From contig NZ_CP066203.1 in the NCBI RefSeq assembly GCF_017310545.1, forward strand, positions 248,001 to 312,000: a stretch of DNA of 64,000 bases. Direction: 5' to 3'. The notes beneath the pieces were generated by a model. That model saw only the letters and a list, made by a program, of their open reading frames with translations, did not search any database and was not told the DNA's origin. The DNA is from Methylacidimicrobium sp. B4. GTDB lineage: Bacteria > Verrucomicrobiota > Verrucomicrobiia > Methylacidiphilales > Methylacidiphilaceae. Shown here piece by piece: positions 1 to 64,000 of the stretch (position 1 is its first letter; each line of letters opens with the position of its first letter). The translations under genes were made by a program, and so were the position numbers.

Positions 1-38
1 AAAAGAAGCACGGGAGCGGCCCGCAGAATCAACCCAGC

Positions 39-704
39 GTGGCGCCGCCGCCCCTCGCCGCCTCTCCCACCGTAGCTCGCGAAGCGGAAGAGGCGCCTGC
101 CGCCAACCCAACGTCAGAGCGGCCCGCGCCGCGCGGCAGGCGCCGGCCGCGTCGCGGCGGTCCGGATGGCCAGCGTCGGGAATCGGTCGCCGGGGAGCTC
201 ATGGACCGTGTCGTCTATGTCAACCGGTGTGCCAAGGTGGTCAAAGGCGGGCGCCGCTATAGCTTTGGAGCGCTGGTCGTCGTAGGAGACCGGCAAGGAA
301 AGGTCGGTGTCGGCTTTGGCAAGGCGAACGAAGTCGCCGACGCCGTCAAGAAGGCGACCGAGAGCGCGCGAAAGCGGATGGACCCTGTCGTATTGCGGGG
401 GCAGACCATTCCCCATGAGGCGATCGGGGAGTTCGACGGCGGCAGGGTGCTGATCAAGCCCGCCTCTCCGGGAACGGGCGTGATTGCCGGGCTGACGGTG
501 CGTGCCGTTCTCGAAGCAGCCGGAGTGAGGGATGTCTTGACGAAGTCTTTCGGTTCGAGCAATCCGTACAACGTTGCCAAGGCGACCTTGTTTGCGCTGC
601 GGCAGCTCCGTTCGCCCGACGAAGTTCTCCACTTGCGCGGGAAGCGGATCGGCAGGAATGGCCAGGAAAGTGCTCAGGAACCGGCGGGAGCAGCCAAAGC
701 GTAG
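39..704 (+). CDS. rpsE: 30S ribosomal protein S5
   Basis: Small-subunit protein S5, which acts in translational fidelity and subunit assembly. The core runs from about residue 55 ([19 protein letters not shown]) through the S5 RNA-binding and C-terminal domains, including [10 protein letters not shown] and SFGSSNPYN. The first ~50 residues are a Pro/Ala/Arg-rich extension beyond the usual bacterial S5 start. The GTG at 39 is only the first start visible; the frame is open to the window edge, so the gene may begin earlier. An internal ATG at 201 would give a core-only protein. rplO follows after 8 bp, as in an spc-type operon; rpmD, often found between the two, is absent here. Confidence 0.95.
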
Positions 705-712
705 GAGTCCGA

Positions 713-1156
713 ATGAGATTGCATGATTTACACCCGAGGCCTGGTGCGCGTCACAGAAGGAAGAGGCTCGGTTGCGGGGAGAGCTCGGGACACGGAAAGA
801 CGAGCGGCAAAGGCAACAAGGGCCAGAAGGCCCGGTCCGGGGGCAGCATCCGGATCGGGTTCGAAGGGGGGCAGATGCCTCTCATTCGCCGGGTGCCCCG
901 CAGGGGCTTCAACAACGCCGCCTTCTCCACGGACTACGCCCCGGTCAATCTCCGGGATCTCGAGAAGATCCCGGGCGATCGCATCGACGAGCAGGCCCTC
1001 CGGGCAGCGGGAATCGTCAAGGGCCGTTGGGCGGGTGTCAAGCTGCTGGCCGACGGCGAGATCCACCGATCCGTCACCCTTGTCGTCCACGCCGCCAGCG
1101 CCACCGCGCGGGCGAAGGTGGAAGCGGCCGGAGGAAAGATCGAGCTCCTTTCCTGA
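713..1156 (+). CDS. rplO: 50S ribosomal protein L15
   Basis: Large-subunit protein L15, an rRNA-binding assembly protein. The 147-residue product has the typical basic, Gly-rich N-terminus (KRLGCGESSGHGKTSGKGNK) followed by FEGGQMPLIRRVPRRGF, both hallmarks of L15, and its length is normal for the family. The ATG at 713 lies just after the rpsE stop and a short GGAG-type site. It sits between rpsE and secY, as in spc operons. Confidence 0.96.
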   Translation: MRLHDLHPRPGARHRRKRLGCGESSGHGKTSGKGNKGQKARSGGSIRIGFEGGQMPLIRRVPRRGFNNAAFSTDYAPVNLRDLEKIPGDRIDEQALRAAGIVKGRWAGVKLLADGEIHRSVTLVVHAASATARAKVEAAGGKIELLS

Positions 1157-1270
1157 GCCGCTTTCGCGGCAGGACAGTGGAGAAGGCGGACTTCGGTCGG
1201 GAGAAGCTTCGACTGGGAGATCGCCGGAGGAGAAGACGCGTCAGACGAGCTTGCGAAAGAGAAGAACACG

Positions 1271-2767
1271 ATGGTTTCTGCGTTTGTCAATTGCTTCAAG
1301 ATCCCCGAACTGCGCCAGAGAATTCTGTTCACGCTTGCGGTGATTGTCGTCGTCCGCCTGGGCTCGGCCGTGCCCTGCCCCGGCGTGAATCCCAACGTCC
1401 TGAGCGAGTACTTTCGCACGGTCATCGACCAGCAGGCGCAAGGCTCGGTGGTCGGGATGCTCAATCTCTTCAGCGGCGGGGCGCTCGAGAACTGCGCGCT
1501 CTTCTCGCTGAGTGTCATGCCCTACATCAGCGCGAGCATCATGATCCAGTTGCTGACGACCGTCATCCCCAGCCTCGGCAAGCTGGCCCGGGAGGAAGGA
1601 GGAAGGGAGAAGCTGACGCAATATGCCCGGGTGCTGACGGGGCTGCTCTGCCTCTTCCAAGGCTATCTGCTCGCGGTCGGCTTCGAAAATCCGGAAAGCA
1701 TCCCCCTCCTGCACGGGATCACCTCGGTGATCGAGCGGCTAGGCGTCCCCCTTGTGCCCGATCCGGGCTGGGCCTTCCGGCTGGTGACCGTGCTCAGCTT
1801 GACGACCGGAACGATGCTCTTGATGTGGCTCGGAGAGCAGATCACCGACAAGGGGATCGGCAACGGAGTCTCTCTGATCATTACAATCGGCATCCTGGCG
1901 CGGCTACCCGCCGCACTTCTGCAGGGATGGTCGAAGCTCGTCTCCCCTTCGAGCCTTTCGGCATCGAGCCCCTTGCTCGTCGCGCTCCTTCTGGTGTTCC
2001 TCTTCGGGGTTGTCGCTGCCACCGTCGCCATGACCCAGGGAGTGCGCAAGATCGTCGTCCACTACGCGAAGCAGGTACGCGGCAACAAGGTCTACGGAGG
2101 CCAGAGCACCTTCTTGCCGCTCAAGGTCAATTACGCGGGAGTGATGCCGCTCATCTTCGCGCAGGCGCTTCTTCTCTTTCCCTCGACGATCATCGGCTTC
2201 CTCTTCCCGAACTCTCCGACCGCCGCCCGGTTCGCGACCTCTCTCTCCGCTGGAGGGCTCTACTACGGCATCACGGTGCTCCTGGTCTTCTTCTTCTCCT
2301 ATTTTTGGGTGGCGACCCAGTTCAACCCGGTGCAGATCGCCGATGATCTGAAGAAGCATGGGGGCTTTCTTCCCGGGATCCGTCCCGGGCAGCCCACAGC
2401 CGAGTTCCTCGACTTCTCGATGACCCGTCTCACCCTCGCGGGAGCAGCCTTCCTTTCCGGCCTGGCGGTCCTTCCGATGCTCGTGCAGAGCCTGCTGGGG
2501 ATCCCAGCCATCACCGCGCAGTTCTTCGGCGGGACGAGCCTTCTGATCGTCGTCGGGGTCATGCTCGACACGATGCGGCAGACCGAGACCTACCTGCTCC
2601 AGCGCCGCTATGACGGCTTCCTGAAGCGGGGAAAGATCCGCGGGCGCTCTGCCTTCGGTCCCGCGGGCCGTACAGGCCCGGTCCAAGAGGGAACCCTGGT
2701 CTGGCTCTACGCCCTGATCGGGCTCCTGGTGATCGCCGGGGTGACGATCTCCCTGGCCAAGCACTAA
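1271..2767 (+). CDS. secY: Preprotein translocase subunit SecY
   Basis: Channel subunit of the Sec translocon in the inner membrane, partner of SecE and SecG and of the SecA motor. The 498-residue protein has about ten hydrophobic segments. Characteristic stretches are the N-terminal IPELRQRILFTL, SVMPYISASIMIQLLT in TM2, and QGVRKIVVHYAKQVRG in a cytosolic loop. It is longer than the ~440 residues of E. coli SecY. The 114-bp gap after rplO has no convincing gene. The operon ends here; the map and infA genes that often follow are not present. Confidence 0.96.
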   Translation: MVSAFVNCFKIPELRQRILFTLAVIVVVRLGSAVPCPGVNPNVLSEYFRTVIDQQAQGSVVGMLNLFSGGALENCALFSLSVMPYISASIMIQLLTTVIPSLGKLAREEGGREKLTQYARVLTGLLCLFQGYLLAVGFENPESIPLLHGITSVIERLGVPLVPDPGWAFRLVTVLSLTTGTMLLMWLGEQITDKGIGNGVSLIITIGILARLPAALLQGWSKLVSPSSLSASSPLLVALLLVFLFGVVAATVAMTQGVRKIVVHYAKQVRGNKVYGGQSTFLPLKVNYAGVMPLIFAQALLLFPSTIIGFLFPNSPTAARFATSLSAGGLYYGITVLLVFFFSYFWVATQFNPVQIADDLKKHGGFLPGIRPGQPTAEFLDFSMTRLTLAGAAFLSGLAVLPMLVQSLLGIPAITAQFFGGTSLLIVVGVMLDTMRQTETYLLQRRYDGFLKRGKIRGRSAFGPAGRTGPVQEGTLVWLYALIGLLVIAGVTISLAKH

Positions 2768-2773
2768 CGGAGC

Positions 2774-2819
2774 GAAGGCGCCGATCGGCAAAAGCCGGAG
2801 AGCGTTTGCGCCTTCTTTT
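2774..2819 (+). terminator. Intrinsic terminator after secY
   Basis: An 8-bp stem GAAGGCGC (2774-2781) pairs with GCGCCTTC (2808-2815) and is followed by TTTT. A smaller CGGC-aaaa-GCCG hairpin lies in the loop. It ends the ribosomal operon. Its T-run overlaps the stop codon of the convergent lipA, so the two transcription units meet with no spare space. Confidence 0.7.
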
Positions 2820-3690
2820 ACAGCAGCTGCTCTTCGGCGTGGTAGGAGCTGCGGACGAGCGGCCCCGATTCAACGAAGCGGAAGCCGAGGCCGAGAGCAA
2901 ACTCTCTCCAGCTGGTGAATTCCTCCGGTGTCACCCAGCGATCGATCGGCAGGTGATGGACCGAGGGCCGCAGGTATTGACCGAGGGTGAGGATGTCGAC
3001 GCCGATGGCGGCGAGGTCGCGCAAGGTGGAAGCAATCTCCTCCTCCCGCTCACCGATGCCGAGCATCAAGCCGGTCTTGGTCGGGAAGCCTTCCTGCTTC
3101 GCTCGGCGCAGCAGCTCCACGGAGCGTTCGTAGCGGGCCTGCGGGCGGATCAGCCGCTGCAGTCGGGGAACCGTTTCGATGTTGTGATTAACGATATCGG
3201 GCGCGGCGGCAAGGACCCGGAGGAGGTCCTCGTCCTTTCCGCGAAAGTCGGGAATCAGGACTTCGATGCGCGTGGAGGGGTTGCGTTCCCGTACCGCCCG
3301 GATCGTCGCCGCCCAGACCGCCGATCCGCCATCCGGGAGCTCATCGCGCGCCACGGAGGTGAGCACCGCGTGGTGCAGCCCCATCGCAGCGACCGCTTCC
3401 GCCGCTCGGCGGGGTTCGTCCCAGTCGAGCTCTTTCGGGCGCCCGGTCTGTACCGCGCAAAACCGGCAACTGCGCGTACAGATCTCTCCCAGAATCATGA
3501 GGGTGGCGGTACCCCTCGACCAGCACTCCCCGAGATTGGGGCAGTGGGCGCTTTCGCAGACGGTGTGGAGCCGCTTGTCAGCGACGAGCTTTCGAACGGC
3601 CTCATACCGAGCGCCCGAAGGGATCTTCGCCCGGAGCCAAGGCGGCTTCCGGTCGGTCGGCCAGGCCTGGGGGGTGGGGAGGCACTTCAT
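2818..3690 (-). CDS. lipA: Lipoyl synthase
   Basis: Radical SAM enzyme that inserts two sulfurs into protein-bound octanoyl chains to make lipoate. The auxiliary [4Fe-4S] cluster motif is Cys45, Cys50, Cys56 (CESAHCPNLGEC). The radical-SAM CxxxCxxC motif is Cys71, Cys75, Cys78 (CTRSCRFC). The RSSYHAEE segment near the C-terminus supplies the conserved cluster-ligating serine. At 290 residues the length is normal. No lipB is visible nearby, so the octanoyl source must be encoded elsewhere or scavenged. It is convergent with secY and divergent from the CoaB-like gene. Confidence 0.96.
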   Translation of the reverse strand: MKCLPTPQAWPTDRKPPWLRAKIPSGARYEAVRKLVADKRLHTVCESAHCPNLGECWSRGTATLMILGEICTRSCRFCAVQTGRPKELDWDEPRRAAEAVAAMGLHHAVLTSVARDELPDGGSAVWAATIRAVRERNPSTRIEVLIPDFRGKDEDLLRVLAAAPDIVNHNIETVPRLQRLIRPQARYERSVELLRRAKQEGFPTKTGLMLGIGEREEEIASTLRDLAAIGVDILTLGQYLRPSVHHLPIDRWVTPEEFTSWREFALGLGFRFVESGPLVRSSYHAEEQLL

Positions 3691-3754
3691 CCCTCCCTAG
3701 ATGAAGAACAATTGCCCTTGGCGCAAGCCCGCATTCCTCGCGTAGGATCAGTTC

Positions 3755-4423
3755 ATGCGGATCGTCGTCACCTGCGGGCCTTCCGCCGAACCCGTGGACC
3801 AGGTCCGCTGCCTGACGAATCGCTCGACGGGTTCCCTCGGGCTCTTTCTCTCCTCAGCCTTTGCCTGCGCAGGCCATGAGGTCTGCTGCTTCCGCGGATC
3901 GGGAGCGACGGCCCAGCACAAGGGCAGTGCATCTTTTTCGATCGTTCCCTTTACCACCACGGACGATCTGGCGCGGGAGCTGGAGGCGCTCGCGCAGGAG
4001 CAGTCGGTCGACGCACTCTTTCACGCGGCCGCCTTGTCGGACTTTCGCGTCGGCTCCATCGAGGACGAAGCGGGGAGGACCGTTTCCGCGGGCAAGCTTG
4101 CGAGTGATGCGCCCTACCGGCTCATCCTCGTTCCCGCGCCAAAGCTGCTGCTCCGCTTGCGCACACTCTTCCCCCGCGCCTTCCTGGCCGGCTGGAAATT
4201 CGAGGTGGAGGGCGACCGCACCACCGCAGTGGTCCGCGGGGAGCGGCAGATCCTTGCGGCACGGAGCGACCTTTGCGTGGTCAACGGCCCAGCCTATGGG
4301 AAGGGTTTTGGCCTTCTGCCGCGGGGGGCGAGCTTCGTTCCGGTCGCCGACCGGGAAAGCCTGGCGGGGCTGCTCCTGGAGCAGCTTGGCCGCTGGGAGA
4401 AGGCGCTGCGGCCGCCCGCGTGA
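3755..4423 (+). CDS. Phosphopantothenoylcysteine synthase domain protein (CoaB-like)
   Basis: Resembles the CoaB half of the CoaBC coenzyme A enzyme, which joins 4'-phosphopantothenate and cysteine using a nucleotide triphosphate. Visible markers are the N-terminal VVTCGPSAEPVD, the LTNRSTGSLG loop (LTNRSSGKMG in the family), AALSDFRV, and GWKFEVEG at the position of the lysine-containing GFKxE. At 222 residues there is no CoaC decarboxylase domain, so this is a stand-alone CoaB, as in some bacteria and eukaryotes. Its 3' end is 6 bp from the convergent glycosyltransferase. Family assignment is fairly secure; activity is inferred. Confidence 0.82.
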   Translation: MRIVVTCGPSAEPVDQVRCLTNRSTGSLGLFLSSAFACAGHEVCCFRGSGATAQHKGSASFSIVPFTTTDDLARELEALAQEQSVDALFHAAALSDFRVGSIEDEAGRTVSAGKLASDAPYRLILVPAPKLLLRLRTLFPRAFLAGWKFEVEGDRTTAVVRGERQILAARSDLCVVNGPAYGKGFGLLPRGASFVPVADRESLAGLLLEQLGRWEKALRPPA

Positions 4424-4429
4424 GGCCGT

Positions 4430-5890
4430 TCAGGCGAGGGCCACCGCGGCGCTCTGCCGCCGCTCCTTGGCGATCGCGGTCAGGGTGCCGACGCCGACGA
4501 AGCCGAAGCCAAAGAGGTGGAGCAGGCAGCCCGGCAGCGCGAACCACCATCCTTGGCGGATCGCGACTACGAGCGCCCAGAGAAAAGCCGCGGCGACCGA
4601 AGTTTCGAGGAGCGGCAATCCCCAGCCCTGCCGCGCCAAGTAGAGAAGCCCAAGCGATCGGCCTCCCGCATCTCCCCGTTTCGGCGTGCGGACAAAGCTG
4701 CTGGGGACGTTGAGCGCCCCCTCGATCACCGAGCGGGTGTTGGCAAAGCTCATTCCGAGCGAAAGGGCCAGGGAAACCGGCAGCAGCAGCCAGCCACTCC
4801 GGTCGATCTTGCCCTTGTGCAGGCGCTGCACGGCCAGGAGGTAGAGGAGAAAGGAGACGGAAAGTCCCGTAAAAAAGCAGGAGACGACCGGCTGCAGCGT
4901 GGAGGCGGGGCAGGGAGCGAGAAGGACCGCCAGATTGAGAAGCGCTAACGCCGCGACCAGCGGATGGATCGTATGGGCGAGAAGGTGGAAGCCGCCTTCT
5001 ACCTTGTGGCGCCAGGGGAAGGCGCCGCGGAAAAGGGCGGGAAGATGACGCCGGGCGGTCTGGATGGCGCCTTTGGCCCAACGATGCTGCTGGGTCCGGA
5101 ACGCGGTGATGGGAGCGGGGAGCTCGCTTGGCACGACGATTTCGGGAGCATAGACAAACCGCCAACCGCGGAACTGCGCCCGATAGCTGAGATCGAGATC
5201 TTCCGTGAGCGTCTCCCCGTCCCATCCCCCCGCATCCTCGATGCAGGATTTGCGCCAGAGGCCCGCGGTTCCGTTGAAGTTGAAGAAGAGGCCTCCTTTC
5301 GAGCGCACCGCCTGCTCCAGGAGAAAATGGCCGTCGAGAAAGAGAGCCTCGCAGCGGGTGAGGAGATTTTCCTCTCGATTGAGGAACCCCCAGCGAGCCT
5401 GCACCATTCCTACGCGAGGGTCGGAAAAATAGGGGACCGCCTTCCGAAGGAAGTCGGCGGGCGGGACGAAATCGGCATCGAGGATCGCGATGAGCTCTCC
5501 GCGGGCCCGTTCCAGTCCGTGCTGGAGCGCCCCGGCCTTGAACCCGGCTCGCGTTGGACGTCGGATATGCTCGATCGAGACTCCCGATCGGAGCAGCTCC
5601 TCGACGATGCGTCGGACCTCCAGGCTTGTGGCGTCGGTTGAATCGTCGAGCACCTGAATCTCGAGCCGGTCGCGGGGATAATCGAGGGCCGCGACCGAAC
5701 GGAGTAGCCGCTCGACGACGAAACGCTCGTTATAGATCGGAAGCTGGATCGTGACCTTGGGGCTCTCCTCGCTGGCCGAGCAAGGGGAGGGTTGGTCTCG
5801 AAGACGATGGAGGCGGATGAGAAGCGAGAGGCGGTGCGCGGCGTGAGGCGCCAAGGCGAGCGCAAGAACCAACAAGATGACCCAAATCAT
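4430..5890 (-). CDS. Membrane-bound family 2 glycosyltransferase (cellulose synthase-like)
   Basis: Processive-type GT2 enzyme transferring a sugar from a nucleotide-sugar donor, probably to a lipid or polysaccharide at the inner membrane. A single TM segment at residues 1-20 precedes the catalytic domain (TIQLPIYNE near 50, LDADF near 138, TEDLDLSYRAQFRGW near 228, QQHRWAKG near 268). Four or five C-terminal membrane segments follow. The D, DxD, TED and QxxRW motifs are all present, so it should be active. No polymer-export partner (BcsB-like or outer-membrane porin) is adjacent, so a lipid glycosyltransferase is as likely as a polymer synthase. The substrate cannot be told from sequence. 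Confidence 0.87.
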   Translation of the reverse strand: MIWVILLVLALALAPHAAHRLSLLIRLHRLRDQPSPCSASEESPKVTIQLPIYNERFVVERLLRSVAALDYPRDRLEIQVLDDSTDATSLEVRRIVEELLRSGVSIEHIRRPTRAGFKAGALQHGLERARGELIAILDADFVPPADFLRKAVPYFSDPRVGMVQARWGFLNREENLLTRCEALFLDGHFLLEQAVRSKGGLFFNFNGTAGLWRKSCIEDAGGWDGETLTEDLDLSYRAQFRGWRFVYAPEIVVPSELPAPITAFRTQQHRWAKGAIQTARRHLPALFRGAFPWRHKVEGGFHLLAHTIHPLVAALALLNLAVLLAPCPASTLQPVVSCFFTGLSVSFLLYLLAVQRLHKGKIDRSGWLLLPVSLALSLGMSFANTRSVIEGALNVPSSFVRTPKRGDAGGRSLGLLYLARQGWGLPLLETSVAAAFLWALVVAIRQGWWFALPGCLLHLFGFGFVGVGTLTAIAKERRQSAAVALA

Positions 5891-6176
5891 ACGCTCCTTG
5901 TCGCTCTTCCGGTGCCAGATGGCCCGCTTACCGCGGCTCGCCGAGGGTCGGGCTCGGAACGTCCCGGCCGCGCCGGGCCGACCCAGGCAGCGGGAAGGCG
6001 CCGAATCATTTCCGATCGAACTACGGGGATCAAGAGAAACCTTCCTCCCTCCAAGAGCGCATTTTTACGCTGCCGAAAGCCGATCGGCAGCAAAATGGAG
6101 TTGCGACCTCCTCTCCCCCTGGTTCATAGAGCAGCGTGGGTCTGGACGTGAAGCGGATTCCACGGGTGCTCTCTCT

Positions 6177-7853
6177 ATGCGACTCGGCCTCGCCCTCATC
6201 GATCTCGCCGGTCTGGCCGCCCTGCTGCTCTGGGGGGTGCGAATGGTGCGCACGGGCCTGCAGCGCGCGTTCGGGCCGCGGCTGCGCCTGCTCATGGGGA
6301 GCGCGCTCGGCAGCCGCTGGCGCTCGTTTTTGGCCGGGATCCTGATCACCGCCCTGCTGCAGAGCAGTACCGCCACCGCCCTCATGGCGACCGGCTTCGT
6401 CGCCAAGAAGGTGGTCGGCCTGGTTCCCGCCCTGGCGATCATGCTGGGAGCCAACGTGGGAACCACGCTGATCGTACAGATTCTCTCCTTTCCGGTCTTT
6501 GCCGCCGCGCCCGCCGCGATCCTCACGGGCTATCTTCTCTTCGGCTCGCGCAATACGACGGCGCACGACCTGGGCCGGGTCTTCATCGGGATCGGCCTGA
6601 TCCTCTCCGCTCTCCATCAGATGGTGCGACTCGCCGACTCCTATGCCGACTCCCCGGCCCTGAAAGCGTTTCTGGAGACCGTCTCCCGGCAGCCGCTGCT
6701 CGAAGCGCTCTGCGCGGCCGCCTTCGCCTGGGCGGCCCACTCGAGCGCAGCGGCCATTCTCCTGGTGGCATCCTTCGCGGCGAAGGGGGTGGTATCACTT
6801 CCCGCGGCACTCGCCCTGACCCTTGGCGCCAATCTGGGCGCGGCGATCAACCCGATCTTCGAAAGCACGACCGGGAGCGACCCGGCCTTTCGCCGGCTGC
6901 CGATGGGGAACCTGCTCAACCGGCTGGTCGGCTTCGCGGGCGGCCTCTTCCTCCTGCCGCTCCTCTCCTCCCGGTTGGAATCCTGGGAGCCCAACCCGGC
7001 GCGGGCGGTCGCCGACTTCCATACCTTTCTCAACCTGGCCCTTGCGCTCCTTTTCTTTCCATGGCTTTCCGCTTATGGCCGCTGGTTGACCACCTGGCTC
7101 CCGGACCGCAAAGAGAAGGAGGCCCTCGGTCAGCCGCTCTACCTGGATCCGGCCATCCTGGGAACACCGGCCGTCGCCTTGGGAAGTGCGGCCCGAGAGG
7201 CCCTTCGCCTGACCGATCTGCTCAAGGGCATGCTCGAAAAGTTTCGGGAGATCTTCGTCCGGGGAGACCGCTTGAAGCTGACCCCCATCCAGCGCGCGGG
7301 AGAGGCCGTCGATAAGATCCATCAGGCGATCCGGAGTTATCTCAGTGCCTTGGATCGCGACCTCATGAGCGAGTCGGAGCGGAGGAGGCTCGAGGACATT
7401 CTCGCCTTTTCGGCAAGCCTGGAGCAGGCGGCGGGAGTTGCCGAGAAGGAGCTGTTGGCCCTCGCCACCCAGCGGATCGAGAAGAACCTCGTCCTCCCTG
7501 CGACCGCCCAGGCTGAGCTCTCCTTGATCTTCGAGCGCATTCTCGCCAATCTGCAACGGGCCTGCTCGCTCTTCGTCACTCCGGATCTGCGCGTTGCCCG
7601 GACGCTCGCCGAGGAGAAGGATGCCTTCCGCGGCCTGGAAGCCAGGGCTTCGGCCGCGCACTTCGAAAGGATGCGGGCGAATCCCGCGGATCAGGATCCT
7701 GCGGGCGCTCTCGAGGTGAAGGTCGTGAGGCAGCTCAAGCGGATCAACGGCCTGGTGGTCGCGTCGGCGGCCTATCCGATCCTCGAACGGGAAGGAGAGC
7801 TTTTGCCGAGCCGGCTCCGTTCGGCGAGCGCGGAGGAAGCGGCGAAGGAGTAG
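6177..7853 (+). CDS. Na/Pi cotransporter family protein (NptA/PhoU-like fusion)
   Basis: Predicted inner-membrane sodium-phosphate cotransporter of the bacterial NptA type. The 558 residues start MRLGLALIDLAGL. Two inverted Na_Pi_cotrans repeats are marked by LLQSSTATALMATGFVAKK and the later WAAHSSAAAILLVASF, each with the QSS/HSS signature of SLC34-like carriers. The segment from about residue 370 is helical and soluble, like the PhoU domain of this family. The frame is open upstream to 5877, but the upstream part is low-complexity and overlaps the opposite gene's 5' region, so the ATG at 6177 is preferred. Confidence 0.87.
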   Translation: MRLGLALIDLAGLAALLLWGVRMVRTGLQRAFGPRLRLLMGSALGSRWRSFLAGILITALLQSSTATALMATGFVAKKVVGLVPALAIMLGANVGTTLIVQILSFPVFAAAPAAILTGYLLFGSRNTTAHDLGRVFIGIGLILSALHQMVRLADSYADSPALKAFLETVSRQPLLEALCAAAFAWAAHSSAAAILLVASFAAKGVVSLPAALALTLGANLGAAINPIFESTTGSDPAFRRLPMGNLLNRLVGFAGGLFLLPLLSSRLESWEPNPARAVADFHTFLNLALALLFFPWLSAYGRWLTTWLPDRKEKEALGQPLYLDPAILGTPAVALGSAAREALRLTDLLKGMLEKFREIFVRGDRLKLTPIQRAGEAVDKIHQAIRSYLSALDRDLMSESERRRLEDILAFSASLEQAAGVAEKELLALATQRIEKNLVLPATAQAELSLIFERILANLQRACSLFVTPDLRVARTLAEEKDAFRGLEARASAAHFERMRANPADQDPAGALEVKVVRQLKRINGLVVASAAYPILEREGELLPSRLRSASAEEAAKE

Positions 7854-7902
7854 GAGGCGGAGAAGCAGGAATTTTGCTTTGCGGCCTCCGCGCGGTTGCC
7901 GC

Positions 7903-7933
7903 AAAAAAGGAGAGGGGGCCGGAGCCCCCTCCT
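7903..7933 (-). terminator. GC-rich hairpin with A/T run, possible terminator
   Basis: An 8-bp stem (roughly 7912-7919 with 7924-7931, loop CGGA) is flanked on its left by AAAAAA (7903-7908). Read on the minus strand this is a hairpin followed by six T. Both flanking genes lie on the plus strand, so it could stop antisense transcription, act as a weak bidirectional terminator after the Na/Pi gene, or be a leader structure for purU. The role is not decided by the sequence. Confidence 0.4.
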
Positions 7934-7961
7934 GCGTCAGCCTGAGAAGGAAGCACCAGCG

Positions 7962-8816
7962 ATGTCGAAGAGTGCGGTACTCTTGATTACCTGCCCCGAT
8001 CAAAAGGGCCTGGTCTCCACGATCGCCAACTTCCTTTTCGAGCATGGGGGCAACATCCTCCACGCCGATCAGCACCAGGATGCCGAGCTTGGCCTCTTCC
8101 TGATGCGCGTCGAGTGGGATCTCGAGGGGTTTGCTCTCGATCTTTCGGAGATCCCCTCCCGTTTTGGCCCGATCGCCCGGCGTCTCGGGATGGAGTGGCG
8201 GCTCGCCTCTTCCTCCCAGCGACCGCGGATTGCCCTTTTTGTCTCGCGCCAGACCCACTGCCTGGTCGACCTGCTCCACCGCTACCGGGCGGGCGAGCTC
8301 GCCTGCGAGATTCCCCTGGTCGTGAGCAACCATTCCGAGGGCCGCTGGATCAGCGCCGGCTGCGACATTCCCTACCATCGGATCGAGCTTCCGCCCGGAG
8401 GCAAGGAAGAAGCCGAGTCCCGCCAGCTTGCGCTTCTGGAGGAACATCGCATCGACCTGGTGGTGCTCGCCCGCTACATGCAGATCCTCTCTCCGACCAT
8501 GGTGGCTCGCTTCCCCAACCGGATCATCAATATCCACCACTCCTTCCTGCCCGCGTTCTCGGGTGCCAGACCCTACCACCAGGCGTATGAACGGGGAGTG
8601 AAGCTGATCGGGGCCACGAGCCATTACGTCACCGAAATCCTCGACGACGGTCCGATCATCGAGCAGGACGTCGCTCGCATCTCGCACCGAGATGAGGTTT
8701 CGGACCTGGTCCGGAAGGGGCAGGATCTCGAGAAGGTCGTCCTCTCTCGGGCGGTCCGTTGGCACGTGGAGAACCGGATCCTGGTCTATGGCCGGAAGAC
8801 GGTCGTCTTTTCGTAG
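7962..8816 (+). CDS. purU: Formyltetrahydrofolate deformylase
   Basis: Hydrolyses 10-formyl-THF to formate and THF, balancing one-carbon pools. An N-terminal ACT domain (VLLITCPDQKGLVSTIANFL) precedes the formyltransferase-fold domain. Active-site features are ARYMQILSP, the Asn-His of NIHHSFLPAFSG, and the Asp in TEILDDGPIIEQD. At 284 residues the length is normal. The ATG at 7962 has a GAGAAGG site about 12 nt upstream; the frame extends to 7896, but that part would read through the hairpin. In a methanotroph or other C1 user this would link formyl-THF to formate, but that is context inference only. Confidence 0.95.
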   Translation: MSKSAVLLITCPDQKGLVSTIANFLFEHGGNILHADQHQDAELGLFLMRVEWDLEGFALDLSEIPSRFGPIARRLGMEWRLASSSQRPRIALFVSRQTHCLVDLLHRYRAGELACEIPLVVSNHSEGRWISAGCDIPYHRIELPPGGKEEAESRQLALLEEHRIDLVVLARYMQILSPTMVARFPNRIINIHHSFLPAFSGARPYHQAYERGVKLIGATSHYVTEILDDGPIIEQDVARISHRDEVSDLVRKGQDLEKVVLSRAVRWHVENRILVYGRKTVVFS

Positions 8817-8924
8817 CCTTGCGGGCCGGGCCATCCGCCTTGACCGAAGGCCAGCGAGAAGATAGAGAGAACCGGAGCCTCGGTTTCCCGAAAAGGCCCA
8901 TTCCCCGGACGAAAGGAGAGTCTT

Positions 8925-10568
8925 ATGGAGGTCAGCCCTTTGGCCGGCAAGCTGCCGCCCCTGTCGCTTCTCGCCGACCTGGCGAAGCTTACCTCGGCTT
9001 ATTACGAGCTTTCGCCCGACCCCAAGGACGGAGACCAGCGAGTCAAGTTCGGGACCTCGGGTCATCGCGGGTCGAGCCTTCGCGGCTCCTTCAACCAGGG
9101 TCACATCCTTGCGATCAGCCAGGCGATCTGCGACTACCGCCGCGATCAGGGGATCTCGGGGCCGCTCTTCCTGGGCAAGGATACGCACGCACTTTCCGAA
9201 CCCGCATTCGCGACGGCTCTCGAGGTCCTCGCAGCCAACGGGGTCGAAGTCCGCATCGATCCCGAGCTTGGCTATACACCGACCCCAGTCATCTCGCACG
9301 CCATCCTGACCCACAATCGAGATTCCGGGGCGGGACAGGCCGACGGGATCGTGATCACCCCTTCCCACAACCCCCCGACCGACGGGGGCTTCAAATACAA
9401 TCCTCCCCATGGGGGGCCGGCCGACACGGCCCTCACCCGGTTGCTCGAGGAGAGGGCCAACGCCCTCTTGCCGGGAGACGGCTCGGAGGTGCGCCGCATG
9501 CCCTACGAGCGCGCCCTTTGCTCCGCCCAGGTCCAGCGCCATGACTACCTCGAGAGCTACAGCCGCGACCTGATCTCGGTGGTCGATTGCGATCTGCTCC
9601 GTTCTTCCTCGATCCGAATCGGCATCGATCCGCTGGGAGGTGCCGGCGTCCACTATTGGAAGCCGATCGCCGATCGGTACGGGTGGAACCTCACCCTCTT
9701 GAACGAGACGGTCGACGCCACGTTTCGCTTCCTCACCGTCGATTGGGATGGACAGATTCGAATGGACTGCTCCTCGCCCTATGCGATGGCGGGCCTGATC
9801 GGTCGGGCCCGGCAGTTCGACATCGCCTTTGGCTGCGACACCGATCACGACCGCCACGGAATCGTCGCTCCGAGCTGCGGCCTCCTCAATCCGAACCACT
9901 TCCTGGCGGTCGCCGCCTCCTACCTCTTCGGGGGCGCACGCCCTGGATGGAGTCCCGAAGCCGCCCTGGGGAAGACCGTGGTCAGCTCGGCCATCCTCGA
10001 CCGGGTGGCAGAGGATGCCAAGCGGCCGCTCTTTGAAGTGCCGGTGGGCTTCAAGTGGTTCGTCGAAGGGCTTCTCTCCCGGACGCTCGGATTCGCGGGA
10101 GAGGAGAGCGCTGGAGCCACGCTCTTGCGGAAGGACGGCAGGACATGGACGACGGACAAGGACGGCATGGTCCTGGGGCTCCTGGCGGCGGAGATCACTG
10201 CGCGGACGGGCAAGGACCCGGGGGTGCTCTACCAGGAGCTCACCGGAAGGCTCGGCAATCCCTTCTACGAGCGGATCGACGCGCCCGCCAGCCACGAGCA
10301 GAAGAAGAAGCTGCTGGCCCTCTCGCCTGAGGAGATCGCGATGCCGACCCTCGCGGGCGATCCCGTGACGGCCATCCTCAATCGCGCCCCTTCCGGAGGC
10401 GACATCGGCGGGATCAAGGTCATTACCTCAAGTGGCTGGTTTGCGGCCCGCCCATCGGGAACCGAGGAGGTCTACAAGCTCTATGCGGAGAGCTTCCGGA
10501 ACGTCCTCCATCTCCGCCAGATTCAGCAAGAAGCCAGGGCGACCCTCGCCAAGCTCTTCGCCCGATAG
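8925..10568 (+). CDS. pgm: Phosphoglucomutase (alpha-D-glucose phosphate-specific)
   Basis: Interconverts glucose-1-phosphate and glucose-6-phosphate for glycogen, trehalose and cell-envelope sugar nucleotides. The 547-residue protein has the E. coli Pgm-type order: VKFGTSGHRGSS near the N-terminus, the phosphoserine loop TPSHNPPTDGGFKYNPPHGG, the metal-binding GCDTDHDRHG, the sugar-binding GEESAGA and the C-terminal phosphate-binding RPSGTEEVYKLYAE. All catalytic loops are intact. An AAAGGAG site precedes the ATG. It is separated from purU by ~110 bp and converges with the helicase gene, whose stop is only 10 bp away. Confidence 0.96.
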   Translation: MEVSPLAGKLPPLSLLADLAKLTSAYYELSPDPKDGDQRVKFGTSGHRGSSLRGSFNQGHILAISQAICDYRRDQGISGPLFLGKDTHALSEPAFATALEVLAANGVEVRIDPELGYTPTPVISHAILTHNRDSGAGQADGIVITPSHNPPTDGGFKYNPPHGGPADTALTRLLEERANALLPGDGSEVRRMPYERALCSAQVQRHDYLESYSRDLISVVDCDLLRSSSIRIGIDPLGGAGVHYWKPIADRYGWNLTLLNETVDATFRFLTVDWDGQIRMDCSSPYAMAGLIGRARQFDIAFGCDTDHDRHGIVAPSCGLLNPNHFLAVAASYLFGGARPGWSPEAALGKTVVSSAILDRVAEDAKRPLFEVPVGFKWFVEGLLSRTLGFAGEESAGATLLRKDGRTWTTDKDGMVLGLLAAEITARTGKDPGVLYQELTGRLGNPFYERIDAPASHEQKKKLLALSPEEIAMPTLAGDPVTAILNRAPSGGDIGGIKVITSSGWFAARPSGTEEVYKLYAESFRNVLHLRQIQQEARATLAKLFAR

Positions 10569-10578
10569 CGACGGGAGG

Positions 10579-12174
10579 TTACGCCTGGAGCCGCGAGGCT
10601 TCGAGCGCCTCCGGATGGAGCACGAACTCGTCGAGGCTGACGATTGCCTGCTCCACGGCGTCGGCCCCCAGCGTCTCCTCGGGATCGAGCGAATGGAGGA
10701 ACCGCCGGAATTGAAGAAGCGCCTTCAAGGCCTCTCCCTCGCTCCGGACCCGTTCCCGGATTCGCCCAATCTCCTGGCGCGCGTCGATCCTTCCTTCCAG
10801 GACGAGCGTCTTCGCCAAGCTGAGATTCTCGGCGACGGTAAACTCATCGAAGTAGATCCGCCGCAGGACCTCGAGCAGCCGCTCGCCCGCTCTCGCGCGC
10901 CTTTGCAGCAGCCGACAGCTCCGGTCGATCTCCTCCATCGAGATCTCGACCATCCGCTGGAAGGTCAGAAGCTCCTGGGGGTGGAGGGCCGGGAAGGAGA
11001 GGGCGGCCAACTGCCGGAGCTCCTCCTCGATCGGCGTCCGATTGAGGATCCGCTTGATCGAGGGGAGCGGGCGGACGCGCAGCGGCTCGAGCGGCTTCTT
11101 CTTGAGCGAGCGGAAGAGCCGCTCGGTATCGAAGCCCCGCGCCTCGAAGCGCGTCTCCAGAAAGCCGACATACCCGGCTTCCTGGAGGTTGGGGCGTCCC
11201 GCCCGCCCGGCCATCTGGAGAAACTCCATCTTGGCGATCGGTCCAGTGACGTAGCGCGCCAGCTGGGCGAAGAGGACCGTCTTCACCGGCAGGTTGATGC
11301 CCAGGGAAAGCGCATCGGTGGCCGCGACAGCCAGGAGCAGGTTTTCCCGCGCGAGCCGCTCGACGAAGAGCTTCTCCTTGTAGAGTAGCGTGCCATGGTA
11401 GATGGCCACTCCCCCGGTCGCCATCCGGAGAAGGTCGGGCCGATCGACCCGGTAGCGCTTCGCCAGCTCTCGAACCCGTTCCCGCTGCGGTGCCCGCATC
11501 CTCCCCTGGGCGGCCGAGCAGAGCTCCCCTGCCAGCCCCATCACCCCCTTGTACGAGAAGGCAAAGACGAGCACGGGCGAGAGCTCCTCCCAGAGCTTTC
11601 GCGCCGAAGGCTCGCGATCCAGGTAATGGATCGGAACGGGGCGGCGGGCCTGCTCGATCAGCTCGATCGGCCGTGCCGCCAGCCGCGAGAGATAGGAGAG
11701 GAATCGACGGGCATCGACCGTCGCCGAAAGGAAAAGAAGATCGCTTTCCGGATGCGTGCCGGCGATTCCTTCGGCATAGGCTCGGGCACGTTCGGGATTG
11801 TGGACCATGTAGTGGATCTCGTCGACGATCACGCGCTGCCGCGGAAGGCCGCAAAAGCGGTTGGCATAGACCTCCTGGGTCATGCAGAGGATCGGAGCCT
11901 CGGAGTTGCGCTTCACATCCCCCGTGAGGATCCCGACTCCCTCCCCGAAGAGAGCCCGAAGCTCGAGATACCGCTCATTGGAGAGAGCCTTGATCGGGGC
12001 TGTGAAGATCACCCGGCGGCCTGGCTCCTCCCAGAGCTTCGCCCAGCGGTAGGCAACCACCGTCTTCCCGCTGCCCGTTGGGGCGGCGATCAGCGCGCTC
12101 TTGTTGCGCACCTGCTCCAGCGCCTCGGCCTGCCACGGATAGAGATCGATCCGTTTTCCGTAGAGATTGCGCAT
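10579..12174 (-). CDS. DEAD/DEAH-box helicase, Ski2-like
   Basis: ATP-dependent RNA or DNA helicase of superfamily 2. Two RecA-like domains are visible: motif I AAPTGSGKT, Ia TAPIKALSNERY (very like Ski2/Mtr4 proteins), II DEIH, III SATV, V TDALSLGINLP and VI QMAGRAGR. A helical C-terminal part follows. Start chosen at ATG 12174 (MRNLYGKRIDLYPWQ, a Q-motif-like entry); the frame runs 14 codons further to 12216. At 531 residues it is shorter than the eukaryotic Ski2 proteins and lacks their arch domain. The substrate is unknown; a role in RNA turnover is the family-based guess. Confidence 0.87.
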   Translation of the reverse strand: MRNLYGKRIDLYPWQAEALEQVRNKSALIAAPTGSGKTVVAYRWAKLWEEPGRRVIFTAPIKALSNERYLELRALFGEGVGILTGDVKRNSEAPILCMTQEVYANRFCGLPRQRVIVDEIHYMVHNPERARAYAEGIAGTHPESDLLFLSATVDARRFLSYLSRLAARPIELIEQARRPVPIHYLDREPSARKLWEELSPVLVFAFSYKGVMGLAGELCSAAQGRMRAPQRERVRELAKRYRVDRPDLLRMATGGVAIYHGTLLYKEKLFVERLARENLLLAVAATDALSLGINLPVKTVLFAQLARYVTGPIAKMEFLQMAGRAGRPNLQEAGYVGFLETRFEARGFDTERLFRSLKKKPLEPLRVRPLPSIKRILNRTPIEEELRQLAALSFPALHPQELLTFQRMVEISMEEIDRSCRLLQRRARAGERLLEVLRRIYFDEFTVAENLSLAKTLVLEGRIDARQEIGRIRERVRSEGEALKALLQFRRFLHSLDPEETLGADAVEQAIVSLDEFVLHPEALEASRLQA

Positions 12175-12343
12175 CGGAAGGCTAGGTGGACCTGCGGCGC
12201 AAGGACCGCTCGGCAACCGGTAAGGTCGGCACGGACAACGTTCCGCTCTTTTCCTTCCTTGCTCAAGGGAATAAATGAGGAGAGAAAGGATCGACCGACC
12301 CGTGGATCGAAGGCGAATCGGGCGGCTTTCCTGGTGACTTTCG

Positions 12344-13474
12344 ATGAAACGGGCTTTGGCTGAGCTGCCGCTGCACGGCGGGAAGGCGCCCGCCGCCCTC
12401 TTCGACCGGATGGTCCGTCTCGCCGGAGCGGTGGTGATGGCGATCGTCGACGAGCATGGTTCGGAGGAGATGCTCCGCCGTCTCGCCGATCCCTGGTGGT
12501 TTCAGGCCTTCGGCTGCCTGCTGGGCTTCGACTGGCACTCCTCCGGCCTGACCACCGTGACCTGCGGCGCGCTCAAGGAGGCTTACCGGGCCTACGGCAG
12601 CGAGCTGGGAGTCGTGGTGGCCGGAGGGAAGGGGGCGACGAGCCGAAAGGCGCCGGAGGAGATCGCGCGCGCCGCCGATCGTCTTGGGATCTCCCAGGGG
12701 GAGCGCCTCGCCTATGCCTCGCGGATGAGCGCCAAGGTCGATTCGGCTGCCGTTCAGGACGGCTACGCGCTCTACCATCACAGCTTCTTCTTTACTCCCC
12801 GGGGCGGCTGGTGCGTGGTCCAGCAAGGGATGAACGAAGGATACGGGAGGGCCCGCCGCTACCATTGGATGGGCGAATCGGTCGCCGACTTCGTCTGCGA
12901 GCCTCATGCCGCGATTGGCGATCTTTTTACCCCCGCCAAGGAGGCTCCGCGCTCAGCCCCGGGCGACCTTCTCAACATGATCGCCGCCGAAGCGGGTCCC
13001 AACCGCGTGGCGAGCGCCGCCCTCATCCGGGACGATCCGGAGCGATTCCTGGAAACCCTGCGAGCCGCAGTCGAAGGACCGACCCTTTTTGCGCCGACGC
13101 GACACGCGCTGCTTCCGATCGATGTCGACCTCGCGAGGCTCGGACGCATCGTCGCCGCCGCACACCGGATCGCCCCGAAAGATTTCGAGGCCCTGCTCGG
13201 GACGCCGCAAATCGGTCCCAAGGCGATCCGAAGCCTGGCACTCACGGCTGAGATCATCTACGGGGCTCCCGTCTCCCACCGGGATCCTGCCCACTCCAAG
13301 CGATGGGCCGACTATGCCTACGCGCACGGCGGGAAGGACGGACACCCCTTTCCGGTCGACCGGCGTCTCTACGAGCAGGATATCGCTGTCGTCACCGATG
13401 CGGTCCGTAACGCACGTCTTGGCCATACCGAAAAGACCGAAGCGCTGCGGCGGCTCGCACGGCTGGGCGGCTAA
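12344..13474 (+). CDS. DUF763 domain-containing protein
   Basis: A 376-residue member of DUF763, a conserved family found in bacteria and archaea with no established function. Recognisable parts are the N-terminal ELPLHGGKAP, MAIVDEHGSEEMLRRLADP, WFQAFGCLLGFDWHSSG, and the Gln/His-rich HHSFFFTPRGGWCVVQQGMN. A helix-hairpin-helix-like segment occurs near residues 280-300 (FEALLGTPQIGPKAIRSLAL), which suggests nucleic acid contact. No signal peptide is present, so it should be cytoplasmic. It is divergent from the helicase gene with a 169-bp gap. A DNA or RNA role is inference only. Confidence 0.85.
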   Translation: MKRALAELPLHGGKAPAALFDRMVRLAGAVVMAIVDEHGSEEMLRRLADPWWFQAFGCLLGFDWHSSGLTTVTCGALKEAYRAYGSELGVVVAGGKGATSRKAPEEIARAADRLGISQGERLAYASRMSAKVDSAAVQDGYALYHHSFFFTPRGGWCVVQQGMNEGYGRARRYHWMGESVADFVCEPHAAIGDLFTPAKEAPRSAPGDLLNMIAAEAGPNRVASAALIRDDPERFLETLRAAVEGPTLFAPTRHALLPIDVDLARLGRIVAAAHRIAPKDFEALLGTPQIGPKAIRSLALTAEIIYGAPVSHRDPAHSKRWADYAYAHGGKDGHPFPVDRRLYEQDIAVVTDAVRNARLGHTEKTEALRRLARLGG

Positions 13475-13499
13475 CCGATCGGCGGATCGCCGCGGCCCC

Positions 13500-14336
13500 T
13501 TACTCCACGTAGAGCTGGAGGAGGCGTCGCACGCGCCGGGCGCCGACCACGAAAGCGGACGGTGGAAAGCTGACCGCAGCCGGATACCGGCCGATCTCCA
13601 GGAGAGAAGCTTCCTGCTTCCCCGCCGAGGTCCGCACCTCAACCCGCCAGACGTCGCGCCACTGGGTCGCGAAAAGCCACCACCGGCAGCGTCCCTCCAT
13701 CCAGACGATGATGGGTGCCTGACCGAGAAAGGCCGCGAGCCTTTCGTAATCAGACCGAAGAAGCGGGTGCAGCCGCAGGTTGATCTCCCGAGGCACGCGC
13801 TCCCGTTCCCAGGCGTGCGCCTTCTCCACCAGCTCCCGGAGAACCGCCGAAGCGGCGACCGATTCGGCGGCAAGAGAAGAGGGAGGGGGCGCAACTGCGG
13901 GAAGAGCGTCTGTCGCCTCGCACACGAACCTCGGAAGCACTCCGACGTCGATCGCATGGGAGACCTCTTCGGCACCGATCTGCTTTGCGGTGAACCAGAC
14001 CCCGCTCAGCATGGTCGCCATCGCCGTTTGTGCGTCTCTCCCCGGAGCCTCCACGATGGCCGTTCCTTCCCCGAGGATCCCCAAGAGCAATTCCTGCTCC
14101 TCCGGAGCGAGACCCGTGAGCGGGATTTGCGTGGGCCGCTCCCACAAACGCTGGCTCAGAAGCGCCCGCTCCAGTGTCGAGAGCGCTTCCTCGATGCGCG
14201 GTGCATAGTCGAGGAACGGCTTGTCCGACTTCAAAACGGCGGCTTTCTTCTTTGCCTTCTGGATCTTTTCAAACGATGAGGGGAACTTGCCCTTGCCGAC
14301 CGAAAGCGGGATCAACGATTTCCTAGAGGAGAGCAT
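13500..14336 (-). CDS. HupH/HyaF-like hydrogenase expression protein
   Basis: The central part (LLLGILGEGTAIVEAP, then MLSGVWFTAK) and the C-terminal half resemble the HupH/HyaF/HoxQ family, accessory proteins for maturation of uptake [NiFe] hydrogenases, probably in FeS small-subunit handling. The 278-residue product starts at ATG 14336; the frame extends to 14447 through low-complexity sequence. No hydrogenase structural or hyp genes lie in the window, so it is either an orphan or encoded apart from its partners. The similarity is recognised by eye and is moderate, so an unrelated protein is possible. Confidence 0.55.
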   Translation of the reverse strand: MLSSRKSLIPLSVGKGKFPSSFEKIQKAKKKAAVLKSDKPFLDYAPRIEEALSTLERALLSQRLWERPTQIPLTGLAPEEQELLLGILGEGTAIVEAPGRDAQTAMATMLSGVWFTAKQIGAEEVSHAIDVGVLPRFVCEATDALPAVAPPPSSLAAESVAASAVLRELVEKAHAWERERVPREINLRLHPLLRSDYERLAAFLGQAPIIVWMEGRCRWWLFATQWRDVWRVEVRTSAGKQEASLLEIGRYPAAVSFPPSAFVVGARRVRRLLQLYVE

Positions 14337-14744
14337 AGGAGGTCTCGATCCATGACCCGAAGGGGGTCGCTCTCGGTTTCGGGATAACGGTGAGCCTGGC
14401 GGCTTCCCATCCATAGGCTGCCGGAGCCATCGCACCGCGGGCGACAACAGAGACGTCGACGCTCATGTTTCCATAAAGCCCGGTTAGCTATTCTTAAGGA
14501 ACAGGCCGGTCTTCGCAAGCCGAAAGGTCAAGCGAACATACCCTGTATTGACATACGGCATTTTCCCGGTAGCGGATCCTCCTGCTGCCTTGACCAATTC
14601 AACGGAAGCGCCTCAAGAGGTGCGGCGCCCCTGGCGGCGGCAGATGGCACGAAATCCTCGTTGTCCTTCCGCTCCTCCAAACGTACCCTCTTGCTGTCCA
14701 CTGTCTAGGGAAGATTGCCTCTCCCGAGATCGTAGACCGAAGAG
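14337..14744. other. Intergenic region without recognised gene
   Basis: About 400 bases between the HupH-like gene and tRNA-Ser. A TTGACA hexamer occurs at 14548-14553 without a convincing -10 box at the right distance. The sequence is less GC-rich in its middle. No protein or RNA gene is recognised. Confidence 0.5.
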
Positions 14745-14829
14745 GGACAGGTGGCAGAGCGGTTGAATGCGGCGGTCTTGAAAACCGCTAGCTCGCAAGG
14801 GCTCGTGGGTTCGAATCCCACCCTGTCCG
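14745..14829 (+). tRNA. tRNA-Ser (anticodon UGA)
   Basis: An 85-nt class II tRNA with long variable arm. The acceptor strands GGACAGG (14745-14751) and CCTGTCC (14822-14828) pair fully, and the discriminator is G. The anticodon loop has TGA inside a GCGGT/ACCGC stem, and the T-arm contains GGGTTCGAATCCC. The 3' CCA is not encoded. It decodes UCA and related Ser codons. Confidence 0.97.
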
Positions 14830-14872
14830 GCCTGCCGGCGGGCCCCGCATGCGGCTGTAATGTCCAGGCCCG

Positions 14873-15522
14873 ATGAGCAAGACCGCAACCTGGATCGCAC
14901 GGCTCCGAGGCGTGAACGTCGGCGGCAGGAACCGGCTGCCGATGGCCTCGCTCGTTCCGGAGCTCGAGAAGATCGGGCGATCGCCGATGCAGAGCTACCT
15001 CCAGAGCGGGAGTCTGCTGTTTGCGGCCCCGGTTTCCCAGCACTGCTTCTCTCCACGGTGATCGTCTGATTCCTCCGCCTTCGCCACCGCCTCGAGATCC
15101 GCGTCCTTGTGCTCAGCGAGGCGGAGTTTCTGGCGACGGCCGCCAATCCCTTTCCGGATGCCGAGGACGAAGCCGAGGGGAAGGAACTCCATCTCTTCTT
15201 TCTGGAGGCGACGCCCGCGTCGATCGATGCGAAGCGCTCAAACACCCTCCAGTCGACCACCGAATCCTGGCGGCAGGTCGGCCGGGTCTTTTCCCTCGAT
15301 GCGCCCGGCGGGTTTGACGCCTTGAAGCTCGCCGCCGGGGCCGAACGGATCCTCGGCGTCCCCGCAACGGGGCGGAACTGGCGGACGGTCTCCCAGATCC
15401 GCGGCCTTGCGCGTGGGCTTTCAGAACCCATTCGCATCCCGCACCCAGGCGGTTGCGGAGAAAAGGTCAACTCGCGTAGGATCCCTCGATGCGTTCCGCA
15501 TTTCTTGCTTTTGCCTTCCTGA
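14873..15522 (+). pseudogene. DUF1697 gene broken by a frameshift
   Basis: The first part from ATG 14873 reads WIARLRGVNVGGRNRLPM then SYLQSGSLLFAAP, the typical N-terminus of DUF1697 proteins (about 170-180 residues, unknown function). This frame stops at 15061. The matching C-terminal half is in another frame from about 15070: VLVLSEAEFLATAANPFP, LHLFFLEATP, then VPATGRNWRTVSQIRGLA, where RNWRTV is the family's most conserved motif. One indel plus a stop between about 15035 and 15085 separates them. The broken reading is directly visible. Sequencing error is possible, but a decayed gene is simplest. It lies just after a tRNA gene. Confidence 0.8.
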
Positions 15523-16148
15523 TCGCCCTCGGCTGCGAAGCCATGGCCGACCCGCCGATCCTTCCCGATCCCAAGCTCACTCCCGGTGACACCTTTCCCG
15601 TCAGCCGAGCCGACCTATGCGTCCCGGGCTACGCAAAGAAGGTTCGGGACGTTCCGTGGGCAGAAAAGCGCGAGCTGCTCCGCCGCTACGGAGTCCCGCT
15701 CGCGGACCGGAGCAGCTATGAGATCGACCACTTGATCCCGCTCTCCCTGGGCGGCTCCAACTCGATCCGGAACTTGTGGCCGCAGTCCCGGAGGACGCAG
15801 CCTTGGAATGCGGGGAAGAAGGACTTCTTGGAGGACCGTCTCCACCAGCTCGTCTGCTCGGGAAAGGTCGATTTGGCCGAAGCCCAGAAGGCGATTTCCA
15901 CCAACTGGATCGACGCTTACCAGAAATACATCGGGCAGGGGGGAGGAAGGCGGAAGGAGCGGTCGCGGGTGGGCGAGCCACCCGGGGCGCGGGCCGGCCA
16001 GGGCTCTCTTGTCTGGGTCAACACGAGCTCCGGAGCCTACTGGAAGCCCGGATCTTCCTTTTACGGAAAGACCAGGCGGGGGCAATATATGAGCGAGGAG
16101 GAGGCTAAGGCCAAGGGCTTCCATCCCGCGCACGGCACGGGAGAATGA
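15489..16148 (+). CDS. Secreted HNH-like nuclease family protein
   Basis: A 219-residue product with a signal peptide (MRSAFLAFAFLIALGCEAMA, cleavage after residue 20). The YEIDHLIPLSLGGSNSIRNL segment at residues 77-96 is the core of a degenerate HNH/His-Me finger. It contains Asp80-His81 and Asn91, and is followed by NLWPQ as in phage and secreted HNH proteins. The C-terminus (residues ~175-213) carries a small motif ending YGKTRRGQYMSEEEAKAKGF that is shared by many unrelated secreted proteins. It probably acts in the periplasm or outside on nucleic acid; activity is inferred. It overlaps the tail of the DUF1697 pseudogene. Confidence 0.72.
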   Translation: MRSAFLAFAFLIALGCEAMADPPILPDPKLTPGDTFPVSRADLCVPGYAKKVRDVPWAEKRELLRRYGVPLADRSSYEIDHLIPLSLGGSNSIRNLWPQSRRTQPWNAGKKDFLEDRLHQLVCSGKVDLAEAQKAISTNWIDAYQKYIGQGGGRRKERSRVGEPPGARAGQGSLVWVNTSSGAYWKPGSSFYGKTRRGQYMSEEEAKAKGFHPAHGTGE

Positions 16149-16172
16149 CGCAAGAGGACGAAGGAAGGGACG

Positions 16173-16466
16173 ATGGCACTCAATCGAAAGCTGAGCCCGA
16201 TCCTGCACGGAAGGCGGATCGCGAAGTGCGAAGCCGCTCCGGATCAACTCTCTGTGTCTTTTTCGGATGGCTCCGTTTTGGTCGTGCGGTTGGCGGCGGC
16301 CCCTTCCCATCTTCCCGCCTCCGGCGGAGTCGAGAAGGTGCTCGAAGCGGGCAACCGCTTCGTGCTCGTCCTCGAGGGCGACTCGCAAGTCGAGCTCACG
16401 CTCGCCGATCCGGGTTCTTCGATCTCTCTCCGCGACGGGCGGGGGCAGGTCGAGTATCTTGGATAG
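16173..16466 (+). CDS. Small conserved-looking hypothetical protein
   Basis: A 97-residue protein starting 24 bp after the HNH-like gene, so probably cotranscribed. It has no signal peptide or membrane segment. The alternating pattern (LSVSFSDGSVLVVRLAA, then RFVLVLEGDSQVELTLAD) predicts a small beta-strand fold. No family is recognised. Coding is supported by compact length, in-frame placement and protein-like composition, but the function is unknown. Confidence 0.55.
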   Translation: MALNRKLSPILHGRRIAKCEAAPDQLSVSFSDGSVLVVRLAAAPSHLPASGGVEKVLEAGNRFVLVLEGDSQVELTLADPGSSISLRDGRGQVEYLG

Positions 16467-16533
16467 ATCGGCCGAAGCCGCCGGAATGCTTTTGACAATT
16501 TGGCCAATCGAAGGGAGCATTGCCCACTGCTAC

Positions 16534-16604
16534 GCGGGTGTAGTTCAGTGGTAGAACACGGGCTTCCCAAGCCTGTAGCGAGGGTTCGATTCCCTTCACC
16601 CGCT
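16534..16604 (+). tRNA. tRNA-Gly (anticodon CCC)
   Basis: A 71-nt cloverleaf. The acceptor GCGGGTG (16534-16540) pairs with CACCCGC (16597-16603), with discriminator T and no encoded CCA. The anticodon loop TTCCCAA gives CCC, and the T-arm has GGGTTCGATTCCC. A TTGACA hexamer at 16492-16497 could be the -35 element of its promoter; the -10 is unclear. Confidence 0.97.
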
Positions 16605-17240
16605 CTCCCGTTGACGGTCCGCCCGGGACGCCAGAGAACGACGCGGGCGGTTGCTTCTTGACCCAGGACCTTCGTTGCCTCAAGGCCGCCTGCCTTCCGG
16701 GCAGGAAAGCCATCCTCGCCGCGCTCGGCTTTCCCGCGCTGCCCTTGGTTAGCTTCGGGCGGGGGCTCTTCCCCGATCGATCGTCCAAGGACGCGGTCCT
16801 CGGAGAGGAAAAGGCATGCACCCCGGGTGGAGCACGGTCAGGAGCTGCCCGGGCCGGATAGGCCTTGGTGCTGCAGGAAGCGCTCTGCACGCCATCCCGG
16901 TGCAGGAGTCGGAGGGGATGCTGGAAGGAATGCCGGAGGGGTGGCCATGGGGAGAAAAGCCCGCCGATGACGAGAGCAAGGAGGCGCCCGCCGAGGAGGG
17001 TGGGGAGGAGGCGCCTCCGCCACAGGAAGAAGCCCCATAGGCCTGGTCTTGGCAAGGCTCGAGGGTGTCGTAACGCTCTGATTCCATCCTTTCTCCTACC
17101 CACCCGCGCAAGCGGCTGAGCCTGACCTGGAGCGCGACAAGCCTCGCCGTTCAGGGCGGGGAAGGATAGCGGGGGAGGCGTTAGCTTTGGCTGAGTGTCC
17201 GTTGCTGGATGGACTCGTCACTGGACATTTCACGGAGACC
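16605..17240. other. Region of uncertain coding, between tRNA-Gly and the TnpB element
   Basis: About 640 bases with two overlapping, mutually exclusive small candidates. One is on the plus strand at 16816-17040 (74 residues, ending in a Glu/Pro-rich tail, with GGAGAGGAAAAGG before the ATG). The other is on the minus strand at 16749-17087 (112 residues, Ser/Pro/Gly-rich, with TAGGAGAAAGG before the ATG). Both have good ribosome-binding sites, neither resembles a known family, and at most one is likely to be real. Confidence 0.35.
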
Positions 17241-17273
17241 AGGGAACGTTTGCATCCATCATGATACGCCCGT

Positions 17274-18545
17274 ATGATTGAGCGCATGCGGCGGCTGCAA
17301 GCCTTCAGGTTTCAACTGCGGCCAGACGGCCAGCAAGAGCGGCAAATGCGCCGCTTCGCTGGCTCGTGTCGGGTTGTGTTCAACGAGGCGTTGAACTTGC
17401 AGATGGCGCGTTACGATGCCGGAGAGAAGAGGCTCGGTTACGCCGGGCTGTGCAAGGAGCTTACGAAATGGCGTAACGGCGATCCCATGCCTTCCGGGCG
17501 TGTCGCGCCTTGGCTGGCCGATGCGCCCGTTCATCCCTTGCCACAGGCGCTCAAGGACTTGGAGCGGGCCTACAGTAACTTTTTTGCCCAGCGGGCCGAC
17601 TTCCCGCGCTTCAAGAGGAAGGGCCAGTCGGATCGCTTCCGTTACCCCGACCCGAAGCAGATCAAGCTCGACCAGGCGAATGGCCGCCTGTTCCTGCCCA
17701 AGCTCGGCTGGCTGCGCTATCGCCTCAGCCGGGACGTGTTGGGAGAAGTGAGGAGCGTCACCGTCAGCCAGTCCTGCGGCAAGTGGCACGCGAGCATCCT
17801 GGCCGAGCGCGAAGTCGAGCAACCCATCCCGAAGGGCGGCGCGGTCGGCATCGACATGGGCGTGGCGCGGTTCGCCACGCTTTCGGATGGCACGTTCTAT
17901 GCGCCGCTCAACAGCTTCAAGCGGCATGAAACCGCCCTGCGCAAGGCGCAGCAGGCCATGAGCCGCAAGGTCAAGTTCAGCAACAACTGGAAGAAGGCCA
18001 AGGCCCGAATCCAGAAGATTCATTCCCGCATCGGCAATGCCCGCCGCGACTCCCTGCACAAAGTCACGACCACGATCAGCAAAAACCACGCGATGGCGTG
18101 CATTGAGGACTTGCAGGTGCGGAACATGTCCAAGTCGGCTTCGGGCACGGCGGATGCACCGGGAAGAAACGTTCGGGCCAAGTCTGGACTGAACAAGTCC
18201 ATCCTCGACCAAGGCTGGTTCGAGTTCCGGCGGCAGCTGGAGTACAAGATGGAGTGGAGAGGCGGCCGCCTTCTGGTCGTGCCGCCGCGGAACACGAGCC
18301 GGGCTTGTCCGTGTTGCGGCCACGTGTCGGCGGACAACCGTCGGACGCAAGCCCGGTTCGAGTGCGTGGAGTGCGGTTTTGAGGAAAACGCCGATTTGGT
18401 CGGCGCGATCCATGTTTTAAGGGCGGGACACGCCCGGATCGCCTGTGAAGTGAGCGGCATCGAGCCGCCAGCAGCAGGAACCCACCGAAGCGGCTCATTC
18501 CGGTTTAAGCCCGGATTGAGCGCCGTAGGAATCTCCGAACTTTAG
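17274..18545 (+). CDS. tnpB: TnpB, IS200/IS605-type RNA-guided nuclease, no TnpA partner
   Basis: OrfB of an IS200/IS605-type element; TnpB proteins are omega-RNA-guided DNA nucleases related to Cas12. The RuvC-like residues are present: Asp in GIDMGVARFATLSDG, Glu in ACIEDLQVRNM and Asp in ENADLVGAIHVL. A zinc finger (CPCCGHVSAD with CVECG) lies before the last motif. The N-terminal LQAFRFQLRPDGQQERQMRR is typical. The start may be ATG 17286 rather than 17274. At 423 residues it looks full length and intact. No TnpA lies beside it, so it would need a transposase in trans. Relatives of this type are common in proteobacteria, suggesting transfer. Confidence 0.93.
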   Translation: MIERMRRLQAFRFQLRPDGQQERQMRRFAGSCRVVFNEALNLQMARYDAGEKRLGYAGLCKELTKWRNGDPMPSGRVAPWLADAPVHPLPQALKDLERAYSNFFAQRADFPRFKRKGQSDRFRYPDPKQIKLDQANGRLFLPKLGWLRYRLSRDVLGEVRSVTVSQSCGKWHASILAEREVEQPIPKGGAVGIDMGVARFATLSDGTFYAPLNSFKRHETALRKAQQAMSRKVKFSNNWKKAKARIQKIHSRIGNARRDSLHKVTTTISKNHAMACIEDLQVRNMSKSASGTADAPGRNVRAKSGLNKSILDQGWFEFRRQLEYKMEWRGGRLLVVPPRNTSRACPCCGHVSADNRRTQARFECVECGFEENADLVGAIHVLRAGHARIACEVSGIEPPAAGTHRSGSFRFKPGLSAVGISEL

Positions 18546-18562
18546 GCCGGAGAGGATGTCAA
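18400..18562 (+). ncRNA. Predicted omega RNA / right end of the TnpB element
   Basis: In this family the guide RNA overlaps the 3' end of tnpB and ends at the element's right end. Here a 6-bp hairpin TCTCCG (18532-18537) / CGGAGA (18548-18553) straddles the tnpB stop and is followed by GGATGTCAA, a common right-end sequence in related elements. The guide would then start near 18563. The 5' limit is a guess. The hairpin is seen; the RNA itself is inferred. Confidence 0.35.
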
Positions 18563-18912
18563 CTCCCTCCCATCGGATGGTTCGCCGGCTAGCTGCGAAA
18601 GTCTCTCCCGAGGCCCGTAAGAACCGAGTCGCTGCGGGCCCAGGGTGGCCCCTCCTCCGGGGCGGAGATTCGACCCGTACGGCGGCCTGCGCGGATTCCA
18701 AACTGAACAAAAGCCGTCGCGGGAACGTCGAATTAGTCGGACGGATCGACTCTTTCCTCGGCCGAGGAGGCCGGGAGCGGGCGGCCCCCGTCCGCGTGCG
18801 TCAGGTTCCGGGTCCGATCGGCTCGTCGTGCCTCCCGGATTCCGCCGGGGCGAGAGGTCCGATCCTCGATGAACGCCCGTCGGAAAGGAGAGAATCGTTC
18901 CGGCATACTACT
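18563..18912. other. Intergenic region, nothing recognised
   Basis: About 350 bases between the TnpB right end and the next likely start codon. The plus frame of the downstream gene is open here but Arg/Pro-rich and not protein-like. An AAGGAG at about 18886 is more than 20 nt from the chosen start. No RNA gene is recognised. Confidence 0.4.
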
Positions 18913-19698
18913 ATGCTGAAAAGACCGCTCGATCTAGTGCCGCTGGTCGCGACGGCCGCGTTGGCCGCTTCCTTGCTCGACCGCCTATCGACCAGCGATC
19001 CATCCCGGCAGGAACCGGGCTTCCACTCCTCCCCCTGCCTCCCCGGGCTCACGGAGGGCGGGAACCAACCCGTGGAAGGGAGCCAGAAGATGCGCATCCG
19101 CTCCATTTCCCCTGCCGCGATCGGGCTGACGTGGTGCTGCCCCAACGACCGCTACGCCCGGGAATTGGGAGAGATCGCCCTCCGACAGCTTCAAGGGAGA
19201 TACTGGATTGGAGCCAACGGGCATCTCTATGTGAACGGGGCTAACTATGCACATCGAGCCCTGCTCTTGCGGAGTTTCCCAGGATCGACCGGCCTACCGG
19301 AAAGCTGGTCGTGGCTCGCGGAAATGGCCAACTTCCATGGTCCCGAGGTCTGGTCCTCCTCTCGCGAGATCTCCCCTGCGGAAAGGCGCCAAGGGGTAGA
19401 GTGGAGGGGCGGCTTCCTGCTCGCGCGAAGGGTTCTCGATCCGGTCACCTTCCAGCCGAGAACGGCGTTCCGGCTCTTTTCCTACTCCGACCGATCCTGG
19501 GAGAGGTGGCGCGAGGGGATCGTGGTGGTGAGCGCCAATGCGACCCGGAAAAACGGTCGATGGAACATTCAGTGGCGGCTGGAGGCGGATGGGGACCGTT
19601 TCCTGCTCGGCAACGACCCGGGCGTCCATCCCGAGCATGCGGCCCTCTTTGGCGAGCCCTTCTTCCTCCTGCCGATCGGCGCAAGCGACATTCCCTAG
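18913..19698 (+). CDS. Hypothetical protein with N-terminal hydrophobic segment
   Basis: A 261-residue product from ATG 18913. The start MLKRPLDLVPLVATAALAAS could be a signal anchor. The remainder is soluble and Trp/Arg-rich, with FRLFSYSDRSWERWREG and EPFFLLPIGASDI near the end. No family is recognised. The frame is open upstream to 18556, so the start is uncertain. It converges with the GlxA-type regulator. The gene may be real, but the only support is open-frame length and composition. Confidence 0.45.
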   Translation: MLKRPLDLVPLVATAALAASLLDRLSTSDPSRQEPGFHSSPCLPGLTEGGNQPVEGSQKMRIRSISPAAIGLTWCCPNDRYARELGEIALRQLQGRYWIGANGHLYVNGANYAHRALLLRSFPGSTGLPESWSWLAEMANFHGPEVWSSSREISPAERRQGVEWRGGFLLARRVLDPVTFQPRTAFRLFSYSDRSWERWREGIVVVSANATRKNGRWNIQWRLEADGDRFLLGNDPGVHPEHAALFGEPFFLLPIGASDIP

Positions 19699-19734
19699 CG
19701 CTTCCGAGGACGACGGGGCCGCCCGCTTCCTCCG

Positions 19735-20784
19735 CTACGTCGCCGTCGGGCAGGAGCAGGACTCCGAGGCCGCTTCCTCCTTCTCCGGATCGGCACAGAA
19801 AACCGTGAACTTGCGCCGGTAGCGCTTGGGTGAGATGCCGACCTGCTTGAGGAAGAGGCGGCGAAAGGAGCGGGAATCATCGTAGCCGACCTCGGCGACG
19901 ATCTCCTCCACCGTCCGATCGGTGTTGGCCAGGAGCTGCTTGGCCCGCTCGATCCGCAGCCCCTGCCGATACTCCCCCGGGCTCTCTCCTAAGGCGGTCC
20001 GAAACCGGCGAAGGAGGGTCCGGGGACTGACCCCGCAGGAGGCGGCGAGCTCGGGGAGCGAAAGGGGCTTTTCGGGAGCCTCGGAGAGGAACTCCTGGGC
20101 TCGCCGGACGACGCTGTCCCCATGCGGCTGCTGGTTCAATCGAACCATGTAGGGAAGCTGAGAGTTGCGCTCCGGGTCGACCAGCGTAAACCGAGCCACC
20201 GCGAGGGCCTGCTCCCGGCCGAGGAACCTTTCGGCGAGCTGGATCATCAGGTTGAGATAGGCGGTCGCACCGCCCGCGGTGATGACTCGACCGTCCTCGA
20301 CGACGAGCCGGGAGATCTGCCACCGGACCTCGGGATAACGCTTCCGGAAGTAGTCCGCATGGCACCAGTGGGTCGTCGCTCGGCGTCCGTGGAGAAGGCC
20401 CGCTTCGGCGAGGAAGAGCGCTCCCGAGCAGGAGGTCGCCACGGTGGCACCCCGGGCGTAGCTGGTGCGGATCCAGTCGAGATAAGGGCGATTGCGCTCG
20501 AGCGCCTGCTCAAAATCGGCTTCCGGACCCGGGACATAGATCAGGTCGGGAGCGGGCATCTCGCCGAGCGCACCGTCGGACCGGATCCGCATCGACTCGA
20601 GCTCGACCGGCCTTCCGTCGACCGAGAGCAGATGGACGCGGAAGCGCCCCGGGCCGCAGGGCCGGCAGGGGCCTGCGAAACCCGAGCCGATCTTTCCCAG
20701 AAGGTGAGCGGGTCCCACGACCGACACCGGAATGACTCCCCAGAGGAGCGGGATTGCTGTCGTGATCGAGAAGGGGGGTTCCAT
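19735..20784 (-). CDS. GlxA-family AraC-type transcriptional regulator
   Basis: A DNA-binding regulator with an N-terminal DJ-1/PfpI-like domain (residues ~1-165) and a C-terminal AraC helix-turn-helix pair. In the first part, YARGATVATSCSGALFLAEA holds the Cys position of the nucleophile elbow. In the second, ELAASCGVSPRTLLRRFRTA is HTH 1 and EEIVAEVGYDDSRSFRRLF is HTH 2 (FxxxxGxSPxxYR-like end). Start chosen at ATG 20784 (MEPPFSITTAIPLLWG); the frame continues to 20970 with unlikely sequence. The target genes are unknown; the divergent Cys-rich gene and flanking oxidoreductase are candidates only by position. Confidence 0.85.
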   Translation of the reverse strand: MEPPFSITTAIPLLWGVIPVSVVGPAHLLGKIGSGFAGPCRPCGPGRFRVHLLSVDGRPVELESMRIRSDGALGEMPAPDLIYVPGPEADFEQALERNRPYLDWIRTSYARGATVATSCSGALFLAEAGLLHGRRATTHWCHADYFRKRYPEVRWQISRLVVEDGRVITAGGATAYLNLMIQLAERFLGREQALAVARFTLVDPERNSQLPYMVRLNQQPHGDSVVRRAQEFLSEAPEKPLSLPELAASCGVSPRTLLRRFRTALGESPGEYRQGLRIERAKQLLANTDRTVEEIVAEVGYDDSRSFRRLFLKQVGISPKRYRRKFTVFCADPEKEEAASESCSCPTAT

Positions 20785-20987
20785 CTTAGGAGAACCATAG
20801 AGCCGGAGACGCCGACCCTCCAAGGCAGAAAGAGCGGTTGGCGCTTCTGACCCGAAGTTTGTCTTTGGGCACCCTGGAAGAAGATCCCCCATTCCGGCAG
20901 AGTAGCCCGCGGATCGTCCGGAGCGTAGGCTTGAGTGGAGCCGCACGTTCCTGAGCGATCCAGGGAACACCCAAGGAGAGCAAGACC

Positions 20988-21299
20988 ATGAGCGAGTGCG
21001 AAGAGAAGAGCTGCTGCGAGGAGACGAGCTGCCACGAGAAGGAAGAGCAGAAGTGTCCTGAAGAGGGATGCCTCGTGGAGCATATCACGAAGATGTGGGA
21101 ATCGGCCGGCTGCCGGGCCTGGCGGGAAGTCGTGGACGAAATCCTCAAGGAGAAGATCCGGGCGCGATGGGGCGCGGAGCTCGAGAAGGGCGCGGAAGCC
21201 TTCGTCGCGGCCATGGAAGCGGGCTGGCAGGCCAAGGTCTCCAGCGCCAAGGCGAAAGCCGAGTTCCGGAAAGCGGTGGAGAAGGGCCTTCTGGGCTAA
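20988..21299 (+). CDS. Cys-rich small protein with helical C-terminus
   Basis: A 103-residue cytoplasmic-looking protein of unknown family. The first 28 residues hold six cysteines (C4, C9, C10, C15, C23, C28) among Glu/Lys, suggesting metal or redox binding. The remainder is charged and strongly helical (EKIRARWGAELEKGAEAF, then KAKAEFRKAVEKGLLG). An AAGGAGAGC site lies just before the ATG and a textbook terminator follows, so this is a monocistronic, probably well-expressed gene. The metal-binding idea is inference. It is divergent from the GlxA-type regulator gene, 203 bp away. Confidence 0.7.
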   Translation: MSECEEKSCCEETSCHEKEEQKCPEEGCLVEHITKMWESAGCRAWREVVDEILKEKIRARWGAELEKGAEAFVAAMEAGWQAKVSSAKAKAEFRKAVEKGLLG

Positions 21300-21333
21300 C
21301 GGACGGTGGTAGGGTCGCGCTCTCGGCGACCAG

Positions 21334-21371
21334 GAATGGCTGCTCTCTTACCGGGGCAGCCATTCTTTTTT
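21334..21371 (+). terminator. Strong intrinsic terminator
   Basis: A perfect 10-bp stem GAATGGCTGC (21334-21343) / GCAGCCATTC (21356-21365) with a 12-nt loop is followed directly by TTTTTT (21366-21371). It ends the transcript of the Cys-rich small protein. This is the clearest factor-independent terminator in the window. Confidence 0.9.
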
Positions 21372-21506
21372 GCCTTCGCACGGGCAAGCCTTCCTAAATC
21401 GCTCGGTTTCGTCCGCTGATCCAACCCATCCCCCAGGCGCATTTCTCTTCCTTCATTGGTAAAAATCTGTTGAAGGGCGGACAGCCACGCCGGAGGATCG
21501 GAGGAG

Positions 21507-22505
21507 GTGAGCCTCCCCAATCGACAGCTGCTCCTGGTCCGCCGACCGGAGGGAGCTTTCCGGAACGAGGATTTCTTGCTCGCCACGACGGAGCTCCCGG
21601 AGGATTTGGCCCCTGGGGAGATCCTGGTCCGGAATCTCTTCGTGTCGATCGACCCCTACCTGCGGCTCCTGGCCGGCGGCGGGGAGACCTTCACCCGATC
21701 GCTCACGCTCGGGCAACCGATGGCGAGCTGGGCGGCGGGAGAGGTCGCGGCTTCGCGGGATCCCGGGATCGCATCGGGGGACAAGGTGGTGACCTACCTC
21801 GGCTGGCAGCTTTTCGGCATCTGCCGCGGGGCGGAGGCGCGGAAGGTGAGCGGTCGCTTGCCCTTGCCGGCCTACCTCGGCGTCGCGGGCATGCCGGGAG
21901 TGACCGCCTATCTGGGCATCTTTGACATTGGTCGTCCCAAGGCGGGGGAGACCGTCGTCGTCTCGGCCGCGGCGGGAGCGGTCGGAGGCATTGCGGGCCA
22001 GCTCGCCCGGATGCACGGCTGCCGCGTGGTCGGCATCGCCGGTGGCCCCATCAAGTGTCGGCATGTCGTCGAGGATTTGGGCTTTGGTGCCTCCGTCGAC
22101 TACAAGGCGGCCGATTTCCCAGGCGACCTTGGCCGCGCGGCTCCAGAAGGGATCGACCTCTATTTCGACAGCGTGGGAGGTCCGGTCCTGGAAGCGGTGC
22201 TGCCGCTCCTCAACCCTTTTGCCCGGATCGTCCTCTGCGGCCACATCTCGACCTACAACCGCCCGGAAACCCCCGTCCCGAAGGGATGGGAGTTCCTCCT
22301 CTCGCGCCGGGTCCGCCTCCAGGGATTTATCGTCGGCGACCGGCTCGACCGCTGGCCCGAGGCCTTGGCACGCCTCGAGCGTTGGGCGGCGGAAGGAAAG
22401 CTCCGCTACGAGGAGACGATCGTCCGAGGTCTTGAGCACGCTCCGGAAGCCCTTCGGGATCTTTTTCAAGGGAAATCCCTCGGCAAGCTGGTGGTCGCTC
22501 TCTAG
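21507..22505 (+). CDS. NADP-dependent MDR oxidoreductase (CurA/prostaglandin reductase-like)
   Basis: Zinc-independent medium-chain dehydrogenase/reductase, expected to reduce activated C=C bonds of enones using NADPH. The GroES-like N-terminal half contains VRNLFVSIDPYLR, typical of the CurA/LTB4DH group. The Rossmann half has VSAAAGAVGGIAGQLARM and GVAGMPGVTAYLG. The final YEETIVRGLEHAPEALRDLF is characteristic. At 332 residues the length is normal. The start is GTG 21507 with CGGAGGA about 10 nt upstream. It is followed after 8 bp by glpK and likely cotranscribed; the link may be detoxification of carbonyls or none at all. Confidence 0.88.
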   Translation: MSLPNRQLLLVRRPEGAFRNEDFLLATTELPEDLAPGEILVRNLFVSIDPYLRLLAGGGETFTRSLTLGQPMASWAAGEVAASRDPGIASGDKVVTYLGWQLFGICRGAEARKVSGRLPLPAYLGVAGMPGVTAYLGIFDIGRPKAGETVVVSAAAGAVGGIAGQLARMHGCRVVGIAGGPIKCRHVVEDLGFGASVDYKAADFPGDLGRAAPEGIDLYFDSVGGPVLEAVLPLLNPFARIVLCGHISTYNRPETPVPKGWEFLLSRRVRLQGFIVGDRLDRWPEALARLERWAAEGKLRYEETIVRGLEHAPEALRDLFQGKSLGKLVVAL

Positions 22506-22513
22506 CGAGGCGC

Positions 22514-24013
22514 ATGGAGTATATTCTCGCCCTCGATCAAGGAACGACGAGCTCCCGGGCTCTGCTCCTCGATCGCAAGGGAGAGATCGCCTCGCAGGCG
22601 CGGCGGCCCATTTCGATCCTCACCCCAAGGCCCGAATGGGTGGAGCAGAGCCCCGAGCTGCTCTGGAGCTCGCTCGAGGAAGCGGCGCGTGAGGCTCTTG
22701 AGCGCGTGGGAGTCAAGCCGCGGCAGGTTGTTGCCATCGGCATTGCCAACCAGCGAGAGACCTTCCTTCTCTGGGACCGACGAAGCCTTGAGCCGCTCGG
22801 AAACGCCATCGTCTGGCAGGACCGCCGGTCGGCGGCGCTCTGCGACCGGTTGCGGAAGGAGGGTTGGGAAGAGGCGATCCGGGCAAGGACCGGCCTCCGG
22901 CTCAACCCCTACTTCTCGGGGAGCAAGCTTCTCTGGCTGTGGGAACACGTTCCGGTGCTCCGGAGCCGTCTCGACCGCCTCTGCTTTGGAACCGTCGATA
23001 GCTGGCTGCTCTCCCAGCTGACCGGGGGGAAAGCCCACGCCACCGAGGAGTCGAATGCTTCCCGGACGCTGTTCTTCAATATCTATGAACGCCGGTGGGA
23101 CCAAGAGCTCCTCAGCCTCTTTCAAATTCCCCCGGCGATCCTGCCACGGCTGCTCCCCTCGGCCGGCCTCTTCGGGAAAGGGGTGGGCTTCTGGGAGGGG
23201 ATTCCGATTCTCGCGGTCCTGGGCGACCAGCAGGCTTCGCTCTTCGGCCAGCTCTGCTGGGGAGCGGGCAGCTTCAAGACGACCTACGGGACCGGAGCCT
23301 TCTCGCTCATGAACCTGGGGAACCGGCCCCTTGCGGCCACTGAAGGCTTGCTCGTCTCCTCCGGCTGGAATCGAGGGAAGAAGACCGACTACGTGCTTGA
23401 AGGCAGCGTCTTTATCGCCGGGGCCGCCTTCCAGTGGCTGGTGGAGGGTTTGCGTCTCGCCCCGAGCATCGGTCAGGTCGAGGCGTTGGCGCGACAGGCT
23501 CCCGAGGCGGAAGGGCTAGTCTTCGTCCCGGCTCTCACCGGATTGGGAAGCCCCTACTGGGACTGCTCGGCCGAGGGCCTCTTGATCGGGATGACCCGGA
23601 AAACCCGGCCTTCCCACATTGCACGGGCCGCGTTCGAAGGCGTCGCGCATCAGGTCTGCGACGTGATCGAGGCGATGGGCCGGGCGACGGGAGGTTCGCT
23701 TCACGAAATGAAGGTGGACGGGGGGGCGGCCCAGAGCGATCTCCTCCTCCAGATCCAAGCCAACCTGCTCGGGCTCTCGGTCGCGCGCTCCCGCTCTCCT
23801 GAGGCGACAGCGCTTGGCGTGGGCCTCCTGGCGGGCCGGGAGACCGGGTTCTTCACGAATCTGGAAGGGAGCTCCTTCGGGCAGATCGAGCGGATCTTCT
23901 CGCCCCTTCTCGATTCCCGGGAGCGGCTCCGCAAGCGGGAGGAGTGGAAGAGCGCGGTCGAGCGGGCCCAGGGATGGAGAGGGGAAGGATCCGCAGATCT
24001 CTCATCAGGTTAG
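22514..24013 (+). CDS. glpK: Glycerol kinase
   Basis: FGGY-family kinase forming glycerol-3-phosphate from glycerol and ATP. It has the N-terminal phosphate-binding LALDQGTTSSRALL, IGIANQRETFLLWD with the substrate Arg-Glu pair, ESNASRTLFFNI, GDQQASLFGQLCW, and the C-terminal ATP site KVDGGAAQSDLLLQIQANLL. At 499 residues the length is normal and all motifs are intact. No glpF or glpD is adjacent, so glycerol uptake and oxidation must be encoded elsewhere. The start is ATG 22514, 8 bp after the preceding gene. Confidence 0.95.
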   Translation: MEYILALDQGTTSSRALLLDRKGEIASQARRPISILTPRPEWVEQSPELLWSSLEEAAREALERVGVKPRQVVAIGIANQRETFLLWDRRSLEPLGNAIVWQDRRSAALCDRLRKEGWEEAIRARTGLRLNPYFSGSKLLWLWEHVPVLRSRLDRLCFGTVDSWLLSQLTGGKAHATEESNASRTLFFNIYERRWDQELLSLFQIPPAILPRLLPSAGLFGKGVGFWEGIPILAVLGDQQASLFGQLCWGAGSFKTTYGTGAFSLMNLGNRPLAATEGLLVSSGWNRGKKTDYVLEGSVFIAGAAFQWLVEGLRLAPSIGQVEALARQAPEAEGLVFVPALTGLGSPYWDCSAEGLLIGMTRKTRPSHIARAAFEGVAHQVCDVIEAMGRATGGSLHEMKVDGGAAQSDLLLQIQANLLGLSVARSRSPEATALGVGLLAGRETGFFTNLEGSSFGQIERIFSPLLDSRERLRKREEWKSAVERAQGWRGEGSADLSSG

Positions 24014-24160
24014 GCTACTGGTTTCTCGCCTAGGAGAGCAGACGTGCTGATCTTCGATCCCGATCAGCCGGTGCTGGAGTTCTGGCGCACGGCGTCTGGA
24101 GGGTTGCTAATGGTTGACTAATCAATAGACATAACTCACGTTGTATCGCATTACTTTCCC

Positions 24161-24721
24161 ATGAAGCTGAGCGTCTGGGCAAAGCGGCAGGGGATTGGCT
24201 ACAAGACGGCTTGGCGGATGTGGAAGGACGGGAAGCTGCCCGTGCCGGCCGAGCAGCTGCCGACCGGGACGGTGATCGTGCATGCGGAGGAGAGGCAGCC
24301 CAGGGGCGTGGCCCTCTATGCCCGCGTCTCCAGCGCCGACCAGAAGGCGGATCTCGATCGGCAGCTGGCGCGGTTGACGGAGTGGGCGATCGCCAAGCGG
24401 TTGACGATCGTCGATGCGGTCAAGGAGGTGGGCTCGGGAATGGACGACCAGCGCAAGGGGCTCTTGCGGCTTTTGCGCGATCCCAAGATCGGTACCATTC
24501 TCGTCGAGCATCGGGACCGGTTGATGCGCTTGGGATGCGAGCCTCTGGAGGCGGCCTTGGCTGCACATGGCCGATCGGTGCGAGTTGTCGATCCGGAGGA
24601 GAGGACCGACGACAGGATCCGCGATCTAGAGGAGGTCATCCTCTCCCTGGCTGCGGGGCTCTACGGCAAGCGGTCCGCCAGGAACCGCGCGAGGAAGGCG
24701 CTGGAGGCTCTTCATCAGTGA
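24161..24721 (+). CDS. tnpA: IS607-family serine recombinase (TnpA)
   Basis: Transposase of the IS607 type: an N-terminal MerR-like DNA-binding helix pair (MKLSVWAKRQGIGYKTAWRM) linked to a small serine resolvase domain. The nucleophile serine is in LYARVSSADQKADLDRQL. EHRDRLMRLGCEPLEAAL and the long C-terminal helix ending GKRSARNRARKALEAL follow the family pattern. At 186 residues it is complete. An AT-richer leader (about 24110-24160) precedes it and is the likely left end. The downstream TnpB-like partner is wrecked, so movement would depend on this protein alone. Confidence 0.92.
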   Translation: MKLSVWAKRQGIGYKTAWRMWKDGKLPVPAEQLPTGTVIVHAEERQPRGVALYARVSSADQKADLDRQLARLTEWAIAKRLTIVDAVKEVGSGMDDQRKGLLRLLRDPKIGTILVEHRDRLMRLGCEPLEAALAAHGRSVRVVDPEERTDDRIRDLEEVILSLAAGLYGKRSARNRARKALEALHQ

Positions 24722-25910
24722 CCCTGCGCCCTTCCTCGATCAGAAGCGCTTGAGGCTCGCGGCAGCGCAGGCCGCAGCGCTCGACGCCTATGCGGATCTC
24801 TACGGGTGAGCCCAAGCGGGTCCTCTTCGCCCGGATGCGGGCGGGGATTCCGATGGGCGATCTCCAGTGCGAGTTCCTGCGGCGCTTCGGGATCCCCGCC
24901 CGGCAGTTCCACGCGATCCGGGTGGGTCTCGAGGGCAAGATCGCCTCGATCCGGGAGCGGCTCCCCGAGTCGATCGCCGAGACCGAATCCCGCATGCGGA
25001 GGGCCGAAAGCGCCGTCCCCATTCCCGGGGTGCGGTTCGCCGATGGCCGGGAGGAGATCCTTCGGGCGCTTGCCGCGAGCCCGATCCTCTCCTCGCAAAC
25101 CAAGACGGGCCATCCCCCGTCCGGCAGCGGGAGGGGGGTAGCCGTGAGCCACCGCTTTCTCCGGGGACCAGAAGGGCTGGCGGGTCTGCGCGAGCGTCCC
25201 GGCCAGGCCCGTTCCCATTGCGACAACCCGTCTGGCGGGGGCGATTGGGATCGACATCGACCACGACCCTCTGGCCGTGGCGGAGAGGGGCCGATTCGGC
25301 AACCTGTTACAGTCCCTGAGGATCGACCTGAACTTTCCGGACACGAACACCCCACCAGGCGAAGGCGGTCCTCGGAGAGGCGGCAGGGATGATTGTGGAG
25401 ATGGCCCGGGAGCGTGGGCTTCCCCCGAGCTCTTGAGCGCCTGGATCTAAAAGAAAGGAAGGCTGAGCTTGAGGTGGCGAGTCGATCCTCCGCCCGGAAG
25501 ATCTCTTGGTTTGGCTACTCCCAGACCATCGCCCTGCTCAAGGTGGGGTGCTTTCGAGCCGGAGCCCAGGGGATCGAAGTCGATCCGGCCTACACTTCCG
25601 TGATCGGTGCCATGAACCACGCGCGTCGTCACGGGATCAGCGCTCACCAGGGCGCGGCCCATGCCATCGCCCGGAGAGGCTTGGGCCTCTCCCGCGCGTC
25701 CGGCCGTGCGGGAGGCCGTCGCGCCGGCCCGGAGGCTTGCGAGAGCCGCCCGCGCCTTGGCTCCCGGAAAGGCGGGCATGGGGTGCGACCTGGGCGTTGC
25801 CGGCGCAATCCCGGCAGGCGAACCGCCGGGAGCATCCCTCGGCCGACGTCGTCGACGACCTCCCTTTTGTATCCGTCCAAGCTAGGCCTCGAGCGGACAT
25901 CGGCGGGACG
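24719..25910 (+). pseudogene. Decayed long TnpB-related gene of the IS607 element
   Basis: Pieces of a long TnpB-related protein occur in order but in different frames. FLDQKRLRLAAAQAAALDAY then a stop near 24807. FARMRAGIPMGDLQCEF and ARQFHAIRVGLEGKIASIRE (24820-24970). After an apparent internal deletion, VRFADGREEILRALAAS. Then AIGIDIDHDPLAVAERGRFG, holding the RuvC Asp, in another frame (near 25240). ERLDLKERKAELEVA with the RuvC Glu and then HARRHGISAHQGAAHAIARR (25435-25680). Finally RPAVREAVAPARR, shifted again. At least three frameshifts and stops make it non-functional. It ends right beside the modC stop. Confidence 0.85.
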
Positions 25911-25911
25911 C

Positions 25912-26979
25912 TCACTCCAGCAATGCGACCGACTTCACCTGTACCCAGAGCACTCGACCGGAAGTGACGCCGAGGGATGCGGCGGCTCGTCTGGTCAGCC
26001 GTGCGAGCAGCACCGATTCACCGACACGGAGGCGCACGAGCGCCAGGCCGGGATGCTCGTCAGCGCCGATGGCATCGACCTGCCCGCGCAGCACGTTCTG
26101 GATGCTGCTGGTCCCCGGCTCTTCGGCAAGGCTGACATCGCGAGCCAGCACCCGCACCCGGATGCGGCGGCCGACCGTCAGGCCCGGATCGGGTGCCCAC
26201 AGGCTGCCGCCATCGAAATCCATGCGCGCCAGGCGCCACTCCTTGTCGACCGCGCCCACGGTGGCATCGAGCACGGCACCGGCATCCTCGCCGAGCCGGA
26301 AGGGCAGGTCGAGGCGAGCCAGGGTTTCGGTCAAGGGGCCAGCAGCCAGCACCTTGCCGCCCTCCATCGCCACCAAGTGGTCGGCCAGCCGCGCCACCTC
26401 GTCAGGCGAGTGGCTGACGTAGAGAATCGGAATCTCCAATTCGTCGTGTAGCCGCTCCAGATAGGGCAGGATTTCCCGCTTGCGCTTCCAGTCGAGCGCG
26501 GCCAGCGGCTCGTCCAGCAGCAGCAGGCGTGGGCTGACGGCCAAGGCGCGGGCGATGCCGACCCGCTGGCGTTCTCCGCCCGAGAGGCGATCCGGTCTGC
26601 GGTCGAGCAGATGGCCGATGCCCAGCAGCTCGATGGCCTGATCGAGGCTTACCCGCCGCGCATCCCGGACGCGCTTCCTGCCATAGCGCAGATTGCCCAG
26701 TACCGAGAGATGAGGAAACAGGCTGGCCTCCTGGAATACGAAGCCGATGGGCCTCCTGTGCGTCGGCAGCCATCGGTCGGCGTCTTGCCACACCTCGCCA
26801 TCGACGGAGAGCCATCCTTGCGGCGCGTGCTCCAGTCCTGCGATGCAGCGCAGCAGCGTGGTTTTGCCGGAGCCGGAATGGCCGAAGAGAGCGGTGACGC
26901 CCCGACCAGGAAGGGTGAGATCCACGTCGAGGGAGAAGCTCGGCCAGTCGAGCCGGAAACGCGCATCGATGCCCGCCAT
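25912..26979 (-). CDS. modC: Molybdate ABC transporter, ATP-binding protein
   Basis: ATPase of the ModABC molybdate (or tungstate) importer. It has Walker [10 protein letters not shown] (residues ~33-41), the Q-loop in [12 protein letters not shown], signature [15 protein letters not shown], Walker [13 protein letters not shown] and H-loop [11 protein letters not shown]-terminal regulatory TOBE/Mop domain (residues ~290-355) can bind oxyanion and inhibit transport. At 355 residues it matches proteobacterial ModC. The start is one base after the modB stop, indicating coupling. The operon borders the IS607 remnant at its 3' end. Confidence 0.95.
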
Positions 26980-26980
26980 C

Positions 26981-27658
26981 TCAAGCGCCTTTCTTCGGAT
27001 TGGGACGCCAGGAGTAGAGGGCTAGCAGCACGAGGAAGGAAAAGAGCAGCAGCACCGCCGCGAGGCGGTGCGCCTGCAGGTATTCCAGCGCCTCCACGTG
27101 ATCATAGATTTGCACGGAGGCGACACGGGTGATGCCCGGCAGGTTGCCGCCGATCATCAGCACCACGCCGAACTCGCCCACCGTGTGGGCGAAGGTCAGG
27201 ATCGCGGCGGTCAGGAAGCCGGGGGCGGCCAGCGGCACGGCCACGGTGAAGAAGGCATCGAGCGGCGAGGCGCGCAGCGTGGCCGCCACCTCCAGCGGCC
27301 GGTCGCCCACGGCCTCGAAGGCCGTTTGCAGCGGCTGCACCATGAACGGCAGGGAATAGAAGACCGAAGCGACGACCAAGCCCCAGAAGGTAAAAGGCAA
27401 GAGCCCGAAGCCCAGCGCATGGGTGAGTTGCCCCACCGGCCCGTTCGGCCCCATCGCCAGCAGCAAGTAGAACCCGAGCACCGAGGGCGGCAGCACCAAG
27501 GGCAAGGCGACCACCGCGCCAATCGGCCCCTTCCACCAGGTCCTGGCGCGGGCGAGCCACCAGGCGATGGGTGTGCCGACCAAGAGCAGGATTACGGTGA
27601 CGGTGCTAGCCAGGCGCACGGTCAGCCAGAGGGCCTGTAGGTCGCTATTGTTCAGCAT
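26981..27658 (-). CDS. modB: Molybdate ABC transporter, permease
   Basis: Inner-membrane permease of the molybdate importer. The 225-residue product begins [20 protein letters not shown] and has about five to six membrane helices. The EAA loop that contacts ModC is near [20 protein letters not shown], and [19 protein letters not shown]-type segments match the ModB family. The frame is open to 27727, but family length and start fit 27658. It lies between the ModA gene (149 bp upstream) and modC (1 bp downstream). Confidence 0.93.
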
Positions 27659-27792
27659 GAGATCCCTCGCTGCACGTGCGGGAAGGTCTGGATGGCCGAG
27701 ACCCGCAGTCTGCCGAAGCCGATCCATCCGCCCAGGGTACCGATCGGCGAGCCGGAGACGAAGCCTTGGCCGTTGCGCTCCCGGGTGCTCAT
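27652..27792 (-). CDS. Possible small ORF overlapping the modB start
   Basis: A 46-codon frame in the 149-bp gap between modA and modB. It starts at ATG 27792 and its stop overlaps the modB start codon (ATGCTGA), an arrangement typical of translational coupling. The product is Gly/Arg-rich ([20 protein letters not shown]) and matches nothing recognised. No ribosome-binding site is visible. It may be chance. Confidence 0.2.
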
Positions 27793-27807
27793 GGCTGCGT
27801 GCTCGTG

Positions 27808-28578
27808 CTACTTGCTGACCACTTCGCCCGGGAGGACGAAGCCATACTTGGTCATGATGGCTCGCGCCGGTTTGCCGCCCATGTAGTCGGCAAAGCGGCG
27901 AGCCAGGTCGTTGCCTTCGGCTCGCTTGGTCAGGATGAAGCCTTGCTCCAGGGGTTCGTACAGGTGATCGGGGATCAGCCAGTAGCCACCCTTGCTCGCC
28001 AGCTCGGGATTGACCGCCAGAGCCAGCGCGATGACGCCGACCTGGGCGTTACCCGTCTGCACCAGCTCGGCGGTCCGGGCGATGTTCTCTCCATAGACGA
28101 GCTTCGGTTCGACCTTCTCCCAGAGCCCGGAAGCGCGCAGGGCCTCCTCGGCGCGCTTGCCGTAGGGTGCGTGCTTCGGGTTGGCGATGGCAATGCGGGT
28201 AATGTTGGCATCGGTCAGGTTGGCGAGCGTCATTTTGCGGGCGTCCAGCTTTGCGCTCCAGAGCACGATGCGGCCGAAGGCGTAGAGCCTCGGCTCGGAG
28301 GCGGCCAAGCCCGCCTTGGCTAGCTCGTGCGGAAAAGCGACATCGGCCGAGAAATAGAGGTCGTAGGGTGCCCCCTGCTGAATCTGGGTATAGAACTTCC
28401 CGGAGGAGCCATAAACCACGTCCACCTCGGCGCTGGCGTTGGCCTGCTGGAAGCTGGTGACGATCTCATCCATCGCAAACTTGAGATCGGCCGCCGCTGC
28501 GATGGTAATTTTTTCGGCATGGGCGGATGCCGCGCACCAGAATAGACAGGCGAATAGCAGGGACTGGACCAGTTTCAC
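27808..28578 (-). CDS. modA: Molybdate-binding periplasmic protein
   Basis: Substrate-binding protein delivering molybdate to ModBC. A signal peptide ([20 protein letters not shown], cut after AHA) precedes [18 protein letters not shown]. The [20 protein letters not shown] segment holds the Ser residues that ligate the oxyanion. It ends [16 protein letters not shown], as in ModA proteins. At 256 residues the length is normal. A second, diverged ModA-like gene lies 17 bp upstream, so the operon encodes two binding proteins. Confidence 0.93.
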
Positions 28579-28595
28579 AGGAGTTCTCCTTGGAG

Positions 28596-29348
28596 TCAGA
28601 ATTCGTAGCCGTAGGCGCGGATCACTTTCCTGGCCATCTCACTTTTGAGGTAGGCAAGCAACGCATCGGCCGCCGGATTGCCTTGGCCGTGGCTGAGCAG
28701 CACCGCGTCTTGCTTGAGGGTTGAATAGAGGCGGGCCGGCACGATCCAATGGGAGCCGGGGGCGAATTGAGCGTCCTGGTAAACCTGCGAGAGCGCCACG
28801 AAACCGAGCTCGGCATTTCCCGTGGCGACGAACTGATAGGCCTGGGTAATGTTTTCGCCAAGGACGAGCTTGCTTTCGAGCGGCGCGTAAACATGGAGCC
28901 TGGTCATCACCTCGACCGCCGCAGCGCCGTACACCGCAAGCTTCGGGTTGGCGAGGGCCAGATGCCGGAAATTGCCCTGCTTGAGTACCTCGCCCTTGTC
29001 ATCCACCAGGCCCGGCTTGGCACTCCAGAGCACGAGCTTGCCAATGGCATACGTTATCTGGCTCCCCGGTATCGCCAGGCCGTCCCGTTGGAGGCGCATT
29101 GGGGTCTGGTCATCGGAGGAGACCAGCACGTCGAAGGGTGCCCTGTTCTTGATCTCTGCGTAGAACTTGCCCACTGACCCGTAGGCGACGATCGCTTTGT
29201 GGCCGGTCGCCTTCTCAAACTCTGGGGCGATTCGTTCCATTGGACCGGTGAAGTTGGCGGCAACTGCCACATGGACGCTTTCGGCATGGGCGAAGGTGCC
29301 CAAGAAGAGCGAGCAGGAAAGCATCAAAGGGCGCAGGAGCCTTTTCAT
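28596..29348 (-). CDS. Second molybdate-binding protein, ModA-like
   Basis: First gene of the mod operon: 250 residues from ATG 29348 with AAAGGAAG about 8 nt upstream. A signal peptide ends AHA at about residue 22. ESVHVAVAANFTGPMERIAP and YGSVGKFYAEIKNRAPFDVL align with the neighbouring ModA but differ at many positions, including Ser-to-Val in the ligand loop. It could bind the same oxyanion with different affinity, or another such as tungstate. The tandem arrangement suggests ancient duplication or assembly of two specificities. The frame is open far upstream to 30014 without coding character. Confidence 0.88.
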   Translation of the reverse strand: MKRLLRPLMLSCSLFLGTFAHAESVHVAVAANFTGPMERIAPEFEKATGHKAIVAYGSVGKFYAEIKNRAPFDVLVSSDDQTPMRLQRDGLAIPGSQITYAIGKLVLWSAKPGLVDDKGEVLKQGNFRHLALANPKLAVYGAAAVEVMTRLHVYAPLESKLVLGENITQAYQFVATGNAELGFVALSQVYQDAQFAPGSHWIVPARLYSTLKQDAVLLSHGQGNPAADALLAYLKSEMARKVIRAYGYEF

Positions 29349-29417
29349 GGGCAGCTTCCTTTTCCTCGGATCATGTCGCCAGAGAACCCACCGCATTGCG
29401 CTTGTCCGGTTCGCTAC

Positions 29418-29445
29418 ATCGTTCCGTGGAAAAAAACATAACGAC
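29418..29445 (-). promoter_or_regulatory. Candidate ModE-binding palindrome
   Basis: A 28-bp imperfect inverted repeat 70 bp upstream of the first mod gene. The outer half-sites TCGTTAT and AACGAT are arranged as in the ModE consensus (ATCGNTATATA, six-base spacer, TATATAACGAT), with total length matching. The inner bases fit poorly. ModE represses mod operons when molybdate is plentiful. No modE gene is in the window. The sequence is seen; binding is inferred. Confidence 0.42.
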
Positions 29446-29773
29446 GAGCCTATAGCATCGGGTGTACCAGAACAGAGCGAAGATCGGGAAGGGGCGGTCG
29501 GTGAACGTGCGGAGTGCCCCCGTTCCCGCCTGTCGCGCTGTCCACAACCGGCCTTCCGAGCCCTCGATTCAGAGAGTCGATCCGCAGCCACGCGCGTCTG
29601 CAGGGGACGCCGAGCGAGCGGGCCGCCCCGACAGCCCGGAGCTGGTCGATCTTGCCGGGGCCGATGGAGGTGCGCGCTCGCACCCGGAAACATGCCGAGG
29701 GAGGAGGATGCGCGGAGGCCTTCGGAGCCGATGGGGGGATGGGTTGGCACCGAGCGCGGCCGACGAGCCACGC
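29446..29773. other. Intergenic region, nothing recognised
   Basis: About 330 bases between the mod operon control region and the 3' end of ogt. The frames here are Arg/Pro-rich shadows on both strands. No gene, RNA or repeat is recognised. Confidence 0.45.
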
Positions 29774-30307
29774 TCATCGCCCACTCTCCCGCCGCAAGAG
29801 CGCTTCCTTCCGCTCGATTCCCCACCGGTAGCCCGACCGGTGGCCATCGACCCTCCCGACACGATGGCAAGGGATCGCGACGGCCAGGGGATTGGCGGCA
29901 CAGGCACGGGCCACGGCGCGAGCCGCCTTTGGCGCGCCGATCCGCCGGGCGATCTCGCCATAGCTCACCTGCCTGCCTGGCGGAATTTCCTTTAGGGCTC
30001 GCCAGACTCGGCATTGGAAGGGGGTGCCGAGGATGTCCAAGGGCAGGCCCAGGCCTTGGGCCGGGGCTTCGATGAAACCGACCACCTCGACGAGGAGCGG
30101 CTCGAGTGCCGAGTCCCCGCCGATCCGCCAGGCTTTAGGAAGGCGCTCCCGCAGATCGCGGAGCAGGGCTTCTGGATCATCGCCCAGGGAGATGGCGCAG
30201 ACCCCGCGAGGACTCACCGCCACCAGGATCGATCCCAGCGAGCAGATGCCAAAAGCATAGCGAATTTCGCTGCCGATGCCCGCGGCCGGGAAGCAGGAAG
30301 GTGTCAT
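29774..30307 (-). CDS. ogt: Methylated-DNA--protein-cysteine methyltransferase (Ada C-domain-like)
   Basis: Suicide repair protein that removes O6-methyl groups from guanine. The acceptor is Cys147 in LAVAIPCHRVGRVDG. Flanking motifs GTPFQCRVWRALKEIPPG, VSYGEIARRIGAPKAARAV and SGYRWGIERKEALLRRE match the C-terminal domain of E. coli Ada closely, including the short N-terminal ribonuclease-like part. The Ada regulatory N-domain is absent, so it is a stand-alone repair enzyme. The 177-residue length is normal. It is monocistronic as far as can be seen. Confidence 0.93.
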   Translation of the reverse strand: MTPSCFPAAGIGSEIRYAFGICSLGSILVAVSPRGVCAISLGDDPEALLRDLRERLPKAWRIGGDSALEPLLVEVVGFIEAPAQGLGLPLDILGTPFQCRVWRALKEIPPGRQVSYGEIARRIGAPKAARAVARACAANPLAVAIPCHRVGRVDGHRSGYRWGIERKEALLRRESGR

Positions 30308-30490
30308 GCCGAGAATCCTCTGGCGTTCATCGTGGGTCCGGCAGGATAGCCGGCGTCCCTTGACGCAGCGGCGCAGCAGGGGCTCTCTTCCGCAAGGGTG
30401 ACCCGTTCGGCGAGGGTCGGAATCTCGTCCGCAGACTCGCTCTGCCGGGAGACAGCGCCCTGCCCGATCTCCCCGGAACCGGAGGCCGCA

Positions 30491-31003
30491 TCAGCGGACC
30501 AGCGCGTAGAGAGCTTCATCGATGCATTCGCCGTCCTTGTAGACGCTCTTGCGGAGGATCCCTTCGCGCACAAAGCCCGCCTTTTGGAGCACGCGCATCG
30601 AGGCCGGGTTCCACGCAAAGACATAGGACTGAAGACGCACCAGGCCAAAGTGGTCCAAGGCGTACTCCGAGACCGCGCGGACGGCGGCTGTCATGATGCC
30701 GCGGCCCCAATAGGGCTCCCCAAGCCAGTAGCCGAGGTGGCCGGATTTGGCGAAGACGCCTTCTCCCCGATCGACTCCGATCCCACCGGCGGCCACGCCT
30801 TCCACTTCGATCGCCCAGTGGGTCGGCTCAGGCGTCGCTGCCAAAGAGGCCAGCCACTCTCGTGCATGATTCTGGGTGTAGGGATGGGGAAACCGGTGGG
30901 TCAGATTGCGCCAGACCTTCCGGTTGTTGGCCGCAGCGATCAGCGCCGTCTCGTCGTCCAGACGCCAATCCCGAACCGTGCACAAGCCGCATTCTAGACG
31001 CAT
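30491..31003 (-). CDS. GNAT-family N-acetyltransferase (RimJ/RimL-like)
   Basis: Acetyl-CoA-dependent acetyltransferase of 170 residues. The acetyl-CoA loop is GYWLGEPYWGRGIMTAAVRA. RLQSYVFAWNPASMRVLQKA (beta-6/alpha-4) and FVREGILRKSVYKDGECIDE near the end are typical of the RimJ/RimL group that modifies protein N-termini, and of resistance-type relatives. The substrate is unknown. It lies 26 bp downstream of the rhodanese gene stop and could share its transcript. Confidence 0.9.
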   Translation of the reverse strand: MRLECGLCTVRDWRLDDETALIAAANNRKVWRNLTHRFPHPYTQNHAREWLASLAATPEPTHWAIEVEGVAAGGIGVDRGEGVFAKSGHLGYWLGEPYWGRGIMTAAVRAVSEYALDHFGLVRLQSYVFAWNPASMRVLQKAGFVREGILRKSVYKDGECIDEALYALVR

Positions 31004-31029
31004 CGATGCCTAGGGTCCCTCCGAAGGTT

Positions 31030-31527
31030 TCACCAACCTTTTTCGGTTGGATATCCCTTGTGGGTCCAGTCCTGCACAAAGTCGTGGGGCAGGTAGAGGA
31101 CCTTCGCATCGGAGAATCCCAGCTCCTTCGCAGCCTGGAACGCCGGCCGGATGTTGGGGCAGACATCCAGAGGACAGCAGCCGCAGTAGAGAAGGATCTT
31201 CTGATCCTTAGGGAGTGAGGAGAGCGCGTCCTTGAGCGCCTGGATGCCTTCGGGGTCCTTTCCCGCGCCGATATAGATCGCGCCGTGGATATGGCCCGCC
31301 TTGTAGAGGAAGGGAAAGCCGACCTGAAAGATCCGGTAGGAAGGGCTTCCCGGCTTCTGCAGCGCCAAGAAATCCTTCGGCAGGAGGATGTCGCTTCTGG
31401 TCCAAGGGTCACCCGGAGCGATCGGAATCGAAGGCTCTTCACCCCGGAGAGGGACGGCGCCCCATAGCGCGAGGAGGAGGAGAAATCCCAGGGCCAGTCG
31501 GAACGAGGGGAGGAGGGAAGAAATCAT
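31030..31527 (-). CDS. Exported rhodanese-like domain protein
   Basis: A 165-residue protein with an N-terminal signal segment (residues ~8-28, ending LRGEEP), so it is exported or membrane-anchored. The rhodanese active loop is at Cys115 (LLYCGCCPLDVCPNIRPAF), an unusually Cys-rich loop with four cysteines. Earlier AGHIHGAIYIGAGKDPEG matches the rhodanese GHIPGA motif. The loop is longer than in sulfurtransferases, as in periplasmic rhodanese-like proteins of unknown substrate. Start ATG 31527 has GGGGAG about 10 nt upstream; the longer frame to 31857 is non-coding in character. Confidence 0.83.
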   Translation of the reverse strand: MISSLLPSFRLALGFLLLLALWGAVPLRGEEPSIPIAPGDPWTRSDILLPKDFLALQKPGSPSYRIFQVGFPFLYKAGHIHGAIYIGAGKDPEGIQALKDALSSLPKDQKILLYCGCCPLDVCPNIRPAFQAAKELGFSDAKVLYLPHDFVQDWTHKGYPTEKGW

Positions 31528-31865
31528 GCGGACGATTCTCCCCATCTTTGGCCCGGATCCGCAATCCGGAAGCTTGCCCGAGGTTCGATCGGGCCCTTGG
31601 TTTCCCCTCGATCCGCAGCGACCCTCAGGAGGGTAGCGCCCACGGAGCCGAGGCACCCCGACCGGAGATCGATCGGTGTGGACCGCGAGCCCGCGGGCGG
31701 ATGGGAATAGCTTCATCCTGCACTTCCTGGAAAAGAATATACAGCGCATTTCCTTTCGGTCGACCGCTCGAGGGGCCAGAAGCGGCCAAGGTCTCGCCTC
31801 TGTCTTCCCCGGCTTGCCTTTCGGAGAGGCGGAACCATAGGATCGAGGCGAACTCACCCTCGTTC
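31528..31865. other. Divergent intergenic region
   Basis: About 340 bases between the divergent rhodanese gene and a small secreted protein, so it should hold both promoters. No clear -35/-10 pair or repeat stands out, and no gene is recognised. Confidence 0.4.
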
Positions 31866-32342
31866 GTGAAAAAGTTCCTGATCCTGCTCTTTGCCGTGTC
31901 TTTCTTTCTCCCGCTCAGAGCCCATGCCGATGTGCTCCTCGCTCGGTGGATGCCGGCGGAAAGGCCCGAATCCGGCCCCCTGGGAACGGGGACCGGGACG
32001 CTGGTTTGTGGGATGATGGAGTATCGGACGCTGCCCAACCGGCACTACATCATCCTTGGCTATGTCCGCGCGTGCAACGGGTTGTTCGGGAGCGCGCGCT
32101 CCCGGGCGGTCACACTGGCAAGGGAGCACGGAGCGGACGCGATCCTCGCGCTGAGCCGTGCGACCCGATCACCGGGTCATTTTCTGCTCCATGGGAAACC
32201 GGTCGAATCTTCCCTTTTCGTGGGTGCCTATGCGGCAATCCGCTTTCTCCAGCGCAAGAAGGAAAAGCCCGCTTGGGGCATTGCCGAAGCCCTGCTCCCG
32301 CTCTCCTCTCCCGCAGCCGTGTTGCCGGGCGAACGGGGATAG
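31866..32342 (+). CDS. Hypothetical exported protein
   Basis: A 158-residue product starting at GTG 31866 with a clear signal peptide (KKFLILLFAVSFFLPLRAHA, cut before DVLLARW). The mature part has GTGTLVCGMMEYRTLPNRHY and AREHGADAILALSRATRSPG; the latter resembles the 'A...GADAV' pattern of small YbjQ/RcsF-like periplasmic folds that expose one or two Cys. That resemblance is weak. The frame is open further upstream, but the signal peptide fixes the start. Confidence 0.62.
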   Translation: MKKFLILLFAVSFFLPLRAHADVLLARWMPAERPESGPLGTGTGTLVCGMMEYRTLPNRHYIILGYVRACNGLFGSARSRAVTLAREHGADAILALSRATRSPGHFLLHGKPVESSLFVGAYAAIRFLQRKKEKPAWGIAEALLPLSSPAAVLPGERG

Positions 32343-32347
32343 CCGGC

Positions 32348-32797
32348 CTACGGGGCCTTCGCTGCTTGCCGCTCCAGACGAATCGGCTTTCCGTTCACCA
32401 AGTGGCTCGGATCGAGAAGGGCATGGCCCTGCCGCTGGAAGACCGCGTAGACCTTCCCCTCGGAGCCGATCAGGATCCGATCGCCCCCGACTCGGTATTC
32501 GGATTCCCACGAATCGGCTTCGGTCTGGCCATCCGGCCAGCGTACGATCCGCTGCATCACCGCCTTACCCCCCGGCGCAAGGGAGAGGGTCACCCGGACC
32601 GTCGACTGGTCCGCCTCGGTCCAGCTGCCTCCGTATTGGCCCTCGGGGGACGAGGAGCCGGAACGGCAATCCAAAAGGAGAAGCGAAAGGAGGAAGAGCA
32701 GGAGGGGCGGCGGAGCCGCTCGGAGCCCATGCGCCCCCCTCCTGGCCTGCCGGAGGGGGGCTCCCCTCGCTTCGGATCGGCCATGGCCGCCACCCAT
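32348..32797 (-). CDS. Small lipoprotein
   Basis: A 149-residue product with a hydrophobic stretch and lipobox LLLLDC at about residues 39-44, so it is probably lipid-anchored. The mature domain (QYGGSWTEADQSTVRVTLSL, then RIVRWPDGQTEADSWESEYR) is beta-rich and resembles small copper/lipocalin-like 'NlpE'-type modules only loosely. The N-region before the hydrophobic core is unusually long and Arg/Gly-rich, so the true start may be further in. ATG 32797 directly follows the stop of the upstream VOC gene. Confidence 0.6.
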   Translation of the reverse strand: MGGGHGRSEARGAPLRQARRGAHGLRAAPPPLLLFLLSLLLLDCRSGSSSPEGQYGGSWTEADQSTVRVTLSLAPGGKAVMQRIVRWPDGQTEADSWESEYRVGGDRILIGSEGKVYAVFQRQGHALLDPSHLVNGKPIRLERQAAKAP

Positions 32798-33211
32798 CTA
32801 AAGATCGAGCCTTTCCGCGTTGATCTCGATCAAGTTCCGATCGGGGTCGAGCAGATACATCTGGGGAAATCCGGCTACCGAATGGGGATCGACCTTGATC
32901 CGGCGCAGCTCGTCGTCCGCGTCGGGCGTATAGCCTTTTTGCGCAAGCTCCTCAAGCGCTTCCCGGTAGCTGGCGACCCGCAGGGCGAAGTGTCCGTCCC
33001 GGGAGTCGATCCCCTTGCCCGTGCGCAGGGTCTGGCCAGGGGAGACAATCAGGTGGATCCGCTGGCCGCCCGGAAGAGCAAACCAGGCTCCGGGGAAAGG
33101 GAAGGGGGCTCGGAAAACTTCCTCCAGCCCCAGGATCTCGCGATAGAAGGTTTTCGATCGTTCCAGGTCGGTGACCGGCAGCGCGGCATGATGCAGAAGA
33201 AGGATTTTCAT
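32798..33211 (-). CDS. VOC-family (glyoxalase/bleomycin resistance) protein
   Basis: A 137-residue single-domain VOC protein with two beta-alpha-beta-beta-beta modules. LLHHAALPVTDLERSKTFYR supplies the first metal histidine; IHLIVSPG and MYLLDPDRNLIEINAE supply the second His and the Glu. FALRVASYREALEELAQKGY matches the family. Such proteins bind metal and act as lyases, dioxygenases or resistance proteins; the substrate is unknown. It is probably cotranscribed with the downstream lipoprotein gene. Confidence 0.85.
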   Translation of the reverse strand: MKILLLHHAALPVTDLERSKTFYREILGLEEVFRAPFPFPGAWFALPGGQRIHLIVSPGQTLRTGKGIDSRDGHFALRVASYREALEELAQKGYTPDADDELRRIKVDPHSVAGFPQMYLLDPDRNLIEINAERLDL

Positions 33212-33292
33212 GGAAAGGTTCTTATGTCCTGGCGATTGGGAAAGGAAGAGCGGAGGCGACTTCCGGAATCGGCTACGGATCCAATCGTGCGC

Positions 33293-34582
33293 CTAGAACT
33301 CCTCCTGCAACAGGTCGAAGAGCACCCGGATGCCCCGCTGGAACTCGGCAACGGGTATCCGCTCCGAGTCGGAATGAGCGCTCCAGGCGGTTTCGGGATC
33401 GAGGACCATCGGCATGAACCCGTAGGCCACGGCCCCTTTCTGGCGCAGGTAGCGCGAGTCGGTGAAGCCCGAGCTGAGCAGCGGGCTCACGACCGCTTCC
33501 GGATAGTGGCGCCCGACCGTCCGCTCAATGGCCGCGAAGAAAGGGGTGTCCCAGCGACTCGGGGGCGCGGGGTCGGCGACCTCGTTCGCCAGCTCGATCG
33601 ATACCGGGAGATCGGCCACCAGGGATCGGATCGAGGAAAGGAACCCCTGGGGATCGACCCCGGGGAGGAGGCGGCAGTCCAAGGTCGCCTCGGCGAGCGA
33701 GGGGATCACGTTGATCTTGGGGGGGGTCCCCACCCCCGCCGAGAGGCTGGTGAGAGCGACCGAGTTGCGCCGGATCGAGTCGGTGAAGGGATGGGGAGCG
33801 AGCGGCGCCCCCACCCGGGCGACCATCGCGTCTACGACCTCGGGAGGCCGGTCGACCTCCTTCCGTTCGAGGATCCGGGCGATCGCGCGCAAGAGGACCG
33901 CCGGGGCGTCGTCCGGCGTCGGGATTGAGCCGTGACCCGGGCGGCCGGTTGCCCGCAGCCGGAGCCAGACCGGCTGCTTGTCCCCCACTTGGATCACAAA
34001 GACGAGCCTGGGCGAAGCAAAGAGATCGCGGGTACCGAACCCCGACTCGTCGAGCACATACTCAGGCCCAAGATCCTTCCAGTGATTTTCGATCATCCAG
34101 CGGATGCCGTATTGGCCCCCGCTCTCCTCGTCTGCGGTGGCCAGGAAGAGGATGGTCCGCGGCGGCACGATCCCGGCCCTCTGGAGCGCCAGGAAGGCCA
34201 TGAGCTGCTGGATCCCGAGCCCCTTCATGTCGAGCGTGCCCCGACCCCAAAGGAAGCCCCCTTGGACCGTCGCGGCGAAGGGAGGAAGCTTCCATCGGGA
34301 GGCATCCGCCGGGACCACATCCATGTGGTTGAGCAGGAGGAGGGGCTTGCGCGCCGGATCGCGCCCTGGCAGGCGGGCGAGGACGTTGCGCTGCGTGGGA
34401 CCGCTCGCATAGACCCGGGGGGAAAATCCGCTCTCCTCCAGGAGCCGTCGCAGGAAATCCGCGGTCTCTGTCGTATCGGCCGGCGGGTTGACCGAAGGAA
34501 TGCGAACATATGCCTGGAGGATCTCGAGCGCCTCCTTGCCCAGGCGGTTCCAGTCGAGGGGGGAAGAACCGGTCGTCGGCAC
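33293..34582 (-). CDS. M20-family metallopeptidase (ArgE/DapE/carboxypeptidase-like)
   Basis: Zinc-dependent amidohydrolase with the M20 order: LLLLNHMDVVPAD (first metal His-x-Asp), FLWGRGTLDMKGLG (bridging Asp), LFLATADEESGG (general base and metal Glu-Glu), LDESGFG, and the last metal His in WSAHSDSERIPVAE. A lid domain is inserted at about residues 200-310 (GRPGHGSIPTPDDAPAVLLR). Start GTG 34582 gives 429 residues; the frame stays open to 35419, so the N-terminus is uncertain and a signal peptide could be missed. The substrate is probably a dipeptide or acylated amino acid. Confidence 0.88.
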   Translation of the reverse strand: MPTTGSSPLDWNRLGKEALEILQAYVRIPSVNPPADTTETADFLRRLLEESGFSPRVYASGPTQRNVLARLPGRDPARKPLLLLNHMDVVPADASRWKLPPFAATVQGGFLWGRGTLDMKGLGIQQLMAFLALQRAGIVPPRTILFLATADEESGGQYGIRWMIENHWKDLGPEYVLDESGFGTRDLFASPRLVFVIQVGDKQPVWLRLRATGRPGHGSIPTPDDAPAVLLRAIARILERKEVDRPPEVVDAMVARVGAPLAPHPFTDSIRRNSVALTSLSAGVGTPPKINVIPSLAEATLDCRLLPGVDPQGFLSSIRSLVADLPVSIELANEVADPAPPSRWDTPFFAAIERTVGRHYPEAVVSPLLSSGFTDSRYLRQKGAVAYGFMPMVLDPETAWSAHSDSERIPVAEFQRGIRVLFDLLQEEF

Positions 34583-34752
34583 GTTGACCCGGTTTTGGCG
34601 GATCGCAAGGGTCTTGTCAAAGACCAAAGTGGACGATGCCCGCTCCTCCGGCGCATGCAACCGAGGGCGCCCCCAAGGAGGTTGCCGCGCTTTGCGCGAT
34701 CGACGCACAGGCCAGGAAAAGAAGCAACAACCCTCAAACCGGAGAAACAGAG

Positions 34753-35445
34753 ATGGCTTCCCTTCAAGTCCACCTGACCGTAGGCCAGCACGCTTCGACG
34801 CCCCACATGCCCTGCACGCTCGATCCGCAGATGCGCGTCTTCTTTCAGCGGAATCTCGACCCGTTCGACGGCTCTTTGAGCATGACCGACTTCCTTCGGG
34901 CGACGGGCAATCTGCTGAGCGTGGTCCGCTCGAGCCTTTCCTGGGCAAGTCAGCTCTTGGCCGCTCCCTCCTCTCCGCAGCCCGATCGGAGGAGATCGAA
35001 GGCGGGGAAGGAGAACGGGGAGGAAAACGCGCCGTCGCCCGCGGCGGAGGAACGGGGAACTGATTGCGCGTCGAAGTCGCGCTCCGGACCGGAACCCAAA
35101 GCGGCAGCGTCGGCTCGAGAAGATTCCCCGACCGAGGAGCGCGTGCGCCGGACGCAGGAGGCCGGCCGCGCGGCGACCGCCGAGGCAAAGGAGAGGCTCC
35201 GGCGAGCCCGGAAGGAGAAAGGAGCCGAGCCGGCGGCGGCTTCCGAACTTCCGTGCGGCTCCAGGCCCCATGGGCTCCATCTGGCGATCGAGCTTTCGGT
35301 CCACGGGGAGCGGGAGGAAGGAGCGGGGACAAATTCGAGCGGGTCAGGACCGAATTGTCCGCCTTCGTTCCGGGGCTCGCTGAGCGTCCACTTCCCTCCG
35401 TCCCCATCCGGAGCCTCACGGAGAGGCGGCAGGGAGGGGAGGTGA
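34753..35445 (+). CDS. Hypothetical protein with low-complexity charged tail
   Basis: A 230-residue candidate from ATG 34753, with GGAG ~10 nt upstream. The first 75 residues look folded (MASLQVHLTVGQHASTPHMP and SLSMTDFLRATGNLLSVVRS). The rest is rich in Ala, Glu, Arg and Ser (TEERVRRTQEAGRAATAEAK) and probably disordered or coiled. No family is recognised. It is divergent from the M20 gene. The ordered N-terminal part makes it likelier than a chance frame. Confidence 0.5.
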   Translation: MASLQVHLTVGQHASTPHMPCTLDPQMRVFFQRNLDPFDGSLSMTDFLRATGNLLSVVRSSLSWASQLLAAPSSPQPDRRRSKAGKENGEENAPSPAAEERGTDCASKSRSGPEPKAAASAREDSPTEERVRRTQEAGRAATAEAKERLRRARKEKGAEPAAASELPCGSRPHGLHLAIELSVHGEREEGAGTNSSGSGPNCPPSFRGSLSVHFPPSPSGASRRGGREGR

Positions 35446-35494
35446 GGGATCAGGGGAAACCGGCGTCAGGGAAAAGGCCGACTCGCGATCCGGC

Positions 35495-36142
35495 TCAAGC
35501 GGGACTCTTCCGGTTCTCCTCGAGGAAGCTTCGCGCTTCAGCCAGGTCGGCGAAGAGAAAGCTCGGGCGAGCCGCCTCGAGCTTGGCGCGGGTGTCGTAG
35601 CCGGTCAGGAGCGCTCCAGAAAGGATGCCGGCCGCATGAGCCGCTTCAATGTCATGGACCATGTCGCCCAAGAAGATCGCGTCCCGCGGCGTGAACCCCC
35701 GCTCTTCCCGCAGCTGGGAGAGGGTCACGCGCTTGTCGACGACCTCCGTATGGATCTCGGCGAAGTAGTCGAGGATTCCGTGCCGTCCGGCCTGATCCAG
35801 GAAGTGGTCCTTTTGAATCGTGCTCAGGAGGATCATCCGCAAGCCCCGGGTGCGGCAGAACTCAAGGAAGTCGGCAGCGTGGGGTAAGAGGGGGATCCGC
35901 GGACGGAAGAAGCGGAAGGCGGCATGGTAAAAGCGATCGAGGGTCTCCAAGGGAACTTCCGGAAGGATCGTCTGGTAGAAATCGCGCAGCGGAAGAAAAA
36001 AACGCTCCCGGAACTCTTCGATAGTCATGGTCGGCTTCCGGTAGAGGGTGAGCACCTGGTTGGCCGCCCGATGGACGAAGGGCAGGTCGTCGGCCAGGGT
36101 TCCGGACCAGTCGAGCAGGATCGTGCCAATGGGCTGGCTCAC
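35495..36142 (-). CDS. HAD-superfamily hydrolase (phosphoglycolate phosphatase-like)
   Basis: A 215-residue HAD phosphatase. Motif I is ILLDWSGTLADD; the second catalytic Asp, usually two residues after the nucleophile Asp, is Ser-Gly here (DWSGT instead of DxDGT), as in a subgroup of HAD enzymes. Motif II is MILLSTIQKDHFLDQ, Lys near VVDKRVTLSQL is motif III, and IFLGDMVHDIEAAHAAGI is motif IV. The start is GTG 36142, overlapping the upstream transpeptidase stop by 4 bp (GTGA), so the two are translationally coupled. The substrate is unknown. Confidence 0.85.
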   Translation of the reverse strand: MSQPIGTILLDWSGTLADDLPFVHRAANQVLTLYRKPTMTIEEFRERFFLPLRDFYQTILPEVPLETLDRFYHAAFRFFRPRIPLLPHAADFLEFCRTRGLRMILLSTIQKDHFLDQAGRHGILDYFAEIHTEVVDKRVTLSQLREERGFTPRDAIFLGDMVHDIEAAHAAGILSGALLTGYDTRAKLEAARPSFLFADLAEARSFLEENRKSPA

Positions 36143-36660
36143 CAGCGGTTGCCTCCTTCCTCGATCAAGACCCGCGTCCCGACCGAGACATGCTCGAAGA
36201 GCTCGACCATCTCCTCGTTCCGCAGGCAGATGCAGCCCTTGCTCATGGGTTTTCCGATCGCGTCCTCGCGGTTGGTGCCGTGGAAATAGACGAAGCGCTC
36301 GCGGGTGGTCAGGTTGTGCGGCTCCATTCCCGCCAGCCAGAGGATACGGGTGAGGATCAGGCTCTGCTCGAAAAAGGGAGCGTCGGGGGTCCAGAGGAAT
36401 CCGGTCGGCCGTCGTCCGCGAAACTCGGTGCCCAGCGGGAAGCCCTCTCCGATCTTTTCGCAGACGAAGTGCCATCCGCGAGGCGTCTGGTGGCTCTCCG
36501 GCTCCTCTCCGCAGCCGAGAAGGGCGGTGCTCACCGGAGCTTCCCAGACCGGCTCCTTGCCGCGCAGGACGCGCACCTTCTGCTCCCAGACCGAGACATG
36601 CAGCCAGATCCCTTCCGGTGCGGAGGAAGGGGTGGATCGGTCCCCGAGTTCAAAATGCAT
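36139..36660 (-). CDS. L,D-transpeptidase (YkuD domain) without signal peptide
   Basis: A peptidoglycan crosslinking or lipoprotein-attaching enzyme fold. The catalytic set is His127 (VYFHGTN), Ser140 and Cys143 (PMSKGCICLRNEEM). The preceding VRVLRGKEPVWEAPVSTAL and ESHQTPRGWHFVCEKI segments match YkuD domains. At 173 residues it is a bare domain. No signal peptide or anchor is seen at the chosen ATG, yet these enzymes act in the periplasm, so either the start is further upstream within the LOG gene or export is unusual. It lies in a three-gene operon: the start overlaps the LOG gene by 11 bp, the stop overlaps the HAD start. Confidence 0.88.
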   Translation of the reverse strand: MHFELGDRSTPSSAPEGIWLHVSVWEQKVRVLRGKEPVWEAPVSTALLGCGEEPESHQTPRGWHFVCEKIGEGFPLGTEFRGRRPTGFLWTPDAPFFEQSLILTRILWLAGMEPHNLTTRERFVYFHGTNREDAIGKPMSKGCICLRNEEMVELFEHVSVGTRVLIEEGGNRW

Positions 36661-37693
36661 TGAGCCGGTCGATCAGTTGCCGCAGCCGCCCATAGGATCT
36701 GCGGTCGAAGGGAAAGCAGAGCCGCGGGAGGGAGAGCAGCTCCGGTTCGTTGGCCTCAGGCGGCAGGGCTCCGGTCCTCGAAAAGGAGCCGGGCCTGGCC
36801 ACGATGTCCTCGAAATCCCGCTCGATCGCCGCAAGCGTCGAGTCGTCGGGCGCGCGATGGATGCGCAGGGCCAGGAGGTCCCCCACGAACCGGTAGGAGT
36901 GGAAGTTGTAGTAGAACCGCTCGATCTCCCGGGTCGCCTCCTCCAGCTCATCGGTGAAGGTAAAGAGGTGAAAGTCCTGCTCGGCAATCAGCCCGCGGGA
37001 GAGCAGCTCCTTACGCAGGAACTCCTGGAAGGCGCTCCAATAGGAGCCACCCGGGTAGTCGATGAAGACCACCGGGACGATGGGGGCCTTGCCCGTCTGC
37101 ATGAGTGTAAGGGCCTCGAAGCATTCATCCATCGTTCCGAAGCCGCCGGGGAAGAGGGCGATGGCGTGGGATTCTTTGACGAAGTGGAGCTTCCGAGTAA
37201 AGAAGTAGCGAAAGAAGATCAGCTTCCGGTCGCCTTCGATCACCTCGTTCGGACGCTGCTCGCAGGGAAGGCGGATGTTGAGCCCGAAGCTCATCTCCTT
37301 TCCGGCTCCAAGCTGGGCCGCACCCATGATCCCATCGCCGCCCCCCGTCAAGACCATGAAGCCCGCCTTGGCGATCTGCTCGGCGAAGCTCCGGGCCATC
37401 CGCCAGTCTGGGGTGTCAGGAGCGAGGCGGGCCGAGCCAAAGATCGTCACCTTCTTGACTCCCCGGTAGGGTTGGAAGACGGCGTCGGCATACCGGATCT
37501 CCTTGAAGGCCTGGTTGATCATCCGGATGTCGCCGGGTGTGGTACCCTGGCGGGCGAAGCGGATCGCCGTCGCCACCATCTCGAAATACTCTCTCTGGCC
37601 GCTGCGGATGCCTGCCGCTTCGAGCAGCTCGGCGATCTTCTGATCCAGCGCGGGCTCGCCCGTGGAATAGCTCGCGCTTTTTTTTTCCGTCAT
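36650..37693 (-). CDS. LOG-family protein (TIGR00730-like nucleotide hydrolase)
   Basis: A Rossmann-like protein of the LOG/lysine decarboxylase-like family; characterised members hydrolyse nucleotide 5'-monophosphates such as cytokinin precursors. Markers are VTIFGSARLAPDTPD, VLTGGGDGIMGAAQLGA and the active-site ALFPGGFGTMDECFEALTLM. At 347 residues it is longer than plant LOG (~220), with an N-terminal helical extension (residues 1-80) and a C-terminal tail after about 270, as in the larger bacterial group. It is first in the operon with the L,D-transpeptidase and HAD genes. Its start lies only 12-30 bp from the divergent MTHFR gene. Confidence 0.87.
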   Translation of the reverse strand: MTEKKSASYSTGEPALDQKIAELLEAAGIRSGQREYFEMVATAIRFARQGTTPGDIRMINQAFKEIRYADAVFQPYRGVKKVTIFGSARLAPDTPDWRMARSFAEQIAKAGFMVLTGGGDGIMGAAQLGAGKEMSFGLNIRLPCEQRPNEVIEGDRKLIFFRYFFTRKLHFVKESHAIALFPGGFGTMDECFEALTLMQTGKAPIVPVVFIDYPGGSYWSAFQEFLRKELLSRGLIAEQDFHLFTFTDELEEATREIERFYYNFHSYRFVGDLLALRIHRAPDDSTLAAIERDFEDIVARPGSFSRTGALPPEANEPELLSLPRLCFPFDRRSYGRLRQLIDRLNAF

Positions 37694-37701
37694 CCCGACT
37701 C

Positions 37702-37707
37702 TATAAT
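37702..37707 (+). promoter_or_regulatory. TATAAT hexamer in the tiny divergent gap
   Basis: A perfect TATAAT sits in the 12-30 bp between the LOG start (37693, minus) and the candidate starts of the MTHFR fusion (37706 or 37724, plus). If it is a -10 box, transcription would begin near 37714 and the mRNA starting at ATG 37724 would be almost leaderless. No good -35 is seen. Confidence 0.3.
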
Positions 37708-37723
37708 GCGTCCGCTTCCCATC

Positions 37724-39550
37724 ATGGCAAATTTATTAGAACGGCTCTCCCAGCGGCTCCTTCTGGGCGACGGCGCTCTCGGAACCTACCTCTATTCGCT
37801 CGGGCTGCCTCGCCGCTACTGCCTCGAAGAGGCGAACTTGAGTCGTCCGGATCTGGTGCGGCGCGCCCACGCCGACTACCGGGAGGCAGGGTCGGGACTC
37901 CTCCGGACCAACACGACAGGGGCCAACCGCGCGAGCCTGGGCCGGTTCGGCCTCGAGGAGAGGGTGGGCGAGATCAACCGGAGAGGGGTCGAGCTCGCCC
38001 GAGAGGCTGCCGGCCAAGGGGAGTGCTTCCTTGCCGGAAGTGTTGGCCCGGTCTGGCTCCGCGCCTGGGAGGGAAACCTCTCTCCGGAGGAGCGGCGCTC
38101 CCTTTATCGGGAGCAGATCACGGCACTGCTGGAGGCGGGTTGCGACGTCATTCTTCTGGAGACCTTCACCGAGCTTCTCGAAGCAACGCTTGCGCTCTCG
38201 GTCGCCCAGGAGGTTGGGGCTCCGCTCGTCGCGGTCTCGCTCGCGGTCTTCGAGGAGGGCCGGCTCGGCAACGGCGACACCCTCGCCTCGGGCATCGCCT
38301 CGCTCCGCCAATCGAGCGCCCGGATTGTCGGCATCGGGGCAAGCTGCGGGATCTTGGCCTCGCTCCATCTGCTCGAGGGGATCGAGCTGCATGCGGGGGA
38401 GTTTCTCTGTGCGTTCCCCAATGCGGGAAAGCCCGAGTTCTACGAAGGACGACTCACCTATTCGGCGAGCCCCGAATATTTCGCCGCGAGCGTCGAGCGC
38501 TTCGTCGAGGAGGGGGTCCATCTGCTGGGAGGGGATTATGGGACGAGCCCGCGGCACATCGCGGCGATGGCGCCCGAGCTCGCTCGCCTTCGGCCCCGCC
38601 GCGAGAAGCCGCGGCGGCTCCGCCTTCCCGTGGTCGAGGTGGCCAGGGAGGCAGAGCCTCCCAAGATCGAAGAGGAGAGCCTTGTGGACCGGTGCAAGCG
38701 GAAGCCGGTCGCCATGGTCGAGCTCGATTCGCCTCGAACGCTTTCCATGGACAAGTTCCTCGAAGGGGTTCGTGCCCTGGAGAAGGCGGGGGCCGACGCG
38801 CTCACGCTGGCCGACAACTCGCTGGCCATCCTCCGCGTCAGCAATCTCGCGGCGGCCGTGGCGGCCCAGCGCTGCGCCCGGCTCCAGACGGTCCTCCACC
38901 TCGCCTGCCGCGATCGGAACCTGCTCGGCCTCCAGTCGGAGCTCATGGGGTTGTCGGTGCTCGGCTTCCGCCACGTGCTCGCCCTGACCGGAGATCCTGC
39001 CAAGGCGGGTGACCATCCTGGTGCAACCTCGGTCTACGACCTTAACTCTCTGGGGCTAATCAAGTTAATTGCGAAGCTCAACGCAGGGGTCTCCGCCGCA
39101 GGGCGCGACCTCAAGGCGAAGACCAACTTCGTGGTCGGCTGCGCCTTCAACCCCAACTCGGTGCAGTTCGATTCACAGGTACGCAAGCTCGAGTCGAAGA
39201 TCGCCGCCGGCGCGCAATACACCATGACCCAGCCGGTCTTCGACGCGGAGCTGGTCCGCAAGAGTGCGGAGCGTCTCAAGCCATTGGGCATCCCGGTCTT
39301 CGTCGGGATCATGCCGGTGCTCAACTTCCGCAACGCCGAGTTCCTGCACAACGAGGTGCCGGGGATTTCGATCCCCGAAGGGCTGCGGGAGCGGCTACGG
39401 TATCTCGACGGGCCAAAGGCCACGGAGGTGGGGCTGGAAGCCGCGCGCGCGCTCGCGGAGGCGGTGCTCGAGCGGTTCGGCGGGATCTATCTGATTACCC
39501 CGTTCACACGCTACGACCTCTCCGTCCGGCTCCTCGAGGAGCTTTTTTGA
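37724..39550 (+). CDS. Homocysteine S-methyltransferase/methylenetetrahydrofolate reductase fusion
   Basis: A two-domain protein of about 608 residues. Residues ~1-300 form a homocysteine methyltransferase-like barrel (LLLGDGALGTYLYSLGL, then RTNTTGANRASLGRFG). Residues ~320-608 form MTHFR (VELDSPRTLSMDKFLEG, LALTGDPAKAGDHPG, CAFNPNSVQFD, YTMTQPVFDAELVRKS), which makes 5-methyl-THF from methylene-THF. In relatives the barrel ends GGCCGTTPEHI, whose two Cys bind zinc; here it reads GGDYGTSPRHI, and the upstream Cys motif is also altered (GIGASCGIL). The reductase looks intact; the methyltransferase probably lacks zinc. A longer start at 37706 adds six residues. Confidence 0.88.
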   Translation: MANLLERLSQRLLLGDGALGTYLYSLGLPRRYCLEEANLSRPDLVRRAHADYREAGSGLLRTNTTGANRASLGRFGLEERVGEINRRGVELAREAAGQGECFLAGSVGPVWLRAWEGNLSPEERRSLYREQITALLEAGCDVILLETFTELLEATLALSVAQEVGAPLVAVSLAVFEEGRLGNGDTLASGIASLRQSSARIVGIGASCGILASLHLLEGIELHAGEFLCAFPNAGKPEFYEGRLTYSASPEYFAASVERFVEEGVHLLGGDYGTSPRHIAAMAPELARLRPRREKPRRLRLPVVEVAREAEPPKIEEESLVDRCKRKPVAMVELDSPRTLSMDKFLEGVRALEKAGADALTLADNSLAILRVSNLAAAVAAQRCARLQTVLHLACRDRNLLGLQSELMGLSVLGFRHVLALTGDPAKAGDHPGATSVYDLNSLGLIKLIAKLNAGVSAAGRDLKAKTNFVVGCAFNPNSVQFDSQVRKLESKIAAGAQYTMTQPVFDAELVRKSAERLKPLGIPVFVGIMPVLNFRNAEFLHNEVPGISIPEGLRERLRYLDGPKATEVGLEAARALAEAVLERFGGIYLITPFTRYDLSVRLLEELF

Positions 39551-39771
39551 GCAAAGGAAGCGTCGGTGCCGCAGGGGACGGTTCCTCCTTCCCAGGCTCC
39601 ATCGATTCCAAGAACAAGCTTGCGTCTGGGGTCGCCCGGGCCAAATCCTGGCAGCGGGAGGCGCGCACGGTGCACGTCTATTTCGACATCACGGCGGGCG
39701 GGGCGGAGGGGGACAACGCACCCGGCTTCCTGACCCGGCTTCCGGCCAAAGGAAGCGAGGGTTCCCGGTGA
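39547..39771 (+). CDS. Possible small protein overlapping the MTHFR stop
   Basis: A 74-codon frame from TTG 39547 (overlapping the upstream stop as TTGA) to 39771, overlapping the next start GTG 39768 by 4 bp (GTGA). Overlap at both ends favours a real coupled gene. The product has VHVYFDITAGGAEGDNAPGF but no recognised family. The TTG start and short length keep confidence low. Confidence 0.35.
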   Translation: MSKGSVGAAGDGSSFPGSIDSKNKLASGVARAKSWQREARTVHVYFDITAGGAEGDNAPGFLTRLPAKGSEGSR

Positions 39772-40391
39772 GATCCCGGCTCCTCCTCTGCCTCCTCGCC
39801 TTCTTCCTCATGGTCGGAGAGGCTTCTCCTTCCCCCTCGAACCCTGGCGCTGCCGACCCTTCCTCTCCACACAAGAAGGCGCTCAAGAGGGAGCCCACAA
39901 TCTTTGCCGTCGTCGAATATGGACCCCGCATCTCGCCCGAAGTGCAGTCCGAGAAGGACCGCTACCTCGCGGAGCTCTCCGAGGCCTTCGAAGCCAAGGT
40001 TCAGCAGGAAGCGGCCCGGAGGCGGCTTTCCCTAGCGGGACTCGCGATGACGCCGACCCACGGCTTCGTGGCCGTTGCCTTTTTCCTGAACGCCGCCGGC
40101 GTGATCACCGAAAAGACCGTGCTCCGCACCGAGGGAGAAGCCGCCGGCCTGGTCGAGCGCACGACCCTCGATGCGCTTCGCGCGCTGACTCTCTACATTC
40201 CTCCACCGGCCGGGGTCCGGGCCGAACTGGGGGAGGGGGCGTGGAAGTTCTTCTGCTGCTGGTGGCCTCCGGGATTTGGCGCCCTCAACGACGACCTCGA
40301 GACCGCGTCCCGGTCGATCAACAAGTTTGCTGCGTTCCTCGACGCCAAGGCCACGTCGAGCCGTCCTTTGGAAATCCGGCGGGGGCACTGA
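39768..40391 (+). CDS. Exported protein with TonB-C-like domain
   Basis: A 207-residue product from GTG 39768 with a signal peptide (RSRLLLCLLAFFLMVGEASP). The mature domain reads HGFVAVAFFLNAAGVITEKT followed by a segment ending ERTTLDALRALTLY. That resembles the TonB C-terminal pattern (F-x-x-x-x-x-G-x-V ... A-x-x-A-x-x). It has no N-terminal TonB membrane/proline architecture, so it is not a classical TonB. It is probably periplasmic. The fold assignment is by pattern only. Confidence 0.6.
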   Translation: MRSRLLLCLLAFFLMVGEASPSPSNPGAADPSSPHKKALKREPTIFAVVEYGPRISPEVQSEKDRYLAELSEAFEAKVQQEAARRRLSLAGLAMTPTHGFVAVAFFLNAAGVITEKTVLRTEGEAAGLVERTTLDALRALTLYIPPPAGVRAELGEGAWKFFCCWWPPGFGALNDDLETASRSINKFAAFLDAKATSSRPLEIRRGH

Positions 40392-40508
40392 GGACGGCGC
40401 CCCTTCCGCCCGCTCCCGGGAACAATTTTCTTGCCTGGGAAAGGTGGCGGTTGCCTACTGGCTCCCGGATCGCTAAAAGGGAGTGTTTTACCCCCAAAAG
40501 AGAACCTG

Positions 40509-41030
40509 GTGAAGCTCGAAAGCCTGAAGCAGATCACCGCGGCGCTCAATGCCGCAGGAGCCCGGTTTCTGGTTGTCGGGGGCCTGGCGGTGGTCGCCCA
40601 TGGCTACGGGAGATCGACCATGGACATGGACCTGGTCGTCGACTTTTCCCGCAAGAACCTCGCGTCGGTCTTTTCGGCCTTGGCGCAATTGGGCTATCGA
40701 CCGGTACCGCCGGTCGATCCCATGGATCTCGCCGATCCTTCCGCCCGCAAGCGCTGGGTGGAGGAAAAGGGGATGCGCGTGCTTCCCCTCCAGAGCGAGG
40801 CCCATTGGGAGACCCCGGTCGACATCTTTGTCGTCGAGTCGTTCTCCTTCGAGCGCGAGTACGAGCACGCCCTGCAGGAGCGCCTGCCGGGCGGGGAGCC
40901 GATCCGATTCGTTCGCGTCGAGACCCTGATCGCCATGAAGCAGGGTGCGGGTCGTCATCAGGACCTCGCCGACATCGCGGAATTGAAGCTTTCGATCGAG
41001 CAAGAAAGAGGAGAGAAGAATGGAAGCTGA
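40509..41030 (+). CDS. Nucleotidyltransferase-like protein (AbiEii/MNT-type fold)
   Basis: A 173-residue protein of the polymerase-beta-like nucleotidyltransferase group. ARFLVVGGLAVVAHGYGRST and the metal-binding Asp pair in TMDMDLVVDFSRKN are the core; VDIFVVESFSFEREYEH supplies the third Asp. Later VETLIAMKQGAGRHQDLADI is as in AbiEii/MNT-type toxins and related proteins. The start is GTG 40509; the frame runs upstream to 40431 without support. It overlaps the next gene by 11 bp. Family members often act in toxin-antitoxin pairs, and the neighbour's N-terminus may be the partner. Function is inferred. Confidence 0.78.
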   Translation: MKLESLKQITAALNAAGARFLVVGGLAVVAHGYGRSTMDMDLVVDFSRKNLASVFSALAQLGYRPVPPVDPMDLADPSARKRWVEEKGMRVLPLQSEAHWETPVDIFVVESFSFEREYEHALQERLPGGEPIRFVRVETLIAMKQGAGRHQDLADIAELKLSIEQERGEKNGS

Positions 41031-42396
41031 AACCGATCCGAACTACAAGCAGTGGGACATTCCCCGGAACGCCCAGCGGAAGCTGTTTCGCGCCCTTCCG
41101 CTGGGGAGGAAGCTGGCGATTGCGGCCGACCTGGCCGACTTGGTCCGCCTCTTCCAGCGGAAGGCACCCGCATCGGCGATCCTCTCGCCGGGTGCTTGGG
41201 CGCAAGTCCCGACTCTTCCGCGGGAAGCGATCGCCGCCGGGGTCGTCGCGGAAGAGGGGGGGAAAATGCATCGGGCCCCCTTCCGTCCGGCGGGTCATGG
41301 CTCCCTCGGTGGCCACCTCCGCTCCGCCTGCTTGGCGGCCCTCCTCGCGGCGTCTCCGTCGGCCCTCCTGTGGGCCGCCTCGGACGCGAAGCCCAGCAGC
41401 CCGGCTCCGACGGCCTCCGCCCGCGTGGTCAAGTTCGTGCATGTGCCGGAGATCCTCGAAGAGCAGGGGCCTCGTCCGAAGAACGTCTGGGTCTATGGCC
41501 GGTTCACCGCCCGCGGCCCGGTCTCCGACGGACTCTTCGTCGCCTCAGTCAATGAGGGGATCAACTGGCCCGATTGGGAGGAGCATTTCAATCTGATCGA
41601 CAACCCCGGGAACTACGTCTTTCGGCGGGTCGTCTTCTCGACCAAGTCACCCCTGCCGGAGATGCGGAAGGGGACCAAGTTCATGATCCCGAAGGAGCAT
41701 CCGGCCAGGCTCGTGGAGATCGACCAGGTGGATGGCACGATCGCGCGCATGGTGCTCGAATCGCCGCCCGTGATCGAGTCGCAGGTTGGAGCCGGTCAAC
41801 CGGTCAAGCCGGGAACCGGCGCCGCTGGGAAGGCCTCCGTCGGCGAGCGGCCGCGAAGGCTGGTCTACTTCAAGCAGCTCGGTTCGATCGCGAAGGTCGA
41901 GGGATCGCATCCAGCAAACCTCTGGACTTGGGGAAATTTCAGCGCCCGTTCAGACCTCCGGGACGGCATCTTTACCGCCACCCCGGCCGGAGTCGAGAGC
42001 CGTCGGGTGATCGAATGGATCGCCGGAGCGGTGTTGATCTATCCGATCGTCGAGATCCCCAGCAGGGTCATCTTCTACACCCATCGACCGAGGAAGATCC
42101 GAAACGGAGACCGGATCGAGATCACCGCGAAGCACCCGGCTCAGGTGAGACGGCTCTTCGAGTCCGGGGGGGTCCTGGTCTGGCTCGATCTTGATCCTCC
42201 GCAAACCTCCGGGATTTCCGTGCGGCTGGGATCGAGCGGAGGCGAGCCCGCTCTTTCCCCACCGGCTCCCTCGACTCCGGCTCCGAACCCGGCTCCGGGG
42301 GCCGCGGCCCCGATCGCTACGCCCTCCGCGGGCTCCCAGGGGGCCACTCCAACAGAAGCCCCTTCCCCCGAACGGGTCGCAGCAGAATCCCCGTAA
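41020..42396 (+). CDS. Possible partner domain fused to an exported two-repeat protein
   Basis: One 458-codon frame with two unlike parts. Residues 1-~75 (DPNYKQWDIPRNAQRKLFRA) are cytoplasmic and helical, as expected for a partner of the overlapping nucleotidyltransferase gene. At residue 83 an ATG (41266) with a very strong GAGGGGGG site starts a signal peptide (HLRSACLAALLAASPSALLW). The exported part has two similar ~115-residue repeats (about 136-249 and 280-393): PKNVWVYGRFTARG pairs with PANLWTWGNFSARS, and FMIPKEHPARLV pairs with IEITAKHPAQVR. A Pro/Ala-rich tail follows. Two genes joined by loss of a stop, or two overlapping starts, are both possible. The repeat fold is not recognised. 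Confidence 0.68.
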   Translation: MEAETDPNYKQWDIPRNAQRKLFRALPLGRKLAIAADLADLVRLFQRKAPASAILSPGAWAQVPTLPREAIAAGVVAEEGGKMHRAPFRPAGHGSLGGHLRSACLAALLAASPSALLWAASDAKPSSPAPTASARVVKFVHVPEILEEQGPRPKNVWVYGRFTARGPVSDGLFVASVNEGINWPDWEEHFNLIDNPGNYVFRRVVFSTKSPLPEMRKGTKFMIPKEHPARLVEIDQVDGTIARMVLESPPVIESQVGAGQPVKPGTGAAGKASVGERPRRLVYFKQLGSIAKVEGSHPANLWTWGNFSARSDLRDGIFTATPAGVESRRVIEWIAGAVLIYPIVEIPSRVIFYTHRPRKIRNGDRIEITAKHPAQVRRLFESGGVLVWLDLDPPQTSGISVRLGSSGGEPALSPPAPSTPAPNPAPGAAAPIATPSAGSQGATPTEAPSPERVAAESP

Positions 42397-43066
42397 CGGA
42401 GTGGCTCAGCTTCCTTCGCAGGTTGGCCAAGTGGGCGTGCAGGAGGCGCGGCGACGCTGCTTTTCCCGGGCGTCGGCGACGCAGCTGCGCGGCCAGCTCC
42501 TCGATGAGGACGATGCGCCCGGCATGTCGGAAGAGGTAGCTGGCGATCGCAAACTCGGTAGGGGTGAGGACCACTGCTCGCTCTCCCCTCCGCAAGAGCC
42601 GCTTCTGGCGATCCAAAACCAAAGGGAGCGAGTCGACGGCCACCGCCGAGCTCCGCCCACACCGGCGCCCGAGGCTTTTCAGGATCGCCCGGAGCTCCTC
42701 CTCGGAGCCTCGGAGGGACAGGAGGAAATCTGCTCCCCTCTCCAGCGCCTCCCTTCGCGCCTCGGGCTCGTCCCTTTCCGCCAACGCCACGATCGGAACC
42801 CACCAGGGCAGCCTGCGCAGGCGGGAGAGGAGGGCCGTTTCCTGTCGCGTCTCTGTCGGCCACCGGAGCAGGACGACCGGAAGAGGGGACTGATGGACGA
42901 GCTCCATCGTTTTTGCGGGGGTTGGCACGCTTTCGTACGGAATTTCCGCGCCTTGCAGAAAAAGGGCGAGATCGCTCACCCCCCGCTCAGAAAAACCGAC
43001 AAGGAGCACATGGAGCCGTTTTTTGGGTGCTTTCCACGGCTCTCGCGCCGATGGGCCTGCCATCAT
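42317..43066 (-). CDS. OmpR-like winged-helix regulator with degenerate receiver
   Basis: A 249-residue protein with a receiver-like N-terminal domain and a C-terminal winged helix (VVLTPTEFAIASYLFRHAGR, then LHAHLANLRRKLSHSVTGIL), the DNA-binding domain of OmpR-type response regulators. The receiver lacks its active site: the acidic pair is replaced (HVLLVGFSE), the phospho-acceptor Asp is Arg in PVVLLRWPTE, and the Lys is missing (FLLSLRG). It cannot be phosphorylated in the usual way. No histidine kinase is adjacent. Its last 80 bp overlap the convergent repeat-protein gene. Confidence 0.8.
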   Translation of the reverse strand: MMAGPSAREPWKAPKKRLHVLLVGFSERGVSDLALFLQGAEIPYESVPTPAKTMELVHQSPLPVVLLRWPTETRQETALLSRLRRLPWWVPIVALAERDEPEARREALERGADFLLSLRGSEEELRAILKSLGRRCGRSSAVAVDSLPLVLDRQKRLLRRGERAVVLTPTEFAIASYLFRHAGRIVLIEELAAQLRRRRPGKAASPRLLHAHLANLRRKLSHSVTGILLRPVRGKGLLLEWPPGSPRRA

Positions 43067-43075
43067 GCCCTCGGG

Positions 43076-43927
43076 GTGGGTCGATCCCCTTCGTCGCCGC
43101 AACCGAATCTCCGGCCACGACGGAGGGCGGGAGCCTCCGCCGGCGCGCAGCTCTGGATCTTGGTCGGCTGGCTTGGCCTTCTGGCGGCTCAGGCTTCTGC
43201 GTCGGGGTCCTCGCTCTCCCCCGCGGAGGCCGAGTCGATCGGCCGCCGCCTCTGGCAGAACGAGTCGGGGGGGACCCGCTCGGGACTCACCGCCTGGAAT
43301 GCCGGGGAAGAGTTCGCTTCGCTCGGCATCGGCCACTTCATCTGGTATCCGGCCGGAGTCCGTGGCCCTTTCGAGGAGAGCTTTCCGCAGCTGCTCCGGT
43401 TTCTCGAGCGGCGAGGGATCTCGCTTCCGGAATGGCTCAGGCACGCCTCCGCCTGTCCTTGGCCGAACCGGCGGGCCTTCCTGGCCGCGGCGGCGAGCAG
43501 GCCGATGAACGAGCTCCGCTCCCTTCTGGCCGACACGGTCGGCGAGCAGACCCGATTCGCGATCGACCGATTGGAAGGGTCTCTCCCAAAGATGCTCGCC
43601 TCCCTGCCGGAAGGGGAGCGAGGGCGGATCGAAACGAGCTTCCATGCCCTCGAAACCACTCCCGGTGGGCTCTTTGCGCTCGTCGACTACGTCAACTTCA
43701 AGGGGGAGGGGACCTTTCCGACGGAGCGCTATCAGGGGGAAGGGTGGGGGCTGCTGAACGTCCTCCAGGCGATGGAGCCGGGACCGGCCCTTCCGTCCTT
43801 CCGACGGGCGGCCCGGATCGTGCTCGAGAGAAGGGTGCGCAACGCGCCTCCAGCGCGGCACGAGGAGCGCTGGCTCCGCGGCTGGCTCAACCGGGTCGAC
43901 GGCTACCGCGAGGGGGGTGCCGGTTAG
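43076..43927 (+). CDS. Exported protein with conserved NESGG...GIGHFIWYP motif
   Basis: A 283-residue product from GTG 43076 with a signal peptide (QLWILVGWLGLLAAQASASG). The mature start RLWQNESGGTRSGLTAWNAG and LGIGHFIWYPAGVRG look like an active-site region, with Glu and a GIGH segment recalling lysozyme-like or goose-type glycan hydrolases. The remainder (NFKGEGTFPTERYQGEGWGL) is compatible with such a fold. The hydrolase role is a guess. ATG 43010, with an AAGGAG only 3 nt before it, is an alternative start that would overlap the divergent regulator. Confidence 0.65.
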   Translation: MGRSPSSPQPNLRPRRRAGASAGAQLWILVGWLGLLAAQASASGSSLSPAEAESIGRRLWQNESGGTRSGLTAWNAGEEFASLGIGHFIWYPAGVRGPFEESFPQLLRFLERRGISLPEWLRHASACPWPNRRAFLAAAASRPMNELRSLLADTVGEQTRFAIDRLEGSLPKMLASLPEGERGRIETSFHALETTPGGLFALVDYVNFKGEGTFPTERYQGEGWGLLNVLQAMEPGPALPSFRRAARIVLERRVRNAPPARHEERWLRGWLNRVDGYREGGAG

Positions 43928-45033
43928 TGGAGCGGCGCGCCCGCGTAGCCGGTGAGCTCCATGTAGCCAACCCCGTGGAGCGGCTGTGCCCCGCGGGTAC
44001 CGGAAACCCGGACCGCTCCCTCCCAGTAGGCGATCTCCCCGAGCGCATGGAGATCGAGCTCCTGATCGGCCATGCGGGGGCGGACTTCGACCTCCAACCC
44101 GAGCGAAGGCACCCGGATCCGCCACCCCGCCGGATAGCGCGCCCCGGTGTGGGGGCTCTTCCAGAGCCCAAGCCGCTCGAGCGTAAACTCCCCGTAGCGG
44201 AGCCCCCTCCGGGTTCCGTCCGGTTCGATCCAGCTCCCACCGGCGGTCGTGTCGATCGAGCCGTCCTTCTTCCGGAGACCGTAGAGCATCAGCTCCTCGC
44301 CTGAATCGAGCTGGAGCGCGAACCAGTCCCATCCAACCTGGTCCTTGCCCAGGGTGCTCGAGCTGAACTCATGATCAAACCAGCTCGTGCCACGGAGCGA
44401 GAGGGTCTTTTTCCCCTCCTCGATCGTCCCCTGGGTCTCGAGCCGGGTGAAGGAGTAGTAGTAGGAGGCGGCTCCCGGCTCGTCGGCCTTCCGGCTCAGG
44501 CCTCGCTCTCCGTGGAGCACCGGAGGCTTGCGGGGGAGGAGCGAAAGATCGAGCTTCTTGCCCCTCTCCGCGGCATGGACCCGGAGCGAGCCTTCGGGCC
44601 GCTGCTCGATTCGCCAGTCTCCGACCCAGACCTCCATCTTCCCCTCAGCACTCCCCGCCTCCCCGAGCGCCCCCCGGTCGGCCCGCTCCGCAAAGAAGAA
44701 CTCATTGGCCCCCAGGTCGCTGATTGCGAAATGGCCGAAGAAGAGATCCCGGATCTTCCACCGGCTCGCGCCTTGCGGTGGCTCTCGGAAGAGGCCGCGC
44801 CGAAAGAGGGTGAGCTCGAAGCCGTAAGCCGCCCCGGTGGGAGAGGAGAGATTGCCGGTCAGGTACCACCACTCGATCTGAAAGTCGGAATGGTTGCCAT
44901 GATCCCGGGGGAAGCTCCAGCTCCACGGATGCTCCGCAAAGGCCCAGCCCTCGGCCACAGCGGCTCGCCCAGAGCCCGCGTCCCAAAGGAGGGCCAGCAG
45001 GAGGAGGGCGTTTGCCGCAAGGCGGGAGCGCAT
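43924..45033 (-). CDS. AttH-like / CrtC-type lipocalin-like exported protein
   Basis: A 369-residue exported protein (signal MRSRLAANALLLLALLWDAG). NHSDFQIEWWYLTGNLSS near residue 45 is the hallmark of the AttH/carotenoid 1,2-hydratase-like (CrtC) fold, which forms two lipocalin-like barrels. Later RGTSWFDHEFSSSTLGKDQV and GWDWFALQLDSGEELMLYGL agree. In many bacteria this protein is encoded beside an FtsX-type permease and LolD-like ATPase, as here; the Att naming comes from that cluster. It probably handles a lipophilic substrate in the periplasm. Confidence 0.87.
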   Translation of the reverse strand: MRSRLAANALLLLALLWDAGSGRAAVAEGWAFAEHPWSWSFPRDHGNHSDFQIEWWYLTGNLSSPTGAAYGFELTLFRRGLFREPPQGASRWKIRDLFFGHFAISDLGANEFFFAERADRGALGEAGSAEGKMEVWVGDWRIEQRPEGSLRVHAAERGKKLDLSLLPRKPPVLHGERGLSRKADEPGAASYYYSFTRLETQGTIEEGKKTLSLRGTSWFDHEFSSSTLGKDQVGWDWFALQLDSGEELMLYGLRKKDGSIDTTAGGSWIEPDGTRRGLRYGEFTLERLGLWKSPHTGARYPAGWRIRVPSLGLEVEVRPRMADQELDLHALGEIAYWEGAVRVSGTRGAQPLHGVGYMELTGYAGAPLH

Positions 45034-45046
45034 GGGGTGGGCGAGC

Positions 45047-47593
45047 TTACTCCATCCGCATCGCTTCGGCGATCGGAATGCGGGCGCACTTCCGCGCGGG
45101 CCAGTAGGCCGAAAGGACCGCGGCCAGGATGACGGCGGGAGGGAGCTCCCAGAGGAGCTTCCAGGGCATCGTCCAGCGGACGGTCCAGCCGAAGAAGGAG
45201 GGATTGATCACGTAGGTGAGCACCAGCGAGAGCCCCGTTCCGGCCAGGAGCCCGAGCAGGGAGGCGATGGCGCCGAGAAGAGCCCCTTCCCCGACCAGCA
45301 TCGCTTCGACCCCGGAGCGCCCGACTCCGATCGAGCGCAAGACCCCGATCTCCCGGCGGCGTTCGACGCTCAAGATCAGGAAGTTGAGGAAGATCCCGCT
45401 GGCACAGACGATGAGCGTGATCCCCTTGAGCAGCTCGGTCACCGTAAAGGTCTGGTCGAAGACCCGGAAGACTTCCTTGCGCACCTCCCGGTTGGAGAAG
45501 ACGACCCAATCGCCGATCGGCGCGACCTGCCGCTGGAGGCCCTTCCGGACCTCTTCGGGATCCGATCCCGGCCGGAGGTAGAGCCCCAGGGTCTGGCAGC
45601 GATCCTCGTCCCAATAGCGCCGATAGGCCCCCCAGTCGATGAGGAAGAGCCCGAACTCGGTCGTGTAGTCATAGAACACCCCCGCGACCGTGAAGAGCCG
45701 CTCGCCCCGGGGAGTCGGGATCTCGATCCGGTCGCCCTCCTGGACATGGAATCGCTTGGCGAAGCTCTCGTTGACGACGATCCGGTCCAGTCCTGTCGAT
45801 TCGGCCAGGATCCGCCGCGCGTCGCCCTGCCGCAGGGAAAGGCCGCTATATTGGGCGGCGATCGGAAAGCGAAGGGTGGCGCACTTGACCGTCTCTCCCC
45901 GAAAGATGATCCGCTGCTCCCGGTAGCGTTCGTAGGCGGCGACCGAGGGGAGGGAGGAGACCGCCGCCTCGATCTCCGGAGGGAGGGCCTGCTGGGTCCC
46001 CGCCCGCACGTTGATCGCGGGGGCAACAAAGAGGTCGGCCGTCACGGTCCGATGGAGCCAGTCGTCGACCGTCCTCCGGAAGCTGTAGATCATGACGGTG
46101 ACGCTCACATACATCGCGAGCGCGGCCAGCAGAGCGGCGACGGTGATCGCGTTGTGGTGGAGCGAACGGGCAAAATGGGCCATCGCCAGCCGCGGCAGGA
46201 CCGAACGGAAGCGGAAGCGGCGCGCGACCTCCCGGCAGACCAGCGGGACGAGCAGCGTGAACCCGAGGAGCGCAAAGAGGGCCGAGCCAAAGCTGAGCGC
46301 GGCCGGTCCGGTGACCAGCGCGAGCGCGGCCAAGCCTCCCGAGAGCGCCCAGCAGAGGATCGCGGCGACCGCCCACCCGGGTCCAGCTCGATGACTCTTC
46401 TCCGCCAGCGTTCCCAAGGAAAAGGCCTCCACCGGCTCGACGCTCGAGGCTTCCCGGGCGGGAAACCAGGCCGCCGCCGCCACCGCAGCGAGCCCAGCGA
46501 ATGAGGCGATCCCGATCGCTCCGCTCGAAACCGAGATCCGCTCGATGTGGAGGAGGGCATAGATCGCGGTGACGCTCTCGGAGATCACGCCAAGCAAGCT
46601 CCGCGCCAGGAACAGGCCAAAGGGCAGGCCAAGCAGGACGCCGATGCCTCCCACCGCGAGCGCCTCCCCCAGGAAGAGCATCTGGACGCGAGACCGCGGA
46701 AGCCCGAGGCTGCGCAAGAGCCCGATCTCCCCGCGCCGGCGGACGACCGAAGCCTCCACCGCGTTGTAGATCATGTACATCGCAACGAAGAGGGAGACCA
46801 GGGAGAGGGCGGTCAGGTTGAGCTCGAAGGCCCCGAGCATCTTCTCGACCCGCCGGCTCCGCCCTTCCGGCGTCTGGACGATCACCGAAGGGGGCAGCCG
46901 CTCCCGGAGCTGGGAGGCGACCCACCCGGCGTCGACTCCTTCCGCGAGGAGGCAGCTGATCCGGGAAAGCTTTCCGACGCTCCCGAAGCTCTCCTGGGCG
47001 CCCGCGATGTCGAGGAGGGCCAGATGCTCATCGGCGCCGACCGCTTTCCCCTGGAACTCGACCAGGGAGCGGAGCACGAATGGGACCGGCCCCGTCTCCG
47101 TCCGGACGGTGATCCGGTCTCCGAGCCGCAGTCCCAGCTTCCGGGCGAGCGTCGCGGTGAGCGCAATCGCCCGGGGATCCCGGAAGAACTCGAGCAGGTC
47201 GCTCTCCGAGCTCCCGCCTGCCTCGAGCGTGAAGGCCCGGAAGGGGACGTTGGAGAAGAGGTCGATCCCTTCGAGCTGGAGATATTCCCCGGAGTGGTCG
47301 GCGACCAGGCAGACCTGCTCGACCAGCGGGGTGGCCGCCGCGATCCCCGGAGTGCTCCGGACCGTCCGGAGGAGCTCCTCGTCCATCGGCACTCCATCGC
47401 CCGATACCTCCAGGTTGGCCTTGCCGGCCGTGGCGTCGACCGAGGCCCGGAACGCGGCCAAGGCGCTCCGGTTGAGGACCAAGACTCCGACGAAGAGGGC
47501 GACGCCCAGAGCTACCGAGAGCACCGTGACGGCCGACATCGCCGGATGGCGGAGGATCTGGCGTCCACAGTGGCGAAGGAAAAGGGCGAGCAT
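45047..47593 (-). CDS. FtsX-like ABC transporter permease, two-module
   Basis: An 848-residue inner-membrane protein with duplicated MacB/FtsX architecture: one TM helix near the N-terminus (SAVTVLSVALGVALFVGVLV), a periplasmic domain, four-helix bundles around residues 255-480, a second periplasmic domain, and a final FtsX bundle (EIGVLRSIGVGRSGVEAMLV; EAMRME end). Such permeases work with LolD-like ATPases to move lipids or lipoproteins between membranes by mechanotransmission. It sits 13 bp upstream of the AttH-like gene and 10 bp after the ATPase gene. Confidence 0.9.
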   Translation of the reverse strand: MLALFLRHCGRQILRHPAMSAVTVLSVALGVALFVGVLVLNRSALAAFRASVDATAGKANLEVSGDGVPMDEELLRTVRSTPGIAAATPLVEQVCLVADHSGEYLQLEGIDLFSNVPFRAFTLEAGGSSESDLLEFFRDPRAIALTATLARKLGLRLGDRITVRTETGPVPFVLRSLVEFQGKAVGADEHLALLDIAGAQESFGSVGKLSRISCLLAEGVDAGWVASQLRERLPPSVIVQTPEGRSRRVEKMLGAFELNLTALSLVSLFVAMYMIYNAVEASVVRRRGEIGLLRSLGLPRSRVQMLFLGEALAVGGIGVLLGLPFGLFLARSLLGVISESVTAIYALLHIERISVSSGAIGIASFAGLAAVAAAAWFPAREASSVEPVEAFSLGTLAEKSHRAGPGWAVAAILCWALSGGLAALALVTGPAALSFGSALFALLGFTLLVPLVCREVARRFRFRSVLPRLAMAHFARSLHHNAITVAALLAALAMYVSVTVMIYSFRRTVDDWLHRTVTADLFVAPAINVRAGTQQALPPEIEAAVSSLPSVAAYERYREQRIIFRGETVKCATLRFPIAAQYSGLSLRQGDARRILAESTGLDRIVVNESFAKRFHVQEGDRIEIPTPRGERLFTVAGVFYDYTTEFGLFLIDWGAYRRYWDEDRCQTLGLYLRPGSDPEEVRKGLQRQVAPIGDWVVFSNREVRKEVFRVFDQTFTVTELLKGITLIVCASGIFLNFLILSVERRREIGVLRSIGVGRSGVEAMLVGEGALLGAIASLLGLLAGTGLSLVLTYVINPSFFGWTVRWTMPWKLLWELPPAVILAAVLSAYWPARKCARIPIAEAMRME

Positions 47594-47603
47594 GGCGGCG
47601 GGG

Positions 47604-48299
47604 CTAGGGTTCCGGAGGGCTTAGCGAGTCGTCTCCGAGGATCCGTCCATCCCGCATCCGGACGACACGGGAGCTCGCCGCCGCGACCTCCTGGCTGTGT
47701 GTGGCGAGCACGAGCGTCGCTCCATGCCGCCTCCCGAGATCCCGGAAGAGCTCGATCACGATCCGGCTCGCCTCCGAATCGAGGTTCCCGGTCGGCTCGT
47801 CCGCCAGCACCAGCCCGGGTTCGAGCAGGAGCGCCCGCGCGATCGCAACCCGCTGCATCTCCCCCCCGGACATCTGCTCGGGTCGGTGGTGGCTCCGGTG
47901 GGCGAGCCCCACCTCCTCCAGGAGAGCCCGCGCCTTCCGCCGCGCCTCCTTGGACGCCATGCCCCGGAGGAGACCCGGAAGCTCGACATTCTCCTCGGCG
48001 GTCAACGTTGGCAGCAAGTTGAAGAACTGGAAGACGATCCCGATCTTCCCCAGCCGCATCTGGGTGAGCTTCCGGTCCTCGAGCTCCGCCAGCGATTCGC
48101 CCAGGACGACGATCCTTCCTTGGCTCGGCCGGTCGATCCCCGCAAGCAGGTGGAGCAGCGAGCTCTTGCCGCAGCCGCTCGGACCCACGAGCGCCACGAA
48201 CTCGCCCTCCTCGATCTCGAGGCTGACCGAGCGGAGGGCACAGGTGGCACCCTCCCCTGAGCCATAATGCTTGGAAACCCGATCGAGCCGGGCGATCAC
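47604..48299 (-). CDS. LolD/MacB-type ABC transporter ATP-binding protein
   Basis: A 231-residue ATPase. It has Walker A LVGPSGCGKSSLLHLLAG, Q-loop FQFFNLLPTLTAEENVELP (the LolD/MacB group's hallmark), signature MSGGEMQRVAIARALLL, Walker B LVLADEPTGNLDSEAS and H-loop LVLATHSQEVA. Start GTG 48299 (VIARLDRVSKHYG); the frame is open further but not coding in character. It is first gene of the operon with the FtsX-type permease and AttH-like protein, and energises that permease. Confidence 0.93.
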   Translation of the reverse strand: MIARLDRVSKHYGSGEGATCALRSVSLEIEEGEFVALVGPSGCGKSSLLHLLAGIDRPSQGRIVVLGESLAELEDRKLTQMRLGKIGIVFQFFNLLPTLTAEENVELPGLLRGMASKEARRKARALLEEVGLAHRSHHRPEQMSGGEMQRVAIARALLLEPGLVLADEPTGNLDSEASRIVIELFRDLGRRHGATLVLATHSQEVAAASSRVVRMRDGRILGDDSLSPPEP

Positions 48300-48406
48300 G
48301 CGTCTCAAAGAACTTCCTCCGCGCTCCGATCTCTGACGACTCGACGCTCCATGGTGGCCCGCTGCGCCCAAACTTGACCATCTTTGCTGACGAATTGCAA
48401 CCAGTG

Positions 48407-51400
48407 CTAGGGCGAAGCGTCCTCCTTGGGACGCTCGTCTCCCTCGGCCAAGAGAAGAAGATCGGGATCGCCCGTTACCGCGAGATTTTGCGAACAGACC
48501 CGCTCGACGCCAAACGCCTCCAAGTAGCGAGAACCGCCCGACTTGGGCCCCGTGCCGGAGAGCCCCTCTCCGCCGAAGGGCTGGAAGGCGACCGCCGCCC
48601 CGATCATCGACCGGTTGACGTAGAGGTTGCCAACCCGCGCCCGCTCCCGAACCGAGCGAACGCGCCCGGAAAGGCGCGTCTCGAGCCCCATGGTCAGCCC
48701 GAAGCCTTTCCCGGCAATCTCCTCGAGGAGGGAGCCGAGCGCCTCGATAGGGAAGCGCACCACCGGCAGCAGCGGGCCGAAGATCTCCCGCTCGACCAGC
48801 GCATGCGAAGGGATCTCGATGAGCTGCGGGCGGAAATAGTAGCCCGCGGCCGCCGCGGTCGAGGCCAAGGAAGCCTTGGACAAAAGCTTGCCTGCGCGAG
48901 AGAGCCGCCAAGCCTGACCTTCGAGATCGAGCAGCGCCTTCCGCTCGATCAGCGGCCCTACGTCGGTCGCCAGATCCCGCGGGTCTCCGACCACGAGCTC
49001 CTCGACCGCTCCGCCAAGCAGAGCGAGCAGGCGCGGAGCCGCCTCTTCCTGGACGAGGAGGAGGCGGAGCGAGGAGCAGCGCTGGCCGGCGCTCCGAAAG
49101 GCCGAAACCAGGATGTCGTCAACGACCTGCTCGGCGGCCGCCGTCGCGTCGACCACCATGACGTTGACCCCGCCGGTCTCGGCGATCAGCGGAGCCAAGG
49201 CGCCTCCCCGGCCCGCCAGGAGCTGGGCGATTCGGGAGGCGACCTCGCTTGACCCGGTAAAGGCGACTCCGGAGATCCGGGGGTCGCGGACAAGGGCCTC
49301 CCCGACGCGCCCGCCGCCGGGGAGCAGGTGGAGGACTTCCGGGGGGATGCCCGAGGCAAGCGCGAGCCGGACCGCCTCGGCCGCGACAAGCGGCGTCTGC
49401 TCGGCCGGCTTGGCGACCACCGCGTTCCCCGCCACCAGGGCCGCCACAACCTGCCCCAGAAAGATCGAAAGCGGAAAGTTCCAAGGGCTGATGCAGGCAA
49501 AGAGCCCTCGTCCCCGCCAGAGCACCTCGTTGAGCTCCCCCGCGGGACCTCCCAGCCGCCGGGGCGCCCCGAAGAGCCGCCTGGCCTCCGCCGCATAATA
49601 CCGGCAGAAGTCGATCGCCTCCCGCAGCTCCGTCAGCGCATCGGGAAGGGTCTTTCCCGCCTCCTCCCGGAGGAGGAAGAGGAGCCTCCCCCGATCCCGC
49701 CAGAGCCGGTCGGCGAGCGCCTCCAGAGCCTTGGCCCGTTCCCGGGCAGGGACCCGTTCCCACCTTTGCGCCCAATCGAAGCCGATCCGAAGTGCTTCGG
49801 CGATCTCTCCTTCCCCCGCCCAGACCACCGTTCCCACCCGTCGGGAGGGGTCGGCCGGAGAAAGCACCGGCTCCTCCTTCCCCCCGGCGGCTCTTCCGGC
49901 CACCAGCGGCTCGGCATGGCCAGGGCTGGCTGCCGCTGCGACTTCCCCGAGAAGCGCTTCCACCGCTCCGGGATCGCCCCAGTCGATTCCTTCGGCCCGC
50001 CTCCAGGCCGGAGCCGAAAGGTCGGCTGGCTTGGGGATCCCTGGATGAGCCGCGGGCTGGAGTCGTGCTGTCCGGCTCACGGAAAGGGGAGGGGCCTCCC
50101 CGTTCCCGGAGCCGAGGAAACCCGCCTGTCCGACGCCATTTTCGAGCAGGCGCCGGGCAAGATACCCAAAGAGCTCCGTGCGCGTCCCGAACGGGAGGTA
50201 GAGCCGGACCGGATGACCCAGCTCCCGCACCACCGCATAGAGGGGTTCGGCGACCCCGTAGAGCCGCTGGAACTCCCATCCGCCCCTCCCGCCTTCCGCG
50301 AGGCAGAGAATGGCCGCCACCGTCCTCGGGTCGTGGGTCGCGAACTGGGGAAAGAGCCGGTCGGTGCCTTCGAGCAGCCGCTTCGCACAGGCCAAGTAGG
50401 AAAGATCGGTCAGCGCCTTCCGCGTGAAGACGGGATAGCCGGGCAGCCCCAGCGCCTGCGCCCGCCGGATCTCGGCATCCCAATAGGCTCCCTTGACCAG
50501 GCGTAGGGCGAAGCGCGCTTGCTCTTCCGCAGCGGCTTCCCCCAGAAGCTCCACCGCCGCCCACGCGCGCTTCTGGTAGGCCTGGACAACGATCCCCAAG
50601 CCGCTCTCCCCGTCGATCTCGACCTCCGCCAACAGACGAAGAAAGAGGTCGAGAAGGGGCCAAAACCGGTCGGACTCCTCCGCGTCAAAGACCAGCCGGA
50701 TCCCCGCCTTCCGGGCCTCACGCCAGAGCTCCCGGACCGAAGCGTAGATCTCCTCCCCGATCCGCTCCTCCTGAAGGGGCTCCCATCGGGGATGGAGGAC
50801 CGAAAGCTTGAGCGAAAGCTCGGCCGCCTCCTCCTCAGCGGCTCCCGCTCGCCCGAAGAAGGTGATCGCCCGGCCATACCGTTGGCGGGCGTCGTCCGCC
50901 GTCCTCCGGGATCTCGCCGCCTCCCCAAGCATATCCCAGCAGAACCGGTAGCCTTGGGCGTGAAGCCGTTCGACCTGCTGCCTCCCCCCGCGCACGTCTT
51001 CCGCGAGGACGAAGCGCCCGACGATGGCACCGACGATCTTCCGAGCCGATTCCCGGACGGCCGCCCGCACTCCCCGGCGGAACCAGCCGGGCAGGGGGGC
51101 ATCGCTCTCCCAACGGGCCAGGGCCCGTAGCCCGCTCAATCCCCAGGAAGCGGCTCGCCCGATCGGCTCTCGGGCCTCGTGCTCCCCGGAGCACCACTCC
51201 CCTTCGATCAGCTTCTCGGCGAGCAGGGCATCCGCCGTCTGGTCATCCGGAATCCGCGGCAGGGCTTCGGCGAGCTGGAGGAGCAGCCGTCCTTCCTTGT
51301 GCGAAAGGGGATAGCGGGCCAGGATCCGGTCGACCCAGCGCGGCCGTTCCTCCCCCCGCATCCGCTCGTGCAGCCATCGGGTCTTTTCCTCGATCTGCCG

Positions 51401-51541
51401 GTCGAGGGCTTCGGAAGGGGAGAAGAGGGCGCAAAGCCGTTCCCGGCAGAGATCGTCGTCTTCTCTCTGCACCGCGAGCAGCCGCTCCCGGAGCGCGGGG
51501 AGCCCTCCCTTCCGGTCCTCTTTTCGTTGCCCGCCTTCCAT
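48407..51541 (-). CDS. putA: Bifunctional proline dehydrogenase / P5C dehydrogenase
   Basis: Oxidises proline to glutamate in two steps, feeding electrons to the quinone pool and NADH. The FAD barrel (residues ~130-460) includes RFALRLVKGAYWDAEIRRAQ and FQRLYGVAEPLYAVVRELGH. The aldehyde dehydrogenase half (from ~550) has WNFPLSIFLGQVVAALVAGN, VAFTGSSEVASRIAQLL, the Glu in LIAETGGVNVMVV and catalytic Cys in SAGQRCSSLRLLLV. At 1044 residues there is no N-terminal ribbon-helix-helix domain, so this is a non-regulatory PutA. It lies 107 bp upstream of the ABC operon on the same strand. Confidence 0.95.
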   Translation of the reverse strand: MEGGQRKEDRKGGLPALRERLLAVQREDDDLCRERLCALFSPSEALDRQIEEKTRWLHERMRGEERPRWVDRILARYPLSHKEGRLLLQLAEALPRIPDDQTADALLAEKLIEGEWCSGEHEAREPIGRAASWGLSGLRALARWESDAPLPGWFRRGVRAAVRESARKIVGAIVGRFVLAEDVRGGRQQVERLHAQGYRFCWDMLGEAARSRRTADDARQRYGRAITFFGRAGAAEEEAAELSLKLSVLHPRWEPLQEERIGEEIYASVRELWREARKAGIRLVFDAEESDRFWPLLDLFLRLLAEVEIDGESGLGIVVQAYQKRAWAAVELLGEAAAEEQARFALRLVKGAYWDAEIRRAQALGLPGYPVFTRKALTDLSYLACAKRLLEGTDRLFPQFATHDPRTVAAILCLAEGGRGGWEFQRLYGVAEPLYAVVRELGHPVRLYLPFGTRTELFGYLARRLLENGVGQAGFLGSGNGEAPPLSVSRTARLQPAAHPGIPKPADLSAPAWRRAEGIDWGDPGAVEALLGEVAAAASPGHAEPLVAGRAAGGKEEPVLSPADPSRRVGTVVWAGEGEIAEALRIGFDWAQRWERVPARERAKALEALADRLWRDRGRLLFLLREEAGKTLPDALTELREAIDFCRYYAAEARRLFGAPRRLGGPAGELNEVLWRGRGLFACISPWNFPLSIFLGQVVAALVAGNAVVAKPAEQTPLVAAEAVRLALASGIPPEVLHLLPGGGRVGEALVRDPRISGVAFTGSSEVASRIAQLLAGRGGALAPLIAETGGVNVMVVDATAAAEQVVDDILVSAFRSAGQRCSSLRLLLVQEEAAPRLLALLGGAVEELVVGDPRDLATDVGPLIERKALLDLEGQAWRLSRAGKLLSKASLASTAAAAGYYFRPQLIEIPSHALVEREIFGPLLPVVRFPIEALGSLLEEIAGKGFGLTMGLETRLSGRVRSVRERARVGNLYVNRSMIGAAVAFQPFGGEGLSGTGPKSGGSRYLEAFGVERVCSQNLAVTGDPDLLLLAEGDERPKEDASP

Positions 51542-51901
51542 CTTCCCTCCAGCCGCAAAGCGCCGCCACGGTTATACACCGCCGACGCTTCTTGGGGAAA
51601 GGGACGGAAAAGGCGGATCGGCTCCCGTCGGCTTTCCGACGCCTGATGGCATCCGGGAGAACCAGAGCGTTCCCGTGAGCTCGGGTTCCTCCATAGCTCC
51701 GGATGAGCCCTATCCATCACCGTTCCTTCCTTACAAGGAGTGGCTCCTAACGCTCCTGAGTCACGCCGCGGAGTGCGGCCTCAAGATATGCGGCGGCACG
51801 TGTCACAAGATCGCGACGAGGGGCCAGAGCACGAGCAACGGACGCTTTTGCTATCAAGAACATGCATGTATGATCCGAGGCAATACGGTTCGGATGGATG
51901 A
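51542..51901. other. Intergenic region upstream of DUF488 gene
   Basis: About 360 bases with visibly lower GC than the flanks. A plus-strand frame from 51675 leads to ATG 51894, in register with the DUF488 N-terminus only if a frameshift is assumed. No RNA gene or terminator is recognised. Confidence 0.4.
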
Positions 51902-52471
51902 TCGCTGTTCCTCGACAGAGCCAGTACGAGCACCTTTTTCACCATCGGCCATTCAACCCGGACGATCGTTGAATTCGTCGATCTGCTCCGGGCGTCGAGC
52001 ATCGACCTGGTCATCGACGTGAGGTCGGTGCCGCGATCGCGTGCGAATCCACAGTTCAATGCCGAAAGCCTTCCCGAAACGCTGGCACCGTGGCACATCG
52101 GCTATGAGCCTATCGTCGAGCTGGGTGGTTTCCGCGGAAAGAGGCGTAGCGTGATCCCTTCGCCCAACCGGTATTGGCAGATGAGCAGTTTTCGTAATTA
52201 TGCGGACTACGCGCTGACACCGCCGTTCGCAGCGGGTCTGGCGCGGCTCCGAGACCGAGGCAGCCGGCACCGATGCGCCATTATGTGCGCCGAGGCGGTC
52301 TGGTGGCGCTGCCATCGGCGTATCATCACCGACTACCTCCTCGCCGCAGGCGAACGCGTACTGCACATCCTCGGGGTGTCGCATATTGAGGAAGCCCATC
52401 TGACGCCCGGCGCTGTGGTTCGCGACGACGGGACGGTAATCTACCCCAGCGAGGATCTGTCGCGGAAATGA
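51902..52471 (+). pseudogene. DUF488 protein gene lacking a normal start codon
   Basis: The frame reads STFFTIGHSTRTIVEFVDLL then IDLVIDVRSVPRSRANPQF, and later CAEAVWWRCHRRIITDYLLA, the typical DUF488 order (start -IGHS-, DVR, Cys...CHR; about 170 residues). However, the frame begins after TGA at 51899 with no ATG, GTG or TTG before the conserved IGHS, so the natural N-terminus is missing. The nearest ATG (51894) is in another frame. Either a base was lost near 51900 or a non-canonical start is used. GTG 52019 would give a truncated protein. DUF488 function is not established. Confidence 0.6.
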
Positions 52472-52779
52472 CATGACAATGGTGCCGTTGTTGCCGTTCG
52501 CCTCGGCGGTGCGAGTGTTTCTGCCAAGAAACCGTCCGGCGTCGGCAGCAGTGGGACGAATTAGCAGGTTTTCTGGCTCTCCGCTGAACTGAGCGGGTGT
52601 GGAGAGCGGATGTGGGGTTGAGGGAGGGAGGCTCGCCAGTCCTTCGCCAAGGAGGTGAGGGAGCGTGCTGCCCATTCGGAGCAGATCGAAGGGATCTGGA
52701 TCGACAGAAGGCCCGACTGCTTCAGGCGCAAGGGAAGGGCCGTGGCGCAAACGCCCTGCCCACTCGCGACCAGCAGTGG
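52472..52779. other. Intergenic region beside tRNA-Ser
   Basis: About 308 bases between the DUF488 gene and the 3' end of tRNA-Ser(GCU). No gene is recognised. No repeat of the tRNA 3' end was found here, so an attachment site is not supported. Confidence 0.45.
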
Positions 52780-52867
52780 CGGAGCCGGAGGGATTCGAAC
52801 CCTCGGTACCCTTTTGGGGTACAACGGTTTAGCAAACCGTCCCTTTCGGCCACTCAGGCACAGCTCC
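52780..52867 (-). tRNA. tRNA-Ser (anticodon GCU)
   Basis: An 88-nt class II tRNA on the minus strand. Acceptor GGAGCTG pairs with CGGCTCC (one T-G pair), with discriminator G and no encoded CCA. The anticodon loop TTGCTAA gives GCU. The long variable arm TGTACCCCAAAAGGGTACC is a clear hairpin and the T-arm contains GGGTTCGAATCCC. It decodes AGC/AGU. Confidence 0.97.
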
Positions 52868-53002
52868 AGGAGATAGCTCACTTCTGCGCCCGGGCCGCGC
52901 TCTTGTCAAGGCCACAGGCGGCTTCCCGCTTGACGGCCTTCGCCCACCTTGTCAGCCTGAGCCTGCGCGGGAAGCGGGTCGACCGGGCAGTGGAAAAGGG
53001 CG

Positions 53003-53950
53003 ATGGAAGAGCAAGGACAGGGCGAAGGCGGGCGGGCGAGGAAGCCGCTCTGGACCCGGATCGCTTGGAGCGCCGGCGCGGGCCTGCTGGTCTATGCCGC
53101 GGCTCGCTTTCTTCTGGGAGGAGAGGGGCGCTTCGCCTCCACGGAGGATTCGATCGTAAGCGCCCACGCGGTGCGGATCTCGCCCCGGGTCTCCGGATAC
53201 CTGGAGAGGCTCCTCATCGACGACAACACGCGGGTAAGGCCAGGGCAGCTGTTGGCGCTGATCGATCCGAGGGACTACCAGGCGCGGGTTGCGGTTGCGG
53301 ATTCCGCGCGGCTCTTAGCCGGGACCGAGTGGATTCGGATGCATCGGCTGGTCACCACGCATGCAACGCCCGAGCTCAACCTCGATGCGGCGGTCGCCGT
53401 GAACACCACCACCGAGGCTGCGCTCCGCTTGGAGAGCTTGGCCCTCGGCTATAGCGAGATCCGGGCACCGGTTGCCGGGAAGATCTCGGGACGCCGGGTC
53501 GACCAGGGAAACTTGGTGTCTCCGGGGCAGTTTCTCTTCTCGATCGTGCCTGAAGGGGTCTGGGTGAAGGCCAACTTCCGGGAAAGGGAGCTCCGCCACA
53601 TTCGTCCGGGAATGGCGGCGGAAATCCGGATCTGGGCGCAGCCGGGCCGCGTCTACCGGGGGCACGTCGAGAGCATCCAGCGCGGGGCCACTTCGGCCTT
53701 CAGCCCGTATCCGCGGCTCGACATGCGGCTCAATTATGTCAAGCCGGAGCAGCGGATTCCGGTGAAGATCCTCTTCGATGAGCCGCCTGCGGCGCTCACC
53801 GAGCTCGGCCCATGGATGACCGCGGCGGTGAGGATCCCCACGAAGGCGGCAGAGGCGGCCTTCGATTGGGCGCTCCTCCTGGGGGTGGGCGCGGCGATGG
53901 CCCTCTTCGCCTTCGGTACGGTTCCCCGCGGACGACGGTCCGGCGGGTGA
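53003..53950 (+). CDS. HlyD/EmrA-family periplasmic adaptor
   Basis: A 315-residue membrane-fusion protein: TM anchor at residues ~20-40, first lipoyl half (AVRISPRVSGYLERLLIDDN), a short helical hairpin (~residues 95-150), second lipoyl half (APVAGKISGRRVDQGNLVSP), then a beta-barrel (GMAAEIRIWAQPGRVYRGHV). An unusual second hydrophobic segment lies at the very end (residues ~285-305). The hairpin is clearly shorter than EmrA's, so it may not reach an outer-membrane channel. No transporter gene is adjacent, so its partner is unknown. Confidence 0.85.
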   Translation: MEEQGQGEGGRARKPLWTRIAWSAGAGLLVYAAARFLLGGEGRFASTEDSIVSAHAVRISPRVSGYLERLLIDDNTRVRPGQLLALIDPRDYQARVAVADSARLLAGTEWIRMHRLVTTHATPELNLDAAVAVNTTTEAALRLESLALGYSEIRAPVAGKISGRRVDQGNLVSPGQFLFSIVPEGVWVKANFRERELRHIRPGMAAEIRIWAQPGRVYRGHVESIQRGATSAFSPYPRLDMRLNYVKPEQRIPVKILFDEPPAALTELGPWMTAAVRIPTKAAEAAFDWALLLGVGAAMALFAFGTVPRGRRSGG

Positions 53951-53955
53951 GGCGA

Positions 53956-54624
53956 TCAGCCACCCATGTTGGCTTCTTCGGCGGCGGCGCGCAGCTCGCG
54001 GAGGGGATCCTCCTCCCTTTCGCCGAGGAGCCGGCTTTCCAAAATGATCCGGTCCGTCCCGTGGACGACCACCGAGGGGAGGCTCTCCCGAGTCACCCCG
54101 CCTTCCACCGCGATCTCGTAGGCAAGGTTGCCCGCTTCCCGATGGGCCTTGGCCTGCGCCACTTTCCGGAGCGTCTCCGGCAAAAGCGGCTGCCGTGAGC
54201 CGGGGTTGGCGGTGAGGCAGAGAAGGAAGTGGATGTGGGGAAGGTATTTGAAGGCCTTCTCCAAGAGGGTGATCGGGTTGAGCGCGAGCCCGCAGCGGCA
54301 GCCCATCGAACGGATGAGGTCGATCGTCTTTTGCACGTCGTGGCGGGCTTCCAGATGAACCGTCACGATGTCGGCCCCGGCTTCAACGAAGGCGCGGGCG
54401 TAGCGGTCGGGCTGCTCGATCCGGAGATGGACCTCGATGGGCAGCTCGGTCGTCGTGCGGAGCGCGGCAACGAACCGAGGACCGACCCCCAGATCGGGCA
54501 CGAAGTGGCCGTCCATCACCTCCACGTGGAGAAGGTCGATCCCAGCCGCTTCCAGCTCGCGCACCTCGCTCTCCACCTGACAGGGCTTGGCCCCGATCAC
54601 GGCAGCAAACCGTACTCGCCTCAT
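53956..54624 (-). CDS. Ribulose-phosphate 3-epimerase family protein, altered active site
   Basis: A 222-residue TIM barrel of the Rpe family. HVEVMDGHFVPDLGVGPRFV holds one metal Asp; LPIEVHLRIEQPDRY and ADIVTVHLEA carry the metal and phosphate-binding regions. Two conserved spots deviate: the catalytic Asp of the family's VDGG is Glu (IAVEGGVTRESL), and the start lacks the usual PSILSAD segment (FAAVIGAKPC). It may be a slow epimerase or act on another pentulose or hexulose phosphate such as allulose-6-phosphate. It converges with the HlyD gene, 5 bp apart. Confidence 0.8.
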   Translation of the reverse strand: MRRVRFAAVIGAKPCQVESEVRELEAAGIDLLHVEVMDGHFVPDLGVGPRFVAALRTTTELPIEVHLRIEQPDRYARAFVEAGADIVTVHLEARHDVQKTIDLIRSMGCRCGLALNPITLLEKAFKYLPHIHFLLCLTANPGSRQPLLPETLRKVAQAKAHREAGNLAYEIAVEGGVTRESLPSVVVHGTDRIILESRLLGEREEDPLRELRAAAEEANMGG

Positions 54625-54636
54625 GCAAAACGACTC

Positions 54637-55023
54637 CTACGCTCGTTTGCGTTCGATCAGCTCGATCTCGTACCCTTCCGGTCCGTCGAGGAACGCAAAG
54701 CGCGTTCCGGAGCGGCTCGTCGTCGGGCCATCGGAAAAGGGATGCCCCTTTTTGACGGCCTCGCGGCCGAAGGCTTCCAGGTCATCGACCTCGAAGGCCA
54801 GATGGGTCAGATCGGGCGGCACGACCACCGGTCCCGACGCCGGATAGTGGCAGAGCTCGAGCAGCTCCTCGCTTTCGGGGGCTTTGAGAAAGACCAGGGT
54901 GGAGCCGCGAGGGGAGGTCGATCGGCTCACTTCCTGGAGACCGAGCAGCTCGGTAAAAAAGGAGACGATCTTCTCCAGATCGTTCACGCGATAGCGCGTG
55001 TGCAAGAGCCGGCGCACCTTCAC
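54637..55023 (-). CDS. VOC-family protein (lactoylglutathione lyase-like)
   Basis: A 128-residue single-domain VOC protein from GTG 55023. LLHTRYRVNDLEKIVSFFTE supplies the first His. LLELCHYPAS and DLTHLAFEVDDLEAFGREAV supply Glu and His, and FLDGPEGYEIELIER the last Glu. This order and the LGL-EVSRS segment resemble glyoxalase I, which detoxifies methylglyoxal. The start could be TTG or another GTG nearby. It lies 12 bp upstream of the Rpe-like gene and is probably cotranscribed. Confidence 0.83.
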   Translation of the reverse strand: MKVRRLLHTRYRVNDLEKIVSFFTELLGLQEVSRSTSPRGSTLVFLKAPESEELLELCHYPASGPVVVPPDLTHLAFEVDDLEAFGREAVKKGHPFSDGPTTSRSGTRFAFLDGPEGYEIELIERKRA

Positions 55024-55135
55024 CGTGGTTCCCCCGTCTCTTGCGTAAAATCCAGAGGCGCCTTGGGGCGGCGTCCCCGGGGCGGACGGCGGCCACCGGA
55101 GGCACAGGAGCGAGTCGAGGCCGGATTCCCCATGG

Positions 55136-56206
55136 CTACCCCTGCCGCCGGAAGCGTTCGTCCCGCGGGAGATCCGCCAAGAACAGGCTGAGCCATTCCG
55201 CAAGCGTTTCGAGGTCCTGGAGATGGACAACCTCGACCGGGCTGTGCATGTACCGGTTGGGAATGCCAAGGGCTGCGGTGGGAATGCCTCCGCGCTGCAG
55301 GAAGATCGCGTCCGCGTCGGTGCCCGACCGGCGGGGGTCGATCCCCTGCTGGTAGGCAATCCCGTGCGCGTGGGCGACCTCCGCCAGCCGGCGGACCAGG
55401 AGAGGGTGGTTGACGCTTCCCCGGCTCAGGATCGGTCCCTTGCCGAGCTGCACATCCCCCTGGCGCTTCTTGTCGGCGATCGGAATGTCGGTCGCGTGGC
55501 CGACGTCGACCACCAGCGCCGCGTCGGGATGCGTCGAGTAGCCAACCATCGCGGCACCAAAGAGGCCGTTTTCCTCCTGGATGGTCGATGCCGCGACTAC
55601 ACTGGCCTGCAGCTTCTCCCGCTGCAGGGCGGCTTTCCGGAACGCCTCGGCCACGACGAAGGCCCCGACACGGTCATCGCAAGCCCTGCCCACCCAGAGA
55701 TCTCCGTGGAGGGGCGCAAATCCCGAGTCGTAGGTGATGAGATCGCCGACGGAGACGCGCTCCAGGGCCTCCTGTTGGCTCTGGGCCCCGATGTCGATGA
55801 AGAGCTCGTGCCACTTGGGCGGATCCTGCTTTCCCTCGCGCTCCTGCAGGTGGATGGCGAGGGAGCCGATCACGCCCAGGACAGCCTCCCCCTCGTGATG
55901 AATCCGCACCCGCTGGCCGCGCGCCAGCAGAGGATCGGATCCTCCGACGGTGGTGAAATAGACAAATCCGCGCTCGTCGACATACTGGACCTGGAAGCCG
56001 ATCTCGTCGATGTGCGCTGCCAGGAGGATCTTGGGGGATCCCTCCGGATGGAGCAGGGCGATCGCGTTGCCATAGGCATCGGTCTCGACGCGGTCGGCGT
56101 AGGGCTTGAGGTAATCGATCCAGGTTTGTTGGGCCACCATCTCCCCGCTCGAGGGACTGGGAGTCTCGATCAGGGACCTCAGGAAATCTAGCTGTTCTTG
56201 CTGCAC
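55136..56206 (-). CDS. M42-family metallopeptidase (glutamyl aminopeptidase-like)
   Basis: A 356-residue dizinc aminopeptidase of the FrvX/PepA type. Metal ligands and catalytic residues appear in order: His and Asp in LLAAHIDEIGFQVQYV, Asp in GRACDDRVGAFVVAEA, Glu-Glu in ASTIQEENGLFGAAMVGY, Asp in LVVDVGHATDIP and His in RYMHSPVEVVHLQDL. The PDZ-like insertion of the family lies at residues ~70-170. It is likely cytoplasmic and assembles as a large dodecamer in known members. Start MQQEQLDFLRSL is normal. Confidence 0.92.
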   Translation of the reverse strand: MQQEQLDFLRSLIETPSPSSGEMVAQQTWIDYLKPYADRVETDAYGNAIALLHPEGSPKILLAAHIDEIGFQVQYVDERGFVYFTTVGGSDPLLARGQRVRIHHEGEAVLGVIGSLAIHLQEREGKQDPPKWHELFIDIGAQSQQEALERVSVGDLITYDSGFAPLHGDLWVGRACDDRVGAFVVAEAFRKAALQREKLQASVVAASTIQEENGLFGAAMVGYSTHPDAALVVDVGHATDIPIADKKRQGDVQLGKGPILSRGSVNHPLLVRRLAEVAHAHGIAYQQGIDPRRSGTDADAIFLQRGGIPTAALGIPNRYMHSPVEVVHLQDLETLAEWLSLFLADLPRDERFRRQG

Positions 56207-56248
56207 AGGAGAGACACCGTAGCCAAAGTTTTCTTCCCCCGCAACCGC

Positions 56249-56896
56249 CTACTTGCCCGCAATCGGCTTCGCCCGGGCTGCGCGCGCGAGCAGGAGCTCC
56301 CGGGCGACCGGAAGCAGGGAGAGGGCGATGATCAGTAAAAGAAAGAGATGGAGGTGGCTCTGGACCGCCGGAGCGCTTCCCAGGAAAAAGCCCGCGAGGA
56401 GGAAGAGAGCCACCCAGGAGATGCCCCCCGCGGCGTTCCAGAGGAAAAAGCGGGAATAGGTCATCGTCCCGACACCGGCGACGAAGGGGGCGAAGGTTCG
56501 CAGCACCGGGATGAAGCGGGCGAGGACGATCGCCCGGGCGCCATACCGGCGGCAGAGGGCCCGGGCGCGGATGAGATGGCGCCGGTTGAGCCAGCGGGAC
56601 TCGGGGTCGTGAAAGATCGCCGGTCCCACCCGCCAGCCGATCCAGTAGTTCATCGAGTCCCCGAGCACCGCGGCAAGGATGAGGCTCAGCAGGAGGGTGG
56701 GCAGATGGAGCCAACCTTGGCCGGCAAAGGCCCCCAGGAGAAAGAGCAGGCTATCCCCCGGAAGGAAGGGGGTGACGACCAGGCCCGTCTCGCAAAAGAC
56801 GATCGCGAAGAGCAGGGGGTAGGCCCAGAACCCATGCTCCTTCACGACTGATCGGAGAAGATCTTCCCAGCCAGCTACTAGTGCTACCCAATCCAC
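56249..56896 (-). CDS. DedA-family membrane protein
   Basis: A 215-residue inner-membrane protein. FCETGLVVTPFLPGDSLLFL near residue 35 is the DedA signature with its re-entrant segment. LARFIPVLRTFAPFVAGVGT follows, with the two conserved Arg residues of the family. Five or so hydrophobic segments are seen. DedA proteins are linked to lipid carrier (undecaprenyl phosphate) recycling and membrane homeostasis. It sits 42 bp from the M42 peptidase start on the same strand and is divergent from hsp20. Confidence 0.92.
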   Translation of the reverse strand: MDWVALVAGWEDLLRSVVKEHGFWAYPLLFAIVFCETGLVVTPFLPGDSLLFLLGAFAGQGWLHLPTLLLSLILAAVLGDSMNYWIGWRVGPAIFHDPESRWLNRRHLIRARALCRRYGARAIVLARFIPVLRTFAPFVAGVGTMTYSRFFLWNAAGGISWVALFLLAGFFLGSAPAVQSHLHLFLLLIIALSLLPVARELLLARAARAKPIAGK

Positions 56897-56919
56897 GCTT
56901 GTTGCCTTCCTCGACTAGC

Positions 56920-56948
56920 TTGACATTTCGGCTCCGCCGTCTTAGCTT
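56920..56948 (+). promoter_or_regulatory. Candidate promoter for hsp20
   Basis: TTGACA (56920-56925) and TAGCTT (56943-56948) are separated by 17 bp, upstream of the Hsp20 gene. The -35 is a perfect consensus; the -10 matches three of six bases. An inverted-repeat heat-shock operator was not found. A run AAAGGAGAAGG before ATG 57024 is the ribosome-binding site. Confidence 0.38.
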
Positions 56949-57023
56949 GTCAGTACCAATGGGCTGCTGCGCAACAGGTCGCGCAGCGGCGAACGTAGGA
57001 AACTCACACGAAAGGAGAAGGCA

Positions 57024-57497
57024 ATGAATGGCTTGGTACGACGAGGTCCGGCAGGGCTGGGTGTTTGGGATCCTTTCCGCGAGTTGGAGGAGATGCGGAA
57101 GCGGATGGCGTCGCTTTGGGACCGGCCGTTGGAGCTTCTGGAGGCGCCGAGCGAGCGGCTTGAGCTCGCCGAATGGCGACCCCTGGCCGACATCACCGAG
57201 GATGACAAAGAGTATCTGGTGAAGCTCGAGCTTCCCGGCATGAAGCGGGAGGAAGTCAGGGTATCCATGGAGTCGGGCGTGCTCACGATATCCGGCGAAC
57301 GGAAGCTCGAAAAGGAGGAAAAGAACAAGAAGTATCATCGGGTCGAGCGGGCCTACGGCTCCTTTTCCCGATCGTTCGTGATTCCTGACGACGTGGTCGC
57401 AGAGAAGATCGACGCGCAGTTCAAGGAGGGAGTCCTCCAGGTGCATCTCCCGAAGGGGGAGCACGCAAAGCCCAAGACGATCGAGGTCAAAGGCTGA
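57024..57497 (+). CDS. Hsp20-family small heat shock protein
   Basis: An ATP-independent holdase chaperone. The N-terminal arm (WDPFRELEEMRKRMASLWDR) precedes the alpha-crystallin domain from about residue 53 (WRPLADITEDDKEYLVKLEL) through RAYGSFSRSFVIPDDVV and the ...GVLQVHLPKGEHAKPKTIEV end. The final I-x-V-type residues (KTIEVKG) may dock to partners. At 157 residues it is normal. It is monocistronic between a candidate promoter and a hairpin terminator. Confidence 0.95.
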   Translation: MNGLVRRGPAGLGVWDPFRELEEMRKRMASLWDRPLELLEAPSERLELAEWRPLADITEDDKEYLVKLELPGMKREEVRVSMESGVLTISGERKLEKEEKNKKYHRVERAYGSFSRSFVIPDDVVAEKIDAQFKEGVLQVHLPKGEHAKPKTIEVKG

Positions 57498-57524
57498 AGG
57501 GTTGTGCACGCCGCTTCGAGAGAG

Positions 57525-57552
57525 AGGCCCTTCCCGTGGGGGAAGGGCCTTT
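57525..57552 (+). terminator. Hairpin terminator after hsp20
   Basis: A perfect 11-bp stem AGGCCCTTCCC (57525-57535) / GGGAAGGGCCT (57540-57550) has a 4-nt loop and is followed by TT and CGGTTT. The stem is very strong and the U-run is weak, but position 28 bp after the stop supports a terminator. Confidence 0.65.
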
Positions 57553-57675
57553 CGGTTTCCCCGCCGTGCGCCAGCATGGGAATTGCGATTGACAGAAGGC
57601 AACGACGGGGGCAAAAGAGGCTAATTCTCTGTCACTTATCGCGCGGATCTTGTATCTTGTAGGAAGGAGGAGGAG

Positions 57676-58584
57676 TTGCATAAGGGATTCTGGGTTGGGG
57701 TCGTGCTCTGCGCCATCACGGGCGGGTCGGTTTGGTCCTCCCCGGCCTCCTCCGCAGGTTCCGATCTCGCCGAGCAGGCCCTCCAAGGCCCTTTGCTTGC
57801 GGGAACGGATCCCGAAGACGGCGTTGCGACCCAGGCTCCGCAGGGAGGGGGGAAGGAAGCGCCGCCCCTGGAAAATCCCTTTACGGTCCAATCGGGACTC
57901 TATGCGGGCATCTTTGGCGGAGGCGCCTTTTCCAACCCGGAGTATGGTTATTCGGCCTATCCCGCTCCGGTGGGCCTTTCGGGCTTCACCGAGAGAGGAG
58001 GCATCGTCAACGGGGTCGGGGGGCTGCTCTTCGGCTACGAGTTCGCTGGCAATAAGATTGGGGACAGCTGGGACTTCTACTGGAGGCCCGCCGTCCAGCT
58101 CGACGCCTTCTATCTCGGCTTGACCGCCGCCTCCTCCGGGCCGGGCTATGGCGCACCCGCGGTTCCCGGTGCGATCGATAGCAAGCAGAACTTCAATGCC
58201 GGGGTGATCACGGTCGATGGCCTCCTCAACTTGTATACCCCGCTCCTGACGGTCCATTTCGGAATTGGAGTGGGTGGTGCCTACATCAGCAACTCGTCGG
58301 CCTCGGCGGTGCCGAACGGAGGGCCGGCTAGCGGGCAGAACCTGCTCGGCGCTGGAATCAACACGAGCGCCGGCGCGTTCGCGGTCGAAGGGATCGCGGG
58401 CATCGACCGGTGGATCAACAAGCGCTGGTCGGTCTTCGTCGAATATCGCTATCTCCTGCTCACCGGAACCAACTTTAGCTATAGCGGCAATCCGGCGGTC
58501 TTTGGCCCAGGGCAGGTGGTCAACCAGCACTTCGACCAGTTCACCGCCAACCTGGTGCTGGCGGGACTCCGCTACAAGTTCTGA
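57676..58584 (+). CDS. Outer-membrane beta-barrel-like protein
   Basis: A 302-residue exported protein starting at TTG 57676 right after a GGAAGGAGGAGGAG site. A signal peptide (HKGFWVGVVLCAITGGSVWS) is followed by a low-complexity linker (to ~70). Glycine-rich alternating strands come next: YAGIFGGGAFSNPEYGY, GGLLFGYEFAGNKIGDSWDF, and finally FDQFTANLVLAGLRYKF, whose terminal Phe is the BAM recognition signature. It fits an OmpA-like eight-stranded or similar small barrel. No peptidoglycan domain is present. A 1-bp overlap (TGATG) joins it to the next gene. Confidence 0.82.
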   Translation: MHKGFWVGVVLCAITGGSVWSSPASSAGSDLAEQALQGPLLAGTDPEDGVATQAPQGGGKEAPPLENPFTVQSGLYAGIFGGGAFSNPEYGYSAYPAPVGLSGFTERGGIVNGVGGLLFGYEFAGNKIGDSWDFYWRPAVQLDAFYLGLTAASSGPGYGAPAVPGAIDSKQNFNAGVITVDGLLNLYTPLLTVHFGIGVGGAYISNSSASAVPNGGPASGQNLLGAGINTSAGAFAVEGIAGIDRWINKRWSVFVEYRYLLLTGTNFSYSGNPAVFGPGQVVNQHFDQFTANLVLAGLRYKF

Positions 58585-58883
58585 TGAAGCAACCCTCGCT
58601 TCTTCCCGCGGTCGTCCTGGCGGTCGGACTCTGCGGCCTCTTCTTCCGATCCTCTGCGTGGGCCGGCTGGGAATTCGAACCACCCATTCCCAACTTTCCC
58701 TACGGCCCCACCGATCCCTTGGGCACCCCCTATTGTGTCGCGGCGACCGATCTGATCTACAGCCCGACGCCGCCCTACGTGCGTGCCTCGTCAGAAGCGG
58801 CGAAGCTCGAGAAGTCGAAGCGCGCCTCGCACCGCCCGGTCAAGAGGAACGCCGAGTCTTTCGACGCGAAGGGAAGACCCTAG
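58584..58883 (+). CDS. Small exported hypothetical protein
   Basis: A 99-residue product overlapping the barrel protein's stop by one base. It has a signal peptide (LLPAVVLAVGLCGLFFRSSA) and a short mature region rich in Pro and aromatic residues (GWEFEPPIPNFPYGPTDPLG), with a single Cys in PYCVAATDL. No family is recognised. It is coupled to the barrel gene, so it may be an accessory or a periplasmic peptide. It converges with the next gene by 4 bp. Confidence 0.6.
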   Translation: MKQPSLLPAVVLAVGLCGLFFRSSAWAGWEFEPPIPNFPYGPTDPLGTPYCVAATDLIYSPTPPYVRASSEAAKLEKSKRASHRPVKRNAESFDAKGRP

Positions 58884-60442
58884 CGGTTGAGCGAGAGATT
58901 CCCACGGGATTCGAGCGCGGGCACTAGCCGCTCCGCTTCCTCTCCTGGCGTGGGCCGGCGCAGTGCCGTGGGAGGGAGATAGACGCCAATCAGCTCCCTC
59001 TGCCACCACTCCCCGGTGTGCTGGAGGGCTCCCCACGAGCTGAACCGGTATTCGTAGAGGAGGGCACGGACATAGGTCGGGGGAGCCTCGGCAAAGGGGT
59101 TGGAGGCGAAGAGCGCGGCCACTTCGGGGCTTCCCTCCAGGAGCCGCTGGGCGAGCCGTGGAAACCAGGGGGTGCGGGCCGGTCCATTCAAAGCAGCAAA
59201 CCACATCTGCCAATCGAGCCGCGGCTGGTAGGGGGCGACGAACGCGGGCATCTTGCGCAACTCCCCGGGCTTCCAGCGAAAGGGGTAGACCCTCCAGCTC
59301 TTGCCGTCTTGGCTCCCCTCAATCTCGATCTCGAGCCGCCGGGTCGTCATGACCGCAAAGGCTCCATAGTCGTTGACACTGCGAAACGGGCTGATCGCGG
59401 CGAGAACGGAGGCCACGGGCCGGGGAGGCCGGACTCCCAGGACTGCCAGGAAGAGTGGCAGGCTCAGCAGAAAGAGGAGCCCTCCCAGGACCGGGCTCCA
59501 TCGACGCTGGAGGGGAGAAGCGGGGCGGGGATCGCACGGGAGGCGGGGAAAAAACCGGCGGAGAAGAGAATCGTCCAGGAGGGCGAAGCAGAGGACCAAG
59601 GTGAGCCCGTTGTAGAAGGCATGGTTTCCCGTGAGCAGGATAAAGAGCTGCAAGAGGACCGATGCCGCAAATCCGAAGAGACGGCCGAGGCGGCCCGTAA
59701 AAAAGAGGAAGGGGACCACAAGCTCGGTCGCGAGGACCAAGAAGGTCGTCCCCTCGTGAAAGCCGAGCGGGAGATGGAAGCAAAACCAGGAAAGGGGGGA
59801 AGGGAGCGGTTGGGTTTCGTAGTGGTATTGGAGGGCCGTCAGCGCACGCCAGGCGGTGTCTCCGCTCGCCAGCTTGACGACACCGGAGAGAAAGAGGACG
59901 CGGAAGAGAAGCCACCGCAGCCAGAACGCAGCGAGCGGCGGGGGAGCGGGGGCACCCCCCCAGTCCGGCCGCAGCCGCCATGGGGCGATCAGGACGGCCA
60001 GAAGGCCGGCTTCGAGGAGGAGGCTGTCCCACTGGAAGAAAAAGAAGTCTCGCCCCAGAGAGACGAAGGAGAGGTAGAGCGCCCAGAGCGCAAAGGCGAT
60101 CCAGGCGGGGGCAAGATCGCAAAAAAGAAGGAGCGCAAGCAGCACCCCGGTCCAGGCAAGGACCCGCAGGAGGAGGTCGCTCCCCCCGGTCCACCAGAAG
60201 AGGGAGGGTGCCAGGAGATAGCGGGAAGCGCCCAGGTTCGCCCGCCCCACGACGAGCGCTTCGGCGACCGGCAGGATGCCGCGCGATCCCAAAAGCCCCG
60301 GAAGCTGGATCGCCAGCGCGAGGAAAGCGACCGCGTAAATGGCAGAGATTCCCCGGAGAAAGAGCCAGATCCCCAGTCGGTCCGTGTGGCGGTGCGCGCC
60401 CAGCGCCAGGGGAAGGAAGAGGGCTAGCCGTCGGTAGGCCAT
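58880..60442 (-). CDS. Lipase maturation factor family protein
   Basis: A 520-residue membrane protein with about eight to ten TM segments, matching bacterial relatives of the eukaryotic ER protein LMF1. FFFFQWDSLLLEAGLLAVLI, FLSGVVKLASGDTAWRALTA, and HYETQPLPSPLSWFCFHLP are characteristic, as is the soluble end YPFRWKPGELRKMPAFVAPY and PYQPRLDWQMWFAAL. LMF1 folds dimeric lipases; the bacterial role is unknown. It shares 19 bp with the upstream peroxiredoxin gene, so the two are coupled. It could serve an exported enzyme or membrane process. Confidence 0.88.
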   Translation of the reverse strand: MAYRRLALFLPLALGAHRHTDRLGIWLFLRGISAIYAVAFLALAIQLPGLLGSRGILPVAEALVVGRANLGASRYLLAPSLFWWTGGSDLLLRVLAWTGVLLALLLFCDLAPAWIAFALWALYLSFVSLGRDFFFFQWDSLLLEAGLLAVLIAPWRLRPDWGGAPAPPPLAAFWLRWLLFRVLFLSGVVKLASGDTAWRALTALQYHYETQPLPSPLSWFCFHLPLGFHEGTTFLVLATELVVPFLFFTGRLGRLFGFAASVLLQLFILLTGNHAFYNGLTLVLCFALLDDSLLRRFFPRLPCDPRPASPLQRRWSPVLGGLLFLLSLPLFLAVLGVRPPRPVASVLAAISPFRSVNDYGAFAVMTTRRLEIEIEGSQDGKSWRVYPFRWKPGELRKMPAFVAPYQPRLDWQMWFAALNGPARTPWFPRLAQRLLEGSPEVAALFASNPFAEAPPTYVRALLYEYRFSSWGALQHTGEWWQRELIGVYLPPTALRRPTPGEEAERLVPALESRGNLSLNR

Positions 60443-60969
60443 GGTCCAGGGGGGCAGTCGGGCTGCTGCTGCGGTTCCCCGACTCCCGGCGGGTCCTCGG
60501 CTCCGGGCAGCGGCATCCGCGGCCGCGCTTCCAACATGCGGAGCAGGTCTTGGGCGTGAGCGCCGACGCGCGGATGAAGGTCTCTCCAGACGATCACACC
60601 CTCCTCGGTCAAGAAGGAGGCCCGCTTCACGAACCCCAGAAAGGAGGGCAGCCCGAAGGCTCGGGCGGCCTCGCCCGATCGGTCCGAGAGAAGGAGGAAG
60701 GGCAGGTCGTGCCGCCGCTGGAAGGAAGCGAGCCGCCTTGGGGAGTCGCTGCTGATCCCGATGACCCGCACCTCCCCACGAGCCAGCTCCTCTCCATGGT
60801 CGCGAAGGTTGCAGGCCTGCCGCGTGCAGAAGGGGGTGTGAGCGCGTGGATAGAAGTAGAGCAGAATCCTGCCGGAGGCGAGGAGATCCCCCAGGACGAC
60901 CCTCCTCCCCTCGGGATCGAGGAGGATGGCCGAAGGCGCGCGGCTACCGACCGGGAGGGCTCGACGCAT
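60424..60969 (-). CDS. Peroxiredoxin (BCP/AhpC-TSA family)
   Basis: A 181-residue thiol peroxidase. The peroxidatic Cys48 lies in PRAHTPFCTRQACNLRD with resolving Cys53 five residues later, the BCP/PrxQ arrangement. VRVIGISSDSPRRLASFQRR and FLLLSDRSGEAARAFG match the family. A Pro-rich tail (EDPPGVGEPQQQPDCPPGP) after residue 155 is unusual. Its end overlaps the LMF-like gene by 19 bp, so peroxide defence and the membrane protein are produced together. Likely cytoplasmic, as no signal peptide is seen. Confidence 0.9.
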   Translation of the reverse strand: MRRALPVGSRAPSAILLDPEGRRVVLGDLLASGRILLYFYPRAHTPFCTRQACNLRDHGEELARGEVRVIGISSDSPRRLASFQRRHDLPFLLLSDRSGEAARAFGLPSFLGFVKRASFLTEEGVIVWRDLHPRVGAHAQDLLRMLEARPRMPLPGAEDPPGVGEPQQQPDCPPGPWPTDG

Positions 60970-61019
60970 GGGCTTGTCTTGTCAGGGCGGCCGGGTCATG
61001 CTGCCGCTCGAACGGCAGT

Positions 61020-62453
61020 ATGAGAAAGGACGAGGACAAGGTCAAAGCCGCTCTCGGCTCGGAAAGCAACCGGGAGGGAGCTGGTGCCCCGAAGGAGAAC
61101 TGGGTTTCCGCGCTTCTGGCCGAGTTCCCCGAGATGGCGACCGCGGCCCCCGAAGCGCTCGCCCAGAACGCGGGGGATGCCTGGCTTGCGGCCCACGCTC
61201 CCCAAGCGGTCTTCTATCCGGAAAGCGCCGAATCGGTTGTCCGCTTGGCGCGATGGGCCTCCGAGGCGGGCGTTCCGATCACCCCGCGAGGGGCGGGAAG
61301 AGGCTATGTGGGAGGGTGCGTTCCGGTCCATGGGGGGATCGTCGTCAACTTCTCCCGGATGAACCGCATCCGCGAAATCGATCCGCAGGACGGGGTCGCG
61401 GTCGTCGAGCCCGGAGTCGTCACGGCTCATCTCCAGGAGGCGGTCGCCAAGCTCGGCTGGTTTTACCCGCCCGATCCCGCGAGTGCTGCCGAAAGCAGCC
61501 TGGGAGGCAATGTCGCGACCAATGCGGGAGGGCCGCGCTGCCTCAAGTACGGGGTCACCCGCCACTACGTGCTCGGGCTCGAGGTGGTCCTGGCCGACGG
61601 GACGCGGATCCGCGTCGGAGGCCGCACCCACAAGAACAAGGTCGGGTTCGACCTGGTCGGCCTCTTCGTGGGCTCCGAGGGGCTTTTGGGGCTGGTGACG
61701 GAGGCGACGCTCCGGCTGATCCCGCGCCCGCCCTATCGGATCGCCGCAGCGGCCGTCTTCCCCTCGATCGAGGCGGCGGCGGGGGCGGTCGAGCAGATCT
61801 TCGCGGCCGGCTTCCTCCCCTCGGCCCTCGAGATCGCCGACCGGTTCACCCTGGAGCGTGCCCGCGAATTTTGCCCGGAGCCGCTTCCACCCGGCGAAGC
61901 CCATCTCCTGGTCGAGTGCGACGGTCAGCCGGCGGGGGTCGACGCGGAGATCGACAGCCTATTGCCGATCCTCCGGCGGTCGGGAGCGGGAGAGCTCCTG
62001 ATCGGCCGCGGAGAGGAGGGCTGCGAGCGGCTCTGGCGGACCCGGCGCTCCTTCTCGATGGCGCTCAAGGCGAGCAACCTCACCAAGCTCAACGAGGACG
62101 TCGTCGTCCCGAGGAGGAGGCTCGTCGACCTCGTGCGCCTGGGAAGCGAGATCGAGGGGCGCTACGGCTTTCCCGTCGCCTGCTTCGGCCATGCGGGGGA
62201 CGGCAACATCCACGTCAACCTGATGATCGACCGGAGCCGGCCCGGGGCGGACGGGCGCGCGGAGGAAGCGCTCGACCTTCTCTTCCGCCAGATCGTCGCC
62301 TGGGGAGGATCGATCACGGGGGAGCACGGAATCGGCATCGCCAAGGAGCGCTGGTGGCCCCTGGCGGTCTCTCCGGAGGTCCGGTCCCTTCACGAACGAG
62401 TGAAGAGCGCCTTCGATCCCAAGGGCTTGCTCAATCCGGGAAAATTCGTTTGA
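61020..62453 (+). CDS. FAD-binding oxidase, GlcD/D-lactate dehydrogenase type
   Basis: A 477-residue flavoprotein oxidising 2-hydroxy acids such as glycolate or D-lactate. The PCMH FAD domain has ITPRGAGRGYVGGCVPVHGG, YPPDPASAAESSLGGNVATN and AGGPRCLKYGVTRHYVLGLE. The C-terminal cap has CFGHAGDGNIHVNLMIDR and GGSITGEHGIGIAKERWWPL, with the conserved metal histidines. Start ATG 61020 gives normal length. No GlcE or GlcF subunit gene is visible nearby, so a single-subunit D-lactate dehydrogenase type is as likely as GlcD. Confidence 0.92.
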   Translation: MRKDEDKVKAALGSESNREGAGAPKENWVSALLAEFPEMATAAPEALAQNAGDAWLAAHAPQAVFYPESAESVVRLARWASEAGVPITPRGAGRGYVGGCVPVHGGIVVNFSRMNRIREIDPQDGVAVVEPGVVTAHLQEAVAKLGWFYPPDPASAAESSLGGNVATNAGGPRCLKYGVTRHYVLGLEVVLADGTRIRVGGRTHKNKVGFDLVGLFVGSEGLLGLVTEATLRLIPRPPYRIAAAAVFPSIEAAAGAVEQIFAAGFLPSALEIADRFTLERAREFCPEPLPPGEAHLLVECDGQPAGVDAEIDSLLPILRRSGAGELLIGRGEEGCERLWRTRRSFSMALKASNLTKLNEDVVVPRRRLVDLVRLGSEIEGRYGFPVACFGHAGDGNIHVNLMIDRSRPGADGRAEEALDLLFRQIVAWGGSITGEHGIGIAKERWWPLAVSPEVRSLHERVKSAFDPKGLLNPGKFV

Positions 62454-62529
62454 TTCTCTTGGCTCAACCGATCAATCTGCCCAATCCGGGCCAGATCTCT
62501 CGTTGGGACAATCGGGTCCGAGGACGCCT

Positions 62530-63054
62530 ATGTCATTCGAGGATACCTTTTCCTACTCGCTTGAATCGAGCCGCGTGATCCTGCTGCCCCGCACCCGGGT
62601 CGCGACCTTCCGGACCTCCCTGATCCACTACACGCTCATGACCGAAGCGATGGATCGCGTCGGCACGACCTTCGTCCGCGAAGGGAACCTCCAGGCGGAG
62701 CGGCCGCAGATCCTCCTGCCGAAGGCCATGGCACAGCTGCTTCTCGAAGGCTTCGGCCCAAGAGCCCACGCCTACGCGGAATGGCTCGGCCGGCAGCCCG
62801 GATCCCTCGCGTTCTTGCGCTACGGCTTTCAATTCCGCAAGGAGGAGCTGCGGTTCCGGCAGGTGGAGGCTCCGATCGAATCGGTGACCGAGTCCGTGAC
62901 CCGCGCTGTCGAGGAGCGGGAAGATCCGTTCGCCGCGGTCCTCGTCGGTGTCGAGGACGGCTGGGAGGTCTCGCTCCTCCGCTTTTTCCTTGAATGGATG
63001 CAAAAATCCCTTCCGCGCAACATCCACGATTTGCGCCAGGAGGGGTTCCTCTAG
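62530..63054 (+). CDS. Hypothetical protein, likely cotranscribed with the oxidase
   Basis: A 174-residue soluble protein from ATG 62530, 76 bp after the oxidase gene. It contains FSYSLESSRVILLPRTRVAT, ILLPKAMAQLLLEGFGPRAH and SLLRFFLEWMQKSLPRNIHD. No signal peptide or family is recognised. The pattern of mixed helix and strand looks like a real folded protein. Position suggests a link to the oxidase but nothing confirms it. It is the last chromosomal gene before an IS607-like insertion. Confidence 0.62.
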   Translation: MSFEDTFSYSLESSRVILLPRTRVATFRTSLIHYTLMTEAMDRVGTTFVREGNLQAERPQILLPKAMAQLLLEGFGPRAHAYAEWLGRQPGSLAFLRYGFQFRKEELRFRQVEAPIESVTESVTRAVEEREDPFAAVLVGVEDGWEVSLLRFFLEWMQKSLPRNIHDLRQEGFL

Positions 63055-63126
63055 GAACGGTGGGAAAGGGCTTGAACAGTGAATTTAATTATTGCTTATT
63101 CCTGCGCTTTTGTGAATATTTGACAT

Positions 63127-63756
63127 ATCAATCGCAAGCTGGTCAGCATCCACGAAGCTGCCGAGTTCCTTGGTGTCTGTGCCCAAACGCTGCGGCGTTG
63201 GGAACGGGAAGGCAAGCTCATTCCCGATGAGCGCACCACTGGTCGGCGGCGACGCTATGACCTTGCCAGGTTGCGGCCTGAGCAATTCCATTCAGCCGAA
63301 TCGGAACGGCAGACCATCGCCTACGCGAGAGTGTCCCGTCCTGACCAAAAGGATGATCTGGAGAGGCAGAAGCAGGTTTTGGAACTCTCCTGCGCCCGGC
63401 AAGGATGGAGGTTCGAGGTCATCTCGGACCTGGGTTCGGGCATGAACGATCACAAGAAGGGACTGAAGAAGCTGCTCGATGCCGTCCTCGACGGAAAAGT
63501 CGGCAGGTTGGTTATCACGCACAAGGACCGGCTGCTGCGCTTTGGGGCGGAGCTTGTGTTTGCCATTTGCGAGGCCAAGGGCGTCGAGGTCGTGATCCTC
63601 AACCAAGGCGAAGACACGACCTTCGAGGAAGACCTGGCGGAGGACGTGCTCGAGATCATCACGGTCTTCAGCGCCCGGCTCTATGGCAGCCGCTCGCGCA
63701 AGAGCCAGAAGCTGCTCGAAGGGATCAGGGCCGCCGTGGAGGCTGCACAATGCTGA
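63127..63756 (+). CDS. tnpA: IS607-family serine recombinase without a canonical start
   Basis: The complete domain order of an IS607 transposase is present. First is a MerR-like head (VSIHEAAEFLGVCAQTLRRW, then GRRRRYDLARL). Then comes the serine resolvase with the nucleophile in AYARVSRPDQKDDLERQ, ITHKDRLLRFGAELVFAICE and a C-terminal helix. The frame opens after TGA 63121 with ATC AAT CGC AAG where an ATG AAT CGC AAG would be expected. No ATG, GTG or TTG exists before residue ~49, so a single G-to-C change probably destroyed the start, or ATC is used. TTG 63271 gives a headless protein. An AT-rich leader lies at 63070-63125. Confidence 0.78.
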   Translation: MNRKLVSIHEAAEFLGVCAQTLRRWEREGKLIPDERTTGRRRRYDLARLRPEQFHSAESERQTIAYARVSRPDQKDDLERQKQVLELSCARQGWRFEVISDLGSGMNDHKKGLKKLLDAVLDGKVGRLVITHKDRLLRFGAELVFAICEAKGVEVVILNQGEDTTFEEDLAEDVLEIITVFSARLYGSRSRKSQKLLEGIRAAVEAAQC

Positions 63757-63917
63757 TCGCGCACCGCATCGCCCTCGATCCGAACAACGCGCAGGCCACC
63801 CATCTGGCCCGTGCAGCAGGCACGGCACGCTTCGCTGACGAGTGGAACGAGGAGGTCGGTCTTAATGGTCAGCCTCTTTTTTTGCTGCTGCAAAGTCGGC
63901 ATCCACCCGTGCGCTGA
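63750..63917 (+). pseudogene. Truncated TnpB start of the IS607 element
   Basis: ATG 63750 overlaps the recombinase stop (ATGCTGA), as usual in IS607 elements. MLIAHRIALDPNNAQATHLA and ARAAGTARFA are a normal TnpB N-terminus, which should go on as RFAYNWAL. Instead it changes after RFA (about 63836) into unrelated sequence and stops at 63917. The rest of TnpB is missing, so the element was cut by deletion or recombination at this point. Confidence 0.75.
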
Positions 63918-64000
63918 CTTCGCGGACCGCACGGCTCATCTGCTCATCTTTCATGGCACGGGCGAGGAAGACCAGGGCCTCATAGGCACCAAAGAAGCTG
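63862..64000 (-). CDS. 3' end of an unidentified gene, cut by the window edge
   Basis: A minus-strand frame enters from beyond the window and ends at TAA 63862. The visible 45 residues are helical and charged (EALVFLARAMKDEQMSRAVR, then RVDADFAAAKKEADH). No family is recognised. It is next to the broken TnpB, so it may belong to a mobile element or to the resident chromosome. Confidence 0.42.
   Translation of the reverse strand, partial: SFFGAYEALVFLARAMKDEQMSRAVREVSARVDADFAAAKKEADH

Follow-up and report, generated by a model that had tools for sequence, protein, structure and literature searches.

Every known methionine synthase is described as needing zinc (PMC7005905), and in BHMT the metal is bound by Cys217, Cys299, and Cys300 (PMC4101490). 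The closest described relatives of the protein considered here are the fusions of the NCBIfam family NF006396 (bifunctional homocysteine S-methyltransferase/MTHFR; Bacillus subtilis YitJ type), in which a homocysteine S-methyltransferase (HMT) barrel precedes an MTHFR half. For the zinc site of the barrel, Thermotoga maritima MetH (1q7m) serves as a reference, in which C207, C272, and C273 are the established zinc ligands. The window, the whole stretch of DNA that was analysed (64,000 nucleotides of Methylacidimicrobium sp. B4; genome, 2.37 Mb, one contig), encodes a fusion of this architecture in which all three of these cysteines are replaced.

The fusion gene and its locus

The fusion is a real open reading frame (ATG at 37724; stop at 39548–39550) with Pfam matches to PF02574 at residues 13–284 (168 bits) and PF02219 at residues 326–581 (99 bits), and a full-length match to NF006396 (691.8 bits; cut-off, 453). 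Extension of the frame upstream (to 1081 aa) was rejected as non-coding, a shadow of the antiparallel LOG gene, and no riboswitch was matched upstream of the fusion gene (Rfam). The features of the locus are:

36650–37693, minus strand: LOG-like Rossmann-fold protein (TIGR00730/Lysine_decarbox), divergent neighbour; a syntenic marker for which no mechanistic role is claimed
37724–39550, plus strand: coding sequence of the HMT-like barrel fused to MTHFR, 608 aa (ORF, Pfam, NCBIfam)
37724–38611, plus strand: HMT-like (PF02574) barrel, residues 1–296, zinc triad lost (Pfam, AlphaFold2 model, alignment)
38612–38677, plus strand: poorly conserved linker, with residues 302–313 at pLDDT below 50 (conservation, model)
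38678–39547, plus strand: MTHFR (PF02219) half, residues 319–608, catalytic core kept (Pfam, alignment)

AlphaFold2 predicted the window protein with a mean pLDDT of 91.5 (88.4 for a relative of the GGGSGV form described below). The barrel of the window model resembles BHMT (1lt8; 272 residues at an rmsd of 2.3, Z 35.5) as well as MetH, and the C-terminal half of the model resembles MTHFR (1v93; Z 30.1); at a pTM of 0.59, the placement of the halves relative to each other is only tentatively predicted.

The LOG-like gene adjoins the MTHFR gene in 35 of 36 loci and is the sole neighbour kept throughout. Gene context was considered as a clue to the ligand of the barrel and set aside, as the LOG-like gene also flanks an ortholog that has no barrel (L128, below), one of the 35. 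The two genes lie head-to-head with start codons ~30 bp apart in the window and ~28 bp apart in Methylacidiphilum, a spacing that leaves room only for very short leaders or for promoters reaching into the adjacent gene; ~20 bases before the ATG of the fusion lies a TATAAT. Downstream, a 199-aa ORF (FLVVGGLAVVAHGYGRSTMDMDLVVDF; 40431–41030, plus strand) resembles a nucleotidyltransferase of the toxin-antitoxin type and matched neither Pfam nor NCBIfam models at the applied thresholds.

Loss of the zinc site

Aligned to T. maritima MetH, the positions of C207, C272, and C273 are occupied by A206, D271, and Y272 of the fusion (MetH GINCSLG compared to GIGASCG; MetH GGCCGTTPEH compared to GGDYGTSPRH). 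A preliminary description made from the DNA alone had reported two altered segments, GGDYGTSPRHI and GIGASCGIL, and had proposed that the methyltransferase zinc site was lost. Both segments are present as described (residues 269–279 and 203–211, respectively), with A206 facing C207 of MetH, and the alignment to structures with a zinc site bears out the proposal, as three of three zinc cysteines are replaced. Judged as a zinc-dependent homocysteine S-methyltransferase, the protein has the barrel fold and the PF02574 profile and lacks the three zinc cysteines. The two segments correspond to the following features:

38339–38341, plus strand: Ala206, at the position of the MetH zinc ligand Cys207; Gly in every other member read of the clade to which the window protein belongs (alignment)
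38528–38545, plus strand: GGDYGT (residues 269–274) in place of GGCCGT, with D271 and Y272 at the zinc ligands Cys272 and Cys273 (alignment)

Relatives were collected by protein searches of genome contigs and of 60 order-level and 388 phylum-level genomes, with the motif read in about 42 of 154 phylum-wide matches and in the closest ~65 matches from other phyla. The zinc positions were compared in 164 aligned rows, which represent fewer independent genomes because some genomes are represented twice: 44 rows read [GA]-DY, 12 read P-GS, and 106 read C-CC, and the remaining two are a protein without a barrel and L210, with a separate variant. All 44 GGDYGT and all 12 GGGSGV rows belong to the order of the window, where the triad was absent from every HMT-bearing fusion found, while the 106 rows from outside of the order keep it. 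The order thus holds two zinc-less states, the conserved NG...GGDYGT state of the window and a further-changed GGGSGV state. Every independently sequenced relative in the clade of the window carries the same replacement, which excludes sequencing error or chance. The probability that the substitutions reflect a sequencing artefact, frameshift, or pseudogene is negligible, as the motif recurs across many independent genomes, the frames are uninterrupted, and dN/dS values are far below 1.

A maximum-likelihood tree was built from the MTHFR half only, such that the barrel has no say in the topology. In this tree, a single clade (support, 99/96) unites the barrel-less protein with all zinc-less proteins from the order. 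The clade lies within zinc-bearing proteins from the same class of Verrucomicrobiota, and inside it the GGDYGT (99/93) and GGGSGV (100/99) proteins each form a clade. This comparison shows a single origin of the triad loss within the order. The barrel-less protein L128 is an orthologous MTHFR at the same locus in a genome (G016) with no PF02574 match anywhere; it is placed weakly beside the GGGSGV clade on a long branch (93/37), and from its position in the tree we infer that its barrel was lost.

Outside of the order, L210 (G292:C16) has lost the triad independently (VNGGQS ... GGFSGTTP) and has FLSF for LLETF; it is the second fusion encoded by a distantly related genome in the phylum, where the paralogue (L209) is normal. 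Another protein, L189 (G424:C43), keeps the three zinc cysteines with altered DGAxGT and LETF motifs (GCGAHDSR and LEFF, respectively), in a genome that also has a second copy. Rarer independent losses may exist beyond the motifs that were read.

Cysteines supplied from elsewhere in the barrel, which the preliminary description had named as a way for the site to persist, were sought in all barrel columns of 26 GGDYGT proteins, and no invariant new Cys or His was found. The only invariant Cys or His residues in the barrel of the clade are C33 and H278, both of which are also common in zinc-bearing proteins. An altered site, with zinc or a different metal coordinated by C208, D271, Y272, and further residues and with activity on homocysteine preserved, could draw on C208, two residues past the lost cysteine position and found in 22 of the 26 members of the clade, and on D271 as a possible ligand. 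However, the other four members have V, V, L, or T in place of C208 with no replacement, and as the clade has no invariant substitute Cys or His, such a metal site is judged very improbable.

Conservation of the barrel

Barrel residues were compared between the 26 GGDYGT proteins and 51 zinc-bearing proteins, with a position counted as invariant in the zinc-bearing set when shared by at least 50 of the 51. There are 26 such positions, and those replaced throughout the GGDYGT set are exactly the three cysteines, an outcome with a chance of ~0.0004 if any three of the 26 positions were equally likely to change. Elsewhere, the GGDYGT clade keeps D16 (25/26), A18 (26/26), G20 (26/26), T21 (25/26), N63 and N68 (26/26), and T274 (26/26), together with residues of two motifs that distinguish the two zinc-less clades:

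37769–37786, plus strand: DGALGT (residues 16–21), a motif conserved among GGDYGT proteins but altered among GGGSGV proteins (alignment)
38159–38164, plus strand: E146-T147 of LLETF, kept in the GGDYGT clade (25/26 and 26/26, respectively) and lost in the GGGSGV clade (alignment)

The other HMT motifs (DGAxGT, TNxxxAN, LETF, and GTxP) are present, TNxxxAN as TNTTGAN in the window protein, and these non-cysteine motifs would line the amino-acid pocket, as in the structures of BHMT and MetH. The exception is L140, from the same family as the window (Methylacidiphilaceae), in which both acidic pocket residues are lost (D16N and E146K). In nine GGGSGV proteins, G20, T21, E146, T147, N233, and T274 are all gone.

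At matched MTHFR identity, barrel identity in GGDYGT compared to zinc-bearing proteins was 0.53/0.50, 0.61/0.57, and 0.81/0.72 in successive bins, for pairs that are not independent of each other. Within genera, dN/dS was about 0.05–0.14 for the barrel and about 0.02–0.13 for the MTHFR half, ignoring saturated pairs. Because its conservation matches that of zinc-bearing barrels and its dN/dS is low, the GGDYGT barrel is shown to be under strong purifying selection and not decaying.

One explanation holds that the barrel is an inert structural remnant that merely stabilises the MTHFR half or its oligomer. The GGGSGV sister clade, which keeps a full barrel despite the loss of both zinc and pocket residues, and the one genome that manages without a barrel are in line with this explanation, but D16, A18, G20, T21, N63, N68, E146, T147, and T274 are 96–100% kept in the GGDYGT clade and persist though the barrels are down to about 40% identical, beyond what a bare scaffold would need; for the window protein we consider it rather unlikely. 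A neofunctionalised enzyme, in which D271 and Y272 replace the zinc chemistry and a methyl group passes to a non-thiol acceptor, or another reaction is catalysed, would account for the invariance of both residues in all 26 members of the clade in the main alignment, alongside the retention of other pocket residues, for the positions fixed only in the GGDYGT clade (Y22, K236, F239, Y240, E177, and E178), and for a barrel with no sign of relaxed selection. Set against it are the lack of a conserved neighbour hinting at a new pathway, as the LOG-like gene accompanies the barrel-less ortholog too, and the loss of pocket residues in the sister clade and L140, or of the whole barrel in G016, with no evident replacement. 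A new catalytic role through D271/Y272 is possible, its positive support being their invariance only, and neofunctionalisation overall is decidedly unlikely.

The MTHFR half and methionine synthesis

Among 39 family positions with at least 95% conservation, 36 are retained by the MTHFR half, and E333, D424, and Q503 are invariant in 86 of 86 aligned proteins. D424 and Q503 align with Asp120 and Gln183 of Escherichia coli MTHFR, while E333 would be the equivalent of Glu28, judging from its position. Both the fold and the catalytic core residues of an MTHFR (PF02219, YitJ-type branch) are thus in place, in agreement with the earlier claim that this half retains its core motifs. The fusion is the sole PF02219 match in 13 of 13 Methylacidiphilaceae genomes, and likewise in the other fusion-bearing genomes of the order (40 genomes searched), a status that implies a predicted reductase function of the fusion. 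In family f2, two frames of ~604 aa (G021:C71 and G034:C83) have a weak MTHFR match (51 bits) and occur beside a classical MetF.

Methylacidiphilaceae have MetE (in the Methylacidimicrobium genome, 774 aa and 1075 bits to TIGR01371; cut-off, 930), with the zinc motifs HMC and PDC visible in that protein, and no MetH activation domain was found in the genomes searched from this family. Most other families of the order have MetH, with NC...GGCCG kept in every MetH barrel inspected; three genomes (G003, G027, and G035; 80–87% complete) have no clear MetE or MetH. As MetE or MetH is encoded separately, homocysteine methylation is independent of the fused barrel.

For homocysteine supply, a metabolic model of M. 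fumariolicum found no genomic evidence for homocysteine synthesis (PMC12341988). Strong matches to PF01053 (MetB/MetC/MetY/MetZ) and any match to PF01837 were absent from Methylacidiphilaceae and from families f3–f6 as sampled, and these genomes nonetheless carry MetE or MetH. The fused barrel was considered as the missing supply step and judged a poor candidate, because the gap is shared by G016, with no PF02574, and by G017, with only MetH, and because PF01053 does occur in most of the f8 and f9 genomes that encode this barrel.

Proposed role of the barrel

Overall, the fusion is probably a functional MTHFR whose attached barrel has ceased to methylate homocysteine and is kept as a ligand-binding or structural module. 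The C-terminal half would make 5-methyl-THF and MetE (MetH in relatives) would methylate homocysteine, while the N-terminal barrel would be a pseudo-methyltransferase domain that no longer activates homocysteine. In the clade of the window, the barrel may still bind a methionine-cycle amino-acid ligand and stabilise or modulate the attached MTHFR. The preliminary description had suggested that the methyl-transfer role of the barrel was lost or changed, and that the barrel might serve as a scaffold or act on another acceptor. The loss of zinc-dependent homocysteine methylation gains support from the clade-wide absence of the triad, the lack of a substitute Cys or His, the separate MetE/MetH, the pocket-residue losses of the sister lineage, and the one genome without a barrel.

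Two versions of this role can be distinguished, of which a ligand-responsive module is put forward tentatively, and a purely structural module is doubtful. Ligand binding is the most likely condition in the clade of the window because the non-cysteine pocket residues are nearly invariant, and these kept residues make binding more likely than a bare scaffold, as far as can be predicted from sequence. Even within this clade, predicted amino-acid binding does not extend to every member, because L140 is without D16 and E146, and the GGGSGV clade and L140 show that a putative barrel ligand can be given up. Retention of a domain alone does not demonstrate regulation. That the GGDYGT barrel constitutes a new domain of the HMT family, with the pocket kept and no zinc, acting either in another transfer through D271/Y272 or as a sensor that controls MTHFR, is a serious possibility that we rate somewhat short of even.

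The NCBIfam name “bifunctional” appears to over-annotate the zinc-less clade, which is probably not bifunctional; the GGGSGV form also passes NF006396 (660.9 bits), and the over-assigned label affects metabolic models of verrucomicrobial methanotrophs. In and around one order, the barrel occurs as a zinc-bearing fusion (in neighbours outside of the order), as a conserved pseudo-enzyme, in a further-changed form, and not at all, with a partner MTHFR that is essentially unchanged across these states, providing a simple test of why an MTHFR retains a dead methyltransferase barrel. If true, the sensing version would mean that a dead enzyme had given rise to an allosteric methyl-folate switch.

Comparison with known systems

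No description of a zinc-less variant of the fusion was found in the open-access literature, with subscription papers outside the scope of the search. The window protein resembles the NF006396 fusions (B. subtilis YitJ type) in domain order, length, and fold, and is ~41–62% identical to those of Bacillota and other Verrucomicrobiota, with higher identity within its genus. Unlike these fusions, its HMT half has the three zinc cysteines replaced, and HMT activity would not be expected. With the N-terminal module of T. maritima MetH (1q7m, 3bof) and human BHMT (1lt8), it shares the barrel fold and the non-cysteine motifs, whereas A206/D271/Y272 stand in the place of C217/C299/C300 of BHMT. With MTHFR of the MetF type (Thermus thermophilus 1v93, E. 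coli 1zp3), it shares the fold (Z about 29–30) and the equivalents of Asp120 and Gln183; MetF-type proteins are without an N-terminal barrel, and the window protein belongs to a distinct YitJ-type branch of MTHFR, with a PF02219 score of ~99 bits compared to ~285–325 bits for MetF proteins of related families. Eukaryotic MTHFR (6fcx, 8qa6) also carries a second domain, an AdoMet-binding regulatory domain, with a supposed sensing of the methionine cycle in common. This domain differs from the window barrel in fold and position, and the likeness is one of analogy only; on that footing, the barrel would follow a logic like that of the eukaryotic regulatory domain.
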